Assembly: GCF_003667315.2 (NCBI RefSeq) | Contig: NZ_RCTZ02000012.1 | Location: 62,001 to 126,000, forward strand | Direction of reading: 5' to 3' | Origin: Tropicibacter alexandrii | Lineage (GTDB): Bacteria; Pseudomonadota; Alphaproteobacteria; Rhodobacterales; Rhodobacteraceae | DNA length: 64,000 nucleotides | In this document: piece after piece, positions 1-64,000 of the stretch | Layout of the letters: each line of letters begins with the position of its first letter | Position numbering within the stretch: the stretch's first letter is position 1 | Notes under the pieces: generated by a model | Seen by the model: only the letters and a program-made list of their open reading frames with translations | Databases searched by the model: none | What the model was told of the DNA's origin: nothing | Made by a program: the position numbers and the translations under genes

Positions 1-1330
1 CCCGAACCAGGACGATGGCCGCGACAGCATTCAGGGCAACAACGGCGATGACCTGATCTCGACCGGCGACGACCGCGACACGATCGACGCGGGCCAGGGC
101 GACGACACCGTTGACGGTGGCATCGACGACGACTTCATCACCGGCAACCGGGGCAACGACTCGCTGCTGGGCGGGCATGGCTCGGACACCATCGATGGCG
201 GTGCCGACGATGACTATATCGACGGCTCGAACATCGCCGCGCTGGAGCTGACCGACGACATCGACGTCAACACCGAGAACGACCGTGACATGCTGATCGG
301 TGCGCTGGGCAATGACACGCTGATCGGCGGCGACGACGACGATACGCTGATGGGCGGGTCCGGCAACGACCTGCTCGACGGTGGCATCGACGAAGACAGC
401 CTGATCGGCGGCAATGGCGACGACACGCTGATCGGTGGTCAGGGCGACGACACCCTGTACGGTGGCATGGGTCTGGACAGCATCGATGGCGGCGCGGATG
501 CCGACGTGATCGTGGTCAACTCGGCAGCCGAAGCGGATGGCGAGACGGTGTTCGGTGGCTCCACCGGCAACGACCAGGATACGCTGGACATGAGCCTCGC
601 CGGTGTGCGTGGCGAAGACTGGCGCATCGTCGACGCTGTCACCGACAGCGACGGCAACGGTCTGGACGGCACGGTCGAGTTCCTGAACGATGATCGCGCC
701 GTGATCGGCTCGATGGACTTCTTCAACATCGAGACGATTGTGCCCTGCTTCACGCCCGGCACCCTGATCGCCACGCCGCAGGGCGAGCGTCTGGTCGAAG
801 ACCTTCAGGTCGGCGACCGCGTCATCACCCGCGACAACGGCATTCAGGAAATCCGCTGGGTCGGCCGCAAGGACCTGACCGGCTTCGATCTGGCCCGCAA
901 GCCGCATATGAAGCCGATCCTGATCCAGAAGGGCGCGCTGGGCAACAACCTGCCCGAGCATGACATGCTCGTGTCGCCGAACCACCGCGTTCTGGTGGCC
1001 AACGACAAGACCGCGCTCTACTTCGAAGAGCGCGAGGTTCTGGTCGCGGCCAAGCATCTGACTGGTCTGGACGGTGTCGACGAGGTCGAGGCAAACGGGG
1101 TGGCCTATATCCACTTCATGTTCGACCAGCACGAGGTTGTCCTGTCGAACGGTGCCTGGACCGAAAGCTTCCAGCCCGGCGACTACACCCTGCGCGGCAT
1201 CGGCAACGCCCAGCGTCAGGAGATTTTCGAACTGTTCCCCGAGCTGGAGCACGCCGAAGGTCTGAACGCCTACGGCTCGGCCCGTCGCTCGCTGAAAAAG
1301 CACGAGGCCGCGCTGCTGGTGGGTAAATAA
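1..1330 (+). CDS. RTX-type calcium-binding repeat protein with C-terminal Hint domain (5' end outside window)
   Basis: The reading frame is open from base 2, so the start lies upstream; 442 residues are visible. The first 180 or so residues are glycine/aspartate-rich nonapeptide repeats of the hemolysin type (GGxGxDxLx, for example GNDTLIGGDDDD), which in this family bind calcium and mark type I secretion substrates. The last 190 residues form a Hint (hedgehog/intein-like) domain starting at a cysteine encoded at 746-748 (CFTPGTLIATPQGERLVEDL) with the later motif SPNHRVLV. In roseobacters this C-terminal Hint type is common on secreted RTX proteins, where self-cleavage before the cysteine is suspected. 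It is probably extracellular or surface-attached; its biological role cannot be read from the sequence. A strong hairpin follows the stop. Confidence 0.9.
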   Translation, partial: PNQDDGRDSIQGNNGDDLISTGDDRDTIDAGQGDDTVDGGIDDDFITGNRGNDSLLGGHGSDTIDGGADDDYIDGSNIAALELTDDIDVNTENDRDMLIGALGNDTLIGGDDDDTLMGGSGNDLLDGGIDEDSLIGGNGDDTLIGGQGDDTLYGGMGLDSIDGGADADVIVVNSAAEADGETVFGGSTGNDQDTLDMSLAGVRGEDWRIVDAVTDSDGNGLDGTVEFLNDDRAVIGSMDFFNIETIVPCFTPGTLIATPQGERLVEDLQVGDRVITRDNGIQEIRWVGRKDLTGFDLARKPHMKPILIQKGALGNNLPEHDMLVSPNHRVLVANDKTALYFEEREVLVAAKHLTGLDGVDEVEANGVAYIHFMFDQHEVVLSNGAWTESFQPGDYTLRGIGNAQRQEIFELFPELEHAEGLNAYGSARRSLKKHEAALLVGK

Positions 1331-1336
1331 AGTCTA

Positions 1337-1390
1337 GCCGGAACGGCTCCGGTCCCCGTCTGGGGGCCAACGAACGCAGCCCGTTCCGGC
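1337..1390 (+). terminator. Nested hairpin downstream of the RTX/Hint gene
   Basis: An outer perfect 10-bp inverted repeat (GCCGGAACGG at 1337-1346 and CCGTTCCGGC at 1381-1390) encloses a second 7-bp hairpin with a GTCT loop (1351-1357 with 1362-1368, one G-T pair). There is no T-run after it, so it may be a weak or Rho-assisted terminator or an mRNA 3'-end stabiliser. It begins 6 bases after the stop codon. Confidence 0.5.
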
Positions 1391-1657
1391 ACCGCAGACA
1401 TATGGACGCCTGTTGGTGGGGACCGGCTGGGGAAGACCATATGCAGACCCTTGAAAGGGTGCGCGGACGGAACGGAAAACGGAAACGGGGCGGAAGGGAA
1501 ACCTTGCGCCCCGTTTTCGGTTGTCAGGCGACGGGGCGGGATACCGAAAGGTCAGCGCAGCGCACGCAGCAGCTTGCCTTTCTAAGGGAACGACCGCGCC
1601 CAGCCCAGAAGTGGAATTTTTGCTCATGAATAAACAGTAGAGTAGTCGCCTTGCGCA
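1391..1657. other. Intergenic region without a convincing gene
   Basis: With the preceding hairpin this stretch exceeds 300 bases. It holds a 7-bp inverted repeat CATATGG/CCATATG (1399-1405 and 1437-1443), a purine-rich run around 1452-1502, and an 8-bp inverted repeat CGCCCCGT/ACGGGGCG (1507-1514 and 1531-1538). Short open frames here have no ribosome binding site. From about 1610 the base composition drops towards AT, marking the edge of the inserted segment that carries the next gene. A small structured RNA is possible but not shown. Confidence 0.4.
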
Positions 1658-2329
1658 TTGCGGAGAAAACGTGCTTTCAAGGAGGATAAACCTACGGTCA
1701 ACAAGGTTAAGTTTATATACTTCGATACCGTAGCGAGTGGGGCTAAGACCGTGAGCACAATTGACGAAGAAGAATTCGGGAAACATATGGCTAGCGCCAT
1801 TAATGATGGTTTTACCCTAAACCCGCCGGGTTACGAACGGCTATCAGCATGGACACAAATCTTAACGAACTTGGTGCATGCGAAGTTGAACTTTGAACGT
1901 TTGTCAAAAGATCAAATGAATCTGGGTGATCTTGAGTGTATTGTTCAGCAGGAGGCGTTTTTTGTCGCTGGCATAATGGCATATTGCCGCTGCTACGCCT
2001 CAGCTGGGGCGGGCATTCCCAAATTGGACCCCAAGAAGGTTTACGCTGGTTCCGAAGATGGCTTAGATATTCACAAGAAACTAATGAGTTACCGTAATAA
2101 GTTTGCAGCACACTCTGATCACAACGATCTCACGAGGCTGACGCTTGCAGTTAAGGAGAAGGACGACCAAATCATCGTCCGCCACATGATTACAATTGCG
2201 ATGCCACTTCCAGAAGTTCCCGACTTCATTGAGGCCGTCTCTCAAACGGAACACTTTGTCTCGGCTCGACTGAACCAACAACTCGACAAAATGGGTGACA
2301 AGGCAGGAAAAATCATTTTGCTGGATTAA
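1658..2329 (+). CDS. HEPN-like protein of unknown function on an AT-rich insert
   Basis: The reading frame encodes up to 223 residues, largely helical, with no signal peptide or membrane segment. Near residue 147 it carries RNKFAAHSD, which fits the R-N-x(4)-H signature of HEPN ribonuclease domains and resembles AbiU2-like members of that superfamily. HEPN proteins often act in toxin-antitoxin or phage-defence systems, but no nucleotidyltransferase partner is adjacent. Composition is much richer in AT than all neighbours, indicating recent transfer. The start is unclear: the frame opens at TTG (1658), yet a perfect SD (AAGGAGGAT, 1679-1687) points to an in-frame ACG at 1694; an in-frame GTG lies at 1751. 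The coding frame is well supported; function and start are not. Confidence 0.6.
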   Translation: MRRKRAFKEDKPTVNKVKFIYFDTVASGAKTVSTIDEEEFGKHMASAINDGFTLNPPGYERLSAWTQILTNLVHAKLNFERLSKDQMNLGDLECIVQQEAFFVAGIMAYCRCYASAGAGIPKLDPKKVYAGSEDGLDIHKKLMSYRNKFAAHSDHNDLTRLTLAVKEKDDQIIVRHMITIAMPLPEVPDFIEAVSQTEHFVSARLNQQLDKMGDKAGKIILLD

Positions 2330-2487
2330 GCGCTTCACTACTCACGCGCAACGCTTTGCAAATTTTCTCTTCACCCTGAGCAACCGTTCAACCATAGCGC
2401 GGCTTTGCTGACAGCAGGAGGCAAACCAGACATTGATTGGGGGCAGAGAGTGGAAGTTGCCAATTTCTGCCAAACACAGGGCCTTCT

Positions 2488-2512
2488 AAAACCCCGGCGC
2501 TTTCACGCCGGG
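2488..2512 (-). terminator. Terminator of the MobA-like gene
   Basis: Read on the minus strand, CCCGGCG and CGCCGGG form a 7-bp stem with a 6-base loop. The loop overlaps the stop codon of the nucleotidyltransferase gene, and the stem is followed by GTTTT. This is a classical Rho-independent layout. Confidence 0.6.
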
Positions 2513-3117
2513 ATCTTGCCGTCCTGATTTGCGCGCCATGCGTCCCACGCTTCGGGCGTGTCCAGATCGGTCAGGGCGCGTTCGCCGGGTAGGGCGACGC
2601 GGCGCAGGCGGTGTTTGTAGGCCTCCAGCACCTTGCGCGCGCCTTGGTCGCCGTCGACTTGCGCCAAGGCCGGAAAGCACTCCGCCGGGAACAGAACCGG
2701 GTGGCCGGGGCGGCCGTCGGCGCTAGTGGCTTGGTAGACCATGGGGAAGGGCGTGGCGCGGAAATGTTCGACCATGGTCAGGATGTCCGTGGTCCCCAGA
2801 TCGGGCATGTCGCCCGGCAGGATCATCAGCGCCTTCATGCCGTCGGGCAGAAAGCTGACGCCCCGCCTCAAAGACGCGGACATGCCCAGATCGGCATCGG
2901 GCACCGCAACCAGTTGCACCGGCAGACCGGCGAGGGCCTTGGCCCTTGGGTGGTCGTGATCGGGGACCGTCACTGTCACATGCGCCCCGGTAAAGATGGC
3001 CCGCTTCGCCTGTCGGCGCAGCAGGGGGAGGCCGTCGACCTCCTCGATCAGCTTGTCACGGCCGCGCATCCGAGAGGACGCACCAGCGGCGGGGATGAGA
3101 ATGGCGATGTCTTGCAT
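2503..3117 (-). CDS. MobA/MocA-like nucleotidyltransferase
   Basis: The protein has 204 residues with the N-terminal nucleotide-binding signature LIPAAGASSRMRGRDKL (residues 7-23) and the metal-binding LPGDMPD motif near residue 100. These define the MobA-like NTP transferase family. Close relatives add CMP or GMP to molybdopterin (MocA, MobA); the short single-domain architecture and the GRPGHPVLF segment favour the molybdenum cofactor cytidylyltransferase branch. No molybdoenzyme or XdhC gene is next to it in this window, so the substrate is inferred from family only. The ATG at 3117 is chosen. A 30-bp palindrome lies 110 bases upstream and could be its operator. Confidence 0.8.
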   Translation of the reverse strand: MQDIAILIPAAGASSRMRGRDKLIEEVDGLPLLRRQAKRAIFTGAHVTVTVPDHDHPRAKALAGLPVQLVAVPDADLGMSASLRRGVSFLPDGMKALMILPGDMPDLGTTDILTMVEHFRATPFPMVYQATSADGRPGHPVLFPAECFPALAQVDGDQGARKVLEAYKHRLRRVALPGERALTDLDTPEAWDAWRANQDGKIPA

Positions 3118-3226
3118 GCCCTAACTATAACAAATGACAGGCTGACATGCGTGAAATTTTTGCCCGGCTTTGTGTCACTGAAACCGTTTTCATTTTACCA
3201 TGTGACGTGACTTGGCGTCGATTTCT

Positions 3227-3256
3227 GCACGTGCAAAGTTTAAATTTTGCACGTGC
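3227..3256. promoter_or_regulatory. 30-bp near-perfect palindrome (operator-like)
   Basis: The arms GCACGTGCAAA (3227-3237) and TTTGCACGTGC (3246-3256) are perfect complements. The centre GTTTAAAT continues the symmetry with one mismatched pair, so 14 of 15 base pairs match about the axis between 3241 and 3242. Each arm contains the self-complementary GCACGTGC. It lies upstream of the MobA-like gene and downstream of the oxidoreductase gene, both on the minus strand. The AT-rich centre and lack of a T-run argue for a protein-binding site rather than a terminator. Confidence 0.5.
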
Positions 3257-3298
3257 GAACGTAATATTCATTAATATTCTGCAAGCGCAGCGCAATTA

Positions 3299-5704
3299 TC
3301 AGCCACGCATACGGGCTCCGTCCGAATCAAACGGTGGCTGGTCCAGAAGGCGGGCCGGGCGCCGCTCGCCCAAGATCTCGATTTCCGCGGTCAATCCGGG
3401 CTGCGCACGGTCGCGCGGGATGAGCGCCAGCGCGATGGACAGCCCCGAGTGATGCGCATAGCCACCCGACGTGCAGAAGCCCTGAACCGTGCCGTCGATC
3501 CAGACAGGTTCGTAAGCGTTCACATCCGTATCCTCGGCATCGACGGCAAAGGCCACGAGCGTTCGTTCTGGCGGCACGGCACGCTCGGCCTCGGCGGCAG
3601 TACGCCCGATGAACGCCACGTCTTTCTTCCAAGCGATGAACCGGTCCAGCCCGGTCTCGGCGGGGGTATAGTCGGGTGAGAACTCGCGCGCCCAAGAGCC
3701 AAAGAACTTGTCCAGACGCAGGCTCATCATCGCGCGCATGCCGAAAGGTTTCATGCCAAACGGCTGACCGGCTGTCCAAAGCGTCTGCCACAACTGCCGC
3801 TGCGCCATGGGTTCGCAGTAGATTTCATAGCCCAGATCGCCGGTATAGCTGACGCGCTGCACGAGGCAGTCGGTCATGCCGATGACCATTTTGCGCGCCT
3901 CCATGAAGTTCAGATCGGTGGGGGCGCGGGTCACGGCGGCCAAGACCTCGCGCGCCTTCGGCCCCGCGATCTGGAAGCCGTTCACCCGGTCCGAGAGGTT
4001 CTCGACCTGCACGCCATCGTCCAGATGCGACAGGAACCAGCGCATGTGATAGGCCTGCGCGCCGTAGCTGGCGGTCAGGCGGAACTCGGTCTCCGACAGG
4101 CAGGTGACGGTGAAATCGCCGATGATCCGGCCCTTTTCCGACAGCATCGGGGTCAGCGACATGCGCCCGGGCTGGGGGATGCGCCCGGCCATGATCCGGT
4201 CGAGCCATGCGCGCGCATTGCGGCCCGTCACGGCGTATTTGCCGAAGTTATGCACCTCGTTTATGCCGACGCCCTCGCGCACGGCGCGGACTTCGCGGGC
4301 GGTGGCGTCCCACGCGTTGCTGCGCCGGAAGGAGGGGGTCTCGTAGCGTGGTTCGCCCTCGGCGGCGAAGTAGTTCACCACCTCCAGCCCGTATTGCTGG
4401 CCCCAGACCGCGCCCATCCCGTCGAAGATGTCATACATCGGCGTGGTGCGATTGGGGCGCGCGGCGGGGAGTTCCTCGTTGGGGTAGGACACGCTGAACC
4501 GCGTCTGGTAGTTCTCGATCACCTTGGGAAGGGTGTAGCCGGGGCTGATCCAATCGCCAAAGCGGGCCACGTCCATGGCGGCCGTGTCGCGTTCACACTC
4601 GCCCTCGACCATCCATTGCGCCAGCATCAGGCCGACGCCGCCGCCCTGTGAAAAGCCCGCCATGACGCCGCAGGCCGACCAATAGCCGCGCAAGCCGGGG
4701 ATCGGCCCGACCAGCGGGTTGCCATCGGGGGCAAAGGTGAACGGCCCGTGGATCACCGATTTCACCCCGGCGCGTTCCAGCACGGGGAAGCGTTTGAAGG
4801 CAAAGGCGATCGAGTCCTCGATCTTGTCGAAATCGTCGGGCAGCAGTTCGTGGCCAAAATTCCACGGCGTGCCATCGACGGCCCAAGGGCGGCAGGGCTG
4901 CTCGTAGAAGCCGATGCACAACCCGCGCCCCTCTTGGCGCAAATAGCTTTCGCCCGCCGGGTCCATGACATGGGGGTGCTCGCTGTCGCGTTCGTAGATT
5001 TCGGGGGTTTCCTCGGTCACGAGGTACTGGTGCTCCATCGGGTGGAGCGGCAGGTAGACGCCCGCCATGGCACCGACCTCGCGCGCCCAGAGGCCGCCTG
5101 CGTTGACCACGTGTTCGGTGTGGATCGTGCCCTTGTCGGTGACCACATCCCACGTGCCATCGGGGCGCTGGTTGGTCTCGATCACCTTGGTGTGGAGGTG
5201 AATCTCGGCGCCGCCCATGCGCGCCGCCTTGGCATAGGCGTGGGTGGTGCCGGAGGGGTCCAGATGCCCGTCGAGCGGATCGTAGAGCGCGCCGATGACG
5301 CCATCGAGATTGACGATGGGGGCGAGTTTGGCGATCTCCTCCGGGCCGACGATCTCGGTTTCCAGCCCCATGTAGCGGTGCTTGGCGCGTTCCGCGAGCA
5401 GCATGTCGAAGCGTTCGCGGTTGTCGGCAAGGGTGATCCCGCCCACATGGTGCAGCCCGCAGGACATCCCGGTGATCTCTTCGAGTTCCTTATAGAGCCG
5501 GATCGTATAGCCCTGAAGTGCGGCCATATTGGTGTCGCCGTTCAGCGTGTGAAAGCCGCCCGCCGCGTGCCATGTCGAGCCGCTGGTCAGCTCTGACCGT
5601 TCCAGCAGCATCACGTCCGACCAGCCGAGTTTCGTCAGGTGGTACAGGACCGAAGCGCCTACGACGCCGCCTCCGATGACGGCAACGCGGGTGGTGGTTT
5701 TCAT
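3299..5704 (-). CDS. FAD-dependent dimethylglycine/sarcosine dehydrogenase-like protein with GcvT domain
   Basis: The protein has 801 residues. The N-terminal half is a DAO-type FAD oxidoreductase: dinucleotide motif VIGGGVVGASVLYHL (residues 9-23) and SGSTWHAAG near 42-50, where related dimethylglycine dehydrogenases link FAD covalently to the histidine. The C-terminal half, from about residue 430, is an aminomethyltransferase (GcvT) fold that passes the released methylene group to tetrahydrofolate. Likely reaction: oxidative demethylation of dimethylglycine, sarcosine or a similar N-methyl compound in the cytoplasm, as in glycine betaine catabolism. It is divergently transcribed from a paralogue of the same architecture. 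The exact substrate cannot be decided from the sequence. The ATG at 5704 has a GGGAGA SD. Confidence 0.85.
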   Translation of the reverse strand: MKTTTRVAVIGGGVVGASVLYHLTKLGWSDVMLLERSELTSGSTWHAAGGFHTLNGDTNMAALQGYTIRLYKELEEITGMSCGLHHVGGITLADNRERFDMLLAERAKHRYMGLETEIVGPEEIAKLAPIVNLDGVIGALYDPLDGHLDPSGTTHAYAKAARMGGAEIHLHTKVIETNQRPDGTWDVVTDKGTIHTEHVVNAGGLWAREVGAMAGVYLPLHPMEHQYLVTEETPEIYERDSEHPHVMDPAGESYLRQEGRGLCIGFYEQPCRPWAVDGTPWNFGHELLPDDFDKIEDSIAFAFKRFPVLERAGVKSVIHGPFTFAPDGNPLVGPIPGLRGYWSACGVMAGFSQGGGVGLMLAQWMVEGECERDTAAMDVARFGDWISPGYTLPKVIENYQTRFSVSYPNEELPAARPNRTTPMYDIFDGMGAVWGQQYGLEVVNYFAAEGEPRYETPSFRRSNAWDATAREVRAVREGVGINEVHNFGKYAVTGRNARAWLDRIMAGRIPQPGRMSLTPMLSEKGRIIGDFTVTCLSETEFRLTASYGAQAYHMRWFLSHLDDGVQVENLSDRVNGFQIAGPKAREVLAAVTRAPTDLNFMEARKMVIGMTDCLVQRVSYTGDLGYEIYCEPMAQRQLWQTLWTAGQPFGMKPFGMRAMMSLRLDKFFGSWAREFSPDYTPAETGLDRFIAWKKDVAFIGRTAAEAERAVPPERTLVAFAVDAEDTDVNAYEPVWIDGTVQGFCTSGGYAHHSGLSIALALIPRDRAQPGLTAEIEILGERRPARLLDQPPFDSDGARMRG

Positions 5705-5869
5705 GGTGGTCTCCCAGATGGTCGTGCGCGCGTGGCGGCGTTTCTTTCGAGTATTTGAAAAGCGAAGAAGCGCAAATCACTTGACCACCAGCGACAGCGT
5801 GTGTCGGATTTGGCCTATTTGGGTCGCTCTTGTCGGGGCAGGGTGGGCAGCGACTTGTTGGAGATTCTC
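5705..5869. promoter_or_regulatory. Divergent promoter region between the two oxidoreductase genes
   Basis: These 165 bases separate the starts of two head-to-head paralogues and must contain both promoters. The part around 5743-5785 is AT-richer than its surroundings. I see no convincing -35/-10 pair or long palindrome, so specific sites are not assigned. Confidence 0.4.
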
Positions 5870-8290
5870 ATGCGCACACATGCACAGGCGGTGGTCATCG
5901 GCGGCGGGGTGATCGGGTGTTCGATCCTGTATCACCTTGCGAAACTCGGATGGTCCGAGGTGGTCCTGCTGGAACGGGACGAATTGACCTCGGGCAGCAC
6001 ATGGCACGCGGCGGCGAATATCCACGGGCTGCATGACAGCACCAATATCTCGCGCCTGCAACACTATACGATGAACCTCTACAAGGAGTTGGAAGCCGAG
6101 ACCGGGCAGGGCTGCGGCGTGTTCCAGCCGGGGTCGTTGTATCTGGCGCAGACCGAGGCGCGTGAGCATCAGCTGCGGCTTCAGGCGGCGAAGGCGAAGC
6201 TGTATGGCATGAACTTCCACGAGATCGGCGTGGATGAGGCAGAGCGCCTGCACCCGCTGGTCGATTTCACCGGCATCCGCTGCATCATGTATGAACCGGA
6301 TGGTGGCAACGTCGACCCGAGCGGTGTGACGGCGGCTTATGCGGCGGGCGCACGGGCGCGCGGGGCGGAGATCCATCGCTTTACCCCCGTGACGGCGACC
6401 GAACAGCAGCCCGACGGCACGTGGATCGTGCGCACGCCCAAGGGCGATATCGCCACGCCGTGGGTGATCAACGCCGCCGGTCTTTGGGGGCGTGAAGTGG
6501 CGAAACTGGCGGGGATCGAGCTGCCCTTGCAGCCGACCGAGCATCAGTATTTCGTGACCGAGACGATTGCCGAGATCGCCGCGATGGATCGCCGTCTGCC
6601 CTCTGTCGCGGATCGCGATGGCGAATACTACCTGCGCCAAGAGGGGCAGGGCCTGTTGGTGGGCGCCTACGAAAAGGACGTGCGGCTGTGGGCCGAGAAC
6701 GGCACGCCGCTGGACTTTGCGCATGAGTTGTTCGCCGACGATCTCGACCGGATCGAGGACAACATGATGCGCGCCATCGACCGTGTGCCCTTGATCGGGA
6801 CGGCGGGGATCAAGCGGGTGATCAACGGCCCGATGATCTGGTCGCCGGACAGCAACGTGCTGCTGGGCCCGGTGCCTGAGCTGACCGGCTACTTCGTGGC
6901 GGGCGGCATCATCCCCGGCTTCTCGCAATCGGGGGGCATGGGCCTGATGGCGGCGCAGTGGATCGTCGAGGGGGAGATGCAATACGACATGTTCCCGTGG
7001 GACGTGGCGCGCTTTGGGTCTTGGGCGAGCGTCGATTTCACCAAGGCGCGGGTCAAGGACCAGTACGCCCACCGGTTCAAGATCCATTTCCCCGGCGAGG
7101 AACGCGCAGCGGGCCGCCCGGCGCGGGTGCGCCCGGTCTATGAGGTGCAGAAGGCCATGGGCGCGGTCTTTGGCCTGAACTATGGCTGGGAACACCCCGC
7201 CTATTTCGACGCGGACACGCCGGACAGCGCGGGCTTCACCCGGCAGCCTTGGTTCGATGTGGTCGGGCGCGAGGCGCGGATGCTGCGGGACAACGCGGGC
7301 ATCATCGACATCTCGAACTTTGCCAAATACCGCGTGACGGGCGCCGGGGCCGAGGATTGGCTGAACGCGCTGTTCGCGAACCGGATGCCGCGCAAAGTTG
7401 GGCGGTCCTGCCTGACCCCGCTGATCGGCAAGCGCGGCGGGATTGCGGGGGACTTCACCGTGACCCGCGTGGCCGAGGATGAATTCTGGGTCATCGGCTC
7501 GGGCATGGCGGAACGCTATCACCTGCGGTTCTTCAAGGATGTGCCGCTGCCCGAGGGCACGACGGTCACCTCGATGACCGAAGCCATGTGCGGCTTCAAC
7601 GTCGCCGGGCCGCGCTCGCGCGAGATGTTGCAACGGCTGACCAATACCTCGCTGGCGACGCCGGATTTCCCCTTCATGGCCTCGCAATGGATCGAATTGG
7701 CCGGGGTGCGTTGCCTTGCGCTGCGGGTGTCCTTCACTGGCGATCTGGGATGGGAGCTGCATTGCGCCACCGAGGATCAGCCGCGCCTCTACGAGGCGCT
7801 GCTGGAGGCGGGCAAGACCGTCGATGCGGGCCCCGTGGGCAGCCGCGCGCTGATGTGTCTGCGGATCGAAAAGGGTTACGGGTCGTGGAGCCGTGAATAC
7901 AGCCCCGAATACTGGCCGCAGGAGGTCGGGCTGGAGCGTCTGTGCAAGCTGGACAAGGAATTCCTCAACAAGGACGCGCTGTTGAAGGTGATCGACAAAC
8001 CGGCGCGCGAGCAACTGGTGATCCTTGCGCTGGATGAGGACGCGGTGACCGCCTCGGGTGCGGATGCGACGGGGGGCGAGCCGATCTTTGTCGACGGGAA
8101 GGGCATCGGTCGCGTGTCCTCGGGCGGCTACGGCTACGGTGTCGGGCAAAGCCTCGCACTGGGCTATGTCAAGGCCGGAACGGCGCAGCCCGGCGACCGG
8201 GTCGAGGTCATGGTGCTGGGCCGACCCCATGGCGCGGTCATCCTGAAAGAACCGCCCTTCGATTCGGAGGGCGCACGCCTGCGTGCCTGA
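5870..8290 (+). CDS. FAD-dependent dimethylglycine/sarcosine dehydrogenase-like protein with GcvT domain (second copy)
   Basis: The protein has 806 residues and the same architecture as the divergent neighbour: FAD-binding VIGGGVIGCSILYHL near residue 8, SGSTWHAAANI near 41-51 with the candidate flavinylation histidine, and a GcvT-type folate-binding C-terminal half (VAGPRSREML, SFTGDLGWELH, SRALMCLRIEKGYG). It should oxidise an N-methylated glycine and load the C1 unit on tetrahydrofolate. The frame is open from GTG 5801, but the ATG at 5870 is preceded by GGAGA at a 5-base spacing and starts the protein just before the FAD motif, so 5870 is chosen. A terminator follows. The two copies differ throughout and probably have different substrates. 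Confidence 0.85.
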   Translation: MRTHAQAVVIGGGVIGCSILYHLAKLGWSEVVLLERDELTSGSTWHAAANIHGLHDSTNISRLQHYTMNLYKELEAETGQGCGVFQPGSLYLAQTEAREHQLRLQAAKAKLYGMNFHEIGVDEAERLHPLVDFTGIRCIMYEPDGGNVDPSGVTAAYAAGARARGAEIHRFTPVTATEQQPDGTWIVRTPKGDIATPWVINAAGLWGREVAKLAGIELPLQPTEHQYFVTETIAEIAAMDRRLPSVADRDGEYYLRQEGQGLLVGAYEKDVRLWAENGTPLDFAHELFADDLDRIEDNMMRAIDRVPLIGTAGIKRVINGPMIWSPDSNVLLGPVPELTGYFVAGGIIPGFSQSGGMGLMAAQWIVEGEMQYDMFPWDVARFGSWASVDFTKARVKDQYAHRFKIHFPGEERAAGRPARVRPVYEVQKAMGAVFGLNYGWEHPAYFDADTPDSAGFTRQPWFDVVGREARMLRDNAGIIDISNFAKYRVTGAGAEDWLNALFANRMPRKVGRSCLTPLIGKRGGIAGDFTVTRVAEDEFWVIGSGMAERYHLRFFKDVPLPEGTTVTSMTEAMCGFNVAGPRSREMLQRLTNTSLATPDFPFMASQWIELAGVRCLALRVSFTGDLGWELHCATEDQPRLYEALLEAGKTVDAGPVGSRALMCLRIEKGYGSWSREYSPEYWPQEVGLERLCKLDKEFLNKDALLKVIDKPAREQLVILALDEDAVTASGADATGGEPIFVDGKGIGRVSSGGYGYGVGQSLALGYVKAGTAQPGDRVEVMVLGRPHGAVILKEPPFDSEGARLRA

Positions 8291-8298
8291 CGCTGACG

Positions 8299-8342
8299 CG
8301 GTCCCGCCCTGCGGAAACGGCATGTGGCGGGACCGGTTTGTC
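8299..8342 (+). terminator. Hairpin terminator after the second oxidoreductase gene
   Basis: A perfect 10-bp stem CGGTCCCGCC (8299-8308) with GGCGGGACCG (8326-8335) encloses a 17-base loop and is followed by T-rich TTTGTCGCTTTGG. It starts 8 bases after the stop codon. Confidence 0.55.
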
Positions 8343-8512
8343 GCTTTGGTTGTGCCACGCAGCCTTGCACGCATTGCGCAACCTTGGCGTGATCGCTACG
8401 GTGCCAGGACGGAGCCGCTGCGCTGCGTGCGGGGCGGATGACGCTACGTCAGAGATTGTCTTGCTGGCGGTGCTTCTTAACCTCGCGATCCTGATCTTTC
8501 AGAGGGCGATTG

Positions 8513-9595
8513 ATGAAGGCTGAGACGGTTTCGACGGAAGAGGCCCGGATATCGGAATTGCGCGCCTACGGTGTGCTCGACACCGCCGCCGAGGCCGATT
8601 TCGATGATGTGGTGAACCTCGTTGCGCGGCTGCTGGACGTGCCGGTTGCGCTGGTCAGCCTCGTCGACGAGGACCGGCAATGGTTCAAGGCCCGCTTCGG
8701 CTTCGAAGTCGCCGAAACGCCCCTCAATCAGGCGATTTGTGCCCATGCGATCCTTGCGGATGACCTGATGGTGGTGCCCGACACGCTGGAGGACATCCGC
8801 ACCGCCGACAACCCGCTGTGTTGCGGGGAACTGGCGGATATGAGGTTCTATGCGGGCGCGCCCCTGATCGCCCCGTCCGGCCATCGGCTGGGCACGCTTT
8901 GCGTTCTTGACCGCCGCCCGCGCGAACTGACCCCGGTGCAGCACGAGGTCTTGCGGGTCATGGCCGCGCAGGTGATGCGGCAGTTGGACCTGAGACGGGC
9001 GCTGGCCGCCGAGGAGGTGCTGCGCAAGGAAATCGACCACCGGGTCAAGAACTCGCTCCAGACCGTCGAGTCGCTGCTCAGGCTCTACAAGACCCGCAGC
9101 GCCGACGAACAGACGCGCGCCATTCTGGATGCGGTGGCACGGCGCATTCGGTCGGTTTCGGAGCTGCACCGCGCCCTGTATCAATCGGACACTGTCGATG
9201 ACCTGCATCTGGACCGCTACCTTGCGGGCATCCTCGCCCTGCTGGAACAGCAGGCCCCCGAAGGGGTGCGGCTGCGCTATGACCTCGCGCCCGCGCTTGC
9301 CTCGACGGACGCGGCGCAGGCCGTGGCGGTCATCGTAAGCGAATTCGTGGCCAACACGTTCAAGCATGCCTTCGCGCCGGGACAATCGGGCGAGGTCTTC
9401 GTCACCTTGCAGAGCGACGCCAGTGGATTGACCCTGACCTGTCGCGACAATGGCCGGGGTCATACGGTCGAGGGTACAACCGGAACGGGAATAGGTCTGC
9501 GCCTGATGGAGGCTGCCGCCGATCAGCTCGGCGCCCGGATCGCGATGGGAAGCGACGGTGCGGGCTACGGCCTGCACCTGCACCTGCCAGCTTAG
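8513..9595 (+). CDS. GAF-domain sensor histidine kinase of the HisKA_2 type
   Basis: The protein has 360 residues with no membrane segment, so it is a cytoplasmic sensor. A GAF domain spans about 20-155 (VSLVDEDRQWFK, the usual opening of this GAF class). It is followed by a HisKA_2 dimerisation/phosphoacceptor helix with EIDHRVKNSLQ, phosphoacceptor His176, and a HATPase domain with N-box EFVANTFKHAF and G-box GTGIGLRL. HisKA_2/HWE kinases in alphaproteobacteria often feed light, redox or general-stress signalling. No response regulator is adjacent, so the partner is unknown. ATG 8513 (SD AGAGGG, 6-base spacing) is preferred to TTG 8510. The 3' end overlaps the convergent CorC-like gene by 4 bases. 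Confidence 0.85.
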   Translation: MKAETVSTEEARISELRAYGVLDTAAEADFDDVVNLVARLLDVPVALVSLVDEDRQWFKARFGFEVAETPLNQAICAHAILADDLMVVPDTLEDIRTADNPLCCGELADMRFYAGAPLIAPSGHRLGTLCVLDRRPRELTPVQHEVLRVMAAQVMRQLDLRRALAAEEVLRKEIDHRVKNSLQTVESLLRLYKTRSADEQTRAILDAVARRIRSVSELHRALYQSDTVDDLHLDRYLAGILALLEQQAPEGVRLRYDLAPALASTDAAQAVAVIVSEFVANTFKHAFAPGQSGEVFVTLQSDASGLTLTCRDNGRGHTVEGTTGTGIGLRLMEAAADQLGARIAMGSDGAGYGLHLHLPA

Positions 9596-10896
9596 ACTGG
9601 CTCTGCTTCGAGCGGGCGCACCTTCAGCTTGGTCACGCGGTTGTTTTCGCGGGCCATGACCTCGAACCGGAACCCGTGGAAGGAAAAGACCTGCCCAGGC
9701 GTCGGGATCATCTGCGCCTCGTGGATGACCAGACCGGCCACGGTGTTGGCCTCGTCATCGGGCAGCGTCCAGTCGGTCGCCCGGTTGAAGTCGCGGATCG
9801 TCATGGCGCCTTCGATCCAGTAATTGCCGTCCTCGGCCATCTTGATCGTATGGTCGCCATCGGGGTCGAATTCATCGGTGATCTCGCCGACGATCTCCTC
9901 GAGGATATCCTCCAGCGTGATCAGCCCCTCGAGCGAGCCGTATTCGTCGACCACCAGCGCGAAATGCGTCCGGCGGCGCAGGAACTGGCGCATCTGGTCG
10001 TCCAAGGAGGTGGTATCGGGGATGAAGTAGGGCTTCATCGCGATATCTGTCACCTTGAAGTCCTTGATCACGCTGGCCATCGGCTGGTCCTCGTCGACCA
10101 GCTTGTACATGGCGCGCAACAGGTCCTTGGCGTGGACGACACCGATGATGTTTTCGGGATCGTCGCGATAGACGGGCAGGCGGGTGTGGCTGCTTTCAAG
10201 ACACTGTTCAAGGATTTCCTGCGGGCTGCTATCCGCGTTGATCATCTCGATATTCGAGCGGTGCAGCATGATTTCCTCGACCGTCCGATCGCCAAGATCC
10301 AGCGCACCCAGAATCCGGTCACGGTCTTCCTTTTCGACCACGCCCTCGGAATGGCCCAGCTGCAGCGCACCGGCAATCTCCTCGCGCACGGCGAGGATCT
10401 GGCTGTCAGGGTCGGTCTTCACGCCGAAAATCCGCAGCACGCCCCGCACCAGCAGGCGGACGGCAGACACAACCGGGGCAAAGACCCGCACGACAACGGA
10501 AATCGGCACTGCAACCCGCGCGGCGGCGGTTTCGGGATTGGTGATCGCATAGGTCTTGGGCAGCACCTCGGCAAAGATCAGCACCAGAAGCGTCATGAAC
10601 AGCGTCGCAAAGGCCACGCCCGACTCGCCGAACAGCCGCGTGAACAGCGCCGTCGCCAGCGAGGTGGCCAAGATATTCACAAGGTTGTTGCCCAGCAGCA
10701 CCGAGCCGATCAGCCGCTCGTTGTCCTCGGTGATCTTCAGCGCCTTTTCCGCGCCGGTCGATCCCCTGTCCTGCGCAGCCTTCAGCTTGCCCCGTGACGC
10801 GGCGGTCAGCGCGGTCTCCGAACCAGAGAAGAATGCGGACAGCAGGATCAACGCCAGAATGGACGAAGACGTGATCCAGAAAGCGGTGTCGAGCAT
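9592..10896 (-). CDS. CNNM/CorC-HlyC family membrane protein with CBS pair
   Basis: The protein has 434 residues. An N-terminal CNNM (DUF21) transmembrane domain spans about 1-180 (opening ILALILLSAFFSGSETALTAA, with LVLIFAEVLPKTYA). It is followed by two CBS motifs (about 205-330; VVDEYGSLEGLITLEDILEEIVGEI) and a C-terminal CorC/HlyC transporter-associated domain. Members are inner-membrane proteins linked to magnesium or cobalt efflux; the older 'hemolysin' label is misleading. Its stop codon overlaps the convergent kinase gene. An intergenic stretch of 299 bases separates its start from xerD upstream, so it probably has its own promoter. Confidence 0.88.
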   Translation of the reverse strand: MLDTAFWITSSSILALILLSAFFSGSETALTAASRGKLKAAQDRGSTGAEKALKITEDNERLIGSVLLGNNLVNILATSLATALFTRLFGESGVAFATLFMTLLVLIFAEVLPKTYAITNPETAAARVAVPISVVVRVFAPVVSAVRLLVRGVLRIFGVKTDPDSQILAVREEIAGALQLGHSEGVVEKEDRDRILGALDLGDRTVEEIMLHRSNIEMINADSSPQEILEQCLESSHTRLPVYRDDPENIIGVVHAKDLLRAMYKLVDEDQPMASVIKDFKVTDIAMKPYFIPDTTSLDDQMRQFLRRRTHFALVVDEYGSLEGLITLEDILEEIVGEITDEFDPDGDHTIKMAEDGNYWIEGAMTIRDFNRATDWTLPDDEANTVAGLVIHEAQMIPTPGQVFSFHGFRFEVMARENNRVTKLKVRPLEAEPV

Positions 10897-11195
10897 GCGG
10901 GCCTCTTGGCTGGGGCAGGGTTTGTGTCACAGCGGTTATGGGGCGCGGGCCCGCCGCCTTCAAGGGGCACGGCCCCCGCGTGCTCGCATATTCGGTGCCG
11001 AACGCGCTTCGAACCGGCCCGACGTCGCGTCCCTGCGCAATCCCGGTCTTCTTCTGGCCGAAAATACCGATTTTCTGCGAAGCCTTTCGGCTTGGTGCTC
11101 CGCAAGACGGGGCGCACCACCCCCTCCGGTTTTTCTCCCCTGCATCGCGCCGCGCAGCGGCGCGCGGGTCGGCCCGGCGCAGCCGGGGCGAAACC
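10897..11195. other. Intergenic region between xerD and the CorC-like gene
   Basis: No credible gene is seen in these 299 bases; open frames here lack ribosome binding sites. There is an 8-bp perfect hairpin CGCGCCGC/GCGGCGCG (11146-11153 and 11157-11164) 32 bases past the xerD stop, a possible transcription end for xerD. The promoter of the CorC-like gene should lie near 10897-10990. Confidence 0.4.
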
Positions 11196-12125
11196 CTAGC
11201 CGTCCTTCGCCAGCGGGTGATGATCCAGCACCAGATCGCGTAGGCGTTCATCCAGCACATGGGTATAGATCTCGGTCGTCGCCACATCCGCATGGCCCAA
11301 GAGCGTCTGGATCGACCGCAGGTCCGCCCCGTTGGCCAGCAGATGCGTGGCAAAGGCGTGGCGCAGCGTGTGCGGGGTGACCTTTTCCGGCGGGACGCCG
11401 GCCTCGACGGCAAAGTCCTTGATCAGCATGTAAAAGGCGTGCCGCGTCAGGTGCCCGGCCTTGCCACGCGATGGAAACAGGAAGGTCGAGGCAGGCTGCC
11501 CCTTGGCGGTGGCGGTCTCCTGCTGGTCATCGCGCAGCACCAGCCACGCGGCCAAGGCCGTGCGGGCGGGGGGCGACAGCGGCACCATGCGTTCCTTGCC
11601 GCCCTTGCCCTTGACCAGCAGCATGCGCGGGTCGCCCCGCGCCGCCGAGATCGGCAGCGACACCAATTCGCTGACCCGCATGCCGGTGGCGTAAAGCACC
11701 TGCATCAGGCAGGCGTTGCGCGCCCGGTCCGCAGGCGTGCGGCCATGCGCTGCGCCCGCGTCCAGCAGGCGGTCGACCTCTTCGACCGAGAGCGTCTTGG
11801 GCAGGCGCTTGTCCCGGCCCGGGCCGGAAATCTGCACGGCGGGGTTGTCTTCGCGCAGCCCCTCTTCGAAGGCAAAGCGGTAGAGTTGCTTGATCGCCGA
11901 CAGCCGCCGCGCCCGCGTCGCGCGGCTGAGTCCGGCAAGGTCGCAATCGATCAGGTAGGCCTCGACATCGTCGCGGCTGGCATCGCCGAAGTCGCGGCCC
12001 CGCTCGCCCAGCCAATCCGCTACATGGGCGAGGTCACGCGCATAGGCGGCCAGCGTGTTGGCCGCCGCGCCGCGTTCGGCGGCGATGGCATCCAGAAACA
12101 GCGGCACCCAACGCGAAACCTGCAT
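11196..12125 (-). CDS. xerD: Site-specific tyrosine recombinase XerD
   Basis: The protein has 309 residues, normal for XerD. An N-terminal SAM-like core-binding domain is followed by the catalytic domain with the full tyrosine-recombinase set: Arg in ATGMRVSEL, Lys in KGKGGKER, HTLRHAFATHLL, the His of LGHADV, and the nucleophile Tyr in IYTHV. With XerC it resolves chromosome dimers at dif. The start ATG at 12125 overlaps the stop of the upstream gene (TGATG), implying translational coupling; a GTG one codon earlier is less likely. The position next to aroK/aroB is a housekeeping setting, not a mobile element. A XerC identity cannot be fully excluded from sequence alone. Confidence 0.88.
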   Translation of the reverse strand: MQVSRWVPLFLDAIAAERGAAANTLAAYARDLAHVADWLGERGRDFGDASRDDVEAYLIDCDLAGLSRATRARRLSAIKQLYRFAFEEGLREDNPAVQISGPGRDKRLPKTLSVEEVDRLLDAGAAHGRTPADRARNACLMQVLYATGMRVSELVSLPISAARGDPRMLLVKGKGGKERMVPLSPPARTALAAWLVLRDDQQETATAKGQPASTFLFPSRGKAGHLTRHAFYMLIKDFAVEAGVPPEKVTPHTLRHAFATHLLANGADLRSIQTLLGHADVATTEIYTHVLDERLRDLVLDHHPLAKDG

Positions 12126-13591
12126 CACAGGGCCCTCTCGGCATCGAGGATCATCAGTTGCAGCGCCGCGCGGCGTGCCGCATCCTCCAGCCCGACGCCG
12201 CGCAGGGTCGCCAGCGCATCGGTCAGGTCCTGCCCGTTGCCCTCGGCGCCGCTGGCCAGCAGGCCGAGCGCGCGCAGGATGACCTCGCCAAGGCGCCGCT
12301 CGTCAAGCTGAGCGCGCAACACGTCGGGCATGGCCGCCCCGGAAAAGGCCCTTGCCACGGCCTCTGAATGGGGCAGGTCGGTGGCGCCCTCCGGGGCCTC
12401 GCCGCGCGCGATGGCGGTCAGAAAGCGGGTTTCGGCATCGCGGTCGCGCGCCCCTTGCGCGAGGTCCTCGTAGCGGTCCGACAAGAACGCGGCGCGGGTG
12501 GCGATGCGGGCGGCGCGCCCCTCCAGCCGGGATTGCGACAGGGTGTCGGCATACAGCTCGGCAAAGGGCACCAGCAGGCGGGCGCTGGCCATTTGTGGCC
12601 AGAGCGCCTGCAACCGCTGGGACAGCACCCCATTGCCGCGCCCCAGCGCCTCTTCGAAGTCCTGAAACGCCGCCACGCGGTCCCACACCCCGCCCGACGC
12701 GGCGGGCTGGCGCTGCGAGTATAATCCCAACAGCCGGTTGGCTGGCAGACTGCCCGCGCGGGCCAGCCGCTCGGCGGCTTCCAACTGGGCACGCCAGCCG
12801 GTGTCCCCGCCCAAGTCGAGCACCGAGAATTCCAGCGGCAGCGGGGCCGTGGGCAGTGGCTCGCCAAGCGCCTCGAACAGGCGGAATTCCAGCGGGGTCG
12901 GGCGCACGGGGGGCGTCAACGGCGCAGACGCCTCGCTGAGATCGGAATCGAGGAAATGCCACAGCAACTCGGCCTGCCGCGACGAGACCTGCCCGAGCGC
13001 CTCGCCGGTCTGCAACAGCAGCGCGGCCTGTTCCCAGTCGCCGCCGCGCGCCGTGCAGAAGATGCGCAAGGCGAAGTCAGTGCTCAGCATCGGCTGCGCG
13101 GCCAGCAGACGGCAGACCGGTTCGGTCCGGCCCAGAAGCAGGTTCAAATCGGCCCAGCGTTCGAACAGGCGCGGGTCCTGTGTGCCGGTGATGTCGAGCA
13201 GGGCCAGAGCCTCTTCGACGGCGCCCTGTTCGGTCAGCCAGTCGATGCGGTTGGTCAGGTGATCGATTCCGTTGCGCGTGCCGTCGGGCGGCAGCGCCTC
13301 GGTCAGCATCAACACGCGCATCAGCGCCCGCGCGGCGGGCACCGGCAGTTCAACGGCGGCGATCAGGTCCGCCAGCGTGTCCGGCGACGAGGCCTGCCAC
13401 AAATCGACCGGCAGCCCGGTCATGCGCGGGGTCAAGAGCCCGGCAGCCCCGGCCGAGGGCATGTCCAGCGGCATCTCGTCGACCGAGGGCGGTAGCGCGC
13501 TTTGCGCCACCGGAGCGTTCTGTGCATGCGCCCAGACCGGCGCCAGTGCCAGCGCCGCCGTCATCGCCGCCTTGCGCGCCCTAGTTCCCAT
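12125..13591 (-). CDS. Exported helical-repeat protein of unknown function
   Basis: The protein has 488 residues. It starts with a basic segment and hydrophobic stretch ending in PVWAHAQ, a typical Sec signal peptide cut near residue 24, so it should be periplasmic. The rest is leucine/alanine-rich and helical, with patterns such as AALLLQTGEALGQVSS that resemble TPR/Sel1-like helical repeats but no clear family signature. It lies between a 49-aa membrane peptide (11-bp overlap) and xerD (TGATG overlap), so the three are probably one transcription unit. I do not recognise its function; a scaffold or assembly role in the envelope would fit. Confidence 0.7.
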   Translation of the reverse strand: MGTRARKAAMTAALALAPVWAHAQNAPVAQSALPPSVDEMPLDMPSAGAAGLLTPRMTGLPVDLWQASSPDTLADLIAAVELPVPAARALMRVLMLTEALPPDGTRNGIDHLTNRIDWLTEQGAVEEALALLDITGTQDPRLFERWADLNLLLGRTEPVCRLLAAQPMLSTDFALRIFCTARGGDWEQAALLLQTGEALGQVSSRQAELLWHFLDSDLSEASAPLTPPVRPTPLEFRLFEALGEPLPTAPLPLEFSVLDLGGDTGWRAQLEAAERLARAGSLPANRLLGLYSQRQPAASGGVWDRVAAFQDFEEALGRGNGVLSQRLQALWPQMASARLLVPFAELYADTLSQSRLEGRAARIATRAAFLSDRYEDLAQGARDRDAETRFLTAIARGEAPEGATDLPHSEAVARAFSGAAMPDVLRAQLDERRLGEVILRALGLLASGAEGNGQDLTDALATLRGVGLEDAARRAALQLMILDAERAL

Positions 13592-13730
13592 TCAATTCCA
13601 CCGGCTGGCGTATCTCTGTCTGCGGCGGGCTGAAATCGGCGCCGAAATACGGCCCGACATAGGCATAGGCCACCAGCGCGATGCCGCCCAGCACCAGCAG
13701 ATAGAACAGCCACTTGATGATGCGTCCCAT
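13581..13730 (-). CDS. 49-aa single-pass membrane peptide
   Basis: This short gene reads MGRIIKWLFYLLVLGG followed by more hydrophobic residues and a polar tail ending in VELNGN. One transmembrane helix spans about residues 6-25, with basic residues at the N-terminus, so the tail is probably periplasmic. The ATG at 13730 is preceded by AGGGAAGG at a good distance. Its end overlaps the start of the exported helical-repeat gene by 11 bases, a sign of translational coupling. Function unknown; the tight linkage suggests it works with the downstream periplasmic protein. Confidence 0.65.
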   Translation of the reverse strand: MGRIIKWLFYLLVLGGIALVAYAYVGPYFGADFSPPQTEIRQPVELNGN

Positions 13731-13826
13731 GGATAGCCTTCCCTGCCTCGTCCTTTTTTCGAACTTATACCTAGCCTTTTCGCTCAGATCACGTCATTCA
13801 CGCAAGAAATTACCAATGGGCGAAGG

Positions 13827-14402
13827 ATGGCCGATACAGGGGTTCACAACCGTTTGATCCTGCACAAGACCGTGGTCTTTGTCGGGATGATGGGCGCGGG
13901 CAAGACCGCCGTGGGGCGCACGCTGGCGGCACAGCTGGGCGTGATGTTTCGCGATTCGGATCACGAGATCGAAGAAGCCGCCAACATGACCATTGCCGAG
14001 ATCTTTTCGCGCGATGGCGAGCCGTTCTTTCGCCGCAAGGAACATCAGGTCATCGACCGCCTGCTGGACGGGGTGCCGGGCGTGCTGTCGACGGGGGGCG
14101 GGGCCTTCATGTCGGCGGAGAACCGCAAGATGATCTCGGACAAGGGGGTGGCGGTTTGGCTGAATGCCGATCTCGACCTGTTGTGGGAACGGGTCCGCCA
14201 CAAGGACACGCGCCCCTTGCTGCAGACACCCGATCCCTATGGCACGCTCAAGGCGCTGTACGATGTGCGCGTGCCGACCTATGCCGAGGCCGATATCGAG
14301 GTGGTGTCCGAGCCGGGCCTGTCGCTGGACGCCATGGGGCGCAAGGTGGCGCAGGCCTTGCTGGAGCAGCGCCCCGACGTTTTGGAGAAGACCGATGGTT
14401 GA
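13827..14402 (+). CDS. aroK: Shikimate kinase
   Basis: The protein has 191 residues. Walker A GMMGAGKT at 20-27, shikimate-binding aspartates in FRDSDHEIE (about 41-49), the arginine of FFRRKEHQV and the glycine-rich STGGGAF motif are all present. It phosphorylates shikimate at the 3-hydroxyl in aromatic amino acid synthesis. The gene overlaps aroB by 8 bases, the normal aroKB pairing. The ATG at 13827 is used; the only SD-like purines (CGAAGG) sit directly before it, so translation may depend on weak leader signals. Confidence 0.95.
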   Translation: MADTGVHNRLILHKTVVFVGMMGAGKTAVGRTLAAQLGVMFRDSDHEIEEAANMTIAEIFSRDGEPFFRRKEHQVIDRLLDGVPGVLSTGGGAFMSAENRKMISDKGVAVWLNADLDLLWERVRHKDTRPLLQTPDPYGTLKALYDVRVPTYAEADIEVVSEPGLSLDAMGRKVAQALLEQRPDVLEKTDG

Positions 14403-15510
14403 GATTGTCGAAGTTCCGCTGCCGGGCCGCGAATACGAGGTGCGCATCGGCGCCGGCCTGCTGGCCACGGCGGGCGGACAGATCGCGCCCTTGCTGAAAC
14501 GCCCGCGCGTGGCCATCGTCAGCGACGAAACCGTGGCGGCGGCGCATCTGGCGACGCTGGAGGCGGCGCTCGATGCCGAGGGGATTGCGCATTCCGCCCT
14601 GCGCCTGCCACCGGGCGAGGCCACCAAGGGCTGGCCGCAATTCGAGCGGTGTGTCGAATGGCTGCTCGAGGAAAAGGTGGAACGCCGTGACGTGGTGATC
14701 GCGCTCGGCGGCGGGGTGATCGGCGATCTGGTGGGCTTCGCCGCGGCGGTGCTGCGGCGCGGGGTGCGCTTTGTGCAGGTGCCGACCTCGCTTCTGGCGC
14801 AAGTCGACAGCTCGGTTGGTGGCAAGACCGGGATCAACGCGCCGCAGGGCAAGAACCTGATCGGCGCCTTTCACCAGCCCGCGATGGTGCTGGCCGATAT
14901 CGACGTTCTGGACACGCTGACCGAACGCGATTTCCTTGCCGGCTATGGCGAGGTGGTGAAATACGGGCTGCTGGGCGATGCGGCGTTCTTTGACTGGCTT
15001 GAGGCCAACGGCGCGCAGGCGGCCCGCGGTGACAAGGCCGCGCGGGCCTATGCGGTGAAGCGGTCGGTGGAAATGAAGGCTGAGATCGTCCTGAGGGACG
15101 AGACCGAGCAGGGCGACCGCGCGCTGTTGAACCTTGGCCATACCTTCTGTCATGCGCTGGAAAAGGCGACCGGTTACAGCGACCGCCTGCTGCATGGCGA
15201 GGGCGTGGCGATCGGCTGTGCCTTGGCTTTCGAGCTGTCCTCGCGTCTGGGCCTGTGTCCGCAAGAGGACCCGAGCCGCGTCCGCGCCCACCTGAAGGCG
15301 ATGGGCATGAAATGCGATCTGGCCGACATTGCCGGTGACCTGCCCGGCGCCGAGACGCTGCTGGACCTGATGGGACAGGACAAGAAGGTGATCGACGGCC
15401 AGCTGCGCTTTATCCTTGCGCGCGGGATCGGTGATAGCTTCGTCACCTCGGAGGTGCCGCGTGATGCGGTGCTGAACTTGTTGCAGGAGCAGCTCGCGTC
15501 CCGGGCTTGA
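14395..15510 (+). CDS. aroB: 3-dehydroquinate synthase
   Basis: The protein has 371 residues, close to the family norm. It contains the NAD-binding GGGVIGDLVGFAAAVLRRG, SLLAQVDSSVGGKTGIN and the zinc-ligand region LNLGHTFCHALE. The enzyme converts DAHP to 3-dehydroquinate, step two of the shikimate pathway. The ATG at 14395 lies inside the end of aroK (8-bp overlap). The frame is open much further upstream, but that region is aroK in another frame. The last codons and the stop are encoded inside a palindromic repeat (15498-15518), so the C-terminus (ASRA) is repeat-derived. Confidence 0.95.
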   Translation: MVEIVEVPLPGREYEVRIGAGLLATAGGQIAPLLKRPRVAIVSDETVAAAHLATLEAALDAEGIAHSALRLPPGEATKGWPQFERCVEWLLEEKVERRDVVIALGGGVIGDLVGFAAAVLRRGVRFVQVPTSLLAQVDSSVGGKTGINAPQGKNLIGAFHQPAMVLADIDVLDTLTERDFLAGYGEVVKYGLLGDAAFFDWLEANGAQAARGDKAARAYAVKRSVEMKAEIVLRDETEQGDRALLNLGHTFCHALEKATGYSDRLLHGEGVAIGCALAFELSSRLGLCPQEDPSRVRAHLKAMGMKCDLADIAGDLPGAETLLDLMGQDKKVIDGQLRFILARGIGDSFVTSEVPRDAVLNLLQEQLASRA

Positions 15511-15563
15511 CCCGGGACCTCGCCCTCGGGTTCGGCCATGAGGTCCCGGGTCACGCCCGGGAC
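15498..15563. repeat. Pair of REP-like palindromes between aroB and the site-2 protease gene
   Basis: Two hairpins share the same 8-bp arms GTCCCGGG/CCCGGGAC: 15498-15518 (loop CTTGA) and 15543-15563 (loop TCACG). The segment between them adds complementary GGGACCTC/GAGGTCCC. The first copy is identical over 21 bases to one at 47311-47331. It sits between convergent genes and probably also works as a bidirectional terminator. Confidence 0.7.
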
Positions 15564-15567
15564 AGGG

Positions 15568-16629
15568 TTACGCCCGCGCCCGCAGCACCATCAATTCGCC
15601 GACATTCTCGCGGGTGGTATAGCCCAGCACGACGCCGTGCCGGTCGATGGCGGCGATGGCGGGGGCATTGTCCAAAGCATCCAGAACCTCTTGCAGCGGC
15701 GTGGCCAGCGGCAATTGCGGCACGTCGACCATGATCTCGGCCACGGGATGGGTGTTGAGCCCCTCGGCCATGGCCTTGAACAGGGCTTGGCGCGTCAGGA
15801 ACCCCGCAAGGCGCCCGTCGGTATCGAGAACCGGGAATTCGTGTTGCGTGGTGCGGATCAGGGTTTGGGCGGCCACGTGCAGCGGATCGTCGGGCGCGAG
15901 GCTTTCATAGGCGGTGATGACCGCGTCGCGCAGGTGCAGGTCGCGGGCAATGTCGCGGCTGGCCACCGCGTTGGATTCGCCCTGCGCGGCGAGAAAGATG
16001 AACACCGCGATCAGGATCAGGATCAGGTTGCCGGATGTCAGCCCCCACAGTCCGAACAGGAAGGCCGCAACTTGTCCGATGGCAGCGGCGATGCGCGTGG
16101 CCTGCACCCGGTTCATGCGGCTGGCCAGCACGGCGCGCAACACGCGCCCGCCATCCATGGGAAAGGCCGGGATCAGGTTGAAGAGCGCGAGGAACAGGTT
16201 GACCGCCGCCAGCCGCCCCATGAAGTCGCGGGTGGTCGTCGGGTCGGTCAGCGTGTCGGCGTCGATGGTCGCGCCAAGGCCCATGAGGATGGCGTAGATC
16301 ACAAGGTTCACCGCAGGACCGGCCAGCGCCACGGCGATCTCTTGGCTGGGCTTCTCGGGCATGCGCTCCATCCGGGCCATGCCGCCGATGGGCAACAGGG
16401 TGATGTCCGGTGTGCGGATGCCAAAGCGCCGTCCCATCAGGGCATGCCCGTATTCATGCGCCACGACGCAGGCGAACAGCGCGAGGATGAACAGCGTGCT
16501 GGAGGCCGCAGCGGCTGCGCCGCCTGCAGACCAGGCGCTAGCGGCGATCCAGGCCAGCAGCAGAAAGAACGTGGCATGCACGCGCAATTCCGAGCCAAGC
16601 AGGCGACCGATGGGGAAAGACCAGGACAT
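15568..16629 (-). CDS. Site-2 protease family M50 metalloprotease with CBS domains
   Basis: The protein has 353 residues. Several transmembrane segments surround the zinc motif HEYGH (about residue 58) and the third-ligand motif NLIPAFPMDGG (about 151-161). A pair of CBS domains occupies about 230-350 and may sense nucleotides. This is the SpoIVFB/Rip1-like branch of intramembrane proteases, distinct from RseP, which is also present in this window and carries no CBS domains. Its substrate is unknown. It is convergent with aroB across a palindromic repeat and is followed upstream by ssb on the same strand, separated by the ssb terminator. Confidence 0.88.
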   Translation of the reverse strand: MSWSFPIGRLLGSELRVHATFFLLLAWIAASAWSAGGAAAAASSTLFILALFACVVAHEYGHALMGRRFGIRTPDITLLPIGGMARMERMPEKPSQEIAVALAGPAVNLVIYAILMGLGATIDADTLTDPTTTRDFMGRLAAVNLFLALFNLIPAFPMDGGRVLRAVLASRMNRVQATRIAAAIGQVAAFLFGLWGLTSGNLILILIAVFIFLAAQGESNAVASRDIARDLHLRDAVITAYESLAPDDPLHVAAQTLIRTTQHEFPVLDTDGRLAGFLTRQALFKAMAEGLNTHPVAEIMVDVPQLPLATPLQEVLDALDNAPAIAAIDRHGVVLGYTTRENVGELMVLRARA

Positions 16630-16675
16630 GCGTTACTCCGTCTGTCGCCTTTTACATAGGTCCGGGGCCTACCAC

Positions 16676-16702
16676 GAAAAAGGGCGGGGATGTCCCCGCC
16701 CT
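16676..16702 (-). terminator. Rho-independent terminator of ssb
   Basis: AGGGCGGGGA (16681-16690) pairs with TCCCCGCCCT (16693-16702) as a perfect 10-bp inverted repeat, followed on the minus strand by five T residues. It lies just after the ssb stop codon. Confidence 0.8.
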
Positions 16703-16720
16703 GAACCTTGTCCCGCCGGC

Positions 16721-17248
16721 TTAGAACGGGATCTCGTCGTCGATATCGCGCGAGGGCGCGCGCGACGGGCCCGAACCACCGCCCGATCCGCCGCCATAGC
16801 CGCCCTCGTCATAGCCGCCACGGTCGTCATAACCACCGCCGCCGCCGCCACCGTAACCGCCGCCAGAGCCGCCACCCTGACCGCCGCCGCCTTCACCGCG
16901 ACCGTCCAGAAGCGTCAGTTCACCGCGATAGGGACGCAGCACCACCTCGGTGGAGTACCGGTCCTGCCCGTTCTGATCCTGCCATTTGCGGGTTTCCAAC
17001 TGGCCTTCGATATAGACCTTCGAGCCCTTGCGCAGGTACTGTTCGGCGATCCGCGCCAGAGGCTCGGAAAAGATCGCGACCGAGTGCCACTCCGTCCGCT
17101 CGCGGCGCTCGCCAGTGTTGCGGTCTTTCCAGTTTTCGGAGGTGGCGATGCGCAGGTTGCACACCTTGCCCCCGTTCTGGAAGGTGCGCACTTCGGGGTC
17201 ACGCCCCAGATTGCCCACGATGATCACCTTGTTCACGGAACCGGCCAT
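16721..17248 (-). CDS. ssb: Single-stranded DNA-binding protein
   Basis: The protein has 175 residues. An N-terminal OB fold spans about 1-110 ([41 protein letters not shown]). A long glycine-rich linker follows, ending in the acidic tip DDEIPF, which recruits replication and repair partners. It binds single-stranded DNA as a tetramer. The ATG at 17248 is preceded by GAGAGGAAAGAG. A clear terminator follows the stop. Confidence 0.96.
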
Positions 17249-17385
17249 TCTCTTTCCTCTCGAATCTCTTCGGCGATGTTTGGCCGACCCTATACCACGC
17301 CGATCCGCGCGGGTAGGGCGGGGGTTCCCGAATCTGCCTTCTGTCGGCTACAGTGCCGCGCAATGAAACAAGGGGTGGTGACGTG

Positions 17386-17994
17386 ATGCGAGGGACGCGT
17401 CTGAGTGTGGCCTGTGTGGTGGGCCTGTGTCTGTTGGCCAATGGCGCCACGGCAGAGCTGTTCGGATCGAGCAAGCGCAAGGTCCTGTTCGGCAGCCAGA
17501 CCAAGGTGCTCGATGGCCGCGCGGCAGAGCAGTACAACAATTCCGTCCGACTTCAGCCCGCCAAGGTCATCACGCCGACCAAGTGGGGCACCGGTGACGA
17601 TGGCACGGTGCCGGTCTATCGCGGACACTACAAAGGCCCCTATGCCGAGATGGCGCGCAGCGCGGCGCGCAAGCACGGCATCCCGGAGGATCTTTTTCTG
17701 CGGCTGGTCAATCAGGAAAGCCGCTTCAATCCCAAGGCCTTGTCGCACAAGGGGGCCATCGGCCTCGCACAGCTGATGCCGGCCACCGCCCGTGCGCTTG
17801 GCGTCGATCCGCATGACCCGCGCGAAAACCTCGAGGGCGGGGCGCGCTACCTGAAGGCGCAGTATCGCAAGTTCGGTTCGTGGAAGCTGGCGCTGGCGGC
17901 CTACAATGCCGGTCCCGGCGCGGTCGAGAAACATGGCGGCGTGCCGCCTTACCGCGAGACGCGCAACTACGTGAAGGTCATCTGGGGCAGCTGA
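17386..17994 (+). CDS. Periplasmic lytic transglycosylase (SLT domain)
   Basis: The protein has 202 residues. A Sec signal peptide ([18 protein letters not shown]) is followed by an SLT/goose-lysozyme-like domain over the last 110 residues. It carries the catalytic glutamate in [24 protein letters not shown] and the [16 protein letters not shown] motif. It cleaves peptidoglycan glycan strands, giving 1,6-anhydromuramyl ends. The frame opens at GTG 17353, but ATG 17386 directly precedes a normal signal peptide and is preferred. It is encoded alone, divergent from ssb. Confidence 0.88.
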
Positions 17995-18093
17995 GTCAAA
18001 TTGTAACGCTGCGCCGCGACCGGTCTTAAGACAAGCTTATGGCTTTGATGACAGGGTAACCCTCGTGGGAATTCGGACCTCGGGGTGCCTTTG

Positions 18094-19128
18094 ATGCGCG
18101 ATCTTGCCATCGCCAAAGCGGGACGGTTGCTGGTCATCTGTCTGATGATGCTTGCGGTTTCGGCGCATGTCGTGCGGGCCTCCGCCGGGGCCTGCCAGAT
18201 TCCCAGCGAATTGCTGCAACTGGCGCGCCACATCGCGCCGGGCACCAGCGGCAAGCCGCTGTCCGCGTCCGAGGCACAGCGCCTGTCCGAGGTGCTCGAT
18301 GGCGTATCGGAACGGGCCATGGTCCGCACGCTGGAGGAAAACGGGCTGGTCAGCCTCGTGCCGACGATGCTTGCCCTCGTGACCGAGGCGAACAAGTTGG
18401 CCACCGGGTCGGGCGAGGTCAAGGGATGGTACGTGGCCCGCCTTCTACGCAACCTTGAAAGCGAAAGCGTCATCGCCTGCCAAGAGGCGACCGACACCGG
18501 CTACCAGCCGGATCAACAGGCGCGTGAGGGCGGTGTTCTGAACCGCGACAAGGAAAAGCCGCTGGATTGGGGCAAGATCGAAAAGACGCTGGAACAGAAC
18601 CGCCCGCTTTCGCTCGGGTTGCTGGTCGGCTCGGTTCTGGCAGTGGTCGGCTCGCTCTTCGCCATCGATTTTCTCGTCCGTTGGATCATGGCGCTGGTCT
18701 ATAACCGCAAGGCCTGCCGCATCCCGGCCTCGCTCAAGCGCGGCAAGGTCGACGTGCATGGTGCGGTCATCACGCTGGGTCGCGGCGGCTTCCGGTTCCA
18801 ACCGGACAGCGCGCTCGATCTCGACCTGATGCTGGAAGACCAGGACGAGACGCGCGTGTCGCTGTTGGTCGACGACATGGACATGACTGCCGTCCTGTCC
18901 CGGAACCATGGCGAAGTCGCGGATTTTCGGTTCGAAACGCATCTCGGCCTCGCGGCCCAGAAAGCCATGCTGCGCCTGTCAAAGATATCGCCCTATCCGA
19001 TCCGCAAGTCCCGTGGCTCGGCCAAGGCGCCGGTCGAAATCCTCGAAGAACTCGACTTCGAGGCGGAGATCGTCGACATCGAGATCGAGCAGGACGATCC
19101 CAAGCCCGGCGAGGCGCCCGCTCAATAA
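18094..19128 (+). CDS. Membrane-anchored protein with possible PilZ-like domain
   Basis: The protein has 344 residues. A signal peptide or N-terminal anchor (RLLVICLMMLAVSAHVVRA) precedes a helical periplasmic part. A transmembrane segment near residues 178-200 (LSLGLLVGSVLAVVGSLFAI) leads into a cytoplasmic domain. That domain contains RKACRIPASL and VITLGRGGFRF, reminiscent of the RxxxR and (D/N)xSxxG elements of PilZ c-di-GMP receptors but degenerate, so nucleotide binding is uncertain. The C-terminus is very acidic. The ATG at 18094 is chosen over GTG 18085. Its 3' end overlaps the convergent ClpP-fold gene by 7 bases. Confidence 0.6.
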   Translation: MRDLAIAKAGRLLVICLMMLAVSAHVVRASAGACQIPSELLQLARHIAPGTSGKPLSASEAQRLSEVLDGVSERAMVRTLEENGLVSLVPTMLALVTEANKLATGSGEVKGWYVARLLRNLESESVIACQEATDTGYQPDQQAREGGVLNRDKEKPLDWGKIEKTLEQNRPLSLGLLVGSVLAVVGSLFAIDFLVRWIMALVYNRKACRIPASLKRGKVDVHGAVITLGRGGFRFQPDSALDLDLMLEDQDETRVSLLVDDMDMTAVLSRNHGEVADFRFETHLGLAAQKAMLRLSKISPYPIRKSRGSAKAPVEILEELDFEAEIVDIEIEQDDPKPGEAPAQ

Positions 19129-20516
19129 TCGAGATACTTGGCGCTGGCATAGCCGGTCTGGCCCGATGGGCCGGTGATCCGGAACCATAGCCAATTCACG
19201 TCGATACAGGCGTCCAGCGCGCTCTGGCTGTAAGGTTGGCCGGTTTCAGCGGCCTGACACAACGCGGTACAGGCCTGATGCTGCGGCAGGCGCCAGTTGC
19301 CCTCGGGCGCCCCCACACGGTAGCGGCTGCCCAGCGGCAACTGGTCGATCCGGTCGGCATTGGTGTCGTTCACCTGCCGCAGCGAGGTAAAGCTTTGGAC
19401 ATTGACCACCCGGGCCTGTCCTGTGACGGACTTGCACGGTGTCGGCCCTGCGGCAACCGGAGAGGCCACGCCGCGCGCCCGGCGCAAATCGGACAGGCGG
19501 GTCGACGCGGGCAACAGTGCGGCACCGGGGATCGGTATCCACCGGTCGGGCGGGCCGTCATACAGGCACGAATCCGGCCCGACCTGGCTGGACAGGTTCT
19601 CGCGATAGCCGCACAGCGCCGGGGTGGTCTCGCCGTTCCAGCGACGGATGATCCCGGCCTCGCAATCATAGGTCTGCATCCCCGCAAAACTCAGCCGATA
19701 GCGCCGCCCGTCGACAAATCCTTCATCCCCATCCCGGCGGTCAATGGACGCGTCAAAGCCCATGTTCGCATAGGGGATCTGGTCGGTGGCCAATTGCGTG
19801 TTCCACGACGTCATGTTCTGGCAGGCGTTGAAGAAGCCTTCTTCGGTAAACTCCGGCTCTTGCCAGCCGATCAGGTCGATCCCCCAGCGCCCGGCCTTGT
19901 TCACCGTATCGATTTCAAAGAAGTCCTGCCCCTTGTGCTGCAACATTGCCTCAAGCAGGTCGGCATCGACAAAGGGGCGCGGCGTGTCCGGGCGGGGCCG
20001 GGCCGCGAGGGCCAGAAATTCCAGCGTCGCGGTGATCGCCAGATCGAAGGCAGCGGCGACATCATCGACGGAATAGGCGCGCGAGCGGTCAAGCGTCAGG
20101 TCCGGTTGGTGAAACCCCAATCGCCCCCCCACATGCAGGCGGCGGTGGATCAGCGCATTGCTTTCGAGCTGGTAGGCCGTCCCGAACATGAAGACGAGCG
20201 CGCAGGCCGAAAGGCACTGCGCGCCATCATCGACCACCGTGCCAAGGCCGCGCTCCAGCACATAGCTGGCCAGTTCCAACCCGGCGGACAGGCTGCCACC
20301 GGGACTGTCCAGACAGATCGCCGCCCAGCGGCCATCCTCGATATCGGGCCAGGTCACGGGGCGGTCTATGGGCAGGGCGCGCAGCTTGTCCGCATCGCCG
20401 GGCATGATCTGGCCCGACAGGGTATACAGACACAGGCCCGGTTTGCCCGGTCCGATCTCGACCGCCTGCGCGGCCCCCGCGCAAAGCACCCATATCACAG
20501 CCCAGAAAACCCGCAT
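19122..20516 (-). CDS. Exported ClpP/crotonase-fold protein with C-terminal SH3-like domain
   Basis: The protein has 464 residues. A signal peptide (VFWAVIWVLCAGAAQA) is followed by a ClpP-like segment with AICLDSPGGSLSAGLELA (about 65-83) and DGAQCLSACALVFMFG (about 97-112), the layout seen in periplasmic ClpP-fold proteins. If SACA holds the nucleophile serine it may be a protease, but I cannot confirm a full catalytic triad. The last 100 residues look like a bacterial SH3 domain (LPLGSRYRVGAPEGNWRL, WLWFRITGPSGQTGYASAKYL), which often binds cell wall. Cysteines are frequent, in keeping with an oxidising periplasm. It is convergent with the membrane-anchored gene at 18.1-19.1 kb. Function unknown. 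Confidence 0.65.
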   Translation of the reverse strand: MRVFWAVIWVLCAGAAQAVEIGPGKPGLCLYTLSGQIMPGDADKLRALPIDRPVTWPDIEDGRWAAICLDSPGGSLSAGLELASYVLERGLGTVVDDGAQCLSACALVFMFGTAYQLESNALIHRRLHVGGRLGFHQPDLTLDRSRAYSVDDVAAAFDLAITATLEFLALAARPRPDTPRPFVDADLLEAMLQHKGQDFFEIDTVNKAGRWGIDLIGWQEPEFTEEGFFNACQNMTSWNTQLATDQIPYANMGFDASIDRRDGDEGFVDGRRYRLSFAGMQTYDCEAGIIRRWNGETTPALCGYRENLSSQVGPDSCLYDGPPDRWIPIPGAALLPASTRLSDLRRARGVASPVAAGPTPCKSVTGQARVVNVQSFTSLRQVNDTNADRIDQLPLGSRYRVGAPEGNWRLPQHQACTALCQAAETGQPYSQSALDACIDVNWLWFRITGPSGQTGYASAKYLDY

Positions 20517-20580
20517 GCCGAAATCCCCCTGAAAAGGTCAGCATAGCAAAAGCGCCCGGGGCTGTCCCCGGGCGTCTGGC

Positions 20581-22665
20581 CTATTCGGCGGCGGTCTTGA
20601 TCACCGGCTCCATATTGTCGAACTCTTCGGCCGACAGGTGGCACTTGATCTGGTGCCCATCGGCCATCGTCCGAACCGGCGGCACTTCTTTTTCGCACAG
20701 GCCCCCCGGCACCTTGTCCTTCCACCGGCAGCGCGTCTGGAAGGGGCAGCCGGGCGGTGGGTTCATGGCCGAGGGGATATCGCCTTCGAGCACGATATGC
20801 TTTTTTTGGACCTTAGTGTCGGCGATGGGCACCGCTGATAGCAGCGCCTCGGTATAGGGGTGGTAGGGCGGGGCAAAGACCTGATCGGTCGTGCCCAGTT
20901 CCACCACGTGACCCAGATACATGACCATGACGCGATCCGACAGGTAACGCACGATGGACAGGTCATGACTGATGAACAGCAGGGTGGTCTTCTGCTCGCG
21001 CTGGATTTCCATCAGCAGGTCGGTGACGGCGGCCTGCACGCTGACATCCAGCGCCGAGACGGGCTCGTCCGCCACCACGATCCGCGCGCCGCCAGCAAAG
21101 GCGCGGGCGATGCCGACCCGTTGCTTCTGCCCGCCGGACAGCTGGCGCGGCATGCGGTCTGCAAACGCGCGGGGCAGCTTGACCAGATCCAGCAGGCGCA
21201 GCATCCGTTCGCGCCGCTCGCCGTCATCCTTGCCCTCGCCAAAGATTTCCAGCGCGCGGATGATCTGCCGCCCGACGGTCATCGACGGGTTCAGCGTGTC
21301 GAACGGGTTCTGGAAGACCATCTGCACATCGGCGATCGTTTTGGTGTCGCGCTTTTCGATGGGCGTGCTTTCGATGTTCTTGTTGTCCAGCAGGATCTGC
21401 CCGTCGGTCGCGGTTTCCAGCCCCATCAGCACCTTGGCAAAGGTCGACTTGCCGCAGCCGGATTCGCCCACGATGGCCAGTGTTTCGCTCTCGCGCGCCT
21501 CGAAGGTGAGGGTCTCGTTCGCCTTGACCACCTTGGTCTCGCCCGACTTGCCGAACAGCGCGTTGGCGGCGACCTCGTAGTATTTCTTGAGGTTCTCCAT
21601 CTTCAGCACGACTTGGCCCGGCTCGGCCTTCTGCTTGACGCTCGCATTGGTGGGCGGCGCGTTCCAGTCGATCTCCTGAAAGCGCAGGCAGCGCGTGGCG
21701 TGGCGGTCATTGCCGGGCACGTCGGACATGGGAATGTCCTGCGCATCGCATCGCCCGGCCTCGAAATAGTCGCAGCGCGGGCCAAAGTTGCAGCCATTGG
21801 GCCGTTCATGCGGCAGCGGGAAGTTGCCGGGGATCGCCACCAGCGGGCGCGCGTTCTTGTCCGCGCCGGGCAGGGGGATCGAGCGGAACAGCGCCTGCGT
21901 ATAGGGGTGCTGCATCTCGTCGAACACATCCTCGATGGAGCCACGTTCCACTGCCTCGCCGGAATACATCACGCAGATCCGGTCGCAGGTTTCCAGCACC
22001 AGACCAAGGTTGTGAGAGATGAACAGCATCGAGGTGCCGTATTTCTTGCCCAACTCCTTGACCAGCTCCACCACGGCGGCCTCCACCGTCACGTCCAGCG
22101 CGGTGGTCGGTTCGTCAAGGATCAACAGCGACGGCTCGGCCATCAGCGCCATGGCGATGACGATGCGCTGCTGCTGGCCCCCCGAAAGCTGGTGCGGATA
22201 GCTGTCCAAAATCCGTTTCGGGTCGGGCAGTTTCACATCCGTGACCACCTGCAACGCGCGGTCATAGGCCTCTTTCTCGGATGATCCCTTGTGGATCATC
22301 GGCACTTCCATCAACTGGCGGCCGATCTTCATCGCTGGGTTCAGCGAGGCCATCGGCTCCTGATAGATCATCGCGATTTCAGAGCCACGGATGTCGCGCA
22401 GTTCCTCGGCGCTCATCGCGCCCAGATCGCGGCCCTTGAACTTGATCGAGCCGCCGACGATGCGGCCGTTCTTGCCCAGATCCTGCATTACGCCAAGCGC
22501 CACGGTGGACTTGCCGCACCCGGATTCGCCAACCAGACCGACCGCCTCGCCCGGCTGCACGGCCACGGAAAAATCCATCACGGCGGGGATTTCCCGCAGC
22601 CGGGTGAAGAAGGAAATCGAGAGCTTGTCGATTTCGAGGATCGGACCCTGATAGTCGTCTTTCAT
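20581..22665 (-). CDS. Peptide-type ABC transporter, fused double ATP-binding protein
   Basis: The protein has 694 residues and two complete ABC ATPase domains. The first has Walker A GESGCGKST near residue 50, signature LSGGQQQR and Walker B LLILDEPTTALD. The second has GESGCGKST near 400, LSGGQKQR and VVADEPVSALD. Each is followed by an oligopeptide-type C-terminal zinc/iron-site segment with clustered cysteines. This is the DppD-DppF type fusion (GsiA/YejF-like) that powers uptake of peptides or similar compounds. The ATG at 22665 has the SD AGGGAGA; 32 codons further upstream are open but overlap a dispersed repeat, so the shorter start is taken. It is the last gene of a four-gene operon. 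Confidence 0.92.
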   Translation of the reverse strand: MKDDYQGPILEIDKLSISFFTRLREIPAVMDFSVAVQPGEAVGLVGESGCGKSTVALGVMQDLGKNGRIVGGSIKFKGRDLGAMSAEELRDIRGSEIAMIYQEPMASLNPAMKIGRQLMEVPMIHKGSSEKEAYDRALQVVTDVKLPDPKRILDSYPHQLSGGQQQRIVIAMALMAEPSLLILDEPTTALDVTVEAAVVELVKELGKKYGTSMLFISHNLGLVLETCDRICVMYSGEAVERGSIEDVFDEMQHPYTQALFRSIPLPGADKNARPLVAIPGNFPLPHERPNGCNFGPRCDYFEAGRCDAQDIPMSDVPGNDRHATRCLRFQEIDWNAPPTNASVKQKAEPGQVVLKMENLKKYYEVAANALFGKSGETKVVKANETLTFEARESETLAIVGESGCGKSTFAKVLMGLETATDGQILLDNKNIESTPIEKRDTKTIADVQMVFQNPFDTLNPSMTVGRQIIRALEIFGEGKDDGERRERMLRLLDLVKLPRAFADRMPRQLSGGQKQRVGIARAFAGGARIVVADEPVSALDVSVQAAVTDLLMEIQREQKTTLLFISHDLSIVRYLSDRVMVMYLGHVVELGTTDQVFAPPYHPYTEALLSAVPIADTKVQKKHIVLEGDIPSAMNPPPGCPFQTRCRWKDKVPGGLCEKEVPPVRTMADGHQIKCHLSAEEFDNMEPVIKTAAE

Positions 22666-22704
22666 GTCTTGTCTCCCTGTCGGAGGGACCGGTGCGCCGT
22701 TTTC

Positions 22705-22756
22705 AGGCTTCTTTGGTCCAGAAATACCTCGGGGGGTTTGGGGGGCAGCGCCCCCC
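22705..22756 (-). repeat. Dispersed intergenic repeat element (copy B)
   Basis: Read on the minus strand, a GC hairpin (GGGGGGC/GCCCCCC with a 3-base loop, 22740-22756) is followed by CCCCCGAGGTATTT and GGACCAAAGAAGCCT. The same arrangement occurs at 43464-43514. Here it lies inside the ABC transporter operon, between the permease and ATPase genes, and could act as an mRNA processing or partial termination site. Confidence 0.7.
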
Positions 22757-22767
22757 ATCACCTCTCG

Positions 22768-23958
22768 TCAATCGCGCAGCGATTCCTCGCGCAGACCATC
22801 CGCCAGCAGGTTCAGACCCAGAACCAGCGACAACAGCGCCAGCGCAGGCGGCAATGCGGGGTGCAGATAGACCGACAGCAGGCGACGGCCTTCGTTGATC
22901 GTCGTCCCCCAATCCGGGCTTTCCGGCGGCAGGCCCAGACCGAAGAAGCCCAAGGTCCCCAGAAGGATCGTCGTATAGCCGATGCGCAGGCAGAAATCGA
23001 CGATCAGCGGCCCGCGCGCATTGGGCAGGATCTCCCACAGCATGATGTACCACGGGCGCTCGCCCCGGGTCTGGGCCGCCGCCACGTAGTCGCGCGTCTT
23101 GATGTCCATAGTCAGGCCCCGCACGATGCGGAACACCGTGGGCGAGTTGACGAAGACCACCGAGACGAACACCACCAGGATACCGCCCGGCACGTCGAAA
23201 AAGTCGATCGGCCAGAAGTCGATATGCGTGCCGCTTTCGTTGATCAACGACAGGTACAGCAGCGCCAGCGGCACCAGCACGATGGCCAGATAGATCCAGT
23301 TCTTGCCCGGCTGGGTGCGATAGCGGGACTGGATCAGCACGCCAAAGAACACCAGCGGGAAGATGAACAACACCACAGCCATGTATTGCGGCAAACCCGT
23401 TGCGACGATTTCCGGCGTGACCAGCAGGTAGAACAGCAAGATCACCGGGAAGGCGAGGATCAGGTTCGCAAGGAACGACAGGAACGTGTCCAGCCGCCCG
23501 CCGTAATAGCCCGCAGGCAAGCCCAGCGTGATCCCCACCATGAAGGCGAACAGCGTCGCCAGCGGTGCGATCTGGATCACCACGGTCGAGCCTTTGACCA
23601 CGCGGCTGAACACGTCGCGCGCAAGGTTGTCGCCGCCGAGCAGATACCACGCGTACTCGCCCTCTTCGGCACCGCGCAGCGGCGTGCCCGGCACCTTGTT
23701 CTTCATGCCCGAGACCTGCGCCAGCGGGTCATGGGTGGAAATCAGATCGAACAGGCCGGTGAACAGGGCGGTGTAGACCCAGAACATCACCAGCGCGAAG
23801 CCGATCATGCCGATCACGCTGTCGAACAGCTTGCCATACAGGCCAAGCCTGCGTTTGTAGACGATCGAGACGGCAAAGGTCACGATCAGCGCAATCCACA
23901 CCGGGGTGAACTGCAGGAACATCTGGGTGATGATGGCGCCCCAGGACAACTCTTCCAT
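22768..23958 (-). CDS. Peptide-type ABC transporter permease (DppC/OppC family)
   Basis: The protein has 396 residues with about seven hydrophobic segments. The binding-protein-dependent transport signature (EAA loop) occurs at RDYVAAAQTRGERPWYIMLWEILPNARGPL, here near residue 290. The LGGDNLARDVFSRVVKGS segment is characteristic of DppC/OppC permeases. A central insert of extra hydrophobic segments makes it longer than the usual 300 residues, as seen in some alphaproteobacterial members. It forms the channel with the permease encoded just upstream (15-base gap). Confidence 0.9.
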   Translation of the reverse strand: MEELSWGAIITQMFLQFTPVWIALIVTFAVSIVYKRRLGLYGKLFDSVIGMIGFALVMFWVYTALFTGLFDLISTHDPLAQVSGMKNKVPGTPLRGAEEGEYAWYLLGGDNLARDVFSRVVKGSTVVIQIAPLATLFAFMVGITLGLPAGYYGGRLDTFLSFLANLILAFPVILLFYLLVTPEIVATGLPQYMAVVLFIFPLVFFGVLIQSRYRTQPGKNWIYLAIVLVPLALLYLSLINESGTHIDFWPIDFFDVPGGILVVFVSVVFVNSPTVFRIVRGLTMDIKTRDYVAAAQTRGERPWYIMLWEILPNARGPLIVDFCLRIGYTTILLGTLGFFGLGLPPESPDWGTTINEGRRLLSVYLHPALPPALALLSLVLGLNLLADGLREESLRD

Positions 23959-23973
23959 GTCTTGTCCCCTTCC

Positions 23974-25110
23974 TTAAGATACGCTGATGCGCGGGTTGAG
24001 GTAGACATAGCCGATGTCGGAAATCAGCTGTGTGACGAGCACGACGAAGACCGAGATCACGGAAATCCCCAGAAGCATCTCGATATCGTTGTTGCCCGCG
24101 GCGCGGACCAGCTCCCAACCGACGCCCTTGTACTGGAACAGGGTCTCGACGATCACCACGCCGTTCAGCAGCCACGGGAATTGCAGCATGATGACCGTGA
24201 ACGGTGCGATCAGCGCGTTCCTGAGTGCGTGTTTCATGACGATATTCGGGAAGCTGACGCCTTTCAGGCGCGCGGTCCGGATATATTGCGCGGTCATGAC
24301 CTCGGCCATGCTGGCGCGGGTCATCCGGGCGATATAGCCCATGCCATACAGCGCGATGGTCAGCACCGGCAGGAAGAAGTTCTCGAAATTCGGGTTGTCC
24401 ATGGCGCTCGCCGCCGAGCCCTTGAACCATTTCAGGCCCACGGCGGAGGAGGTGAAGATCGCGATGAACAAAACACCCGAGACGTATTCCGGTGTGGCGG
24501 TGGTGGCGATGGACACGGTCGACAACGAGCGGTCGGTGACCGATCCTTCACGCATGCCCGCCAGAACGCCGACGATCAGCGCAGAGGGGACCATCAGCAA
24601 CATCACGCAGAGCATCAGGAAACCGGTATTGGCGACGCGCGGGGCCAAGGCCTCGCCCACGGAGGTCTTCGAGACGGTCGACCAACCCCATTTGCCTTGC
24701 AGGATGCCGCAGAACCGGGGCGCGTCCGCCAGATCGGTGCCGGGTTGCTGGCAACGGGCGTTCACCGTCCCGTCGGGCGCCTCGATCACGTAACCGGGCA
24801 GGATGCCCAGCCATTCGCCATAGTTGCGCAACAGCCGGATATCGAAGCCCGTGTTGACCGAGGCGGCGGCTTCTTCGGCGGTGATCTTGCCGGTGTTGTA
24901 GGCGGTCAGCACCTCGGGGTCGACCGGCGTGCGATAGCCGTTGCGGCCCAGCCAGCTGGCGACTTCGATGTCGGGCATTCGAAAGTTGCCCTCGGACTTG
25001 GCCAGCTTTTCGAGGTTCGGATAGAGGTTCGTCAAGAAGAAGACGATGAAGGTCAGGCATAGCGCGGTGAGGATCATCACACCGACGCGCCTGAGGATGA
25101 ACAGTCCCAT
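23974..25110 (-). CDS. Peptide-type ABC transporter permease (DppB/OppB family)
   Basis: The protein has 378 residues. It starts with the DppB hallmark LFILRRVGVMILTALCLTFIVFFL and carries the EAA loop TARLKGVSFPNIVMKHALRNALI. A periplasmic insert of about 110 residues follows the first membrane helix, longer than in classical DppB. It forms the inner-membrane channel with the following permease. A terminator-like hairpin at 25176-25201 lies between the binding-protein gene and this gene, which would lower expression of the membrane part relative to the binding protein. Confidence 0.9.
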   Translation of the reverse strand: MGLFILRRVGVMILTALCLTFIVFFLTNLYPNLEKLAKSEGNFRMPDIEVASWLGRNGYRTPVDPEVLTAYNTGKITAEEAAASVNTGFDIRLLRNYGEWLGILPGYVIEAPDGTVNARCQQPGTDLADAPRFCGILQGKWGWSTVSKTSVGEALAPRVANTGFLMLCVMLLMVPSALIVGVLAGMREGSVTDRSLSTVSIATTATPEYVSGVLFIAIFTSSAVGLKWFKGSAASAMDNPNFENFFLPVLTIALYGMGYIARMTRASMAEVMTAQYIRTARLKGVSFPNIVMKHALRNALIAPFTVIMLQFPWLLNGVVIVETLFQYKGVGWELVRAAGNNDIEMLLGISVISVFVVLVTQLISDIGYVYLNPRISVS

Positions 25111-25175
25111 TGTCGCCCCTGTTGGTCTGAGCGGGGTTTACCCCGTTTTTATGCTTGGCCCGCCGAGTTCAGCGG

Positions 25176-25201
25176 AAAAGGCCGCCCCCGAAGGGACGGC
25201 C
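25176..25201 (-). terminator. UUCG-capped hairpin between binding protein and permease genes
   Basis: On the minus strand GGCCGTCCC-TTCG-GGGGCGGCC forms a 9-bp stem (one G-U pair) with a very stable UUCG loop and a TTTT tail. It lies 8 bases after the binding-protein stop and before the permease gene, so it is likely a partial terminator that sets the ratio of binding protein to membrane parts. Confidence 0.75.
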
Positions 25202-25208
25202 AGATGGA

Positions 25209-26879
25209 TCAAGCGGCCAGCGCCAGCTTGTAGACGTGGATCTCGAACGACGGATGCATTTCCGCGCCGATGATCCCCGGCTTGAAGTGGCGATACAGCG
25301 AACGCCAGTAGGGCTGGATGAACACGGCGTCGTCGCGCAGGATCTGCTCGATCTCGGCCATCAACTCGCTGCGCTTGTCGGCATCGGCGATGGACATGGC
25401 CTGACCCAGCTTCTCGTCGAAGGTCGGGTTGGAATAGCCCGCTTCGTTCCACGCCTCGCCCGAGCGGTAGGCCAGCGCCAGAACCTGCACGCCCAGCGGA
25501 CGGTGGTTCCATTCGGTGATCGAGAACGGGTACTTCGCCCAGTCGTTCCAGAAGGTCGAGCCGGGCAGAACCGTGCGCTTGATGTTGACGCCGTTGTCGC
25601 GCAACTGCGCGGCACAGGCATCGGCGGTGTTCTTGGTGAAGCCGTCATCGAGCGAGATCAGCTCGTGCTCGAAATCCGCCATGCCGGATGCTTCGAGAAG
25701 CTCTGCCGCCTTGGCCGGATCGAAGACCGCCGGGCCGATATCCGCGTATTCCGGGTGCACCGGCGCGACATGGTGGTTTTCGGCCACGGTGCCCAGACCG
25801 GCATAGCCCAGTTCAAGGCAGATCGCGTTGTCGCACGACATCTGCAGCGCCTGACGCATTTCCTTGTTCGCGTAGGGCGCGCTGTCACCGACCAGCGTCT
25901 GCTGGTTGAAGCGCAGAACGACCGTGGCGCCGGTGACGACTTCGGATTTCTCCCAGCCGATGGCGTCCGCGATGTCGATATACTCGTTCACGTTCTGATA
26001 GAGCATGTCGACTTCTTCGGATTCGACCGCCGCGATCCATGCCGCCGGGTCGGTGCCGTAGTCGATGAACTCGATGCGATCCAGCGCGGCACCACCGATG
26101 CCTTCGGCCTCGGCGCCCCACCAGTTGTGGTTCTCGTTCTTCACCAGAACCGCCTTCACGCCCACTTCGAGGCTTTCGGGCAGGTACGGGCCGGTGCCGA
26201 GCGCCTGCTCCAGCATGTTGGCCGGGTCGTGGTCGGCATGCACAACGGCCGCCGGGTAGTCCGCCATGCCGACGATGATCGAGATGTCGGGGGTGGGCAG
26301 TTTGACCGACACGGTCATGTCGTCGACCTTGGTGACGGCACCGGCCAGCAGCTGGTTGGTCTCGGGGTCAATCAGCGTCGCCATGCGGCCCGCCATCGAG
26401 TTGCCCTCGACCGTCTTGTCGCACCAGTATTCCATCATCCGAACGACGTCATCGGCGTTGAACGCGTCGCCGTTGTTCCAGGTCACACCGGGGCGGACGT
26501 TCAGCGTGTACTCGGTCGCATCGTCGTTGACCGACCAGCTTTCCAGCAGCATGCCGCGCAGCGAGCCGTCGCGGTTGTATTCGACCATGTATTCCAGCCA
26601 GCCGCGGGTGAAGTTGGAAATCTGCGTCCAGTCGAAGGTGCGCGGGTCCTTCAGCGCGCGCACTTCCTGCTGGATGCGCAGCGTGCCGCCCGACTGGGCA
26701 TGTGCCGCGGCCTGAGCCGGCGATCCAAGGCCCCCAAGGGCGTAGGCGGCGCTGGCGGACAGCCCCAGCGCGGTTGCGCGGGTCAGGAACTCGCGGCGGT
26801 CGATCTGACCGGCCTTGAGTTCGCGCGCATGCATTTCTGCCGCCGGATGGATCCGGTCGGTCGTGGTCATGGATGTCAT
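25209..26879 (-). CDS. ABC transporter substrate-binding protein, peptide family 5, Tat-exported
   Basis: The protein has 556 residues. The N-terminus contains the twin-arginine motif [24 protein letters not shown], so it is exported folded through Tat. The mature part is an SBP_bac_5 protein ([39 protein letters not shown]) that binds peptides, opines or similar solutes in the periplasm. The ATG at 26879 has SD AGGGAGA. It heads the operon binding protein-permease-permease-ATPase, and an AraC-type regulator lies upstream on the same strand. The ligand cannot be deduced. Confidence 0.92.
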
Positions 26880-27022
26880 CTTTGTCTCCCTGTGACACAT
26901 CATGTTTTTTGGTGGGGCGTCGCAATCTTGGCCGGCATCGCCATGCTGACCCTCTCCCACAACGCCATTGCGCATTCTTTGCGCCGTGGCGTCAACGCTC
27001 CGTATCGGCGTTTTTGGGATGG

Positions 27023-27055
27023 AAAGCGACATCACGTTTATACAAAAGCGACATC
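27023..27055. promoter_or_regulatory. 11-bp direct repeats, probable AraC-type operator
   Basis: AAAGCGACATC occurs twice as a perfect copy, at 27023-27033 and 27045-27055. The start-to-start distance is 22 bases, two helical turns. They lie about 145-175 bases upstream of the binding-protein start and about 40 bases past the end of the AraC-type gene. Two direct half-sites at this spacing are the usual target form of AraC-family activators. Confidence 0.5.
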
Positions 27056-27096
27056 CGGCGAAGCGCAACCGAAAATTCGTGGTTTGGTTGACGTAT

Positions 27097-27963
27097 TCAG
27101 CGCGCTGCCGCGGGTTTTCCCGGACGATTCTGCGCGCGCAGGTCGCTTGGCGTGAAACCCGTGTGGTTGAGCACGAATCTGGTGAAATAGGCTGGCGACG
27201 AGAATCCAAGGGATTTCGCGATCTCCTGCACAGCCGGTTTCGGCGCTTCCAGCGCCAGCCGCGCGGCGTAAAGCTTGCGCTCGGTCAGAAGGTCGGCGGC
27301 GGTGCGACCACAGACCTTGCGGCACACGCGGGTCAGATGTGTGGGCGTGACGTCCAGACCCTCGGCATACTCGCCCATGCTGCGGGGGCTGGCATAGCCG
27401 CGCACGATGTCTTGGGCATAGCGCCGGACAAGGCGCTGCGCGGCGGTTTCCTTGGGCGCGTCCGCCACGCCCGCCCGCATCTGCCGCTGCAGCCAGACCG
27501 CGATGAGGCGGACATGCGCCTCCAGCGCCTCTTGCAGCAGCGCGCGGTCTTGCGTCAGTTCGCGGGTCATGGCGTCGATCTCGCCGGTCAACTCCGCCTG
27601 GGCAAGGCTGTCGCGCACCCGTAGCAAGAGCGGCTCTTGTGGCATGCGCTGGCTCAGCCCCGAGGGACTGCGCACCATCAAGGCCTGCGTGCCGGGCGGG
27701 ACATCGACGGCAAACAGCGTGCCCGCCGGCAGGAACAGCGCATTGTGCATCGAGATGCCGCGCATCACACCGTTGACCACGACGCGGCCTTGACCGCGTG
27801 TCAGCCAGATCAACACGTCTTCGTCGCGGTCATGCAGCAAGGTGAATTTCCACGGCGCGCCCTGCACTTGCAGCGCATAGCTGCCAGCCCGGATCGGCCC
27901 CTGAGGCTGCGCGGGCGCGGGCGGCATGGGCCGGGACAGGAAGCCGGGTCGTTGTTTCTGCAT
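27097..27963 (-). CDS. AraC-family transcriptional regulator
   Basis: The protein has 288 residues. The N-terminal part is a cupin-like sensing domain ([44 protein letters not shown]). The C-terminal 100 residues are an AraC double helix-turn-helix ([42 protein letters not shown]). The ATG at 27963 overlaps the miaA stop (TGATG), so both are probably cotranscribed. The next operon in the same direction is the peptide-type ABC transporter, with direct repeats upstream of it, so it most likely activates that transporter in response to the imported solute. Confidence 0.88.
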
Positions 27964-28847
27964 CACGCCAGCTCCGCCGGGGACAGTTTCGGCCAAGCGC
28001 CCATGCGGGCGCGGAACCATGTCCGTTGCCGCTTTGCGAACTGGCGGGTCAGGATCGTTGCCCGGTCTATCGCATCGTCAAGGCTGATGTCACCATCGAG
28101 ATGGGCCATCAACTCTGCCGCGCCGATCGCCTTGGCCGAGGGCAGGGTGGGCGACCATGTGGCGCGATTGGCGCGCGCCTCGTCCAGCGCGCCGGTCTTC
28201 ACCATCTGGCGAAAGCGGGTTTCGATGCGCGGGGTCAGCCAGTCCTTGGGCGCGTCGAGCACTAGCGGCTGTGCCTCGGCCAGCGGCAAAAGCGGCGGCG
28301 GGGTGTCGTCCTGCCAGTCGGCGATGCCACGTCCGGTGGCCTGCAAGACCTCCCATGCCCGCGCCACACGGGCCGGGTTCTGCTGGTCGATGCGCGCCAG
28401 ACTGGCGGCATCCAGTTGGGCAATCATGGCCGCAAGCCCTTTTTCTTGCAGCAGCGCCTCGCCCTCGGCGCGAACCTGCGGTGGCGTGGGCGGAATATCG
28501 GCCAGCCCCTCGGTCAGCGCGGTCAGGTAAAGCCCTGTGCCGCCGACGAAAATCGGCCTGTCACCCGGCAAGAGCGGCCCGACCTCGCGCAGCCAGTGGC
28601 CAACGGAATAGGCCTGCGTGCCGGGGATATGGCCATACAGCGCGTGCGGCGCGCGCGCCTCGTCCTCGACCGAAGGCCGCGCCGTCAGCACCCGCCAATC
28701 GTCGAAGACCTGAATCGCGTCGGCGTTGATGATCACGCCGCCCTGTTGCTCGGCAATGGCGAGCGCCAGCGCCGATTTGCCACTGGCGGTTGGCCCGGCG
28801 ATCAGCACGGGACGCGCGGGATCGAACCGCGACACGATCTCCTCCAT
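27963..28847 (-). CDS. miaA: tRNA dimethylallyltransferase
   Basis: With the ATG at 28847 the protein has 294 residues, the normal length. P-loop [14 protein letters not shown] lies at residues 17-30, with INADAIQVF, the family motif [14 protein letters not shown], and [10 protein letters not shown] near the C-terminus. The enzyme transfers dimethylallyl to A37 of tRNAs reading UNN codons. The frame stays open upstream to 28991 and an alternative ATG lies at 28910, but those starts approach or cross the divergent pyrH gene. It overlaps the AraC gene by one base. Confidence 0.9.
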
Positions 28848-28977
28848 GGCCTGCCTGTTTCCGCCCACCTGCGCGCCCTTTTTTGACCATGGCAAGGGGC
28901 GGTCCGCCATTGCAGCCGCCCCGCTTCCTTGCCATACATGCGCCCGATCATATCCCCCAGCCGAGACGGAGCGCAAC

Positions 28978-29712
28978 ATGGCCGAGACCAACCCTCAGGA
29001 CACCAAGTACAGGCGCGTGATGCTGAAGATTTCCGGCGAGGCGCTGATGGGGGATCAGGGCTATGGCCTGCATCCGCCCACCGTCCAGCGCGTCGCCGAA
29101 GAGGTCAAGCGCGTGCACGAATTGGGCGTCGAGATCTGCATGGTGATCGGCGGCGGCAATGTTTTCCGTGGCTTGGCGGGCAGCGCGCAAGGCATGGAAC
29201 GCACCACGGCGGACTATATGGGCATGCTGGCGACGGTGATGAACGCGCTGGCGATGCAATCGGCGCTCGAAGGTCTCGGCGTGTTCACCCGGGTGATTTC
29301 CGCGATCCGTATGGATGAGGTGGCCGAGCCCTATATTCGCCGCCGCGCCGTACGCCATCTTGAGAAGAAGCGCGTCTGCATCTTTGCCGGCGGCACCGGC
29401 AACCCGTATTTCACCACCGACACGGCAGCGGCGCTGCGCGCCAACGAAATGGCCTGCGAGGCGATCTTCATGGGCAAGAACGGCACCGACGGGGTCTATG
29501 ACAGCGATCCGCGCACCAATGCGGATGCGAAACGCTATGACGAGGTGACGTTTGACGAGGTCTTGTCGAAGAACCTCAAGGTAATGGATGCCTCGGCCAT
29601 CGCGCTGGCGCGGGACAACAACCTGCCGATCATCGTGTTCTCGCTCGACGAGCCCGGTGGCTTCCGCGGCATTCTCGCCGGGCAGGGCACCTATACCCGC
29701 GTCAGGGGCTAG
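28978..29712 (+). CDS. pyrH: UMP kinase
   Basis: The protein has 244 residues, typical for bacterial PyrH. Amino-acid-kinase motifs are present: [17 protein letters not shown] near residue 14, [12 protein letters not shown] near 55, [20 protein letters not shown] near 138 and [11 protein letters not shown] near 165. It phosphorylates UMP to UDP. The ATG at 28978 has SD GGAG at 6 bases; the longer open frame upstream runs antisense to miaA. Usually frr follows directly; here two opposite-strand genes intervene. Its stop overlaps the convergent GlxA-like gene by 4 bases. Confidence 0.95.
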
Positions 29713-30710
29713 GCGATCTTTGCTGCCGGGCTGGGCTGGGCCAGTGCCTCGGCCTCGACCCAATTGCCCCCCGTCTGAACGGCCTTGTGGCGCGCGCGGC
29801 GGACCAGCCGGGGCGGTTCGCCAAACCGCTCGCGGTAGCTGCGGGTGAAGGCCGAGGGCGAGGCGAATCCGGTTGCCCCGGCGATATCGTGCACCGAAAG
29901 CCCGGTTTCGTGCACCAACTGCGCGGCGCGTTCGAGCCGGAGTTCCAGATAAAGCTGCGCGGGCGTCAGCCCCAGCGCCTTGCGGCAGCGGCTCCGCATC
30001 TGTTTCATCGACAGGTCCAGTTCGTCGGCCACCTGCTCCAGCGTGATCGGGTCGGCGAGATGGGTGGCCATGATCGCCTGCATCCGCTCCAGCAGCGGGA
30101 TGGTGGCGCGGGGCAGGGTCTGGCAATCGGCGGTATCGGCAAGGTGCCCGCGTTCGAGCAGGTCGCCCACCGTCGCTGCCAAGGCCGGGGCATGTACGCG
30201 CCCGATCCAAGCCAGCATCGCATCCCCCGCCGCCAATCCGCCCGCCGTCGTCAGGCGTTGCCGGTCAAAGGCAAAGCTGCGATCCGACAGGGCAACATCT
30301 GGAAATTTCTCGGGAAAACCGGGCTCCAACGAGAGGTCGAGCACTGCCTCGCGACCGTTCAGAAGCCCCAGCCGCGCCAGCACCATGCCGCCGCCATCGA
30401 GCCCCCCCAGCGTCGTTCCGGCCTTGGCCGCGCGCATCAGGAAGGCGCGCAAGCCCATCGGCAGGTGCGAAAAGGGGCGCGGTCCGGCGCAGACCAGCAC
30501 CAGATCATGTCCCTGCGCGGCGGCCCAGTCGGCCTGCGGGGCGGGCATCTCGACCCCCTCGGCCGAGAGCGTTGCGTCCCCCGCGATGCTGCGCAGTTCC
30601 CATGTGAAAAGGTCCTGCCCGGCGGCGCCATTGGCCAGTCGAAGCACCTCCTGCACCAGCGACAGGACCAACAGGCGAAAGCCGGGGACGAGGATCAGAC
30701 AGACATGCAT
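29709..30710 (-). CDS. GlxA-type AraC-family transcriptional regulator
   Basis: The protein has 333 residues. The N-terminal 190 residues form a DJ-1/PfpI glutamine-amidotransferase-like domain ([33 protein letters not shown]). The C-terminal 100 residues form an AraC HTH domain ([49 protein letters not shown]). This is the GlxA/ArgR-like family, which in roseobacters often controls catabolism of choline-derived or amino compounds. It is the second gene after a Hint protein on the same strand (23-base gap), and both sit between pyrH and frr. The ATG at 30710 is chosen; the frame upstream overlaps the Hint gene and is spurious. Confidence 0.85.
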
Positions 30711-30733
30711 GGGCGTTTCCCGCAGGATTCCGG

Positions 30734-31852
30734 TCAGTTCAGGGCCGAATGTGGCCTCTGGTCCCGTTCTGCCTGCAAAAGGTAAAGGTTTCCTTGCTCG
30801 GCCTCGGTCACGATCGGCATGCCCTTGTCGAGGTGACGGCGCAGCAGGCCGCGACAGCGCTGCCCGTCCGGAAAGGGGCGGCAGGGCACAACCGGCTGAC
30901 CCATCACCGCGTCGACCCTGCGCCGCTGGGCGGGATCGAGCGCCTGCACGGCTTGCGGACCGGGGAAGAAGCTTTCGACCGGCACGGCATGGGCGCAAAG
31001 CAGTTCGTGCCGGTCCAGCACGACATGCGCATAGCGCACCGGCAGCCACGGCGCAGCGCGCCGGACCCCGGGCCATGCGGTCAGAAACCGGGCCGGAACC
31101 AGCACCTCGGCTGTGCCGAACATGCGGCGGGCGATGGGCGAATGCACCAGCACCCGGTGTTGCGGGGACAGTGCCAGCGGTCGGTCCGGCACACCCGGCC
31201 CGAGCGCCCCTTCGGCGATCAAGACCGGCGCCTGCGCGCCGCCGCGGGGCAGGTGGCTGAGCAGCACCGCACCCACGGGGCGCGGCCCGTGATCCCGGGT
31301 CAGGACGATATCGCCTGCGGTCAGGTGCTCGACCGTGACGGGCCCGGAGAGCGTGTCGATCTGTGTCCCGGCGCCGAAACACACGGCGCTGCCGCTCATG
31401 GTCTGCCAAGTGTTGTAGCCCGCCGCATCGGTGGTGATCGGTGTCGTCAACTGGATCGAACGGATGACGAGGTTGTCCATCGCGCCTGCATTCTGCATGT
31501 CGCCCACGAAGGTATCGCTGTTGTCCATCTGCACGACCACCACGTCGATGTCATGCACCACGCCGTCCACATCCGTGACCAGTGCATTATAAGTGATGGT
31601 CGAATCCACATCGCGTGAATTCGCCACCCCGCCCACCGTGTAAATCACGAAATCCGGGCTGTTGATGTCGTTGTCGTAGATGGCACTGTTGTTGTCGATA
31701 TCCCGGCTTTCGATGGTGACGAGTTCGAGGTCCTGAAAGGCGTGATAGGTGCCAGCCAGGTTCGACGCCAGTTCGGCGTCGGTGTTGCTTTCATCTACGT
31801 CGATGTCCGGCAGGTTGCCGATGAACACCATCGTATTGTAGGTCGTCGCCAT
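30734..31852 (-). CDS. Hint-domain protein
   Basis: The protein has 372 residues. The N-terminal 150 residues are aspartate/asparagine-rich (DIDVDESNTDAELASNLAG, SRDIDNNSAIYDNDINSPD) with no signal peptide. A Hint domain begins at CFGAGTQIDTLSGPVTVEHL (about residue 158) and continues through ALSPQHRVLVHS. It is the second Hint protein in the window; the other is the RTX protein at 1-1330. Such proteins in Rhodobacteraceae are thought to be type I secreted, with possible self-splicing at the cysteine. The ATG at 31852 (SD AGGA) is preferred to earlier starts. The downstream GlxA-like gene is probably cotranscribed. Confidence 0.8.
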   Translation of the reverse strand: MATTYNTMVFIGNLPDIDVDESNTDAELASNLAGTYHAFQDLELVTIESRDIDNNSAIYDNDINSPDFVIYTVGGVANSRDVDSTITYNALVTDVDGVVHDIDVVVVQMDNSDTFVGDMQNAGAMDNLVIRSIQLTTPITTDAAGYNTWQTMSGSAVCFGAGTQIDTLSGPVTVEHLTAGDIVLTRDHGPRPVGAVLLSHLPRGGAQAPVLIAEGALGPGVPDRPLALSPQHRVLVHSPIARRMFGTAEVLVPARFLTAWPGVRRAAPWLPVRYAHVVLDRHELLCAHAVPVESFFPGPQAVQALDPAQRRRVDAVMGQPVVPCRPFPDGQRCRGLLRRHLDKGMPIVTEAEQGNLYLLQAERDQRPHSALN

Positions 31853-31996
31853 CTCGATCCTGCATTTGCATCGATTCAGTCTTGACCCGTTGTGGTTAAA
31901 TTCCCGTTCAATGCCGGTGATCTGGCGGTGGCGGCTATACAACCGCGCCCGGGCGGCGTAGATACGGGCAAAACGACCAAAATGACCGAGGACCCC

Positions 31997-32560
31997 ATGT
32001 CTGACGATTTCATGCTAGACACCGACGATCTGGAACGCCGCATGGAAGGCGCGCTGGCCAACCTGCGCACGGAATTCGCCTCGTTGCGCACCGGGCGGGC
32101 CTCGGCCTCGATGCTGGAGCCGGTGCAGGTGGATGCCTATGGCCAGATGACCCCGATCAATCAGGTCGGCACCGTCAACGTGCCGGAACCGCGCATGGTC
32201 ACCATCAATGTCTGGGACAAGGGGCTGGTCGGCAAGGTCGAAAAGGCGATCCGCGAAAGCGGTCTGGGCATCAACCCGCAGCTCAACGGCACGATCATCA
32301 TGCTGCCGATCCCCGAACTGAACGAGGAGCGCCGCCGCGAACTGACCAAGGTGGCCGCGCAATACGCCGAACATGCCCGCGTCGCCGTGCGCAACGTGCG
32401 CCGCGACGGCATGGACCAGATCAAGAAGGCCAAGGCCGACGGCATGTCCGAAGACGACCAGAAGCTCTGGGAGCAGGAGGTTCAGGACATGACCAACAAG
32501 TATATCAAGCGGATCGACGATCAGCTGGAGACCAAGCAGGGCGAGATCATGCAGGTCTGA
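31997..32560 (+). CDS. frr: Ribosome recycling factor
   Basis: The protein has 187 residues, the standard RRF length. It contains [22 protein letters not shown], the [20 protein letters not shown] segment and the C-terminal [24 protein letters not shown] splits post-termination ribosomes together with EF-G. The ATG at 31997 (SD GAGGA) is chosen; an in-frame ATG at 31982 is also possible. It is followed by a hairpin terminator and then uppS. Confidence 0.95.
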
Positions 32561-32581
32561 TCGGACACCGATCACCCGATC

Positions 32582-32610
32582 GACCGGCGAAGCTGTCTTC
32601 GCCGGTTTCC
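32582..32610 (+). terminator. Hairpin terminator after frr
   Basis: ACCGGCGAAG (32582-32591) and CTTCGCCGGT (32596-32605) form a perfect 10-bp stem with a CTGT loop, followed by TTCCTGTCT. It lies 22 bases past the stop of frr. Confidence 0.6.
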
Positions 32611-32731
32611 TGTCTGGCAGGGGGTCGCCGGTGATTCACCCTGTCTTTCTTGACCCCTTTGGCTTCTTGCGCGGATAGTCTAGAAGGGGGGCGCATTTCG
32701 CCCGACTTGGCCGACGAAACAGGAGCCGCCG

Positions 32732-33457
32732 ATGGCAAAACCGTTCCTTGAAACCGATGGACCACATCACGTGGCCATCATCATGGACGGCAACGGCCGC
32801 TGGGCCACGCAACGCGCACGGCCGCGTCTGTTCGGCCACCATGCCGGCGCGCGCCGGGTGCGCGAGATCGTCGAGGCTTGCCCGGAAAACGGGGTCAAGT
32901 ACCTGACGATCTTCGCCTTTTCCACCGAAAACTGGAAACGCACGCAGGTCGAGGTGGCGGGGCTCATGAGCCTGTTCCGGCGCTACATCATGAAGGAGAT
33001 GCAGGCCTTCGTGAAGGAAAACGTCCGGGTGCGCTTCATCGGCGACCGGCCCAAGCTGGACGCCAAGCTGCGCGGGTTGATGGACGAGGCGGAGGCGATG
33101 ACGGCGCATTGCACCGGCACCAACCTGACCATCGCGCTGAATTACGGCGGTCGGGACGAGGTCAGCCGCGCAACGCAGCGTCTGGCGCAGGATGTGGCCG
33201 CGGGCAGGCTGCGCCCCGAGGACGTGAACGAGGAAACCTTGCCACGCTACCTCGACACGCATGTATTGCCCGACCCGGATCTTGTGATCCGCACCAGCGG
33301 CGAGGCGCGGATTTCCAACTTTCTGCTGTGGCAGTCGGCCTATGCGGAATACGAATTCATCGACACGCTCTGGCCGGATTTCTCCGCCGATGAATTCGCC
33401 AAGCTCTGCGCGAAATACGGTCTGCGCGACCGCCGCTATGGCGCGGTGAAGGCATGA
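32732..33457 (+). CDS. uppS: Undecaprenyl diphosphate synthase
   Basis: The protein has 241 residues. The catalytic motif IIMDGNGRWA places the magnesium-binding Asp at 19; LTIFAFSTENWKR, LNYGGRDE and the C-terminal DLVIRTSGEARISNFLLWQ are also present. It extends farnesyl diphosphate with isopentenyl units to the lipid carrier used for peptidoglycan and O-antigen synthesis. It is the first gene of the run uppS-cdsA-dxr-rseP and overlaps cdsA by 4 bases (ATGA). The start has SD AGGAG. Confidence 0.96.
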   Translation: MAKPFLETDGPHHVAIIMDGNGRWATQRARPRLFGHHAGARRVREIVEACPENGVKYLTIFAFSTENWKRTQVEVAGLMSLFRRYIMKEMQAFVKENVRVRFIGDRPKLDAKLRGLMDEAEAMTAHCTGTNLTIALNYGGRDEVSRATQRLAQDVAAGRLRPEDVNEETLPRYLDTHVLPDPDLVIRTSGEARISNFLLWQSAYAEYEFIDTLWPDFSADEFAKLCAKYGLRDRRYGAVKA

Positions 33458-34236
33458 CCGCCAACTGGCAGGACCTGAAGCCGCGCGTCCTTTCGGGGCT
33501 TGCGATGATCGCCATTGGCGCCGCCGCCATTCAGGCGGGGGGCGTGTGGTGGCAGGTTCTGATCGCGGTGATCTCGGGCGGCATGGTCTGGGAACTGGTC
33601 TGCATGGTCGATACGGGCCGCACGAAAAGTCAGTATATCCTTGCCGCGGCCACGGGCCTGTGCCTGCTGGTCGCCATCAACATTCCGCCCAGTTTCGCGC
33701 TGCCGCTGTTGTTGCTGCCGTCGATGCTGGGCTTCACCCGGATGGAGCGGGGCGGGGTGACCTATGCGGTCACCACGATGATGATCACGCTGGCGGGCTA
33801 TTCGATGATGGCGCTGCGCGGCGATTTCGGCCTGACATGGATGCTGTGGCTGGTCTGCGTGGTCGTGGCGACCGACGTGATGGGCTATTTCGCGGGCAAG
33901 TCCTTGGGCGGACCCAAGGTCTGGCCGCGTGTCTCGCCGAAAAAGACGTGGTCGGGCACCATTGGCGGCTGGATCGGCGCGGCGGTGGTCGGCGCGATCT
34001 GGGCCGGTTGGACGGTCGAGGGGGCGGGGCTGATCGGCATCTCCATCGCCGTGTCCATGGCCAGCCAGATCGGGGATATGGCCGAAAGCACGATCAAGCG
34101 GCGCGCGGGCGTCAAGGACAGTTCGAACCTGATCCCCGGCCATGGTGGCCTGATGGACAGGTTCGACGGCATGCTGGGCGGCGCGGTCTTTCTCGTGATC
34201 GCGGGCCAGATCGTGGGATTCCCGCCGGGGGTGTGA
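33454..34236 (+). CDS. cdsA: Phosphatidate cytidylyltransferase
   Basis: The protein has 260 residues, almost all hydrophobic membrane helices. The CDP-alcohol-forming signature is near the C-terminus (SQIGDMAESTIKRRAGVKDSSNLIPGHGGLMDRFD). It makes CDP-diacylglycerol for phospholipid synthesis. It overlaps uppS by 4 bases and dxr by 1 base (TGATG), so the genes are translationally coupled. Confidence 0.95.
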   Translation: MTANWQDLKPRVLSGLAMIAIGAAAIQAGGVWWQVLIAVISGGMVWELVCMVDTGRTKSQYILAAATGLCLLVAINIPPSFALPLLLLPSMLGFTRMERGGVTYAVTTMMITLAGYSMMALRGDFGLTWMLWLVCVVVATDVMGYFAGKSLGGPKVWPRVSPKKTWSGTIGGWIGAAVVGAIWAGWTVEGAGLIGISIAVSMASQIGDMAESTIKRRAGVKDSSNLIPGHGGLMDRFDGMLGGAVFLVIAGQIVGFPPGV

Positions 34237-35405
34237 TGCGCAGGATTTCGATTTTCGGCGCGACCGGATCCATTGGACAAAACACAATCGACCTGATCGC
34301 CCGCGCGCCCGACGCGTACCGCGTCGTCGCGCTGACCGGCGGGCAGAACATTGCGCAACTTGCGCGGGATGCGCGCCGCCTGAAGGCCGAGATCGCCGTG
34401 ACTGCGGATGAAACCTTGCTTGATGCCTTGCGCGATGCGCTGGCGGATAGCGGGGTCGAGGCCGCCGCCGGGCGTGCGGCCTTGGTCGAGGCGGCAACCC
34501 GGCCTGCGGATTGGGTGATGTCGGCCATCGTCGGCGCGGCGGGGCTGGAACCGGGGCTGCGCGCGCTGGAGCAGGGGGCCGATCTGGCCTTGGCCAACAA
34601 GGAAAGCATGGTGTGCGCCGGGCCGTTGATGCTCCGTACCGCGCGCGCGCATGGCGGGCGCTTGCTGCCCGTCGACAGCGAACATTCGGCGGTGTTTCAG
34701 GCCCTGATCGGCGAGGATCTGTCTGCGGTCGAGCGCGTCATCATCACGGCAAGCGGCGGCGCGTTTCGCGACTGGCCGTTGGAAGACCTTGAAAAGGCCA
34801 CGCCCGAGCAGGCCGCCACGCATCCGAATTGGGATATGGGGCAGCGCATCACCATCGACTCGGCGTCGATGTTCAACAAGGCGCTCGAACTGATCGAGAC
34901 GCGGGAGTTCTTTGGCATCGACCCCGCGATGATCGAGACTGTCGTACACCCGGAATCGATGATCCACGCGCTGGTCGGCTTCAACGACGGGGCGCTGATG
35001 GCCCATGTCGGCCCGCCGGATATGCGCCACGCCATCGGATTCGCCCTGCATTACCCGGACCGCCAGACCTTGCCCGTCGAACGTCTCGACCTCGTGAAAC
35101 TCGGCCAGCTGACCTTCCGCCCCGCCTGCGAGACCCGCTGGCCCGCGCTGCGCCTTGCGCGCGAGGTGATGCAGGCAGGCGGGTTGATGGGCGCGGTGTT
35201 CAACGCCGCCAAGGAAGAGGCGCTGACCGCCTTCATCGCCCGGCAGATCACCTTTCCGCGCATGGCGGGGATCGTTGAGGATGTGTTAACCCGTCTTTCG
35301 TCCCATGCGGGTCATAATGTCGACGCGATTACTCTTGATATGGTTGCAGAGGTTGACCATCTCGCACGAGTGGCGGCACGTACGGTCATCACCGGTCAAG
35401 CCTGA
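34236..35405 (+). CDS. dxr: 1-deoxy-D-xylulose 5-phosphate reductoisomerase
   Basis: The protein has 389 residues. The NADPH-binding motif FGATGSIGQNT lies at residues 6-16; LANKESMVCAG, the metal-binding VDSEHSAVFQ and the loop ITASGGAFRDWP follow. It converts DXP to MEP in the isoprenoid pathway, supplying UppS. The start ATG overlaps the cdsA stop. The frame is open well upstream but that part is cdsA in another frame. Confidence 0.96.
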   Translation: MRRISIFGATGSIGQNTIDLIARAPDAYRVVALTGGQNIAQLARDARRLKAEIAVTADETLLDALRDALADSGVEAAAGRAALVEAATRPADWVMSAIVGAAGLEPGLRALEQGADLALANKESMVCAGPLMLRTARAHGGRLLPVDSEHSAVFQALIGEDLSAVERVIITASGGAFRDWPLEDLEKATPEQAATHPNWDMGQRITIDSASMFNKALELIETREFFGIDPAMIETVVHPESMIHALVGFNDGALMAHVGPPDMRHAIGFALHYPDRQTLPVERLDLVKLGQLTFRPACETRWPALRLAREVMQAGGLMGAVFNAAKEEALTAFIARQITFPRMAGIVEDVLTRLSSHAGHNVDAITLDMVAEVDHLARVAARTVITGQA

Positions 35406-35422
35406 GGCAGAAGGGGTATGTT

Positions 35423-36772
35423 TTGGATCTGACGACATTGATTCCCATGTTCGGCGGAACGCTTTGGACGGTGTTCTTTTTCATCATCGCGCTGTCGGTG
35501 GTCATCGCCATCCACGAATACGGGCATTTCATCGTCGGCAAGAAATCCGGCATCTTCCCCGAGGTCTTCAGCCTTGGTTTCGGCCCGGTCCTGTGGTCGC
35601 GCGTCGACCGGGACGGCACGAAATGGCAGATCGCGGCGATTCCCTTTGGTGGCTACGTCAAGTTCCGCGGCGATGCGAACGCATCCGGCGGCGTCGATGG
35701 CGAGGTGGTCGAGGCGCTGGACGATGCGGAACGCCGCCAGACCATGCAGGGGGCGCCGCTTTGGGCGCGCACGGCGACCGTTGCGGCGGGCCCGATCTTC
35801 AACTTCGTGCTGTCGGCCATCCTGTTCACGGCGATCTTCATGTATCGCGGCGTCACCGCCGACCCGCTGGTGATTTCCGAACTCAAGCCCGTGCCCTTCA
35901 CTCAGGAATTGCAGGAGGGCGACCAGATCCTCGCCATCGAGGGGCAGGACCTGCCCAGTGCCGAGGATGGTGTCGCTTACAGCGCCTTCATGGCCGATCT
36001 GCCCTTGCAGCCGGTGCTGGATTACACCGTGCTGCGGGACGGGCGCGAAATGGTGGTGCAGGGCCCGTATTTCCAGGCCCCGATCGCGGGCAGCATCCAG
36101 CCGCGTTCTGCGGCGATGGATGCCGGGCTGCGGGCCGGGGACGTGATCACCGCGTTGAATGGCGAGCCTGTCTTCGCCTTCACCCAGTTGCCCGAAGTTA
36201 TCGAAGCCTCCGAGGGTGCGCCGGCCGATCTGACGGTCTGGCGCGATGGCGAGACGTTGAACCTGACCCTGTCGCCGCGCCGCGTCGACGAGCCGCAGGC
36301 GGAGGGTGGGTTCAAGACGGTGTACCGGATCGGCGTCGGCAGCGGTTTGCTCTTCGTGCCCGACACGGTCACGCCGGGCTTCTTCGAAGCGGTCTGGGGC
36401 AGCGTGAACCAAGTCTGGCGCGTGATCTCTTCGTCGCTGTCGGGTCTGTACCATATCGTGACGGGCCAGATCAGCACCTGCAACCTGTCCGGTCCCGTCG
36501 GCATCGCGCAGGCATCGGGTGACATGGCGTCGCAAGGCATCCTGCCTTTCATCGGCTTCATCGCGATGATTTCCACCGCGATCGGCCTGTTGAACCTGTT
36601 CCCGATCCCGGCGCTGGATGGGGGGCACCTGATGTTCTACGCCTACGAGGCGCTGCGCGGCGAGCCGCCCAGCGACGGTGTGCTGAACGTGATGATGTCG
36701 GTGGGCATCGTGATCGTGCTGGGCTTCATGGCGTTCGGACTGACCAACGATATTGCGCTCTGCCGGCCGTAG
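35423..36772 (+). CDS. rseP: RIP metalloprotease RseP (MmpA-like)
   Basis: The protein has 449 residues. The zinc motif HEYGH is at 31-35 in the first membrane helix, followed by PDZ domains in the periplasmic region (QILAIEGQDLPS, GLRAGDVITALNGEPV) and the late motif FPIPALDGGHL near residue 395. It performs intramembrane cleavage in envelope stress signalling and of cell-polarity proteins in Caulobacter. The start is a TTG at 35423: AAGGGG lies six bases upstream, no ATG in this frame is nearer than residue 9, and the near ATG at 35418 is out of frame. A strong terminator follows. Confidence 0.92.
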   Translation: MDLTTLIPMFGGTLWTVFFFIIALSVVIAIHEYGHFIVGKKSGIFPEVFSLGFGPVLWSRVDRDGTKWQIAAIPFGGYVKFRGDANASGGVDGEVVEALDDAERRQTMQGAPLWARTATVAAGPIFNFVLSAILFTAIFMYRGVTADPLVISELKPVPFTQELQEGDQILAIEGQDLPSAEDGVAYSAFMADLPLQPVLDYTVLRDGREMVVQGPYFQAPIAGSIQPRSAAMDAGLRAGDVITALNGEPVFAFTQLPEVIEASEGAPADLTVWRDGETLNLTLSPRRVDEPQAEGGFKTVYRIGVGSGLLFVPDTVTPGFFEAVWGSVNQVWRVISSSLSGLYHIVTGQISTCNLSGPVGIAQASGDMASQGILPFIGFIAMISTAIGLLNLFPIPALDGGHLMFYAYEALRGEPPSDGVLNVMMSVGIVIVLGFMAFGLTNDIALCRP

Positions 36773-36795
36773 CCTGCCCGCGCACCAGACAAGAC

Positions 36796-36825
36796 GCGCG
36801 TCCCTCGGGACGCGCTTTTTGTTTT
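36796..36825 (+). terminator. Rho-independent terminator after rseP
   Basis: GCGCGTCCC pairs with GGGACGCGC (36796-36804 and 36807-36815) and is followed by TTTTTGTTTT. It lies 23 bases after the rseP stop and separates the uppS-rseP unit from bamA. Confidence 0.85.
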
Positions 36826-36957
36826 GAAATCAGCGACAAGCCCCGGTGCATGGGGTGGATTGCCAGCGACAGCGGCAACGATTTTCCCGCGCCTCGCCCT
36901 AAATCCGCCGGAATCGAGCGCCATGATCCAGTCATCGATCAAGGAAGGACCGATTCC

Positions 36958-37089
36958 ATGCATACGCTTCATGCCGGATATCGCAGCATGTCACTTTTGG
37001 TGAGCATCAACTGGGACCGCCTGTTGTATGTCTGCACCATTGTTTTCGCCCTGTTTTTCGGGGCGTGGCTCGGCACGCTCCTGCAATAA
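36958..37089 (+). CDS. 43-aa single-pass membrane peptide
   Basis: The ATG at 36958 follows AAGGAAGG with 9-base spacing and opens a 43-codon frame. The product has a short polar N-terminus, one clear transmembrane segment near the C-terminus (LLYVCTIVFALFFGAWLGTLL) and ends directly after it. It stands alone between the rseP terminator and bamA. Function unknown. The strong ribosome binding site and clean membrane segment support a real gene; absence of homology evidence limits confidence. Confidence 0.5.
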   Translation: MHTLHAGYRSMSLLVSINWDRLLYVCTIVFALFFGAWLGTLLQ

Positions 37090-37188
37090 TCGGAGTTCCC
37101 TCGCGCAAAGGCGCGAAATGAGGGCCTGGGGCTTTTGACAAGCCTGCGCATGTCCGATACTCAACATCTTGAGGGATGTCGGAGTGAA

Positions 37189-39585
37189 ATGCGAAAAATG
37201 GCACAAGTCATTTCGGCGCGTGTAGCGCGTGATCGAGCGGAAACTGTAAAGCTTTCCACCAAATTGGCCCAGGCTGCCCGGGTCGTCGCTTTGGGCATCG
37301 CCCTGGGTGGCGGTGCGTCCGTCGTGCTCCTGCCAGAGCCGGCGGTGGCGCAAAGCTACAGCTTTTCCAGCGTGTTGATCCAGGGCAATGCCCGCGTCGA
37401 TACCGGTACGATCCTGTCTTATGCGGGCATTGCGCGCGGCCAGACAGTGAGCGCCGCGGAACTGAACGACGCCTATCAGCGCCTCGTCGGGTCCGGCCTG
37501 TTCGAAGAGGTGGTGATCGACCCACGGGGCTCGCAACTGGTGATTTCCGTCGTGGAATTCCCGACGATCAACCGCATCAGCTTCGAGGGTAACAACCGCC
37601 TCAAGGATGAAGATCTGTCCGCCATCGTGCAGTCCGAATCCCGCCGCGTGTTCAGCCCTTCGCTGGCCGAGGGTGACGCGCAGCGCATCTCCGAAGCCTA
37701 CCTGCAGCAGGGCCGTCTCGCGGCACGTGTCAGCCCGAAGGTCATCCGCCGGTCTGACAACCGCGTCGATCTGGTCTTCGAGGTGTTCGAGGGTGGCGTG
37801 TCCGAGATCGAGCGCATCGGCTTCACCGGGAACGGCGTCTATTCCGACCGGCGACTGCGCCGCGTGCTTGAAACCAAGCAGGCGGGCATTCTGCGCGCGC
37901 TGATCAAGAAGGACACCTTCGTCGAGGATCGAATCGAGTTCGACAAGCAGCTGCTGCGCGATTTCTACGCCGCGCGCGGCTATGTCGATTTCCGCATCAA
38001 CGGCGTGAATGCCGAGCTGGCGCAGGAGCGCGACGGCTATTTCGTGAGCTTCAACATCGAAGAGGGCCAGCAGTTCCGCGTGGGTGAGGTCACAGTCACC
38101 TCCGACCTGCCGGACGTGGACCCGGATTTCTTCCGGTCCAAGGTGCGCCTGAAATCCGGCAAGGTCTATTCGCCCAGCCTCGTCGAGAATGAGATTGCGC
38201 GTCTGGAACGTCTTGCGATCCAAGAGGGTCTGAACTTCGTCCGTGTCGATCCGCGCATCAACCGCAATGATCGCGACCTGACGCTGGATGTCGAATTCCA
38301 GCTGACCCGCGGCGACCGCATCTTTATCGAGCGCATCGACATCGAGGGCAACACCACCACGCTCGACCGCGTGGTGCGGCGTCAGTTCAACGTGGTCGAG
38401 GGCGACCCCTTCAACCCGCGCGCCATCCGCGAAAGCGCCGAGCGCATCCGCGCCCTTGGCTTCTTTACCAATGCCGACGTGCAGGCCCGCGAAGGGTCGA
38501 GCGGTCAGCAGGTCGTGATCGACGTAAATGTCGAGGAAAAGCCGACGGGCTCGTTCGGCTTTGGCGGGTCCTACTCGACGACCACCGGTTTCGGGGCGAA
38601 TATCTCGTTCTCCGAGCGGAACTTCCTCGGGCGTGGCCAGCAGCTGTCGTTCTCGCTGAACACGGCACAGGCGCAGAACGCTTTCAACTTCTCCTTCGTC
38701 GAGCCCGCTTTCCTTGGGCGCGATGTCGCGTTCGGGCTCGCACTTGGCTATTCCGAAGCCTCGAACCTGTCGGACCTTTACTCGATCCAATCGGGCCAGT
38801 TCCAGCCGTTCTTCGAATTCCCGCTGTCGGACAAGACCCGTCTGCAGGCGCGCTATACCCTGACCTATTCGAACATCACGAATGTCAGCGGGGCGACCGG
38901 GACGCTGGGCGGCATCGCGGGCAGCGACCTGCTGCTGGGCGAGATCTTCGACAGTTCCATCGGTTACACGCTCAGCTACGATACCCGTCGGACCGGGCTT
39001 GATCCCAATTCGGGCGTGCTGCTGACGCTGAGCCAAGATTTCGGGGGCCTCGGCGGCGACCGGACCTTCATCAAGACGACCGCCAAGGCTATCGCCCAGA
39101 CCAAGGTCATGAACGAGGAAGTCACCCTGCGGGCGACCCTCGAAGGCGGCGCGCTGAACTATTCGCAAGGCCGCAGCCGTGTTTCGGACCGTTTCCAGAT
39201 CGGTCCGACCATCATGCGGGGCTTTGAATATGGCGGCATTGGCCCGCGCGAAATCGGTCCCGGCGTCAACGACTCGCTGGGCGGCCAGTTCTACGCGGTC
39301 GCCAAGTTCGAGGCTGAATTCCCGCTGGGTCTGCCAGAGGAATACGGAATCTCTGGCGGTGTCTTCTACGATATCGGCTCCGTCTGGGATGCGGGCGATA
39401 TCAGCGCAGTTGGCGCGGGCAACAAAGTGGTCGGCAACGATTTCTCGGATCGCCATGTTGTCGGCTTCTCGATCTTCTGGGACAGCGTGCTTGGCCCGCT
39501 GCGCATGGATTTCTCGGAGCCCGTGAAGAAGTTGAAGACTGACCAAGCGCTCAACTTCAACTTGGGTGTGTCGACGCAGTTCTGA
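37189..39585 (+). CDS. bamA: Outer membrane protein assembly factor BamA
   Basis: The protein has 798 residues. A long N-terminus leads to a signal peptide ending PEPAVAQ; five POTRA domains follow (about 60-450, starting FSSVLIQGNARVDTGTILSYAG). A C-terminal 16-strand beta barrel ends with the outer-membrane signature LNFNLGVSTQF (terminal Phe). BamA inserts beta-barrel proteins in the outer membrane. In-frame starts exist at TTG 37135 and ATG 37150; ATG 37189 is chosen because GGAG precedes it by 4 bases. The skp gene follows 4 bases after the stop. Confidence 0.95.
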   Translation: MRKMAQVISARVARDRAETVKLSTKLAQAARVVALGIALGGGASVVLLPEPAVAQSYSFSSVLIQGNARVDTGTILSYAGIARGQTVSAAELNDAYQRLVGSGLFEEVVIDPRGSQLVISVVEFPTINRISFEGNNRLKDEDLSAIVQSESRRVFSPSLAEGDAQRISEAYLQQGRLAARVSPKVIRRSDNRVDLVFEVFEGGVSEIERIGFTGNGVYSDRRLRRVLETKQAGILRALIKKDTFVEDRIEFDKQLLRDFYAARGYVDFRINGVNAELAQERDGYFVSFNIEEGQQFRVGEVTVTSDLPDVDPDFFRSKVRLKSGKVYSPSLVENEIARLERLAIQEGLNFVRVDPRINRNDRDLTLDVEFQLTRGDRIFIERIDIEGNTTTLDRVVRRQFNVVEGDPFNPRAIRESAERIRALGFFTNADVQAREGSSGQQVVIDVNVEEKPTGSFGFGGSYSTTTGFGANISFSERNFLGRGQQLSFSLNTAQAQNAFNFSFVEPAFLGRDVAFGLALGYSEASNLSDLYSIQSGQFQPFFEFPLSDKTRLQARYTLTYSNITNVSGATGTLGGIAGSDLLLGEIFDSSIGYTLSYDTRRTGLDPNSGVLLTLSQDFGGLGGDRTFIKTTAKAIAQTKVMNEEVTLRATLEGGALNYSQGRSRVSDRFQIGPTIMRGFEYGGIGPREIGPGVNDSLGGQFYAVAKFEAEFPLGLPEEYGISGGVFYDIGSVWDAGDISAVGAGNKVVGNDFSDRHVVGFSIFWDSVLGPLRMDFSEPVKKLKTDQALNFNLGVSTQF

Positions 39586-39589
39586 TGTG

Positions 39590-40177
39590 ATGCGGGTCCT
39601 CGCCATTCTGACTGTCTGTCTCGGGGCCTTGGCCCCGGGCGCCCATGCGCAGAACATTGGCGGGCCGCTCAGCCAAGGCGTGGTGCAAAGCCCGATCCTC
39701 GTGATCGAGTTCGACCGAGTCTATGCCGAAAGCGCCTTTGGCCAGCGCATCACCCGCGAGCTTGAAGAAGAGGGCGCCCGGATCGCTGCGGAAAACCGCG
39801 AGATCGAGGCCCAGCTGATCGAGGAAGAGCGCCGCCTGACCGAGGAACGCGCGACGATGGACCCGGTCCGTTTCCGCGAGTTGGCAGATGAATTCGATGC
39901 GCGCGTGCAGCGGGTCCGCACCGAACGCGACGCCATGGCCCGCGAACTTGGCACCCGCAACGAAGAGGCCCGCAGGCGCTTTGTTTCGGCGGTGCAGCCG
40001 GTGATCGAACAGCTGATGCGCGCCTCCGGCGCTGCGGTGATTCTGGACCGGCGTTCGGTCTTTGTGGCCAGCGATGCCGTCGACGTGACGGATCGCGCGA
40101 TCGAGGGGATCGATGCGCGCATCGGCGAGGGGGTCGACCTTGTGCCGGACCCCGCGGCGGGCATCTCGGACAACTGA
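39590..40177 (+). CDS. skp: Skp/OmpH-family periplasmic chaperone
   Basis: The protein has 195 residues: a signal peptide (LAILTVCLGALAPGAHAQ) followed by the OmpH fold with a long charged coiled coil (ITRELEEEGARIAAENREIEAQLIEEERR). It closes with SGAAVILDRRSVFVASDAVDVT, as is usual in this family. It carries unfolded outer-membrane proteins to BamA, encoded immediately upstream. The ATG at 39590 lies 5 bases after bamA; the frame also contains GTG 39587. fabZ follows 66 bases later, so no separate promoter is obvious. Confidence 0.88.
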   Translation: MRVLAILTVCLGALAPGAHAQNIGGPLSQGVVQSPILVIEFDRVYAESAFGQRITRELEEEGARIAAENREIEAQLIEEERRLTEERATMDPVRFRELADEFDARVQRVRTERDAMARELGTRNEEARRRFVSAVQPVIEQLMRASGAAVILDRRSVFVASDAVDVTDRAIEGIDARIGEGVDLVPDPAAGISDN

Positions 40178-40243
40178 CTGCCCGCTTGCCCGGCTGGCCC
40201 GGGATTGTTAGGGACATTGAAAGACACCAAGAAGGCTTGACCC

Positions 40244-40702
40244 ATGACCGACCTGCTCAGCGCGGACATCCAACTGATCCAGCGTATCCTTCCGCACCGT
40301 TACCCGTTTCTGCTGGTGGACCGCGTCGAAGAGATCGACGGCACGACAAGCGCGCTTGGCATCAAGAACGTCACCATGAACGAGCCGCATTTTCAGGGCC
40401 ACTTCCCGGGCCTGCCGATCATGCCCGGCGTGACCATCGTCGAGGCGATGGCGCAGACCGCCGCCGTCATGGTCGGGGCCGCGCTGGACATGGCCGATAA
40501 GGAGATGAAGGTCTATTTCATGTCCATCGACAAGTGCAAGTTCCGCCGCAAGGTCGTGCCCGGCGACGTGCTGAAGATGCGCCTGACCACGCTGCGCGGC
40601 AAGCCCGGCGGAAAGGTCTGGAAATTCGGCGGTGTGGCCGAGGTCCAGGGTGAGATGGCCGCCGAGGCTGAATTCACCGCGATGATGGACCTGCCGTCTT
40701 GA
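40244..40702 (+). CDS. fabZ: 3-hydroxyacyl-ACP dehydratase FabZ
   Basis: The protein has 152 residues. The active-site histidine lies in [18 protein letters not shown] (about 47-64) and the catalytic glutamate in [10 protein letters not shown]. It dehydrates 3-hydroxyacyl-ACP in fatty acid elongation and competes with LpxA for hydroxymyristoyl-ACP. The following gene lpxA begins inside its stop codon, so the two are coupled. Confidence 0.96.
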
Positions 40703-41484
40703 CCTCTGGCATCCATCCTCACGCGGTCATCGAAGACGGCGCGCAGATCGGGGCGGATGTCACGGTCGGTCCGTTCTGCCATGTCGGGCCGGATGTCGTC
40801 CTGCAGGACGGCGTGACCTTGCAAAGCCATGTGGTGGTGCAGGGCCAGACCGAGATCGGCGAGGGCACGCTGGTGCATCCTTTCGCCGTGCTGGGCGGCA
40901 TCCCGCAGGACCTGAAGTTCAAGGGCGAACAATCCCGGCTGATTATCGGCAAACGCAATCGCATCCGCGAGCACGTGACCATGAACACCGGCACCGAGGG
41001 CGGCGGCGGCGTGACGCGCGTCGGCGATGACGGGCTGTTCATGGCGGGCTGTCACGTGGCCCATGACTGCCAAGTCGGCAACAACGTGATCGTGGTGAAC
41101 AACGCGGCCCTCGCAGGGCATTGCGTGATCGAAGACGAGGTCATCATCGGCGGTCTGTCCGGCGTGCACCAATGGGTGCGCATCGGGCGTGGCGCGATCA
41201 TCGGTGCGGTGACCATGGTCACCAACGATGTGATCCCGCACGGTCTCGTGCAGGCCCCGCGTGGCAAGCTGGACGGGCTGAACCTCGTCGGGCTGAAGCG
41301 CCGTGGCGTCGCGCGCGAGGACATCACCGCGCTGCGCGCCGCGTTCCAAATGCTAGCGCAAGGCGAGGGGGCCTTTCAGGATCGCGCCCGGCGTCTGGGC
41401 GACGAGACCAGTAGCGAGTACGTGCGCCAGATCGTCGATTTTGTGCTGGGCGATACGGACCGTTCCTTCCTGACGCCGGGGTGA
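40699..41484 (+). CDS. lpxA: UDP-N-acetylglucosamine acyltransferase LpxA
   Basis: The protein has 261 residues, close to family length. The left-handed beta-helix hexapeptide repeats cover about 1-190 with the catalytic histidine region ([19 protein letters not shown]) and a helical C-terminal domain. It performs the first step of lipid A synthesis. The start is TTG at 40699, overlapping the fabZ stop in TTGA; there is no upstream ATG in frame within fabZ's end and the N-terminal [14 protein letters not shown] aligns with the usual family start. Confidence 0.94.
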
Positions 41485-41487
41485 TCC

Positions 41488-42279
41488 ATGCTGGCGCTGA
41501 TCGCAGGACGGGGAGAACTTCCGCGCGCCGTCAAGGATGCACAGGTTCAGCCCCCTTTGGTCTGCGCGCTGGACGGTTGCCTGCCGGATCGGGTCGAGCC
41601 GGATCACGTGTTTCGGCTGGAGCATCTGGGCCGCTTCCTGCGCTGGCTCAAGCGGCGCGGCGTGCGGCAGGTCTGCATGTGTGGCGCCATCGACCGCCCA
41701 GATCTGAGCTGGCGGCGGCTGGACATGCGGACTTTGGCGCTCGTGCCGCGCATCTTGAAGGCGTTGCGGCGCGGCGATGACGGCGCCTTGCGGGTGGTGA
41801 TCGGAATTTTCGAACAGCAGGGATTCGAGGTGCTGGCCGCGCATGAGGCGGCGCCCGGACTGTTGCCACCTGCAGGCATTGCGACCCTTGTGCGCCCGGC
41901 GACGATGGTCGAGGCGGACGCGCTTTTGGGCGACAAGGTCAGCATGTCGCAAGCGCAAGAGGATCTGGGCCAGTCTTGCGTGCTCCGCGACGGCAAGGTC
42001 TTGATCAGAGAGACGATTTCCGGAACCGATGCGATGCTGCGCAGCCTCGCGCAACTGGGCGCGCAGGGCGGCGTGTTTTACAAGGCGCCGAAACCGGGGC
42101 AGGAGCGCCGCGCCGACCTGCCGGTCATCGGTCCGCAAACGGCGGCGCGTTGCGCCGAGATTGGCCTCAAGGGGCTGGTGATCGAGGCAGGGGGCGTCAT
42201 GGTCTTGAACCAGGCCGAAGTCATCCGCCGATTGGATGCCGAAGGCATGTTCCTTTGGGTGCGGGAGCGACCGGAATGA
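41488..42279 (+). CDS. lpxI: UDP-2,3-diacylglucosamine pyrophosphatase LpxI
   Basis: The protein has 263 residues. It starts with the LpxI hallmark LALIAGRGELPRAV and has the C-terminal domain with SMSQAQEDLGQSCVLRDGKVLIRE and GVFYKAPKPGQERRADLP. LpxI replaces LpxH in alphaproteobacteria, hydrolysing UDP-diacylglucosamine to lipid X. It follows lpxA by 3 bases and overlaps lpxB by 4 (ATGA), so the lipid A genes form one unit. Confidence 0.95.
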   Translation: MLALIAGRGELPRAVKDAQVQPPLVCALDGCLPDRVEPDHVFRLEHLGRFLRWLKRRGVRQVCMCGAIDRPDLSWRRLDMRTLALVPRILKALRRGDDGALRVVIGIFEQQGFEVLAAHEAAPGLLPPAGIATLVRPATMVEADALLGDKVSMSQAQEDLGQSCVLRDGKVLIRETISGTDAMLRSLAQLGAQGGVFYKAPKPGQERRADLPVIGPQTAARCAEIGLKGLVIEAGGVMVLNQAEVIRRLDAEGMFLWVRERPE

Positions 42280-43427
42280 GGGTGTTTGTGACGGCCGGAG
42301 AGGCCTCGGGCGACAAGCTGGGCGCGGCCTTGATGGATGGGTTGCGGCAATTGGTGCCGGATGTGCAGTTTCGCGGGATCGGCGGCGAGCGCATGACCGC
42401 GCTGGGGCTGGACAGCCTGTTTCCGATGGATGAAATCAGCATCATGGGGATCGGGGAAATCCTCAAGGAATACAGGCACTTGAAAGCGCGTATTCGCGAA
42501 ACGGCCGAAGCGATCCTGACCGAGAAACCGGATGTGGTGGTGACCATCGACCTGCCGGAATTTTCCCTGCGCGTCGCCCGGCTGGTCAAGGCAAAATCCC
42601 CTGAAATCAAGATTATACACTACGTTGCTCCGACGGTCTGGGCGTGGCGTCCGGGCCGCGCGGACAAGATGCGCGGGCTGGTGGACAAGGTTCTGGCGCT
42701 GCTGCCCTTTGAGCCGGACTACATGCAACGGGCTGGCATCGCGTGCGATTTCGTCGGTCACCCGGTGGTGATGGACCCGGTCGCCAGCGCCGAGGAGGCC
42801 GAGGCGTTTCGCGCGGGCCATGGCATCACCGGCGAGATGGCTTTGCTGCTGCCGGGGTCCCGGCGGTCGGAGATTTCGCGGCTTTTGCCGATTTTCCAAG
42901 AGGTTGCAGAGCGTCTTTCACATGAACGGCCGGGGCTGAAACTGGTCATCCCGGCGGCGTCCAACGTTGCGGAAACGGTCAAGGCGCAGGTGGCCGCTTG
43001 GCCGCGAACGATACCCGTAACCGTGCTCGACCCGCGTGAGGATACATCGGGGTGCATGAAGCGCGCGGCCTTCCGGGCTGCGGATGTGGCTTTGGCAGCG
43101 TCAGGGACGGTGTCGCTGGAACTGGCCGCCGTTGGGACGCCCATGGTGATTGCCTACGACATGAGCTGGCTGTCGCGCCAGATCATCGGGCGGATGCTGT
43201 TGGTGGACACCGTGACCTTGGTCAACCTTGTAAGCGAAACGCGTGAAGTTCCTGAATTCATTGGAAAGAACTGCAAACCGTCCGAGATCGCCAAGGCGGT
43301 GCAACAGGTGCTGGACGCGCCGGGTGGACAGCGCTCGGCGATGGATGTGACGATGCAGAGATTGGGTCGCGGTGGCGAGGAACCGGGTCTGCGCTCGGCT
43401 CGGGCGGTGCTGGAGTTGATTGCTTAA
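42276..43427 (+). CDS. lpxB: Lipid A disaccharide synthase
   Basis: The protein has 383 residues. It begins RVFVTAGEASGDKLGAALM and contains FRGIGGERM, the conserved HYVAPTVWAWRPGRADKM and LLPGSRRSEI, all typical of the GT19 family. It joins lipid X to UDP-diacylglucosamine. The ATG at 42276 overlaps the lpxI stop. It ends the lipid A operon; a dispersed repeat and the convergent tkt gene follow. Confidence 0.96.
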   Translation: MRVFVTAGEASGDKLGAALMDGLRQLVPDVQFRGIGGERMTALGLDSLFPMDEISIMGIGEILKEYRHLKARIRETAEAILTEKPDVVVTIDLPEFSLRVARLVKAKSPEIKIIHYVAPTVWAWRPGRADKMRGLVDKVLALLPFEPDYMQRAGIACDFVGHPVVMDPVASAEEAEAFRAGHGITGEMALLLPGSRRSEISRLLPIFQEVAERLSHERPGLKLVIPAASNVAETVKAQVAAWPRTIPVTVLDPREDTSGCMKRAAFRAADVALAASGTVSLELAAVGTPMVIAYDMSWLSRQIIGRMLLVDTVTLVNLVSETREVPEFIGKNCKPSEIAKAVQQVLDAPGGQRSAMDVTMQRLGRGGEEPGLRSARAVLELIA

Positions 43428-43463
43428 GTTGACGGGTTTCGCCGTGCTGCGCACGTCAACCCG

Positions 43464-43514
43464 CCGGGGGCTCTGCCCCCGGACCCCCGAGGTATTTTGG
43501 GACCAAAGAAGCCT
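43464..43514 (+). repeat. Dispersed intergenic repeat element (copy A)
   Basis: A hairpin CCGGGGGC-TCT-GCCCCCGG (43464-43482) is followed by ACCCCCGAGGTATTTT and GGGACCAAAGAAGCC. The same order and nearly the same bases occur in reverse orientation at 22705-22756. It lies between convergent lpxB and tkt. Confidence 0.7.
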
Positions 43515-43546
43515 TGGACGGTATTTCTGGAAGATGGCCGAATTGC

Positions 43547-43572
43547 AAAAGCCCCCACCGATAGGCGGGGGC
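43547..43572 (-). terminator. Rho-independent terminator of tkt
   Basis: On the minus strand GCCCCCGCC-TATC-GGTGGGGGC forms a 9-bp stem with one G-U pair followed by TTTT. On the plus strand the same place would be an A-C mismatch, so it serves the minus-strand tkt gene. It lies 23 bases past the tkt stop. Confidence 0.8.
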
Positions 43573-43595
43573 TTTGTGCTTGCGATACCGGGTGT

Positions 43596-45614
43596 TTAGA
43601 GCAGGTCTTTGACCTTGTCTGCCACAGCCTGTGCGGTGATGCCGAACTTCTCATAGAGCACCTCGGCGGGGGCAGACGCGCCGAAGCCTTCCATCCCGAC
43701 GAAGCCGGATTTCTTGGCATTGCCGCGCTCGCCGCACAGCCACTTGTCCCAGCCAAAGCGGATGCCGGCCTCGACAGCCACGCGGACGGGGCCAGCGGGG
43801 GGCAGGATGCGGCGGCGATAGGACTCGTCCTGCGCTTCGAACAGCTCCCAGCAGGGCATGGAGACGACGCGGGTGCCGATGCCCTCGGCCTGAAGCAGGT
43901 CACGGGCGGCCAGCGCGATCTCGACCTCGGAGCCGGTGGCGAGCAGGATGGCCTGACGCTTGCCCTCGGCCTCGGCCAGCACATAGGCGCCTTTTTCAAC
44001 GAGGTTCGCGGTCTTATGCTCGGTGCGGACGGTGGGCAGGTTCTGGCGGGTCAGCGACAGGACCGAGGGGGTCGATTGCTGGGTCAGCGCGATTTCCCAC
44101 GCCTCGGCGGTTTCCACCGCGTCGGCGGGGCGGAAGACCAGCGTGTTCGGCGTGGCGCGGCTGATCGCGACATGCTCGACCGGCTGGTGCGTCGGGCCGT
44201 CCTCGCCCAGACCGATGGAGTCGTGGGTCATCACAAACACCGTCGGCGTCTTCATCAGCGCGGCGAGGCGCATGGCCGGGCGGGCATAGTCGGTGAAGGC
44301 CATGAAGGTGCCGCCATAGGGGCGAATGCCACCATGCAGCGACATGCCGTTCATCGCGGCGGCCATGCCGTGCTCGCGGATGCCCCAATAGACGTAGCGG
44401 CCCTTGCGGTTGTCCGTGTCGAACTTGCCCATGTCGCCGGTCAGCGTGTTGTTCGAGCCGGTCAGGTCGGCGGAGCCGCCGCAGGTTTCGGGCATGACCG
44501 GGTTGATGACTTCCAGCGCCATTTCCGACGCCTTGCGGGTCGCGACCGAAGGCTTGCCTTCGGAGATCTGCTTTTTCAGCGCCTTGATGGTGGCGGACAG
44601 CTTTTTCGGGGTCTCGCCAGCCATGGTGCGGGCGAATTCCTTTTGACGGCTGTCGGATTGCTCGGCCAGTCGCGCTTCCCACTCGGCGCGGTCAGCGGCA
44701 CCGCGCGACCCGGCCTCTTCCCACCACGATTTGATATCGGCGGGGATGTCGAACTCGGCGGCGGTCCAGCCCCATGCGTCTTTGGCAGCGGTGTTCTGAT
44801 CGGCATTGGTCAGCGCGCCGTGGCCCTTGGATGTGTCCTGAGCGGCGTGACCCAGCGCGATATGCGTCTTGCAGGCGATCATCGAGGGCTGATTGGATTT
44901 CTTGGCAGCCGTGATCGCCGCGTCGATTTCCGCCGGGTTGTGGCCGTCGATTTCCTGCACGTCCCAGCCAGCGGCCTTGAAGCGCGCGACCTGATCGGTG
45001 CGGTCGGACAGCGAGACCTTGCCGTCGATGGTGATGTCGTTGTTGTCCCAGAAGACGATCAGCTTGGACAGCTCGTAGCGGCCCGCCAGCGCGATGGCTT
45101 CGTGGCTGACGCCTTCCATCAGGCACCCGTCACCGGCGATGACATAGGTGTGGTGGTCGACCAGCTTCTTGCCGAAGCGGGCGCGCAGCATTTCCTCGGC
45201 CATGGCAAAGCCCACGGAGTTGGAGATGCCCTGACCGAGCGGGCCGGTGGTGGTCTCGACGGCCTTCAGCAGGAAGTTCTCCGGGTGGCCGGCGGTCTTT
45301 GCGCCGGACTGGCGGAAGTTCTTGATCTCCTCCAGCGTGACCTCGGGATCGCCGCAGAGATAGAGCAGCGAATAGATCAGCATCGAGCCGTGACCTGCGG
45401 ACAGGATGAAGCGGTCGCGGTCGTGCCAGTCCGGGTTCTTCGCATCGAATTTCAGGTGGTTGCCGAACAGGACCGTGGCGACATCGGCCATGCCGATGGG
45501 CATGCCGGTATGGCCGGAATTTGCCTTGGCCACGGCGTCCAGTGCCAGAGCGCGGATGGCGGTGGCGCGCATCCAGTGATCGGGGTTCGAATTGCGAAGT
45601 TCCTGGATATCCAC
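43596..45614 (-). CDS. tkt: Transketolase
   Basis: The protein has 672 residues, standard length. It shows [27 protein letters not shown], the thiamine-diphosphate motif [12 protein letters not shown]...NN (about 155-185), [14 protein letters not shown] and the [18 protein letters not shown] segment of the pyrimidine-binding domain. It transfers two-carbon units in the pentose phosphate pathway. The frame is open to 45680, but a GTG at 45614 with AAAGGAC upstream starts the protein where homologues start ([27 protein letters not shown]), so GTG is chosen. Confidence 0.95.
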
Positions 45615-45865
45615 GGTCAGGTCCTTTGGTTTCAGGGGGTTTGCGGGGTGAATACCAGCCTTTTGCGTGAGCGCAAGCATGCGGTTTGCGGGACTTCGCG
45701 CATCGGGTGAAGGACAAGGTGTAACGCATTGAAGTTATGGGGGCGCATTTTCCCGTTGTGCTTGATAAACTTTCACGAAACGAACCAATGGGCGATTCGG
45801 TCGGGACCTGTCGCGCCGGGGCGCAGGCAAGCCCCGATGGTTCGCAGGGGCAACAAGGGGGCAGC

Positions 45866-46903
45866 ATGACCCAGATTGATGATTTGCAGGCCCGCATCCA
45901 GCGCGCGCTCGACAGGATTGCGGCGGGCGTCGACGGGCTGGCACCGGGCGGCGATGCCGAGGCGCTTGCGGCGCGCGTGGCCGAGCTGGAGGCGCAGCTG
46001 GCCGAGGCCGAGGCCGACAAGGCGGCGGCTGTCGAAGCCGCGCAAGCCGAGGCCGAGGTCAGCCGGGACAAAGCCGTCGAAGAGGCGCGCTTCGAGGCGG
46101 ATCTCGAACGCAAGGCGGCCGTGTCTGCGGCGGCGGCGGCGAATTCGCAGTTGGACGAGTTGCGCGAGGAACTGGCGCAGGCGCGCGCGGCGGCGTCCGG
46201 GCCCGATGCCGAGGCGTCGGCGGAGCTTGACGCGTTGCGGGCCGAGATCGTGCGACTGGAAACCGAACTGGCGCAGGCGCAGCAGGACCAAGAGGAACTC
46301 GACGCGCTGCGCGGCGAGGTGGCTCATCTGCAGGAGATGGTCGAAACCGGCGATGCGGGCAAGGCGGCGGAACTGGACGGCTTGAAAGCCGAACTGGAAA
46401 GCTTGCGCGCGCAGGCCGAGGCGGCCCCGGCGGCCCCATCGGAGGAAACCGAGACCGAACTGGCGGAGTTGCGCGCCGAGGTGGCGCGCCTGTCGGCGCA
46501 GCAGGCTCCGGCGGAGGCGGGCGATGATGCGCTGCGCGAGGCGCTGGACGATGAAAAGATGGCCAACGCCCAGCTTGAGGAGCGCCTGAGGGTGCTCAAG
46601 GCGCGCATGGACGACTGGCAGGCCGGTCAAACCGCCGCGACCGCACCCGATCTCGCGGCGCTGGATGCGGAGTTGCAGGCGCTTCGGGCGGCCAACGCTT
46701 CGTTGCAGGATATCGTGGCGTCCTTGCGGGCGGCGAATGCGCAGGGGGTCGGCGATGCGGAGTTGATCAACCGGGCGCTTGAGGCGGAGCTGGACGCGAT
46801 GCGCGCCGCCCGCGCGGCGGAAAGCGCCGAGGTGCGCGCGGTGCTCGGCGCATTGGAGCCGATCCTCGCCGAAAGCGATGAACACGCGGAAGGGGTGGCG
46901 TGA
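45866..46903 (+). CDS. Long coiled-coil protein upstream of zapA (ZauP-like by position)
   Basis: The protein has 345 residues, nearly all alanine/glutamate-rich heptads (AARVAELEAQLAEAEADKAA, ELAELRAEVARLSAQ), a continuous coiled coil with no signal peptide or membrane segment. It overlaps zapA by one base (TGATG). In Caulobacter a coiled-coil protein encoded directly upstream of zapA (ZauP) works with ZapA in organising the Z-ring; the same position, size class and build here suggest an equivalent, though coiled coils align poorly. The ATG at 45866 follows AAGGGGG. It is divergent from tkt. Confidence 0.7.
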   Translation: MTQIDDLQARIQRALDRIAAGVDGLAPGGDAEALAARVAELEAQLAEAEADKAAAVEAAQAEAEVSRDKAVEEARFEADLERKAAVSAAAAANSQLDELREELAQARAAASGPDAEASAELDALRAEIVRLETELAQAQQDQEELDALRGEVAHLQEMVETGDAGKAAELDGLKAELESLRAQAEAAPAAPSEETETELAELRAEVARLSAQQAPAEAGDDALREALDDEKMANAQLEERLRVLKARMDDWQAGQTAATAPDLAALDAELQALRAANASLQDIVASLRAANAQGVGDAELINRALEAELDAMRAARAAESAEVRAVLGALEPILAESDEHAEGVA

Positions 46904-47304
46904 TGAGCCAGAAGGAAGTGCAGATCGGCATTGGCGGACGCACCTTCGAGGTGGCCTGCCAGGATGGCGAGGAACAATACCTGCAGCATGCGGCCAGTCT
47001 TCTGGATCAGGAGGCACAGGTATTGGTAACGCAGATCGGGCGCATGCCCGAGGCGCGGATGCTGCTGATGGCGGGATTGATGCTGGCGGACAAGACCGCA
47101 GGTCTTGAGGAACAGCTGAAGGAATATGACGACCGGTTGTCGGCGCTTCAGGCCGAGTTGGCGGATCTGAAGAGCCGCCCAGCACCGGAGCCGCGCGAGG
47201 TCGAGGTGCCGCGCATTCCCGAGGCGGTGACCGAGGCGATGGCCGAACTGGCCGCGCGGGCGGAAAGCATCGCCGACACCGTCGAAGAGCTGAAGGCCGG
47301 GTAA
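46903..47304 (+). CDS. zapA: Cell division protein ZapA
   Basis: The protein has 133 residues. The N-terminal ZapA domain (VQIGIGGRTFEVACQDGEEQYLQHAASLLDQ, MLLMAGLMLADKTAGLE) is followed by a C-terminal coiled coil. ZapA binds FtsZ and bundles protofilaments at the division site. The ATG at 46903 overlaps the stop of the coiled-coil gene upstream, so both proteins are likely made in fixed ratio. A REP-like palindrome and a terminator follow. Confidence 0.9.
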   Translation: MSQKEVQIGIGGRTFEVACQDGEEQYLQHAASLLDQEAQVLVTQIGRMPEARMLLMAGLMLADKTAGLEEQLKEYDDRLSALQAELADLKSRPAPEPREVEVPRIPEAVTEAMAELAARAESIADTVEELKAG

Positions 47305-47310
47305 ACACCC

Positions 47311-47331
47311 GTCCCGGGCTTGACCCGGGAC
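47311..47331. repeat. REP-like palindrome
   Basis: GTCCCGGG-CTTGA-CCCGGGAC, identical over all 21 bases to the copy that contains the aroB stop codon at 15498-15518. It lies 6 bases after the zapA stop. Confidence 0.7.
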
Positions 47332-47349
47332 CTCTTGCCTAGACATGAG

Positions 47350-47378
47350 AAAGCCCCGGCTGTCATGGCCGGGGCTTT
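47350..47378. terminator. Bidirectional terminator between zapA and grxD
   Basis: AAAGCCCCGGC (47350-47360) and GCCGGGGCTTT (47368-47378) are perfect 11-bp arms with a 7-base loop; the A and T ends give short U-tracts in both directions. It separates convergent zapA and grxD. Confidence 0.75.
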
Positions 47379-47399
47379 ACTATGCGTTGTGTCCTGCGC

Positions 47400-47765
47400 T
47401 CAGCCCTTGTTGGCTTCGCGGATCTTCTCGGCGGCGTCCTTGTCATAAGTCACGCCGTTATCCTCCAGCAGCTTGTCCAGCTCACCCGACAGGGTCATCT
47501 CGGTGATGATGTCGCAGCCGCCGACGAACTCGCCCTTGACGTAAAGCTGGGGGATGGTCGGCCAGTCGGAATAGTCCTTGATGCCTTGCCGGATGGCGTC
47601 ATCCGACAGCACGTTCACGTCGAGGTAATCGACGCCCATGTAATTCAGCACGCCCGCGACGCGGTTGGAAAACCCGCATTGCGGCATGGACTTGGTGCCC
47701 TTCATGAACAGCACCACGTCGTTGGCTTTGACGGTTTCGTCGATCCGTGCGTTTGCGTCAGTCAT
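47400..47765 (-). CDS. grxD: Monothiol glutaredoxin, Grx4 family
   Basis: The protein has 121 residues. The active site is the monothiol CGFS at residues 30-33 ([11 protein letters not shown]), with the glutathione-binding segments [19 protein letters not shown]. Grx4 proteins carry or store [2Fe-2S] clusters, usually with BolA, which is encoded two genes upstream on the same strand. The ATG at 47765 has SD AGGAGC. Its start lies inside the end of the small membrane gene, so the three genes bolA-small ORF-grxD appear coupled. Confidence 0.93.
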
Positions 47766-47892
47766 CGTCTTGCTCCTGCTCGCGCTGTCGGCGGGCTTGT
47801 CTGAGGTAAGGTGTAAGTGCGCCATATGTTATGACGCCGACCAAGGCCAAGGCAAAGAGCATTGGCCAAGTATTGGCGAGGAACTGGATCAA
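47758..47892 (-). CDS. 44-aa single-pass membrane peptide between bolA and grxD
   Basis: The frame starts at TTG 47892, overlapping the bolA stop (TTGA), and ends at a TGA inside the first codons of grxD. The product reads [19 protein letters not shown] then [12 protein letters not shown] and a charged tail [13 protein letters not shown]: one membrane helix with a cytoplasmic basic/acidic tail. Overlap with both neighbours is strong evidence for translation within the operon. Function unknown; a membrane tether for the BolA-glutaredoxin pair is conceivable but is speculation. Confidence 0.6.
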
Positions 47893-48125
47893 TCCGGCGC
47901 CTTCGTGGTTAGGGCGAGGGCATGAAGCGCCCCGTTGGGGCCGTCCATCTTGCCCTTGAGGGCGGCATAGACGGCGCGCTGTTGCTGGACGCGGTTCATG
48001 CTGCGAAAGCTTTCGTCGACGACCATGGCGGACATGTGCACGCCGTCGTCACCCTCGACCACGATTTTCGCATCCGGGAAGCTTTCGCGAAGCAGATCCT
48101 CGAGTTCCTGCGCGTGCATGGGCAT
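47889..48125 (-). CDS. bolA: BolA-family protein
   Basis: The protein has 78 residues with the BolA/IbaG fold: LEDLLRESFPDAKIVVEGDDGVHMSAMVV followed by RVQQQRAVYAALKGKM and a terminal HALAL segment holding the conserved histidine. It partners with CGFS glutaredoxin in [2Fe-2S] handling; grxD is two genes downstream. The ATG at 48125 is chosen over the longer open frame because GGAG lies 8-10 bases upstream; the second ATG (48119) is also possible. Confidence 0.9.
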   Translation of the reverse strand: MPMHAQELEDLLRESFPDAKIVVEGDDGVHMSAMVVDESFRSMNRVQQQRAVYAALKGKMDGPNGALHALALTTKAPD

Positions 48126-48254
48126 GTGGGGCGTCTCCGGTTTGGCTGTTTTGGCTGAGCGTTTCGGTAGAGATTTAGGACGTGTGAGGGGCAGGTGCAA
48201 GGTGATCCCGCGGTCCCGGCTACGCCGGGGCAGGCTCAGCGGCCCTCCTCCTGT

Positions 48255-48278
48255 CCTCCTCCCGGACCCGGGAGGAGG
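48255..48278 (-). terminator. GC-rich hairpin downstream of xthA
   Basis: CCTCCTCCCG (48255-48264) and CGGGAGGAGG (48269-48278) form a perfect 10-bp stem with a 4-base loop. It lies about 30 bases after the xthA stop on the minus strand. No T-run follows, so termination may be Rho-dependent. Confidence 0.45.
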
Positions 48279-48305
48279 GACCGTGTGGCTGGCCGACCCC
48301 GTCCC

Positions 48306-49088
48306 TCAGGCGTCGAGCGTGATCCAGACGGGGACATGGTCGCTGGGTTTCTCGCGGGCGCGGATGTCCTTGTCGATCTGGCAGTCGGTCATCAGGTCGG
48401 CGGCCTGCGGGGTCAGCAGGAAATGGTCGATGCGGATGCCGTTGTTCCTTTGCCATGCGCCGGCCTGGTAATCCCAGAAGCTGTAATGGCCGGGGCCTTG
48501 GGTGCGCGCGCGGAAGGCCTCGGTGAAACCTAGATTGACGATCCGGCGGAAGGCCGCGCGCGATTCCGGCCGGAACAGGGCGTCCTCGGTCCATTGTTCA
48601 GGCTTGGCGGCGTCCTCGGCCTGCGGGATGATGTTGTAGTCGCCAGCCATCAGCGCCGGCATTTCCTCGGCCAGAAGGTCTCGGGCGCGGGCTTCGAGGC
48701 GCGCCATCCAGGCCAACTTGTAATCGTATTTCGGCCCCGGCACCGGATTGCCGTTGGGCAGGTAGAGGCCACAGAGCCGGATGGCGTGCTTTGGCCCCAC
48801 CACTGTCGCCTCGATCCAGCGGGCCTGATCGTCATCAGCGTCACCGGGCAGGCCTCTTGTCACATCTTCGAGGGGCAGTTTGGACAGGATGGCGACACCG
48901 TTGAAGCTCTTCTGCCCATGGGTCGCCACATTATAGCCGCGCTCTGCGAAAGGTTCGTGGGGGAAACCCTCGTCGACGGACTTTATTTCTTGGAGGATCG
49001 CCACGTCTGGCTGGGCCTCGTCCAGCCAGTCCGTCAACGCGCCGAGGCGCGCCTTGATGCCGTTGATGTTGAACGTCGCGATTTTCAT
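48306..49088 (-). CDS. xthA: Exodeoxyribonuclease III
   Basis: The protein has 260 residues. The endonuclease/exonuclease/phosphatase motifs are in place: MKIATFNINGIKARL, LQEIKSVDEGFP with the metal-binding Glu near 34, GLYLPNGNP, MAGDYNI and the terminal SDHVPVWI with the catalytic histidine. It is an AP endonuclease in base excision repair. The ATG at 49088 has SD GGAGG at 5 bases; the longer frame upstream enters the AT-rich control region and is rejected. Confidence 0.94.
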   Translation of the reverse strand: MKIATFNINGIKARLGALTDWLDEAQPDVAILQEIKSVDEGFPHEPFAERGYNVATHGQKSFNGVAILSKLPLEDVTRGLPGDADDDQARWIEATVVGPKHAIRLCGLYLPNGNPVPGPKYDYKLAWMARLEARARDLLAEEMPALMAGDYNIIPQAEDAAKPEQWTEDALFRPESRAAFRRIVNLGFTEAFRARTQGPGHYSFWDYQAGAWQRNNGIRIDHFLLTPQAADLMTDCQIDKDIRAREKPSDHVPVWITLDA

Positions 49089-49469
49089 GGGCGCCTCCGG
49101 TTTGTCCAACCTCAAAGCGGTTGGCGGCGGCGGGGTCAAGAGTGACGCGCGGTTTTGCCCTGCGAGGGCGGCCGGACGCGGGCCGGTTTGCACGGTCGAA
49201 CGAATCGAAGCTGCATTCGATTCGGCGGGTTTGCTTGTTTGCAAATCCGGGGCCGGCTGCAAACAATTATCTTATCCACAAGAAATGGTTGCATGTGGAC
49301 AGGCCGCATTGTCGCGACACGGGAAACACATGCCGCAGCTGCAGCCTGTGGAAAAACTGTTTATTAAACAACCTTAACAAGAATTAACTTTTATGCAAAC
49401 AATTTTCTCGAGCAATCTGACCTGGCAATCAACGCAGTCACTCATCAACACACACATGGAGTTACGCCA
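49089..49469. promoter_or_regulatory. AT-rich control region with DnaA box, TTAA half-sites and inverted repeats
   Basis: No gene is seen in these 381 bases between divergent xthA and the tandem-repeat gene. From 49235 onward the composition is AT-rich and packed with motifs. An inverted repeat TTGTTTGCA/TGCAAACAA occupies 49235-49243 and 49258-49266, with a third copy at 49394-49402. A perfect DnaA box TTATCCACA lies at 49272-49280, with near matches on the other strand at 49294-49302 and 49347-49355. TTAAA, TTAAC and TTAAC half-sites start at 49364, 49374 and 49384, exactly 10 bases apart. The half-sites resemble those of CtrA, though canonical CtrA spacing is 11. This points to cell-cycle or replication-linked control of the downstream cassette. 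Confidence 0.55.
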
Positions 49470-50063
49470 ATGTCCGCTCAGATTAAGCACAGCACCCGTG
49501 AACAATTCGTTGCCCGCGGTGAAACCAGCGCCCTGACCGGCGAGTCCGTCGAGATGTTCACCTCCTGGTCGGGTCCGGTTTCGGGCGAGATGGACGGCGG
49601 CGAGGCGGTCGAAGCCTTCACCAGCTGGTCGGGTCCGGTGACCGGCGACGCCAACACCGGCGGTGCGGTCGAGGCCTTCACCTCGTGGTCCGGTCCGGCG
49701 ACCGGCGACGCGACCGACGGCAGCAACGTCGAGGCCTTCACCTCGTGGTCCGGCCCGGCGACCGGCGACGCGACCGACGGCAGCAATGTCGAGGCCTTCA
49801 CCTCGTGGTCCGGCCCGGTGACCGGTGACGCGACCGACGGCAGCAGCGTCGAGGCGTTCACCTCGTGGTCCGGCCCGGCAACCGGCGACGCGACCGACGG
49901 CAGCAACGTCGAGGCCTTCACCTCGTGGTCCGGCCCGACCACCGGTGACGCGACCGACGGCAGCAATGTCGAAGCCTTCACTTCCTGGTCCGGTCCGACC
50001 ACCGGCAAGACCGATGACGGTGCCGCTGTCGAGGCCTTCACCAGCTGGTCCGTCAAGGCCTGA
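49470..50063 (+). CDS. Tandem 20-residue repeat protein (possible multi-core peptide precursor)
   Basis: The protein has 197 residues: a 26-residue leader (MSAQIKHSTREQFVARGETS and six more), eight 20-residue repeats, and a truncated ninth that ends the protein as VEAFTSWSVKA. The consensus unit is VEAFTSWSGP followed by xTGDATDGSN. Repeats contain no Cys and, apart from the degenerate eighth, no Lys; they are rich in Thr, Ser, Gly and Asp with one Trp and one Phe each. There is no signal peptide or membrane helix. ATG 49470 has TGGAG 8 bases upstream. Leader plus identical cassettes, followed by an unassigned protein and an exporter, is the layout of a multi-core RiPP precursor; a structural or surface repeat protein is the main alternative. 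I do not recognise the family. Confidence 0.85.
   Translation: MSAQIKHSTREQFVARGETSALTGESVEMFTSWSGPVSGEMDGGEAVEAFTSWSGPVTGDANTGGAVEAFTSWSGPATGDATDGSNVEAFTSWSGPATGDATDGSNVEAFTSWSGPVTGDATDGSSVEAFTSWSGPATGDATDGSNVEAFTSWSGPTTGDATDGSNVEAFTSWSGPTTGKTDDGAAVEAFTSWSVKA
49548..50060 (+). repeat. 60-bp tandem repeat array, 8.5 units
   Basis: Units start at 49548, 49608, 49668, 49728, 49788, 49848, 49908 and 49968, with a partial unit at 50028. Units three to seven are almost identical at the DNA level, while the first two and the last full unit diverge, which indicates internal duplication or gene conversion. The period is exactly 60 bases, so copy-number change keeps the reading frame. Confidence 0.95.
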
Positions 50064-50123
50064 TCCAAGCGAACCCGGGCGGGGCGCGATGCGCTTCCCC
50101 AGAGATAACAGGAGGTTACACTC

Positions 50124-51185
50124 ATGAGTAATGTTATCCAGCTGACCGTCCCGTCCCGGATTGCGCCACTGGAAGCGCGGATCACCGCGCTTCTGGGCAG
50201 CTTCGCCACCAAGCGGCGCATCAGCGATGATGTGTTCTGGCTCAAGGAAAACGCGGAGCTTTTGAACATCCTGGAATGCACGGGCCATCACGTCCCCCAT
50301 CAGGCGCTGGCCGTGCATGCCGGGTTCTATGAGAACGCCCTGAAAAAGTTGCAGTTCTTCCCGCAATACTACCGGTTCCTGCTGTCGCTGGTGCTGGATC
50401 TCGAAGAGTTGGGCATGCCCGGCGACATGGCAGAGCGCATGTGCGTCTTTGCCGCCCGCGAAGGGCTGCCGCAAGCGGAACTGTCGGATTTGCAGCGGGC
50501 CGAGGCACGTCGCCTTCTGACGCGAAGGGGCGTCAGGTCTGACACGGATTGTGGTCTGGATGACCGGCTTCGTGACTTTGCCGGTCGTACCGCGACGTTC
50601 AAACTGCCGAACAAGAAGGCAGCATACGAGTTAACCCATATCGTGTACTATCTGTCGGAATACGGACGGCGCGATCCCCGGATCGGCGCGGAGGCGATGC
50701 AGAGCCTGCATTTCGCCGGGATTACCGCATTCCTCGACCAGAACGCCGATTTGCTCGCCGAAATCTGCATCGCGATGATCTATGCGGGGGACACACCCCC
50801 GACCGCCTGGACCGACTGGCTGGCGCAGGCCCGCGCCGGGTTCATGGTCGAGACCGGGCCGGGCGTGCCGGTGCAGGACGACTACCACGAATGGTTCGTG
50901 TGCAACTGGCATGCGGCGGTCGTGGGCGAAGAGACATTCCGCAAGCCCGCCACCGATGACCGGATGCGCTTTGAGCGCGGGCCGCGCAACGGGCACGCGC
51001 TGCGCGAGATCAGCCAAGCCATGCTGGCGCTGGACGAGGCGCGGTCGGGCGACTGGCAGCGCATGCGCATCCGGATGGAACCGGACCTGTCCCCCGAGGC
51101 GCGCGACGTGCTGGCGATTGCCGCACAATCCAGCGCCTTGTTCGAAGAGTATTTCGCGGGCTTTGCCCGGGCAGGGCTGGCATGA
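50124..51185 (+). CDS. Unassigned 353-aa protein, candidate partner of the repeat protein
   Basis: The ATG at 50124 follows a near-perfect SD (CAGGAGGT) and lies 60 bases after the repeat gene with no terminator between, so the two are probably cotranscribed. The protein is soluble, mostly helical, and rich in His, Tyr and Trp in clusters: ECTGHHVPHQALAVHAGFY (about 51-69), AAYELTHIVYYLSEYGRRDP (about 172-191) and DDYHEWFVCNWHAAVV (about 252-267). The ELTH-x-x-YYLSEYG element reminds me of uncharacterised proteins found in natural-product loci, but I cannot name the family with certainty. No ATP-grasp, radical-SAM, P-loop or flavin motif is visible. The His clusters could bind metal. It overlaps the exporter gene by 4 bases. 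Confidence 0.8.
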   Translation: MSNVIQLTVPSRIAPLEARITALLGSFATKRRISDDVFWLKENAELLNILECTGHHVPHQALAVHAGFYENALKKLQFFPQYYRFLLSLVLDLEELGMPGDMAERMCVFAAREGLPQAELSDLQRAEARRLLTRRGVRSDTDCGLDDRLRDFAGRTATFKLPNKKAAYELTHIVYYLSEYGRRDPRIGAEAMQSLHFAGITAFLDQNADLLAEICIAMIYAGDTPPTAWTDWLAQARAGFMVETGPGVPVQDDYHEWFVCNWHAAVVGEETFRKPATDDRMRFERGPRNGHALREISQAMLALDEARSGDWQRMRIRMEPDLSPEARDVLAIAAQSSALFEEYFAGFARAGLA

Positions 51186-52066
51186 TCCGGGGCGCGACAT
51201 TGGGGGCGGCGCTGGTCGTCCTCTATACCGGCATGATGGCCGCCGCAGACGGCATCACCAAGATGATCGCTGGCGGCTACGAGGCTCCTCAACTGTTCGT
51301 CCTGTCGTCGCTGATCGTTGTCGGGCTGACGGTTTGCTATGGCCGTGTCTCCGGGGAGGCATCGTTTCGCCTGCGCTCCAAGCGCGCGATGGCGGTGCGG
51401 TCGGGGCTGACGGTGGTCGCCTCCATCGCGTTTTTCATGGCGTTTCGGCTTCTGCCCTTTGCGGATGTGTTCCTGTTCATTGGGCTGATCCCGCTAATCG
51501 CGGCGGCCTTGTCCGGGCCGGTTCTGGGCGAGGCGCCGCGCCCGCTGGCTTGGGCGGCTTTGTCGCTGGGCGGTGCGGGGATGGTGTTCCTGATGCCGGG
51601 CGGGCTTTCGGGCATGCAGGCGGGCCATGTCTGGGCGCTGATCGCTGCGGTGACCGGCACTGGCTCGATGCTGGCGGCACGGGTGATCGCCAAGGTCGAA
51701 CGCGCGCCGCTGGCACAGGTGTTCTGGCCGAACATTGCGCTTCTGGCGGTGATGGGGGTCTGGCTGCCCTTCGTGTGGCAACCGATGGACCTGACGGATC
51801 TGGGCTGGGTCGCCGCCTATGCGATGGCCATCTTCGCGGCGCGCTATGTCGTGGCCGAGGCCTTGCGCCTGTTGCCCGCCTACGTGGCCACGCCGCTGAT
51901 GAACCTGCAATTCGTCTGGATGGTAGCCATCGGCCTGTTTGCCTTTGGCGAGGTCCCGACCATCGGCACCGTCTTGGGGGTGACGCTGGTCATCGTGTCG
52001 GGCCTGTGGCTGGTGCTGGACGAACGGCTGGCGCGCAGCCGCGCCGCCGTCCTGCCAGCCGAGTGA
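51182..52066 (+). CDS. EamA/DMT-family transporter
   Basis: The protein has 294 residues with about ten hydrophobic segments in two homologous halves (each an EamA domain), as in RhaT/YdcZ-type drug/metabolite exporters. It is an inner-membrane permease without ATPase. Its ATG lies in the stop of the 353-aa gene (ATGA), so the two are translationally coupled; it is the third gene of the repeat-protein cassette and a plausible exporter for its product. It could also be an unrelated metabolite permease, since this family is broad. It ends directly against convergent erpA with no gap. Confidence 0.85.
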   Translation: MIRGATLGAALVVLYTGMMAAADGITKMIAGGYEAPQLFVLSSLIVVGLTVCYGRVSGEASFRLRSKRAMAVRSGLTVVASIAFFMAFRLLPFADVFLFIGLIPLIAAALSGPVLGEAPRPLAWAALSLGGAGMVFLMPGGLSGMQAGHVWALIAAVTGTGSMLAARVIAKVERAPLAQVFWPNIALLAVMGVWLPFVWQPMDLTDLGWVAAYAMAIFAARYVVAEALRLLPAYVATPLMNLQFVWMVAIGLFAFGEVPTIGTVLGVTLVIVSGLWLVLDERLARSRAAVLPAE

Positions 52067-52390
52067 TCAGATCGAGAACGAGGTGCCGCAGCCGCAACTG
52101 GACGTGGCATTCGGGTTCTCGATGACAAATCGCGCGCCGATCAGCTCATCGGCGAAATCGATCACCGCGCCGGTCAGGAAGGGCAGGGAGACAGGGTCCA
52201 CCACCACCTTTTCGCCCTGCGCCTCAAGCACAAGGTCGTCACCGGCGGGATTGTCGAGCTTGATGTCATACTGAAAACCGGAACAGCCGCCGCCTTCGAC
52301 TGCGACGCGCAGGGCCTTTCCCTGCTCGCCTGCGCCGATTTCGGACAGGCGGGCAAAGGCGCGCTCGGTCACTTGGGGGGGCAGTTGCAT
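52067..52390 (-). CDS. erpA: A-type iron-sulfur cluster carrier (ErpA/IscA family)
   Basis: The protein has 107 residues with the three cluster-binding cysteines at 36 (GGGCSGFQY), 99 and 101 (SSCGCGTSF). It receives Fe-S clusters and delivers them to target enzymes. The gene is convergent with the EamA transporter and divergent from dgt. ErpA and IscA cannot be separated safely from this sequence, so the symbol is tentative. Confidence 0.88.
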   Translation of the reverse strand: MQLPPQVTERAFARLSEIGAGEQGKALRVAVEGGGCSGFQYDIKLDNPAGDDLVLEAQGEKVVVDPVSLPFLTGAVIDFADELIGARFVIENPNATSSCGCGTSFSI

Positions 52391-52478
52391 TGCGGTCTCC
52401 GTGGTCTGTCAGTGGTTTAACTATCCAACACCGTGCAATATAAGCGCGACAAGGACAGGCCACAAGGAGCGCGAGACA

Positions 52479-53660
52479 ATGCGCCAGCCCCATGCATGTG
52501 ATCCCGCCACCGCGCGCGGTCGTCGCCACCCGGAAGAAGAAAGCGCATTCCGGTCCTGTTTCCAGCGCGACCGTGACCGCATCATCCATTGCAGCGCCTT
52601 TCGCAGGCTCAAACACAAGACACAGGTCTTCGTCGAACACGAGGGTGATTTCTACCGCACCCGGCTGACCCATTCGATCGAGGTCGCGCAGGTCGGGCGG
52701 ACCATCGCCGGGGCCTTGGGGTTGAACATCGACCTGACCGAGGCGGTGGCGCTGGCGCATGATCTGGGCCACACACCCTTCGGTCACACCGGCGAGGACG
52801 CGCTGGACGAACTGATGGCGCCGTGGGGTGGGTTCGACCACAACGCCCAGAGCATCCGGATCGTGACTTCGCTGGAGCGGCATTATGCGGAATTCGACGG
52901 GCTGAACCTGACATGGGACACGCTGGAAGGCATTGCCAAGCACAACGGCCCGGTGCCCGACCCGCTGCCCTATGCGCTGTCGGAATACAACGCGTTGCAT
53001 GATCTGGAACTGCACACCCATGCCAGCGCCGAGGCGCAGGTTGCGGCGTTGTCCGACGACATCGCCTACAACAACCACGACCTGCATGACGGTCTGCGCG
53101 CGGGCCTGTTCACCGAGGATCAGATTGCCGGGCTGCCCATCGTGGGCGAGGCCTATAAAGAGGTGGACCGGCTCTATCCCGGTCTCGACGCCTACCGGCG
53201 CCGGCACGAGGCGCTGCGCCGCGTCTTTGGCGCCATGGTCGAGGACCTGATCGACACGTCGCGGGCCCTGCTGGACGGCGTCGCGCCAGCGGATGCTAGC
53301 GCGATCCGCCATGCGGGCAAGCCGGTGATCGCGTTTTCGCAAGGCATGTTCGACGATCTCAAGCAAATCCGCAGCTTTCTTTTCTCCAACATGTACCGCG
53401 CGCCCCGGGTCATGGCGCAGCGCGCCCGCGTGACCACGGCGCTGATGGATTTGTTCCCGATCTACATGAACGACCCGCGCCTGCTGCCCTTGCGCTGGCA
53501 ATCGGGCGAGGTCGACCTGACCGACGAAGCGGGCGTGGCGCGCTTGGTGGCTGATTACATCGCTGGCATGACCGATCGCTACGCGCTGCAACAACACGCT
53601 AGGTTTACCGGCACGGATATTCTGCGCGACGTCGGGGATACCGGGCTTCCCGAGACCTGA
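52479..53660 (+). CDS. dgt: Deoxyguanosinetriphosphate triphosphohydrolase-like protein
   Basis: The protein has 393 residues. HD-domain metal ligands are present: TRLTHSIEVAQVGR, then AHDLGHTPFGHTGEDAL, and later ALSDDIAYNNHD. The enzyme family cleaves dNTPs to deoxynucleosides and triphosphate. The ATG at 52479 (SD AAGGAG) is chosen; earlier in-frame codons lie close to the divergent erpA start. The N-terminal EEESAFRSCFQRDRDRIIHCSAFRRLKHKTQVF is typical of the alphaproteobacterial dgt type. Confidence 0.93.
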   Translation: MRQPHACDPATARGRRHPEEESAFRSCFQRDRDRIIHCSAFRRLKHKTQVFVEHEGDFYRTRLTHSIEVAQVGRTIAGALGLNIDLTEAVALAHDLGHTPFGHTGEDALDELMAPWGGFDHNAQSIRIVTSLERHYAEFDGLNLTWDTLEGIAKHNGPVPDPLPYALSEYNALHDLELHTHASAEAQVAALSDDIAYNNHDLHDGLRAGLFTEDQIAGLPIVGEAYKEVDRLYPGLDAYRRRHEALRRVFGAMVEDLIDTSRALLDGVAPADASAIRHAGKPVIAFSQGMFDDLKQIRSFLFSNMYRAPRVMAQRARVTTALMDLFPIYMNDPRLLPLRWQSGEVDLTDEAGVARLVADYIAGMTDRYALQQHARFTGTDILRDVGDTGLPET

Positions 53661-53706
53661 CCTTTGTGGCACAGGGCCCGCATGGGTTCAGGTCAGGGAT
53701 GGGCAG

Positions 53707-54339
53707 GTGTTCGGCGTTTCGCGTTTCAAGGGCAAGGTGATCCTGATCGCCGGGGCAGAGCACCCGGTGGGCGCGTCCCTGTCCGAACGGCTGGCCCGGT
53801 TCGGCGCGCGGGTGGTGGCGGTCGGCTGGTCGGACGTGGCGCTGCTTGACCTTGCCGCGCGCTCACCTTCGCGGATCGAGACGCTAGCCTTGTCGCAGGG
53901 ACGGCGCGACGTGCTGGAACTGTTGCGCGATGCATGGGGGGAAGAGCCCTTGCACGGCTATATCGACCTGATGCCGATCCTCGAATCCGACCGCAACCTG
54001 TCCGCGCGCAATGCATTCGACCAAAGCGCGGGGCTGGCGCGGGCGATGACGCTTGGCCTGCGGGCCGGGCATGCGCGCGCGGTCATGGCGATCCCGCAGG
54101 CGTCGGGCCAAGCACCCGAGGCCGAGCCGCATGGCGCAGGCCATGTCGCCCTGATGCAGCGCATCGCCGAGGATATCCGCCCCGCGCGCCTCGTCGGGCT
54201 GAGCCTGCCGGGGCCGGGGTTCGACTGGACCGAGAAGGCCTGCGTTTCCGCCGGTGACACGATCCTGACGCTGTCGCATGATGTCTCGCGCGGAATCCGG
54301 GCCGGGACTGTCGTCGATTGGGACAATGGACGCAGCTGA
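53707..54339 (+). CDS. SDR-like Rossmann-fold protein of unknown function
   Basis: The protein has 210 residues. The N-terminus KGKVILIAGAEHPVGASLSERLARFGARVVAVG resembles the nucleotide-binding start of short-chain dehydrogenases, but the glycine motif is altered (AGAEHPVGA instead of TGxxxGxG). No YxxxK active site is visible where expected, so it may be a non-catalytic relative. The start is GTG at 53707; a nearby ATG (53699) is out of frame. It lies between dgt and a cation antiporter with no clear functional link. Confidence 0.6.
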   Translation: MFGVSRFKGKVILIAGAEHPVGASLSERLARFGARVVAVGWSDVALLDLAARSPSRIETLALSQGRRDVLELLRDAWGEEPLHGYIDLMPILESDRNLSARNAFDQSAGLARAMTLGLRAGHARAVMAIPQASGQAPEAEPHGAGHVALMQRIAEDIRPARLVGLSLPGPGFDWTEKACVSAGDTILTLSHDVSRGIRAGTVVDWDNGRS

Positions 54340-54402
54340 GCATTGGTCTTTGTCCCGCGCAGGTCTAACTTGTTGTCGAGACACTAGAACAAAGGGTCAG
54401 GG

Positions 54403-56226
54403 ATGGCGACGGAACCGGTGACGGGCTTGGATGCGGTGTTGGCATTCTCGCTTGTGGGGGCTTTGGGGGTGGGCAGCCAATGGCTGGCCTGGCGGCTGCG
54501 ATTGCCGGCCATCGTGTTGATGCTTGCAGCGGGGCTGATCATCGGCCCGGCCACGGGGGTGCTGGATCCCGGCGCGCAATTCGGGGATATGTTATCCCCG
54601 ATGATTGCCATCGCGGTGGCGATCATCCTGTTCGAAGGCGGCCTGACGCTGAACCTGCGCGGCCTGTCGGATGCGGCGGTGGGGGTGCGACGGCTGGTGC
54701 TGATCGGCGCGCCGCTGGGTTGGCTGGCATCGAGCGCGGCCTTGCATTACGTGGCGGGTCTCAGTTGGGAGGGCGCGGCAGTCTTTGGCGGCATCATGAT
54801 CGTCACCGGCCCGACGGTGATCGCGCCCCTGCTGCGGCAGGCGCGCCTGCAAAAGCGCCCCGCGAACCTCCTGCAATGGGAAGCTATAGTGAACGACCCC
54901 GTGGGCGCGCTGGCGGCCGTGCTGGCCTTCGAGGTGGTGGTCGTCCTGCAGACCGCGACCGGGGTTGGCCACGCGGTGCAGACGCTGGGGCTGGGTATCT
55001 TGTTTGCCAGCGTGATCGGGGTCGCGGCGGGCTGGGGAATCGTCACCGCCTTCCGCAAGGCCTTGGTGCCGGAATACATGAAGGTGCCGGTGCTGTTCGT
55101 CGTGTTGCTGGTGGTCTTTGCCGGGGCGGACACGCTGTTGCACGAAAGCGGCCTGCTGGCGGTGACCATCATGGGTCTGTATATCGCCAATGCGCATCTG
55201 CCCAGTTTCACCGAATTGCGCCGGTTCAAGGAGCATGCGACGATCCTGCTGGTCTCGGGCGTGTTCATCCTGCTGGCCGCCAATATGAGTTGGGAGACGC
55301 TGAGCATTCTGGACTGGCAGGCCGCGGCCTTTGTGCTGGTGGTGGTGCTGGTGGCGCGTCCGTTGCCGGTGCTGATCGCGCTCGCCTTTTCCAATGTGCC
55401 GTGGAAGGAACGCCTGCTGGTGGCCTTCACCGGGCCGCGCGGCGTGGTGCTGGTCGCTGTCGCCGGGCTGTTCGGCGAACGCTTGGTGGAGCTGGGTATT
55501 CCAGATGCTGACCGGATCGCGCCGCTGGCCTTTGCGCTGGTGGCGGCGACGGTGGTGTTGCACGGCTTTACCCTGACGCCATTGGCGCGGGCGCTGGGGC
55601 TGAACGCGGCGAACAAGCCCGGCGTGCTGATCGTCGGCGGATCACGCTGGTCGATCGCGTTGGCCGAGGCGCTGAAAAAGCTCGACCTACCGGTGATGAT
55701 CGCCGATCCGAACCACGCCTATCTGCGCGCCGCGCGCGAGGCTGGGATCGATACCTTCTTTGGCGATATCCTGTCCGAGGTGGCCGAGCACCGCATAGAC
55801 CATGTGGCCTATGAAAAGGTGATCTGCGCGACGGATAATGACGCCTACAACACGCTGGTCGCCACCGATATCGCGCCGGAATTCGGTCGTGACAACGTGT
55901 TCCAGTTCAAGCGCGTGAAACAGGACAGCACCCGCCACGCCCTTCCGCCGACACTGGGCGGGCGGGCCATCGGCGCGGATGAAACCTATTTCGAGGCCAA
56001 TGCCCGTCTGTCCGAAGGCTGGGAGTTCCGCGTGACCAAGCTGTCGGAGGAATTCACCTTGGATCACTGGCGCGAGATGTACCCGGAGGCCATCCCCGTG
56101 GCCGATCTGGGCCCGAACGGCACGCTGCGACTGCTGGGCGGAAAACGCGAACCCAAGGATGGGGCTGGCGTGCGGATCGTGTCGCTGGGGCCGGTGCGTC
56201 CGGAGCGGGCCGAGGGACAGGCCTAA
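54403..56226 (+). CDS. CPA1-type cation:proton antiporter with TrkA-N domain
   Basis: The protein has 607 residues. About 12 transmembrane helices cover residues 1-400 with EAIVNDPVGA carrying the Asn-Asp pair typical of electroneutral CPA1 exchangers (NhaP/NHE type). A cytoplasmic TrkA-N/RCK Rossmann domain follows (NKPGVLIVGGSRWSIALAEAL, CATDNDAYNTLVA), which usually gates transport by nucleotide binding. It exchanges sodium or potassium for protons. The start ATG is at 54403. argS follows 57 bases later. Confidence 0.88.
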   Translation: MATEPVTGLDAVLAFSLVGALGVGSQWLAWRLRLPAIVLMLAAGLIIGPATGVLDPGAQFGDMLSPMIAIAVAIILFEGGLTLNLRGLSDAAVGVRRLVLIGAPLGWLASSAALHYVAGLSWEGAAVFGGIMIVTGPTVIAPLLRQARLQKRPANLLQWEAIVNDPVGALAAVLAFEVVVVLQTATGVGHAVQTLGLGILFASVIGVAAGWGIVTAFRKALVPEYMKVPVLFVVLLVVFAGADTLLHESGLLAVTIMGLYIANAHLPSFTELRRFKEHATILLVSGVFILLAANMSWETLSILDWQAAAFVLVVVLVARPLPVLIALAFSNVPWKERLLVAFTGPRGVVLVAVAGLFGERLVELGIPDADRIAPLAFALVAATVVLHGFTLTPLARALGLNAANKPGVLIVGGSRWSIALAEALKKLDLPVMIADPNHAYLRAAREAGIDTFFGDILSEVAEHRIDHVAYEKVICATDNDAYNTLVATDIAPEFGRDNVFQFKRVKQDSTRHALPPTLGGRAIGADETYFEANARLSEGWEFRVTKLSEEFTLDHWREMYPEAIPVADLGPNGTLRLLGGKREPKDGAGVRIVSLGPVRPERAEGQA

Positions 56227-56283
56227 GCGCATTTGACCCCGGCGGCAGGCGTGATAGAGGACGTTCCAAAGTTGGAGCGACCG

Positions 56284-58023
56284 ATGAACCTGTTTTCCGA
56301 TATCCGCGCGCTGGTGATCGCCTCGATCGAGGCGCTGCAATCCGAGGGCACCTTGCCCACGGGCCTGACCCTCGATGCCGTCACGACCGAACCGCCGCGT
56401 GACCCGGCCCATGGCGATATGGCGACCAATGCCGCGATGGTGCTGGCCAAACCGGCCAAGATGAAGCCGCGCGACATTGCCGAGGCGCTGGCGGTAAAGC
56501 TGTCCGCCGACGACCGGATTGCCAGCGCCGAGGTGGCCGGGCCGGGGTTTCTGAACCTGCGGCTGGCCAACAGCGTCTGGCGGGGGCTGCCGGGTGCGAT
56601 CCTGAAGGCGGGCACCGAATACGGGCGCTCGACGATGGGGCAGGGGCTCCGTGTCAACGTCGAATATGTCTCCGCCAACCCGACCGGTCCGATGCATGTG
56701 GGCCATGCGCGCGGCGCGATCGTGGGTGACGCGATGGCCAGCTTGCTGGCCTATGCGGGCTATGACGTGACCCGCGAATACTACATCAACGATGGCGGCG
56801 CGCAGGTCGATGTGCTGGCGCGCTCGGTCTACCTGCGGTATTTGCAGGCCCACGGCCAAGACGTCGAATTCGCCGATGGCACCTATCCCGGCGAATACCT
56901 GATCGAGGTCGGCGAGGCGCTGAAGGCCAAGGTGGGCGATGCCTATCTGGACAAGGGCGAAGACGTCTGGCTGGCCGATGTCCGCGAATTCGCCACAGAC
57001 GCCATGATGGCGCTGATCCGCGAGGACCTCGCGGCGCTTGGCGTGCACATGGATCACTTTTTTTCCGAAAAGTCGCTTTATGGCACGGGGCGGATCGAGG
57101 CGGCGATCGACAGCCTGCGCGACAAGGGCCTGATCTATCGCGGCGTGCTGGAACCGCCCAAGGGCAAGACGCCCGAGGATTGGGAACCGCGCGAACAGAC
57201 CCTGTTCAAGTCCACCGCCCATGGCGACGACGTGGACCGCCCGATCATGAAATCGGACGGCTCGTGGACCTATTTCGCCCCCGACATCGCGTACCACTAT
57301 GACAAGGTGCAGCGTGGCTTCGACATGCTGATCGACATCTTTGGCGCCGATCACGGTGGCTACGTCAAACGTATGAAGGCCGCCGTCAGCGCGCTGTCCG
57401 AGGGCCGCGTGCCGCTCGACATCAAGCTGATCCAGTTGGTCAAGCTGTTCAAGAACGGTGAGCCGTTCAAGATGTCCAAACGGGCCGGGACCTTCATCAC
57501 CCTGCGCGATCTGGTCGAGATGGTGGGGGCCGATGTGGCCCGGTTCCACATGCTGACCCGCAAATCCGACGCGGCGCTGGATTTCGACTTCGACAAGGTG
57601 GTCGAGCAGTCCAAGGAAAACCCGGTTTTCTATGTCCAATACGCCCATGCCCGGATCTGCTCGGCGCTGCGCAAGGCCGCCGAGGCCGGTGTCGACGTCT
57701 CCGATGCGACGCTGGCAGAGGTGACGCCGGACCTGAGCCATACGGCCGAGGTCGCCTTGGCCGCCAAGCTGGCGGAATGGCCGCGTCTGGTGGAAATCGC
57801 CGCGCGCACGCATGAACCGCACCGCATCGCCACCTACCTGTCGGAACTCGCATCCGACCTGCACGGGTTGTGGAATCAGGGCAAGGACACGCCAGAGATG
57901 CGCTTTGTCCAGGATAGCCCCGATGCCACACAGGCGAAAATTCTGCTCGTACGCGCCACGGCGGTTGTGATTTCCGCCGGTCTTGGTATCTTGGGCGTGA
58001 CGCCGGCAGAAGAAATGCGCTGA
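56284..58023 (+). CDS. argS: Arginyl-tRNA synthetase
   Basis: The protein has 579 residues. The class I HIGH motif appears as [13 protein letters not shown] (about 138-150) and the KMSKS loop as [16 protein letters not shown] near residue 397, with an ArgS N-terminal additional domain and the DALR anticodon-binding domain at the C-terminus. It charges tRNA-Arg. The ATG at 56284 follows TTGGAG with 6-base spacing; the longer frame starts inside the preceding gene's tail. Confidence 0.96.
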
Positions 58024-58096
58024 CAAAAGCCACTCTGCCGCGTCTGGACAGGCAATGTGCGCGGGCCTTCCCGCGCCCCATTCAAGAGCAGACGTT

Positions 58097-58116
58097 CTGA
58101 CAGGGCACCCTGTCAG
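58097..58116. repeat. Short perfect inverted repeat between argS and the SPOR gene
   Basis: CTGACAGGG and CCCTGTCAG are perfect 9-bp arms separated by CA. It lies 74 bases after argS and just before the ribosome binding site of the SPOR gene. It could be a terminator stem without T-run or a protein-binding site. Confidence 0.45.
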
Positions 58117-58132
58117 GAGACAAGAGGCAGAG

Positions 58133-59122
58133 ATGGCGGATTACACCTATGACGGGGCCTATCGCGGGTCCCATGAAGGGGCTTATCGGGCCCCTGCGTC
58201 CCGTGGGGGGGCGTCTTTCGCGAATATCGCCGGTGCGGTGGTATCGCTGGGTCTTGTGGTGGGTGTTGGCGTCTGGGGGTATGGCGTGATGTCGCGCGAT
58301 GTGTCGGGGGTCCCGGTGGTGCAAGCCATGGCCGGGCCGATGCGCGTGGCACCGCAGGACCCGGGCGGCGAATTGGCCGATCATCAGGGGCTTGCGGTCA
58401 ATGCCGTGGCAGGCAATGGCGCCGCCGAGGCGCCCGCCGACCGGTTGGTTCTGGCCCCGCGCCCGGCGGGGCTGGGTGCCGATGACGTGGCGCTTGGGGC
58501 TTTGACCTCCGAGGAGGCGAAGCCGCCCGTGCCCGCCTCCATGGCGACCAATGCCGAGATCATAGAGCTTTCGGCCCCCGAGATCGCAGAAGACGACCCG
58601 GTTCAGGCGCTCGCCAACCAGCTGGCCGCCGGGGCGGCACCGCTTCAGGACCTCGATATCGAGGATGCCCCGCAGGTGGTGACCGAACTCAACGACTCGC
58701 TGGCCGAGGAGGTCGACGAGCCGATCTATACCGGGCCGGGTCTGGCGCGCAGCTTGCGTCCGCGCCTGCGGCCCACCGGCCTGAGCCAAGTCGCGCCGGT
58801 TTCGGTCGATGCGGCCGTGGCGGCCGTCGCCGCGCCGATGACGCAGGAACTGGACGTGGCCAGCATCGAGGCCGGCACGCGGCTGGCGCAGATCGGGGCC
58901 TTTGACAGCGTCGAGAGCGCGCGCGCCGAATGGCAGCGGCTCGAGGGGCGGTTCGGCGACTATCTCGACGGCAAGAACCGCGTCATTCAAAAGGCATCGA
59001 GCGGGGGGCGGACTTTCTACCGCCTGCGCGCCGAGGGCTTTGCCGATCTCAGCGATGCTCGCCGCTTCTGCGCGTCCTTCGTGGCGCAGAATGTCGACTG
59101 CATCCCCGTGGTGCATCGGTGA
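58133..59122 (+). CDS. SPOR-domain cell envelope protein
   Basis: The protein has 329 residues. A short cytoplasmic tail and one membrane helix (about 30-53, IAGAVVSLGLVVGVGVWGYGVM) are followed by a long acidic, proline/alanine-rich linker. A C-terminal SPOR domain of about 75 residues ends the protein (TRLAQIGAFDSVESARAEWQRLEGRF, YRLRAEGFADLSDARRFCASF). SPOR domains bind denuded glycan strands at the division septum. Its stop overlaps the GTG start of nagZ (GTGA), linking it to peptidoglycan recycling. The ATG at 58133 has SD AGAGGCAG. Confidence 0.85.
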   Translation: MADYTYDGAYRGSHEGAYRAPASRGGASFANIAGAVVSLGLVVGVGVWGYGVMSRDVSGVPVVQAMAGPMRVAPQDPGGELADHQGLAVNAVAGNGAAEAPADRLVLAPRPAGLGADDVALGALTSEEAKPPVPASMATNAEIIELSAPEIAEDDPVQALANQLAAGAAPLQDLDIEDAPQVVTELNDSLAEEVDEPIYTGPGLARSLRPRLRPTGLSQVAPVSVDAAVAAVAAPMTQELDVASIEAGTRLAQIGAFDSVESARAEWQRLEGRFGDYLDGKNRVIQKASSGGRTFYRLRAEGFADLSDARRFCASFVAQNVDCIPVVHR

Positions 59123-60123
59123 GCCGTTTCGCCGCGGCCATCTATGGCTGCGAAGGAGAACGTCTGAGCCATGACGAGGCGCGCTTCTTTGCCGAGGCGC
59201 GCCCCTTCGGTTTCATCCTGTTCAACCGCAACCTTGGCGGGCGCGCGCAAATCCGCGCGCTGTGCGACGACCTGCGGCAGGCGGCGGGATATGATGCGCC
59301 GATCTTCATCGATCAGGAGGGCGGGCGCGTGCAGCGCCTGCGCGCACCCTTGGCCACCGACTGGCTGCCACCTTTGGAGGATGTGCAGCGCTTCGGCCCA
59401 CGGGCCGAGCGCGCGATGGAGTTGCGCGCGCAGATCATCGCGCTTGAACTGCGGGGCTTGGGTCTAAGCGGCAATTGCGTGCCCTGTCTGGACATCGCGC
59501 GGCCCGACACACATCCCGTGCTGCGCAATCGCTGCTACGGAGAAGACCTTGAGACGGTTGTGAAAATCGGTCGCGCGGTGCTGCGTGGCACGCAGGCGGG
59601 CGGGGTCTTGCCGGTGATCAAGCACATGCCGGGCCATGGATTGGGCACGCTGGACAGCCATCTGGAATTGCCGCGCGTGACGGCCTTGCTGGACGCGTTG
59701 GACCGCACCGATTTCGCCGCGTTCAAGGCCTTTGCCGATGCGCCGCTTGGCATGTCGGCGCATCTGGTGTTCGAGGCGCTCGACCCGCGCCCGGCGACGA
59801 TCTCGCCGGTGATGATCGGGTTGATCCGCCAGCGGATCGGCTTTGACGGCCTGTTGATGACCGACGACATCAGCATGGAGGCGCTGTCCGGCAGCGTGGC
59901 CGAGCGGGGGCGCGCGGCGCTGGATGCGGGTTGCGATCTGGTGCTGCACTGTAACGGCGATCTTGACGAGATGCGCGCCCTGCACGGTGCCATTGATCGC
60001 ATGACAGAAGCGGCACAAACCCGCGCGCAGGCTGCGCTTGCGACGCGGGCCTACCCCGCCAATCTTGACATCGCGCACCTGAGATCAGAGTTTGACGCTT
60101 TGTTGACCAGCGCCACCGCATGA
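59119..60123 (+). CDS. nagZ: Beta-N-acetylhexosaminidase NagZ
   Basis: The protein has 334 residues of glycoside hydrolase family 3. It contains FIDQEGGRVQRL, VIKHMPGHGLGTLDSHLELP with the catalytic histidine loop, and the nucleophile aspartate in LLMTDDISM. It removes GlcNAc from muropeptides in cell-wall recycling. The start is GTG at 59119, inside the preceding gene's stop. The 3' end overlaps scpA by 4 bases (ATGA). Confidence 0.93.
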   Translation: MSRFAAAIYGCEGERLSHDEARFFAEARPFGFILFNRNLGGRAQIRALCDDLRQAAGYDAPIFIDQEGGRVQRLRAPLATDWLPPLEDVQRFGPRAERAMELRAQIIALELRGLGLSGNCVPCLDIARPDTHPVLRNRCYGEDLETVVKIGRAVLRGTQAGGVLPVIKHMPGHGLGTLDSHLELPRVTALLDALDRTDFAAFKAFADAPLGMSAHLVFEALDPRPATISPVMIGLIRQRIGFDGLLMTDDISMEALSGSVAERGRAALDAGCDLVLHCNGDLDEMRALHGAIDRMTEAAQTRAQAALATRAYPANLDIAHLRSEFDALLTSATA

Positions 60124-60917
60124 CAGAGACCGACCCTCAGGACAGCCTTCCCCTTTCCGTGACAGACCGCCTCGCCGCCGAGGCGTTCGTCATCGACGTG
60201 GACGGGTTCGAGGGGCCGCTGGACCTGCTGTTGAACATGGCGCGCACGCAGAAGGTCGATCTGCGCAAGATTTCGATCCTCGCGCTGGCGCGGCAATACC
60301 TCGCCTTTGTCGAGCAGGCCAAGGCGCTGCGGCTGGAACTGGCGGCGGATTATCTGGTGATGGCGGCGTGGCTGGCCTTCCTGAAATCCCGCCTGCTGCT
60401 GCCCCCGGACCCGACCGAAGAAGGCCCGTCGGGCGAGGAACTCGCCGCGCATCTGGCCTTTCAGCTGGAACGCCTGCAAGCCATGCGCGAGGCTGCCGCG
60501 CGGCTGATGGCGCGCGACCGGCTGGGGCGCGACTTCTTTGCGCGCGGCCTGCCCGAGGACATGCAGCGCGTGCGCCGGGTGCGCTATACGGCGACGCTGG
60601 TCGACCTGATGAAGGCCTATTCCCGCATCCGCACCCGCGACGAATTCCGCCCCTTCGTGATGGACCGCGACAAGGTGTTCACGATGGAGCAGGCGCTGGA
60701 GCGGATGCGCGGGCTGATCGGTTTCGCCGGCGAGTGGACGGACCTCGGCAGCTACCTGCCCGACGGGTGGGAGGATGACCCGGTGAAATGGCGCAGCGCC
60801 ACGGCGGCGACCTTTGCCGCCAGTCTCGAACTGGTCAAGGAAGGCAAGGCCGTCCTGAAACAAAGCGATACCTTTGCGCCGATCCACGTGCGCCGCAGGG
60901 AGAGCCGCAATGAGTGA
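60120..60917 (+). CDS. scpA: Segregation and condensation protein ScpA
   Basis: The protein has 265 residues with the kleisin N-terminal signature FEGPLDLLLNMARTQKVDLRKISILALARQYL (about 30-61) and DYLVMAAWLAFLKSRLLLP. ScpA bridges the SMC dimer and binds ScpB. The gene overlaps nagZ by 4 bases and scpB by 8. Confidence 0.94.
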   Translation: MTETDPQDSLPLSVTDRLAAEAFVIDVDGFEGPLDLLLNMARTQKVDLRKISILALARQYLAFVEQAKALRLELAADYLVMAAWLAFLKSRLLLPPDPTEEGPSGEELAAHLAFQLERLQAMREAAARLMARDRLGRDFFARGLPEDMQRVRRVRYTATLVDLMKAYSRIRTRDEFRPFVMDRDKVFTMEQALERMRGLIGFAGEWTDLGSYLPDGWEDDPVKWRSATAATFAASLELVKEGKAVLKQSDTFAPIHVRRRESRNE

Positions 60918-61557
60918 GATCGAGCCCGCCGACAGCCTGTTCGACGCGCCGCCCATGGCAGAACAGGAACGCATGGTCGAGGCGATCCTCTTTGCCAGCG
61001 CCGAACCCGTGACGGTCAAGGAATTGTCCGACCGGATGCCGCATGGCTGCGACGCGGGCGCGGCGCTTGTGCATCTGGAAAAGCGCTATGAGGGGCGCGG
61101 CGTACGGCTCGTGCGTGTGGGCGAGGCTTGGGCCTTTCGCACCGCGCCGGACCTTGGCTTCCTGATGCAGCGCGAGACGGTCGAACAGCGCAAGCTGTCC
61201 CGCGCCGCGATCGAGACGCTGGCGATCATCGCCTATCACCAGCCTGTCACTCGCGCCGAGATCGAGGAAATTCGCGGCGTGTCCGTGTCGCGCGGCACCG
61301 TCGACCAGTTGCTGGAAATGGACTGGATCCGCTTCGGGCGCCGCAGGCTGTCGCCGGGGCGGCCCGTGACCTTTGTGGTCACCCAGACCTTCCTTGACCA
61401 TTTCGGGCTGGAAAGCGCGCGCGATCTGCCGGGGCTGGCGGAATTGCGCGCCGCCGGTCTGCTGGAAAGCCGCCCCGCGCCGTTTGGCAGCAGCCCGGAC
61501 GACGACGATGACGAGGTCATCGACGACGAGGGGCAGGGCGACATGTTCGAGGATTAG
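60910..61557 (+). CDS. scpB: Segregation and condensation protein ScpB
   Basis: The protein has 215 residues of paired winged-helix domains (MVEAILFASAEPVTVKELSDRM, AAIETLAIIAYHQPVTRAEIEEIRGVSVS). It ends in an unusually acidic tail (PDDDDDEVIDDEGQGDMFED). ScpB dimers bind ScpA in the SMC complex that condenses and segregates the chromosome. The ATG at 60910 is inside scpA. Confidence 0.94.
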   Translation: MSEIEPADSLFDAPPMAEQERMVEAILFASAEPVTVKELSDRMPHGCDAGAALVHLEKRYEGRGVRLVRVGEAWAFRTAPDLGFLMQRETVEQRKLSRAAIETLAIIAYHQPVTRAEIEEIRGVSVSRGTVDQLLEMDWIRFGRRRLSPGRPVTFVVTQTFLDHFGLESARDLPGLAELRAAGLLESRPAPFGSSPDDDDDEVIDDEGQGDMFED

Positions 61558-61649
61558 GCCCGTCCCGGCAGGGTGCAGAAAACACCCGGTCGGGGCCTGA
61601 AATCCGCCGTGTTTCCTGCTATATTGGTGCAAAAGCAGTGAGGCAGGAC

Positions 61650-61856
61650 ATGAACGCGAACCAGATTTTCAACATGATCATGCGCATGGTGATGCGCAAG
61701 GCGATCAACAAGGGCATCAATGCCGGGGTCAAGAAGATGGGCCGGGGCGGTGGCGCAGCCCGCGGTGGCGCATCCGAAGGTGGCGCCGACACCAAGAAAC
61801 AGATCCGGCAGGCGCGCCGCGCCGCGAAACTGGCGCAGCGTGGCGGTCGGATGTGA
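61650..61856 (+). CDS. Small basic protein of unknown function
   Basis: The product has 68 residues: an N-terminal methionine-rich helix (NQIFNMIMRMVMRKAINKGI), a glycine-rich centre and an arginine/lysine-rich C-terminus (KKQIRQARRAAKLAQRGGRM). It is strongly basic and may bind nucleic acid or membrane surfaces. The ATG at 61650 has SD GAGGCAGG. It follows scpB by 92 bases and abuts the convergent dCTP deaminase gene. No family is recognised. Confidence 0.6.
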   Translation: MNANQIFNMIMRMVMRKAINKGINAGVKKMGRGGGAARGGASEGGADTKKQIRQARRAAKLAQRGGRM

Positions 61857-62933
61857 TCAGCTCTTGAAATGTTTGGACAGTTTCAGGCCTTGCCCTTGGT
61901 AGTTCGAGGCAATTCCCGACCCATAAAGCTGGGCGGGAATTTCCGACATGCGTTCATAAACGAGCCGCCCGACGATCTGCCCGTGTTCCAGCACGAAAGG
62001 CGCCTCGTGGCAGCGGACCTCCAGCACGCCGCGCGCGCCTGAGCCACCCGCCGGGGCATGGCCGAAACCGGGATCGAAGAACCCGGCATAATGCACGCGG
62101 AACTCGCCGACCATCGCCAGATAAGGGGCCATTTCGGCGGCATAGCCCGGTGGGATATGCACCGCCTCGCGGCTGACAAGGATATAGAACGCGCCGGGAT
62201 CGAGGATCAGCTGCCGCTCGGTGCTGTGCAGCGGGTCCCAGAAATCAGCGGCGTCATAGGCGCCGATCCGATCAAGGTCGATCACGCCGGTATGCGGTTT
62301 GGCGCGGTAGCCGACAAGGTCGCCCGCGCCCGGTTCTAGATCGACGGAAAAACCCAAGCCCTCGCCGATCACCGGGGTGCCGCCCGACACCAGCGTCTGC
62401 GCCTCGTGCAACTGCGCCAGTTCTGAATCGGTCAGAACCGAGCGGCCACGGCGAAACCGGATCTGGTTCAGCCGCATGCCGGGGCGCACCAGCACGGAAA
62501 ACGAACGGGGGCAGATCTCGGCATAGAGCGGGCCGTCATAGCCCTGCGGAATGCGGTCGAATTCGACCCCGCCATCGGTGATGACACGGGTCAGCAGGTC
62601 AAGCCGCCCGGTCGAGCTTTTGGCATTGGCGATGGCTTGGATGTCGTCGGGCAGGCTGAGATGTTCCATCAGCGGTACGACATAGACGCAGCCTTTTTCC
62701 AGCACGGCCCCGGGGCCAAGGTCGATGCGGTGCATCTCGAACTCATCGAGCCGGTCGGCAACGCTGCGGCCATGTCCGGCAAGGAAAGAGGCGCGCACGC
62801 GGTAGGCGACGGTGCCCAGCCGCAGGTCGAGGCTGGCGGGCTGGATCTGCCCCTCGACAAAGGGCTGGTCCGCGCCAAGCGCCTTGCTGGCGATCAGGCT
62901 TTCGATCTGCTGGCTGGCCAATACCCCGGTCAT
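61857..62933 (-). CDS. dcd: 2'-deoxycytidine 5'-triphosphate deaminase, two-domain type
   Basis: The protein has 358 residues, about twice the length of classical Dcd. Both halves show dUTPase-fold elements: SLDLRLGTVAYRV, NAKSSTGRLDLLTRVITDGGVEFD and RSFSVLVRPGMRLNQIRFRRG in the first; ILDPGAFYILVSREAVHIPPGYAAEM and HYAGFFDPGFGHAP in the second. This doubled form is typical of alphaproteobacteria and makes dUTP from dCTP for thymidylate synthesis. The ATG at 62933 follows GAGGAGAGG; the earlier ATG at 62957 is less well placed. Confidence 0.85.
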   Translation of the reverse strand: MTGVLASQQIESLIASKALGADQPFVEGQIQPASLDLRLGTVAYRVRASFLAGHGRSVADRLDEFEMHRIDLGPGAVLEKGCVYVVPLMEHLSLPDDIQAIANAKSSTGRLDLLTRVITDGGVEFDRIPQGYDGPLYAEICPRSFSVLVRPGMRLNQIRFRRGRSVLTDSELAQLHEAQTLVSGGTPVIGEGLGFSVDLEPGAGDLVGYRAKPHTGVIDLDRIGAYDAADFWDPLHSTERQLILDPGAFYILVSREAVHIPPGYAAEMAPYLAMVGEFRVHYAGFFDPGFGHAPAGGSGARGVLEVRCHEAPFVLEHGQIVGRLVYERMSEIPAQLYGSGIASNYQGQGLKLSKHFKS

Positions 62934-62998
62934 GTGCCTCTCCTCGTTGGGTATCAAGGCTTTAGCAATGGCTGCGCCCGAGGGGAAGCAGATACGCG

Positions 62999-63023
62999 AA
63001 AGCCCCGCACGAGGCGGGGCTTT
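62999..63023 (-). terminator. Terminator downstream of tRNA-Pro
   Basis: AAAGCCCCGC (62999-63008) and GCGGGGCTTT (63014-63023) are perfect arms with a 5-base loop. It lies 12 bases past the 3' end of the minus-strand tRNA and has short U-tracts on both sides. Confidence 0.75.
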
Positions 63024-63034
63024 TCAGGGTGTTT

Positions 63035-63111
63035 TGGTCGGGCTAGCAGGACTCGAACCTGCGACCTTCCGTCCCCCAGACGGACGCGCTACCAGGCTGC
63101 GCTATAGCCCG
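63035..63111 (-). tRNA. tRNA-Pro, anticodon GGG
   Basis: The minus strand folds as a standard 77-base tRNA. The acceptor stem is CGGGCTA/TAGCCCG with discriminator A and encoded CCA. The anticodon arm is TCCGT-CTGGGGG-ACGGA giving anticodon GGG, and the T-arm contains GCAGG-TTCGAGT-CCTGC. It reads CCC/CCU proline codons. Confidence 0.96.
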
Positions 63112-63175
63112 ACTTGTGCGCCGTTCATACTGGTTTTCAGGGCAGGGGCAAGCCCTTGCGGCAGAAAATTTTCGC

Positions 63176-64000
63176 TCAGTTGGTGCGGGCTTCGACGCCG
63201 CGTTCCGCGAGGGCGCGCAGGGCCGGAAGATGTTCGGCCAAGGCGTCGCGCTGCGCGGTCGAAAGACCGTTCAGGCGGGCGATCCGGTCCAGCAAGCCCC
63301 GGGGCGCGGCATCGGGCCGCGCCGGTTCTGGCTCGGACGGGGCGGGGGCCTCGGCAAAGAAGTCGCCCGGCTCGGACAGGGGCTCTGCCTCCGGTTCGCT
63401 GGCTTCCGGCAGGTCCGACGCCTCGGGCGATTCGGATGCTGTGACATCCACAGGCGCGCTGTCACCCTCGGGGAGCGCCGCAGGCTCGGCGCCTGCATCT
63501 TCGCTGGCACGCGGGTCTGGCGCCTCGGCGGCCTGATGCGCGACAGAATCACCGTCTGCTGGCGGGGTAATGGGCGCCTCGAAGCCCGTGTCGTCGATCA
63601 TCTCGGCAGCTTCGGGCTGTGCCTCAAAGGCGGGTTGTGCGGGTTCTTGAGCCTGAGAGAGCGGGGGCGTGTCGTCCTCGACCGCCGGACTGTCCAAGCT
63701 GTCGTCGCTGGCAACACCCTCCGGCTCGGGCGCCTCTTCCACCTCGGACACCGGGTCCGCGACCATCGGTGTCGAAGGCTCATCAGTGGAGCCCGCGTCG
63801 GTTTCGGCGCGGAAGGCCACCACCTCGCCCGTCATATCCTCGACCTCGGTGAAGGGCGCGTCCTCGATCATTTCGGCACCTTCATCCTCGTCCACGGGGT
63901 CCGACAGGGCCGAGACATGCTTGACCCCCTGTTCGCGCAGCACCTTCTGCACGCCCTTGATGGTCATCCCGTCATCATGCAGCAACTTCTTGATTCCGCC
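63176..64000 (-). CDS. MerR-family transcriptional regulator (5' end outside window)
   Basis: The frame is open to the last base of the window, so the start and most of the helix-turn-helix domain lie beyond it. The visible first 25 residues (GGIKKLLHDDGMTIKGVQKV and on) match the end of a MerR-type DNA-binding domain. The rest, about 245 residues, is an extremely acidic, proline/serine-rich low-complexity region (EDAPFTEVEDMTG, PEASEPEAEPLSEPG) ending in a short folded helix (RGLLDRIARLNGLSTAQRDALAEHLPAL). Such long acidic tails on a MerR regulator are known in Rhodobacteraceae; the ligand is unknown. Confidence 0.8.
   Translation of the reverse strand, partial: GGIKKLLHDDGMTIKGVQKVLREQGVKHVSALSDPVDEDEGAEMIEDAPFTEVEDMTGEVVAFRAETDAGSTDEPSTPMVADPVSEVEEAPEPEGVASDDSLDSPAVEDDTPPLSQAQEPAQPAFEAQPEAAEMIDDTGFEAPITPPADGDSVAHQAAEAPDPRASEDAGAEPAALPEGDSAPVDVTASESPEASDLPEASEPEAEPLSEPGDFFAEAPAPSEPEPARPDAAPRGLLDRIARLNGLSTAQRDALAEHLPALRALAERGVEARTN

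Follow-up and report, generated by a model that had tools for sequence, protein, structure and literature searches.

Do three adjacent genes of Tropicibacter alexandrii, set between housekeeping genes, encode a peptide natural product, and if so, what does the middle gene do to it? All three lie on the forward strand of the window, that is, the whole 64-kb stretch of DNA that was analyzed (64,000 nucleotides). The precursor gene (49470..50063, 197 aa) is followed by the DUF6902 gene (50124..51185, 353 aa), which is preceded by a ribosome-binding site AGGAGG, read by eye at 50110..50115, and encodes a predicted peptide-modifying enzyme. The third gene encodes an accessory EamA/DMT-type transporter (51182..52066, 294 aa; PF00892, 3.7e-10), and its start overlaps the DUF6902 stop codon in an ATGA at 51182-51185, that is, the two are translationally coupled. 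The site of the cassette is bordered by two conserved genes on the reverse strand, xthA (exodeoxyribonuclease III, 48306..49088) on the left and an erpA-type iron-sulphur protein gene (52067..52390) on the right. The three open reading frames, including the ATGA overlap, were confirmed where the initial annotation had placed them. Neither the ORF list, nor the Pfam scan, nor the neighborhoods contain a protease gene within the cassette, and a peptidase may be encoded elsewhere; a cluster-encoded peptidase cleaving off the leader or separating the units is a common, but not universal, feature of RiPP systems. No peptide-type ABC exporter is encoded within the cassette.

The precursor consists of a leader, approximately residues 1-24, and nine FTSWS motifs that start at residues 30, 50 and so on to 190, spaced by exactly 20 aa. 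The eight cassettes counted initially hold as the number of complete 20-aa units, whereas the number of motifs is nine, the last unit being shortened to FTSWSVKA. The period-20 self-identity of this precursor is 72% (z = 34), and the differences between its units fall on the third codon position (181) about twice as often as on the first or the second (94 and 89, respectively), which indicates that the repeat frame is selected as protein. Since the same gene order was found in approximately 100 further loci, a chance origin is excluded. No curated family in Pfam, NCBIfam, or PADLOC matches the precursor above the cut-off; weak matches to BTAD, ChW, and Kil were rejected as chance effects of composition.

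In 82 distinct complete precursors, the number of units varies from 2 to 20 and the unit length from 19 to 21 residues. The unit consensus is G(D/E)x(V/T)(E/Q)xF(T/S/V/C)Sx(S/A), where the x after Ser is Gly, Trp, Ser, Ala, or Cys. The precursor C-terminus coincides exactly with the end of the motif in 57 of the 80 precursors that were scored, and the internal copies run on with AP or GP, which suggests that the product ends with the motif and that a linker or the following unit begins with AP or GP. Units are alike inside one precursor, and precursors are unlike between genera. Mapped on the enzyme tree, the variable position underwent 12 changes, against 31.7 on average after label shuffling, as expected from joint inheritance of the enzyme and its substrate. 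As the variable fourth position of the motif is frequently Gly, it cannot be the residue that is generally epimerized. In RiPP terms, the cassette thus contains a gene-encoded precursor with a leader and cores.

Alternatively, the repeat protein could itself be the product, a structural or surface protein with DUF6902 as its chaperone or partner. Arrays as long as 20 units would suit such a role, and one of the five AlphaFold models of the precursor is β-solenoid-like, if weakly so (mean pLDDT 69.9), yet the remaining four have pLDDT of 33-47, the unit number is not constant, and inspection by eye gave no evident secretion signal. Nor does the repeat match any known structural family; such a match had been named in the initial annotation as evidence against a RiPP system. 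Further, partner families elsewhere follow precursors of 65-80 aa that contain no arrays (loci L109 and L028, described below). We consider this explanation improbable.

The link between the precursor and the enzyme was traced through homologs of the latter. DUF6902 was matched in 307 stretches of GTDB-based contigs (the 80 best were retrieved for analysis), and it is present in 28 of 148 relatives. A tandem-repeat ORF lies directly upstream of the DUF6902 gene in 106 of the 107 loci examined, some of these repeat ORFs being truncated at contig ends or affected by masking (the L043 locus, for instance, includes masked sequence). Thus the expectation that the homologs always stand beside repeat genes is borne out at all loci but one, and homologs regularly occurring without a repeat gene, which would have spoken against it, are not what was found. 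In the reverse direction, a search with the repeat profile matched 25 of the 148 relatives, all 25 of them DUF6902-positive, and yielded no matches in DUF6902-negative genomes; the remaining three DUF6902 genomes, in which the profile found nothing, are the most divergent ones. The precursor therefore co-occurs with a dedicated, putatively modifying enzyme, as is expected of a RiPP. Apparent precursor-enzyme fusions (L014, L038, L067, L093, L102, and L104) proved to be ORF extensions in another frame and were discarded.

The sole exception among the 107, L027, has a divergent DUF6902 gene at the usual chromosomal site and no repeat ORF. Its product also lacks His172, Glu213, and Tyr254-His255, so that both the precursor and conserved polar residues are gone, as expected if the enzyme and the substrate are lost together. 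This copy (L027:1402-2496) is likely repurposed or decaying.

The chromosomal position of the cassette is also conserved. The order of reverse-strand xthA, precursor, DUF6902, optional EamA, reverse-strand erpA, and forward-strand dgt was found almost everywhere among the loci. In DUF6902-negative relatives xthA adjoins erpA, the gap being as short as about 30-70 nt in several of them, and these empty sites contain neither repeats nor EamA, which indicates that the two or three genes are gained or lost as a unit and agrees with the initial description of an inserted cassette. The EamA gene is coupled to the DUF6902 gene in 70 of the 93 assessable loci; the other 23 lack it, and in many of these erpA begins within 80 nt. 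Pairwise distances between EamA proteins correlate with those of DUF6902 at r = 0.78, compared with 0.68 for dgt, 0.59 for xthA, and 0.46 for erpA. EamA proteins are usually small-molecule exporters; here EamA is a partner of the cassette and is not essential to it. Of the proposed trio of precursor, enzyme, and exporter, therefore, the first two stand as one co-inherited unit, whereas the exporter is absent from a part of the loci. The compared sequences show that a ribosomally made precursor is inherited together with its dedicated DUF6902 protein at a constant position between xthA and erpA, and that a coupled EamA gene is often part of the unit.

The cassette is common in the marine Roseobacter group, Pelagimonas and Marivita being examples, and occurs across the Rhodobacteraceae, and one gammaproteobacterial copy was found. 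The latter (L187) combines GAGTELLGCYT-type units with DUF6902 (343 bits) and EamA in the same trio, and was probably acquired by horizontal transfer. No plasmid-borne copies of the cassette were found in PLSDB.

The 353-aa protein had been regarded as unassignable; however, it belongs to the Pfam family DUF6902 (PF21843; 6.5e-160, 532 bits with a cut-off of 27), and it also matches DUF6895 (PF21836; 1.9e-21, 77 bits with a cut-off of 23.8). The two families are homologous in profile-profile comparison (hhalign, 95%, E 2.4e-8), the relationship being distant, with 16-20% identity. No mention of DUF6902 was found in the literature searched. An AlphaFold2 model built with 60 homologs is confident (pLDDT 93.6, pTM 0.92) and nearly all helix. 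Foldseek returned no PDB fold match at E ≤ 0.001 (the top matches, with a best E of 0.13, were helical repeats and a complement-protein chain), and phmmer found no solved sequence relative, so that the predicted fold appears to be without a solved relative in these searches. Polar positions common to DUF6902 and DUF6895 are Tyr168, His172, Asp209, Glu213, and Tyr254-His255, as defined by the family alignment. The absence of the usual RiPP enzyme motifs, noted at the outset, was upheld: there are no graspetide, YcaO, LanM, or radical SAM domains or partner genes. The suggestion that Thr/Ser and acidic residues are crosslinking partners, by graspetide logic, found no support.

A candidate reaction comes from DUF6895, to which a lasso-peptide epimerase has been reported to belong (Shi et al., ACS Catal 2026, doi 10.1021/acscatal.5c08590, as cited in PMC13352647). 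In other proteobacteria, DUF6895 genes are likewise preceded by short precursors that contain Trp or repeats. For instance, the precursors contain ..SLVGPWFVLAGDQT in L109, ..ADWTFVSPNYVYKG.. in L112, and ..NAWAFIVKGKFVFK.. in L028, and L110 has ..GPWYIYKE.. and ..GPWFVLKE... In a gammaproteobacterial locus (L191:184-1872), an M55 D-aminopeptidase is fused to a C-terminal DUF6895-like domain (140 and 35 bits, respectively), and a fusion in L192, from a second gammaproteobacterial genome, resembles it, as judged by eye. These three observations, the homology to a family with a reported epimerase, the D-aminopeptidase fusion, and the pairing of DUF6895 with Trp-containing precursors, make epimerization the most likely chemistry of DUF6902. 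The initial expectation of new chemistry may accordingly be replaced by that of a new enzyme family performing a reaction, epimerization, that is not wholly new.

The short precursors of L109, L110, L112, and L028 have helical-looking leaders (e.g., LVALVKAGIVDLDSFADGLVERLP) and Trp-containing ends and lie directly 5' of the DUF6895 genes; they could represent a wider, undescribed precursor family. In L189 and L190, a hydrophobic segment is N-terminal and DUF6895 occupies the C-terminal half, with no repeat precursor seen nearby; these proteins form a further branch of the family.

The same locus would be produced by a multi-core RiPP in which DUF6902 performs some other reaction, e.g., peptide cleavage, hydrolysis, Asp isomerization, or crosslinking. 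The linkage of precursor and enzyme fits this equally well, the homology to DUF6895 is only distant, the conserved His, Asp, Glu, and His could bind a metal, and there is no structural template for DUF6902. On the other hand, the sole activity reported for the DUF6895 family, as the source is cited in PMC13352647, is epimerization, and the fusion of a DUF6895 domain to a D-aminopeptidase points the same way. We regard a different reaction as a rather unlikely but serious competitor, and think it reasonably probable that the cassette encodes a multi-core RiPP whose units are epimerized by DUF6902.

How the cassette is expressed is suggested by the region upstream of the precursor, on which the initial annotation was silent. 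A perfect DnaA box TTATCCACA is located at 49272-49280, its sole copy in the window, and a second box TGTGGAAAA (that is, TTTTCCACA) at 49347-49355. These are accompanied by GANTC sites at 49202 and 49219 and by two overlapping TTAA-N6-TTAA elements within 49364..49387. The latter are CtrA-like, one base short of the canonical CtrA spacing TTAA-N7-TTAA. In 64 distinct loci, the 300 nt 5' of the precursor contain 83 perfect DnaA boxes (4.3 per kb) versus two in the rest of these loci (0.0025 per kb), and they cluster about 186 and 110 nt 5' of the start codon. None was found in the 140 kb of 20 empty-site loci, at the divergent copies L187, L111, L117, and L118, or at the DUF6895 loci. A search for paired boxes in 101 genomes of the family gave five matches, three of them at cassette promoters by coordinates. 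GANTC (CcrM) sites before the precursor are ninefold enriched and occur in 63 of the 64 loci, an excess that may partly come from the lower GC content of the region (49%). The TTAA-N6-TTAA element is upstream in 17 of the 64 loci, at 1.25 per kb versus 0.0025 per kb elsewhere (approximately 500-fold). All three kinds of element recur across genera and are missing where there is no cassette.

Strict conservation around the boxes is limited to the 9-mer core; DnaA accounts for this better than an unknown operator of greater length would. A replication origin was considered and rejected: the window contains no GC-skew switch and the boxes are missing from the empty sites, and thus they are more likely promoter elements. 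It is therefore probable that DnaA ties expression of the precursor to DNA replication or the cell cycle; control by paired DnaA boxes is, to our knowledge, unusual among peptide natural products. The DnaA-box promoter and the fixed site among housekeeping genes would also suit an intracellular regulator of the neighbors or a selfish element, with no peptide product, but the entire unit is missing elsewhere with the flanks intact, it is also present in the gammaproteobacterium of L187, and the DUF6902 sequence is under strong constraint, all of which leaves this explanation highly improbable.

We propose the following sequence of events for the multi-core RiPP that we favor. The ribosome would make a precursor of a short leader and 2-20 near-identical units, probably at a time tied through DnaA to replication or the cell cycle. 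DUF6902 would act on each unit at G-(D/E)-x-(V/T)-(E/Q)-x-F-(T/S/V)-S-x-(S/A), epimerizing at least one residue through acid/base catalysis, for which His172, Asp209, Glu213, and Tyr254-His255 are candidates. The modified chain would then be cut, probably just past the motif, by proteases encoded outside the cassette, and the small product could be exported by EamA where that transporter is present. The broader proposal is that of a new RiPP class: a DUF6902 epimerase that stands alone and has a new fold would convert tandem cores into D-amino-acid peptides under a replication-timed DnaA (perhaps also CcrM and CtrA) promoter, giving marine roseobacters a signal or defense molecule coupled to the cell cycle. 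This proposal is a tentative one, and we would sooner doubt than accept it in full.

The precursor and DUF6902 make a minimal two-gene system, and the prediction is directly testable, as several of the loci belong to strains that are named and deposited. If DUF6902 is an epimerase, it would act on repeated internal sites as a stand-alone catalyst that seems to use no radical SAM chemistry, and it could be useful for producing peptides with D-residues. The paired DnaA boxes raise the idea that the initiation of replication, or replication stress, is followed by production of the peptide.

No Roseobacter multi-core RiPP of the repeat-DUF6902 type was found in the literature searched. Radical SAM peptide epimerases of the PoyD and YydG type install D-residues in ribosomal peptides; unlike them, the DUF6902 protein has no radical SAM domain by the Pfam scan. 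Graspetide motifs are absent from the cores. Multi-core microviridins (PMC5934393) and other graspetides likewise have several near-identical cores per precursor and one enzyme, whereas the cassette lacks an ATP-grasp ligase and its enzyme is of another family. MslH, the Ca(II)-binding epimerase of the lasso peptide MS-271, uses His/Asp acid/base chemistry and no radical chemistry, and its target is a C-terminal Trp (PMC10406935). Similarly, the polar positions conserved in DUF6902 and DUF6895 comprise two His plus acidic residues, but MslH has a calcineurin-like fold, whereas the DUF6902 model is all-helical and without a PDB match. The lasso-peptide epimerase of DUF6895 is from a homologous family and, going by the title of the report, likewise has a ribosomal precursor peptide as its substrate (Shi et al., ACS Catal 2026, in PMC13352647). 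Lasso B (leader peptidase) and C (macrolactam synthetase) genes are absent from the cassette, which is bordered by xthA and erpA. As far as the cited title describes it, the DUF6895 epimerase tailors a lasso peptide built by other enzymes, whereas DUF6902 stands alone on an array of 2-20 units.
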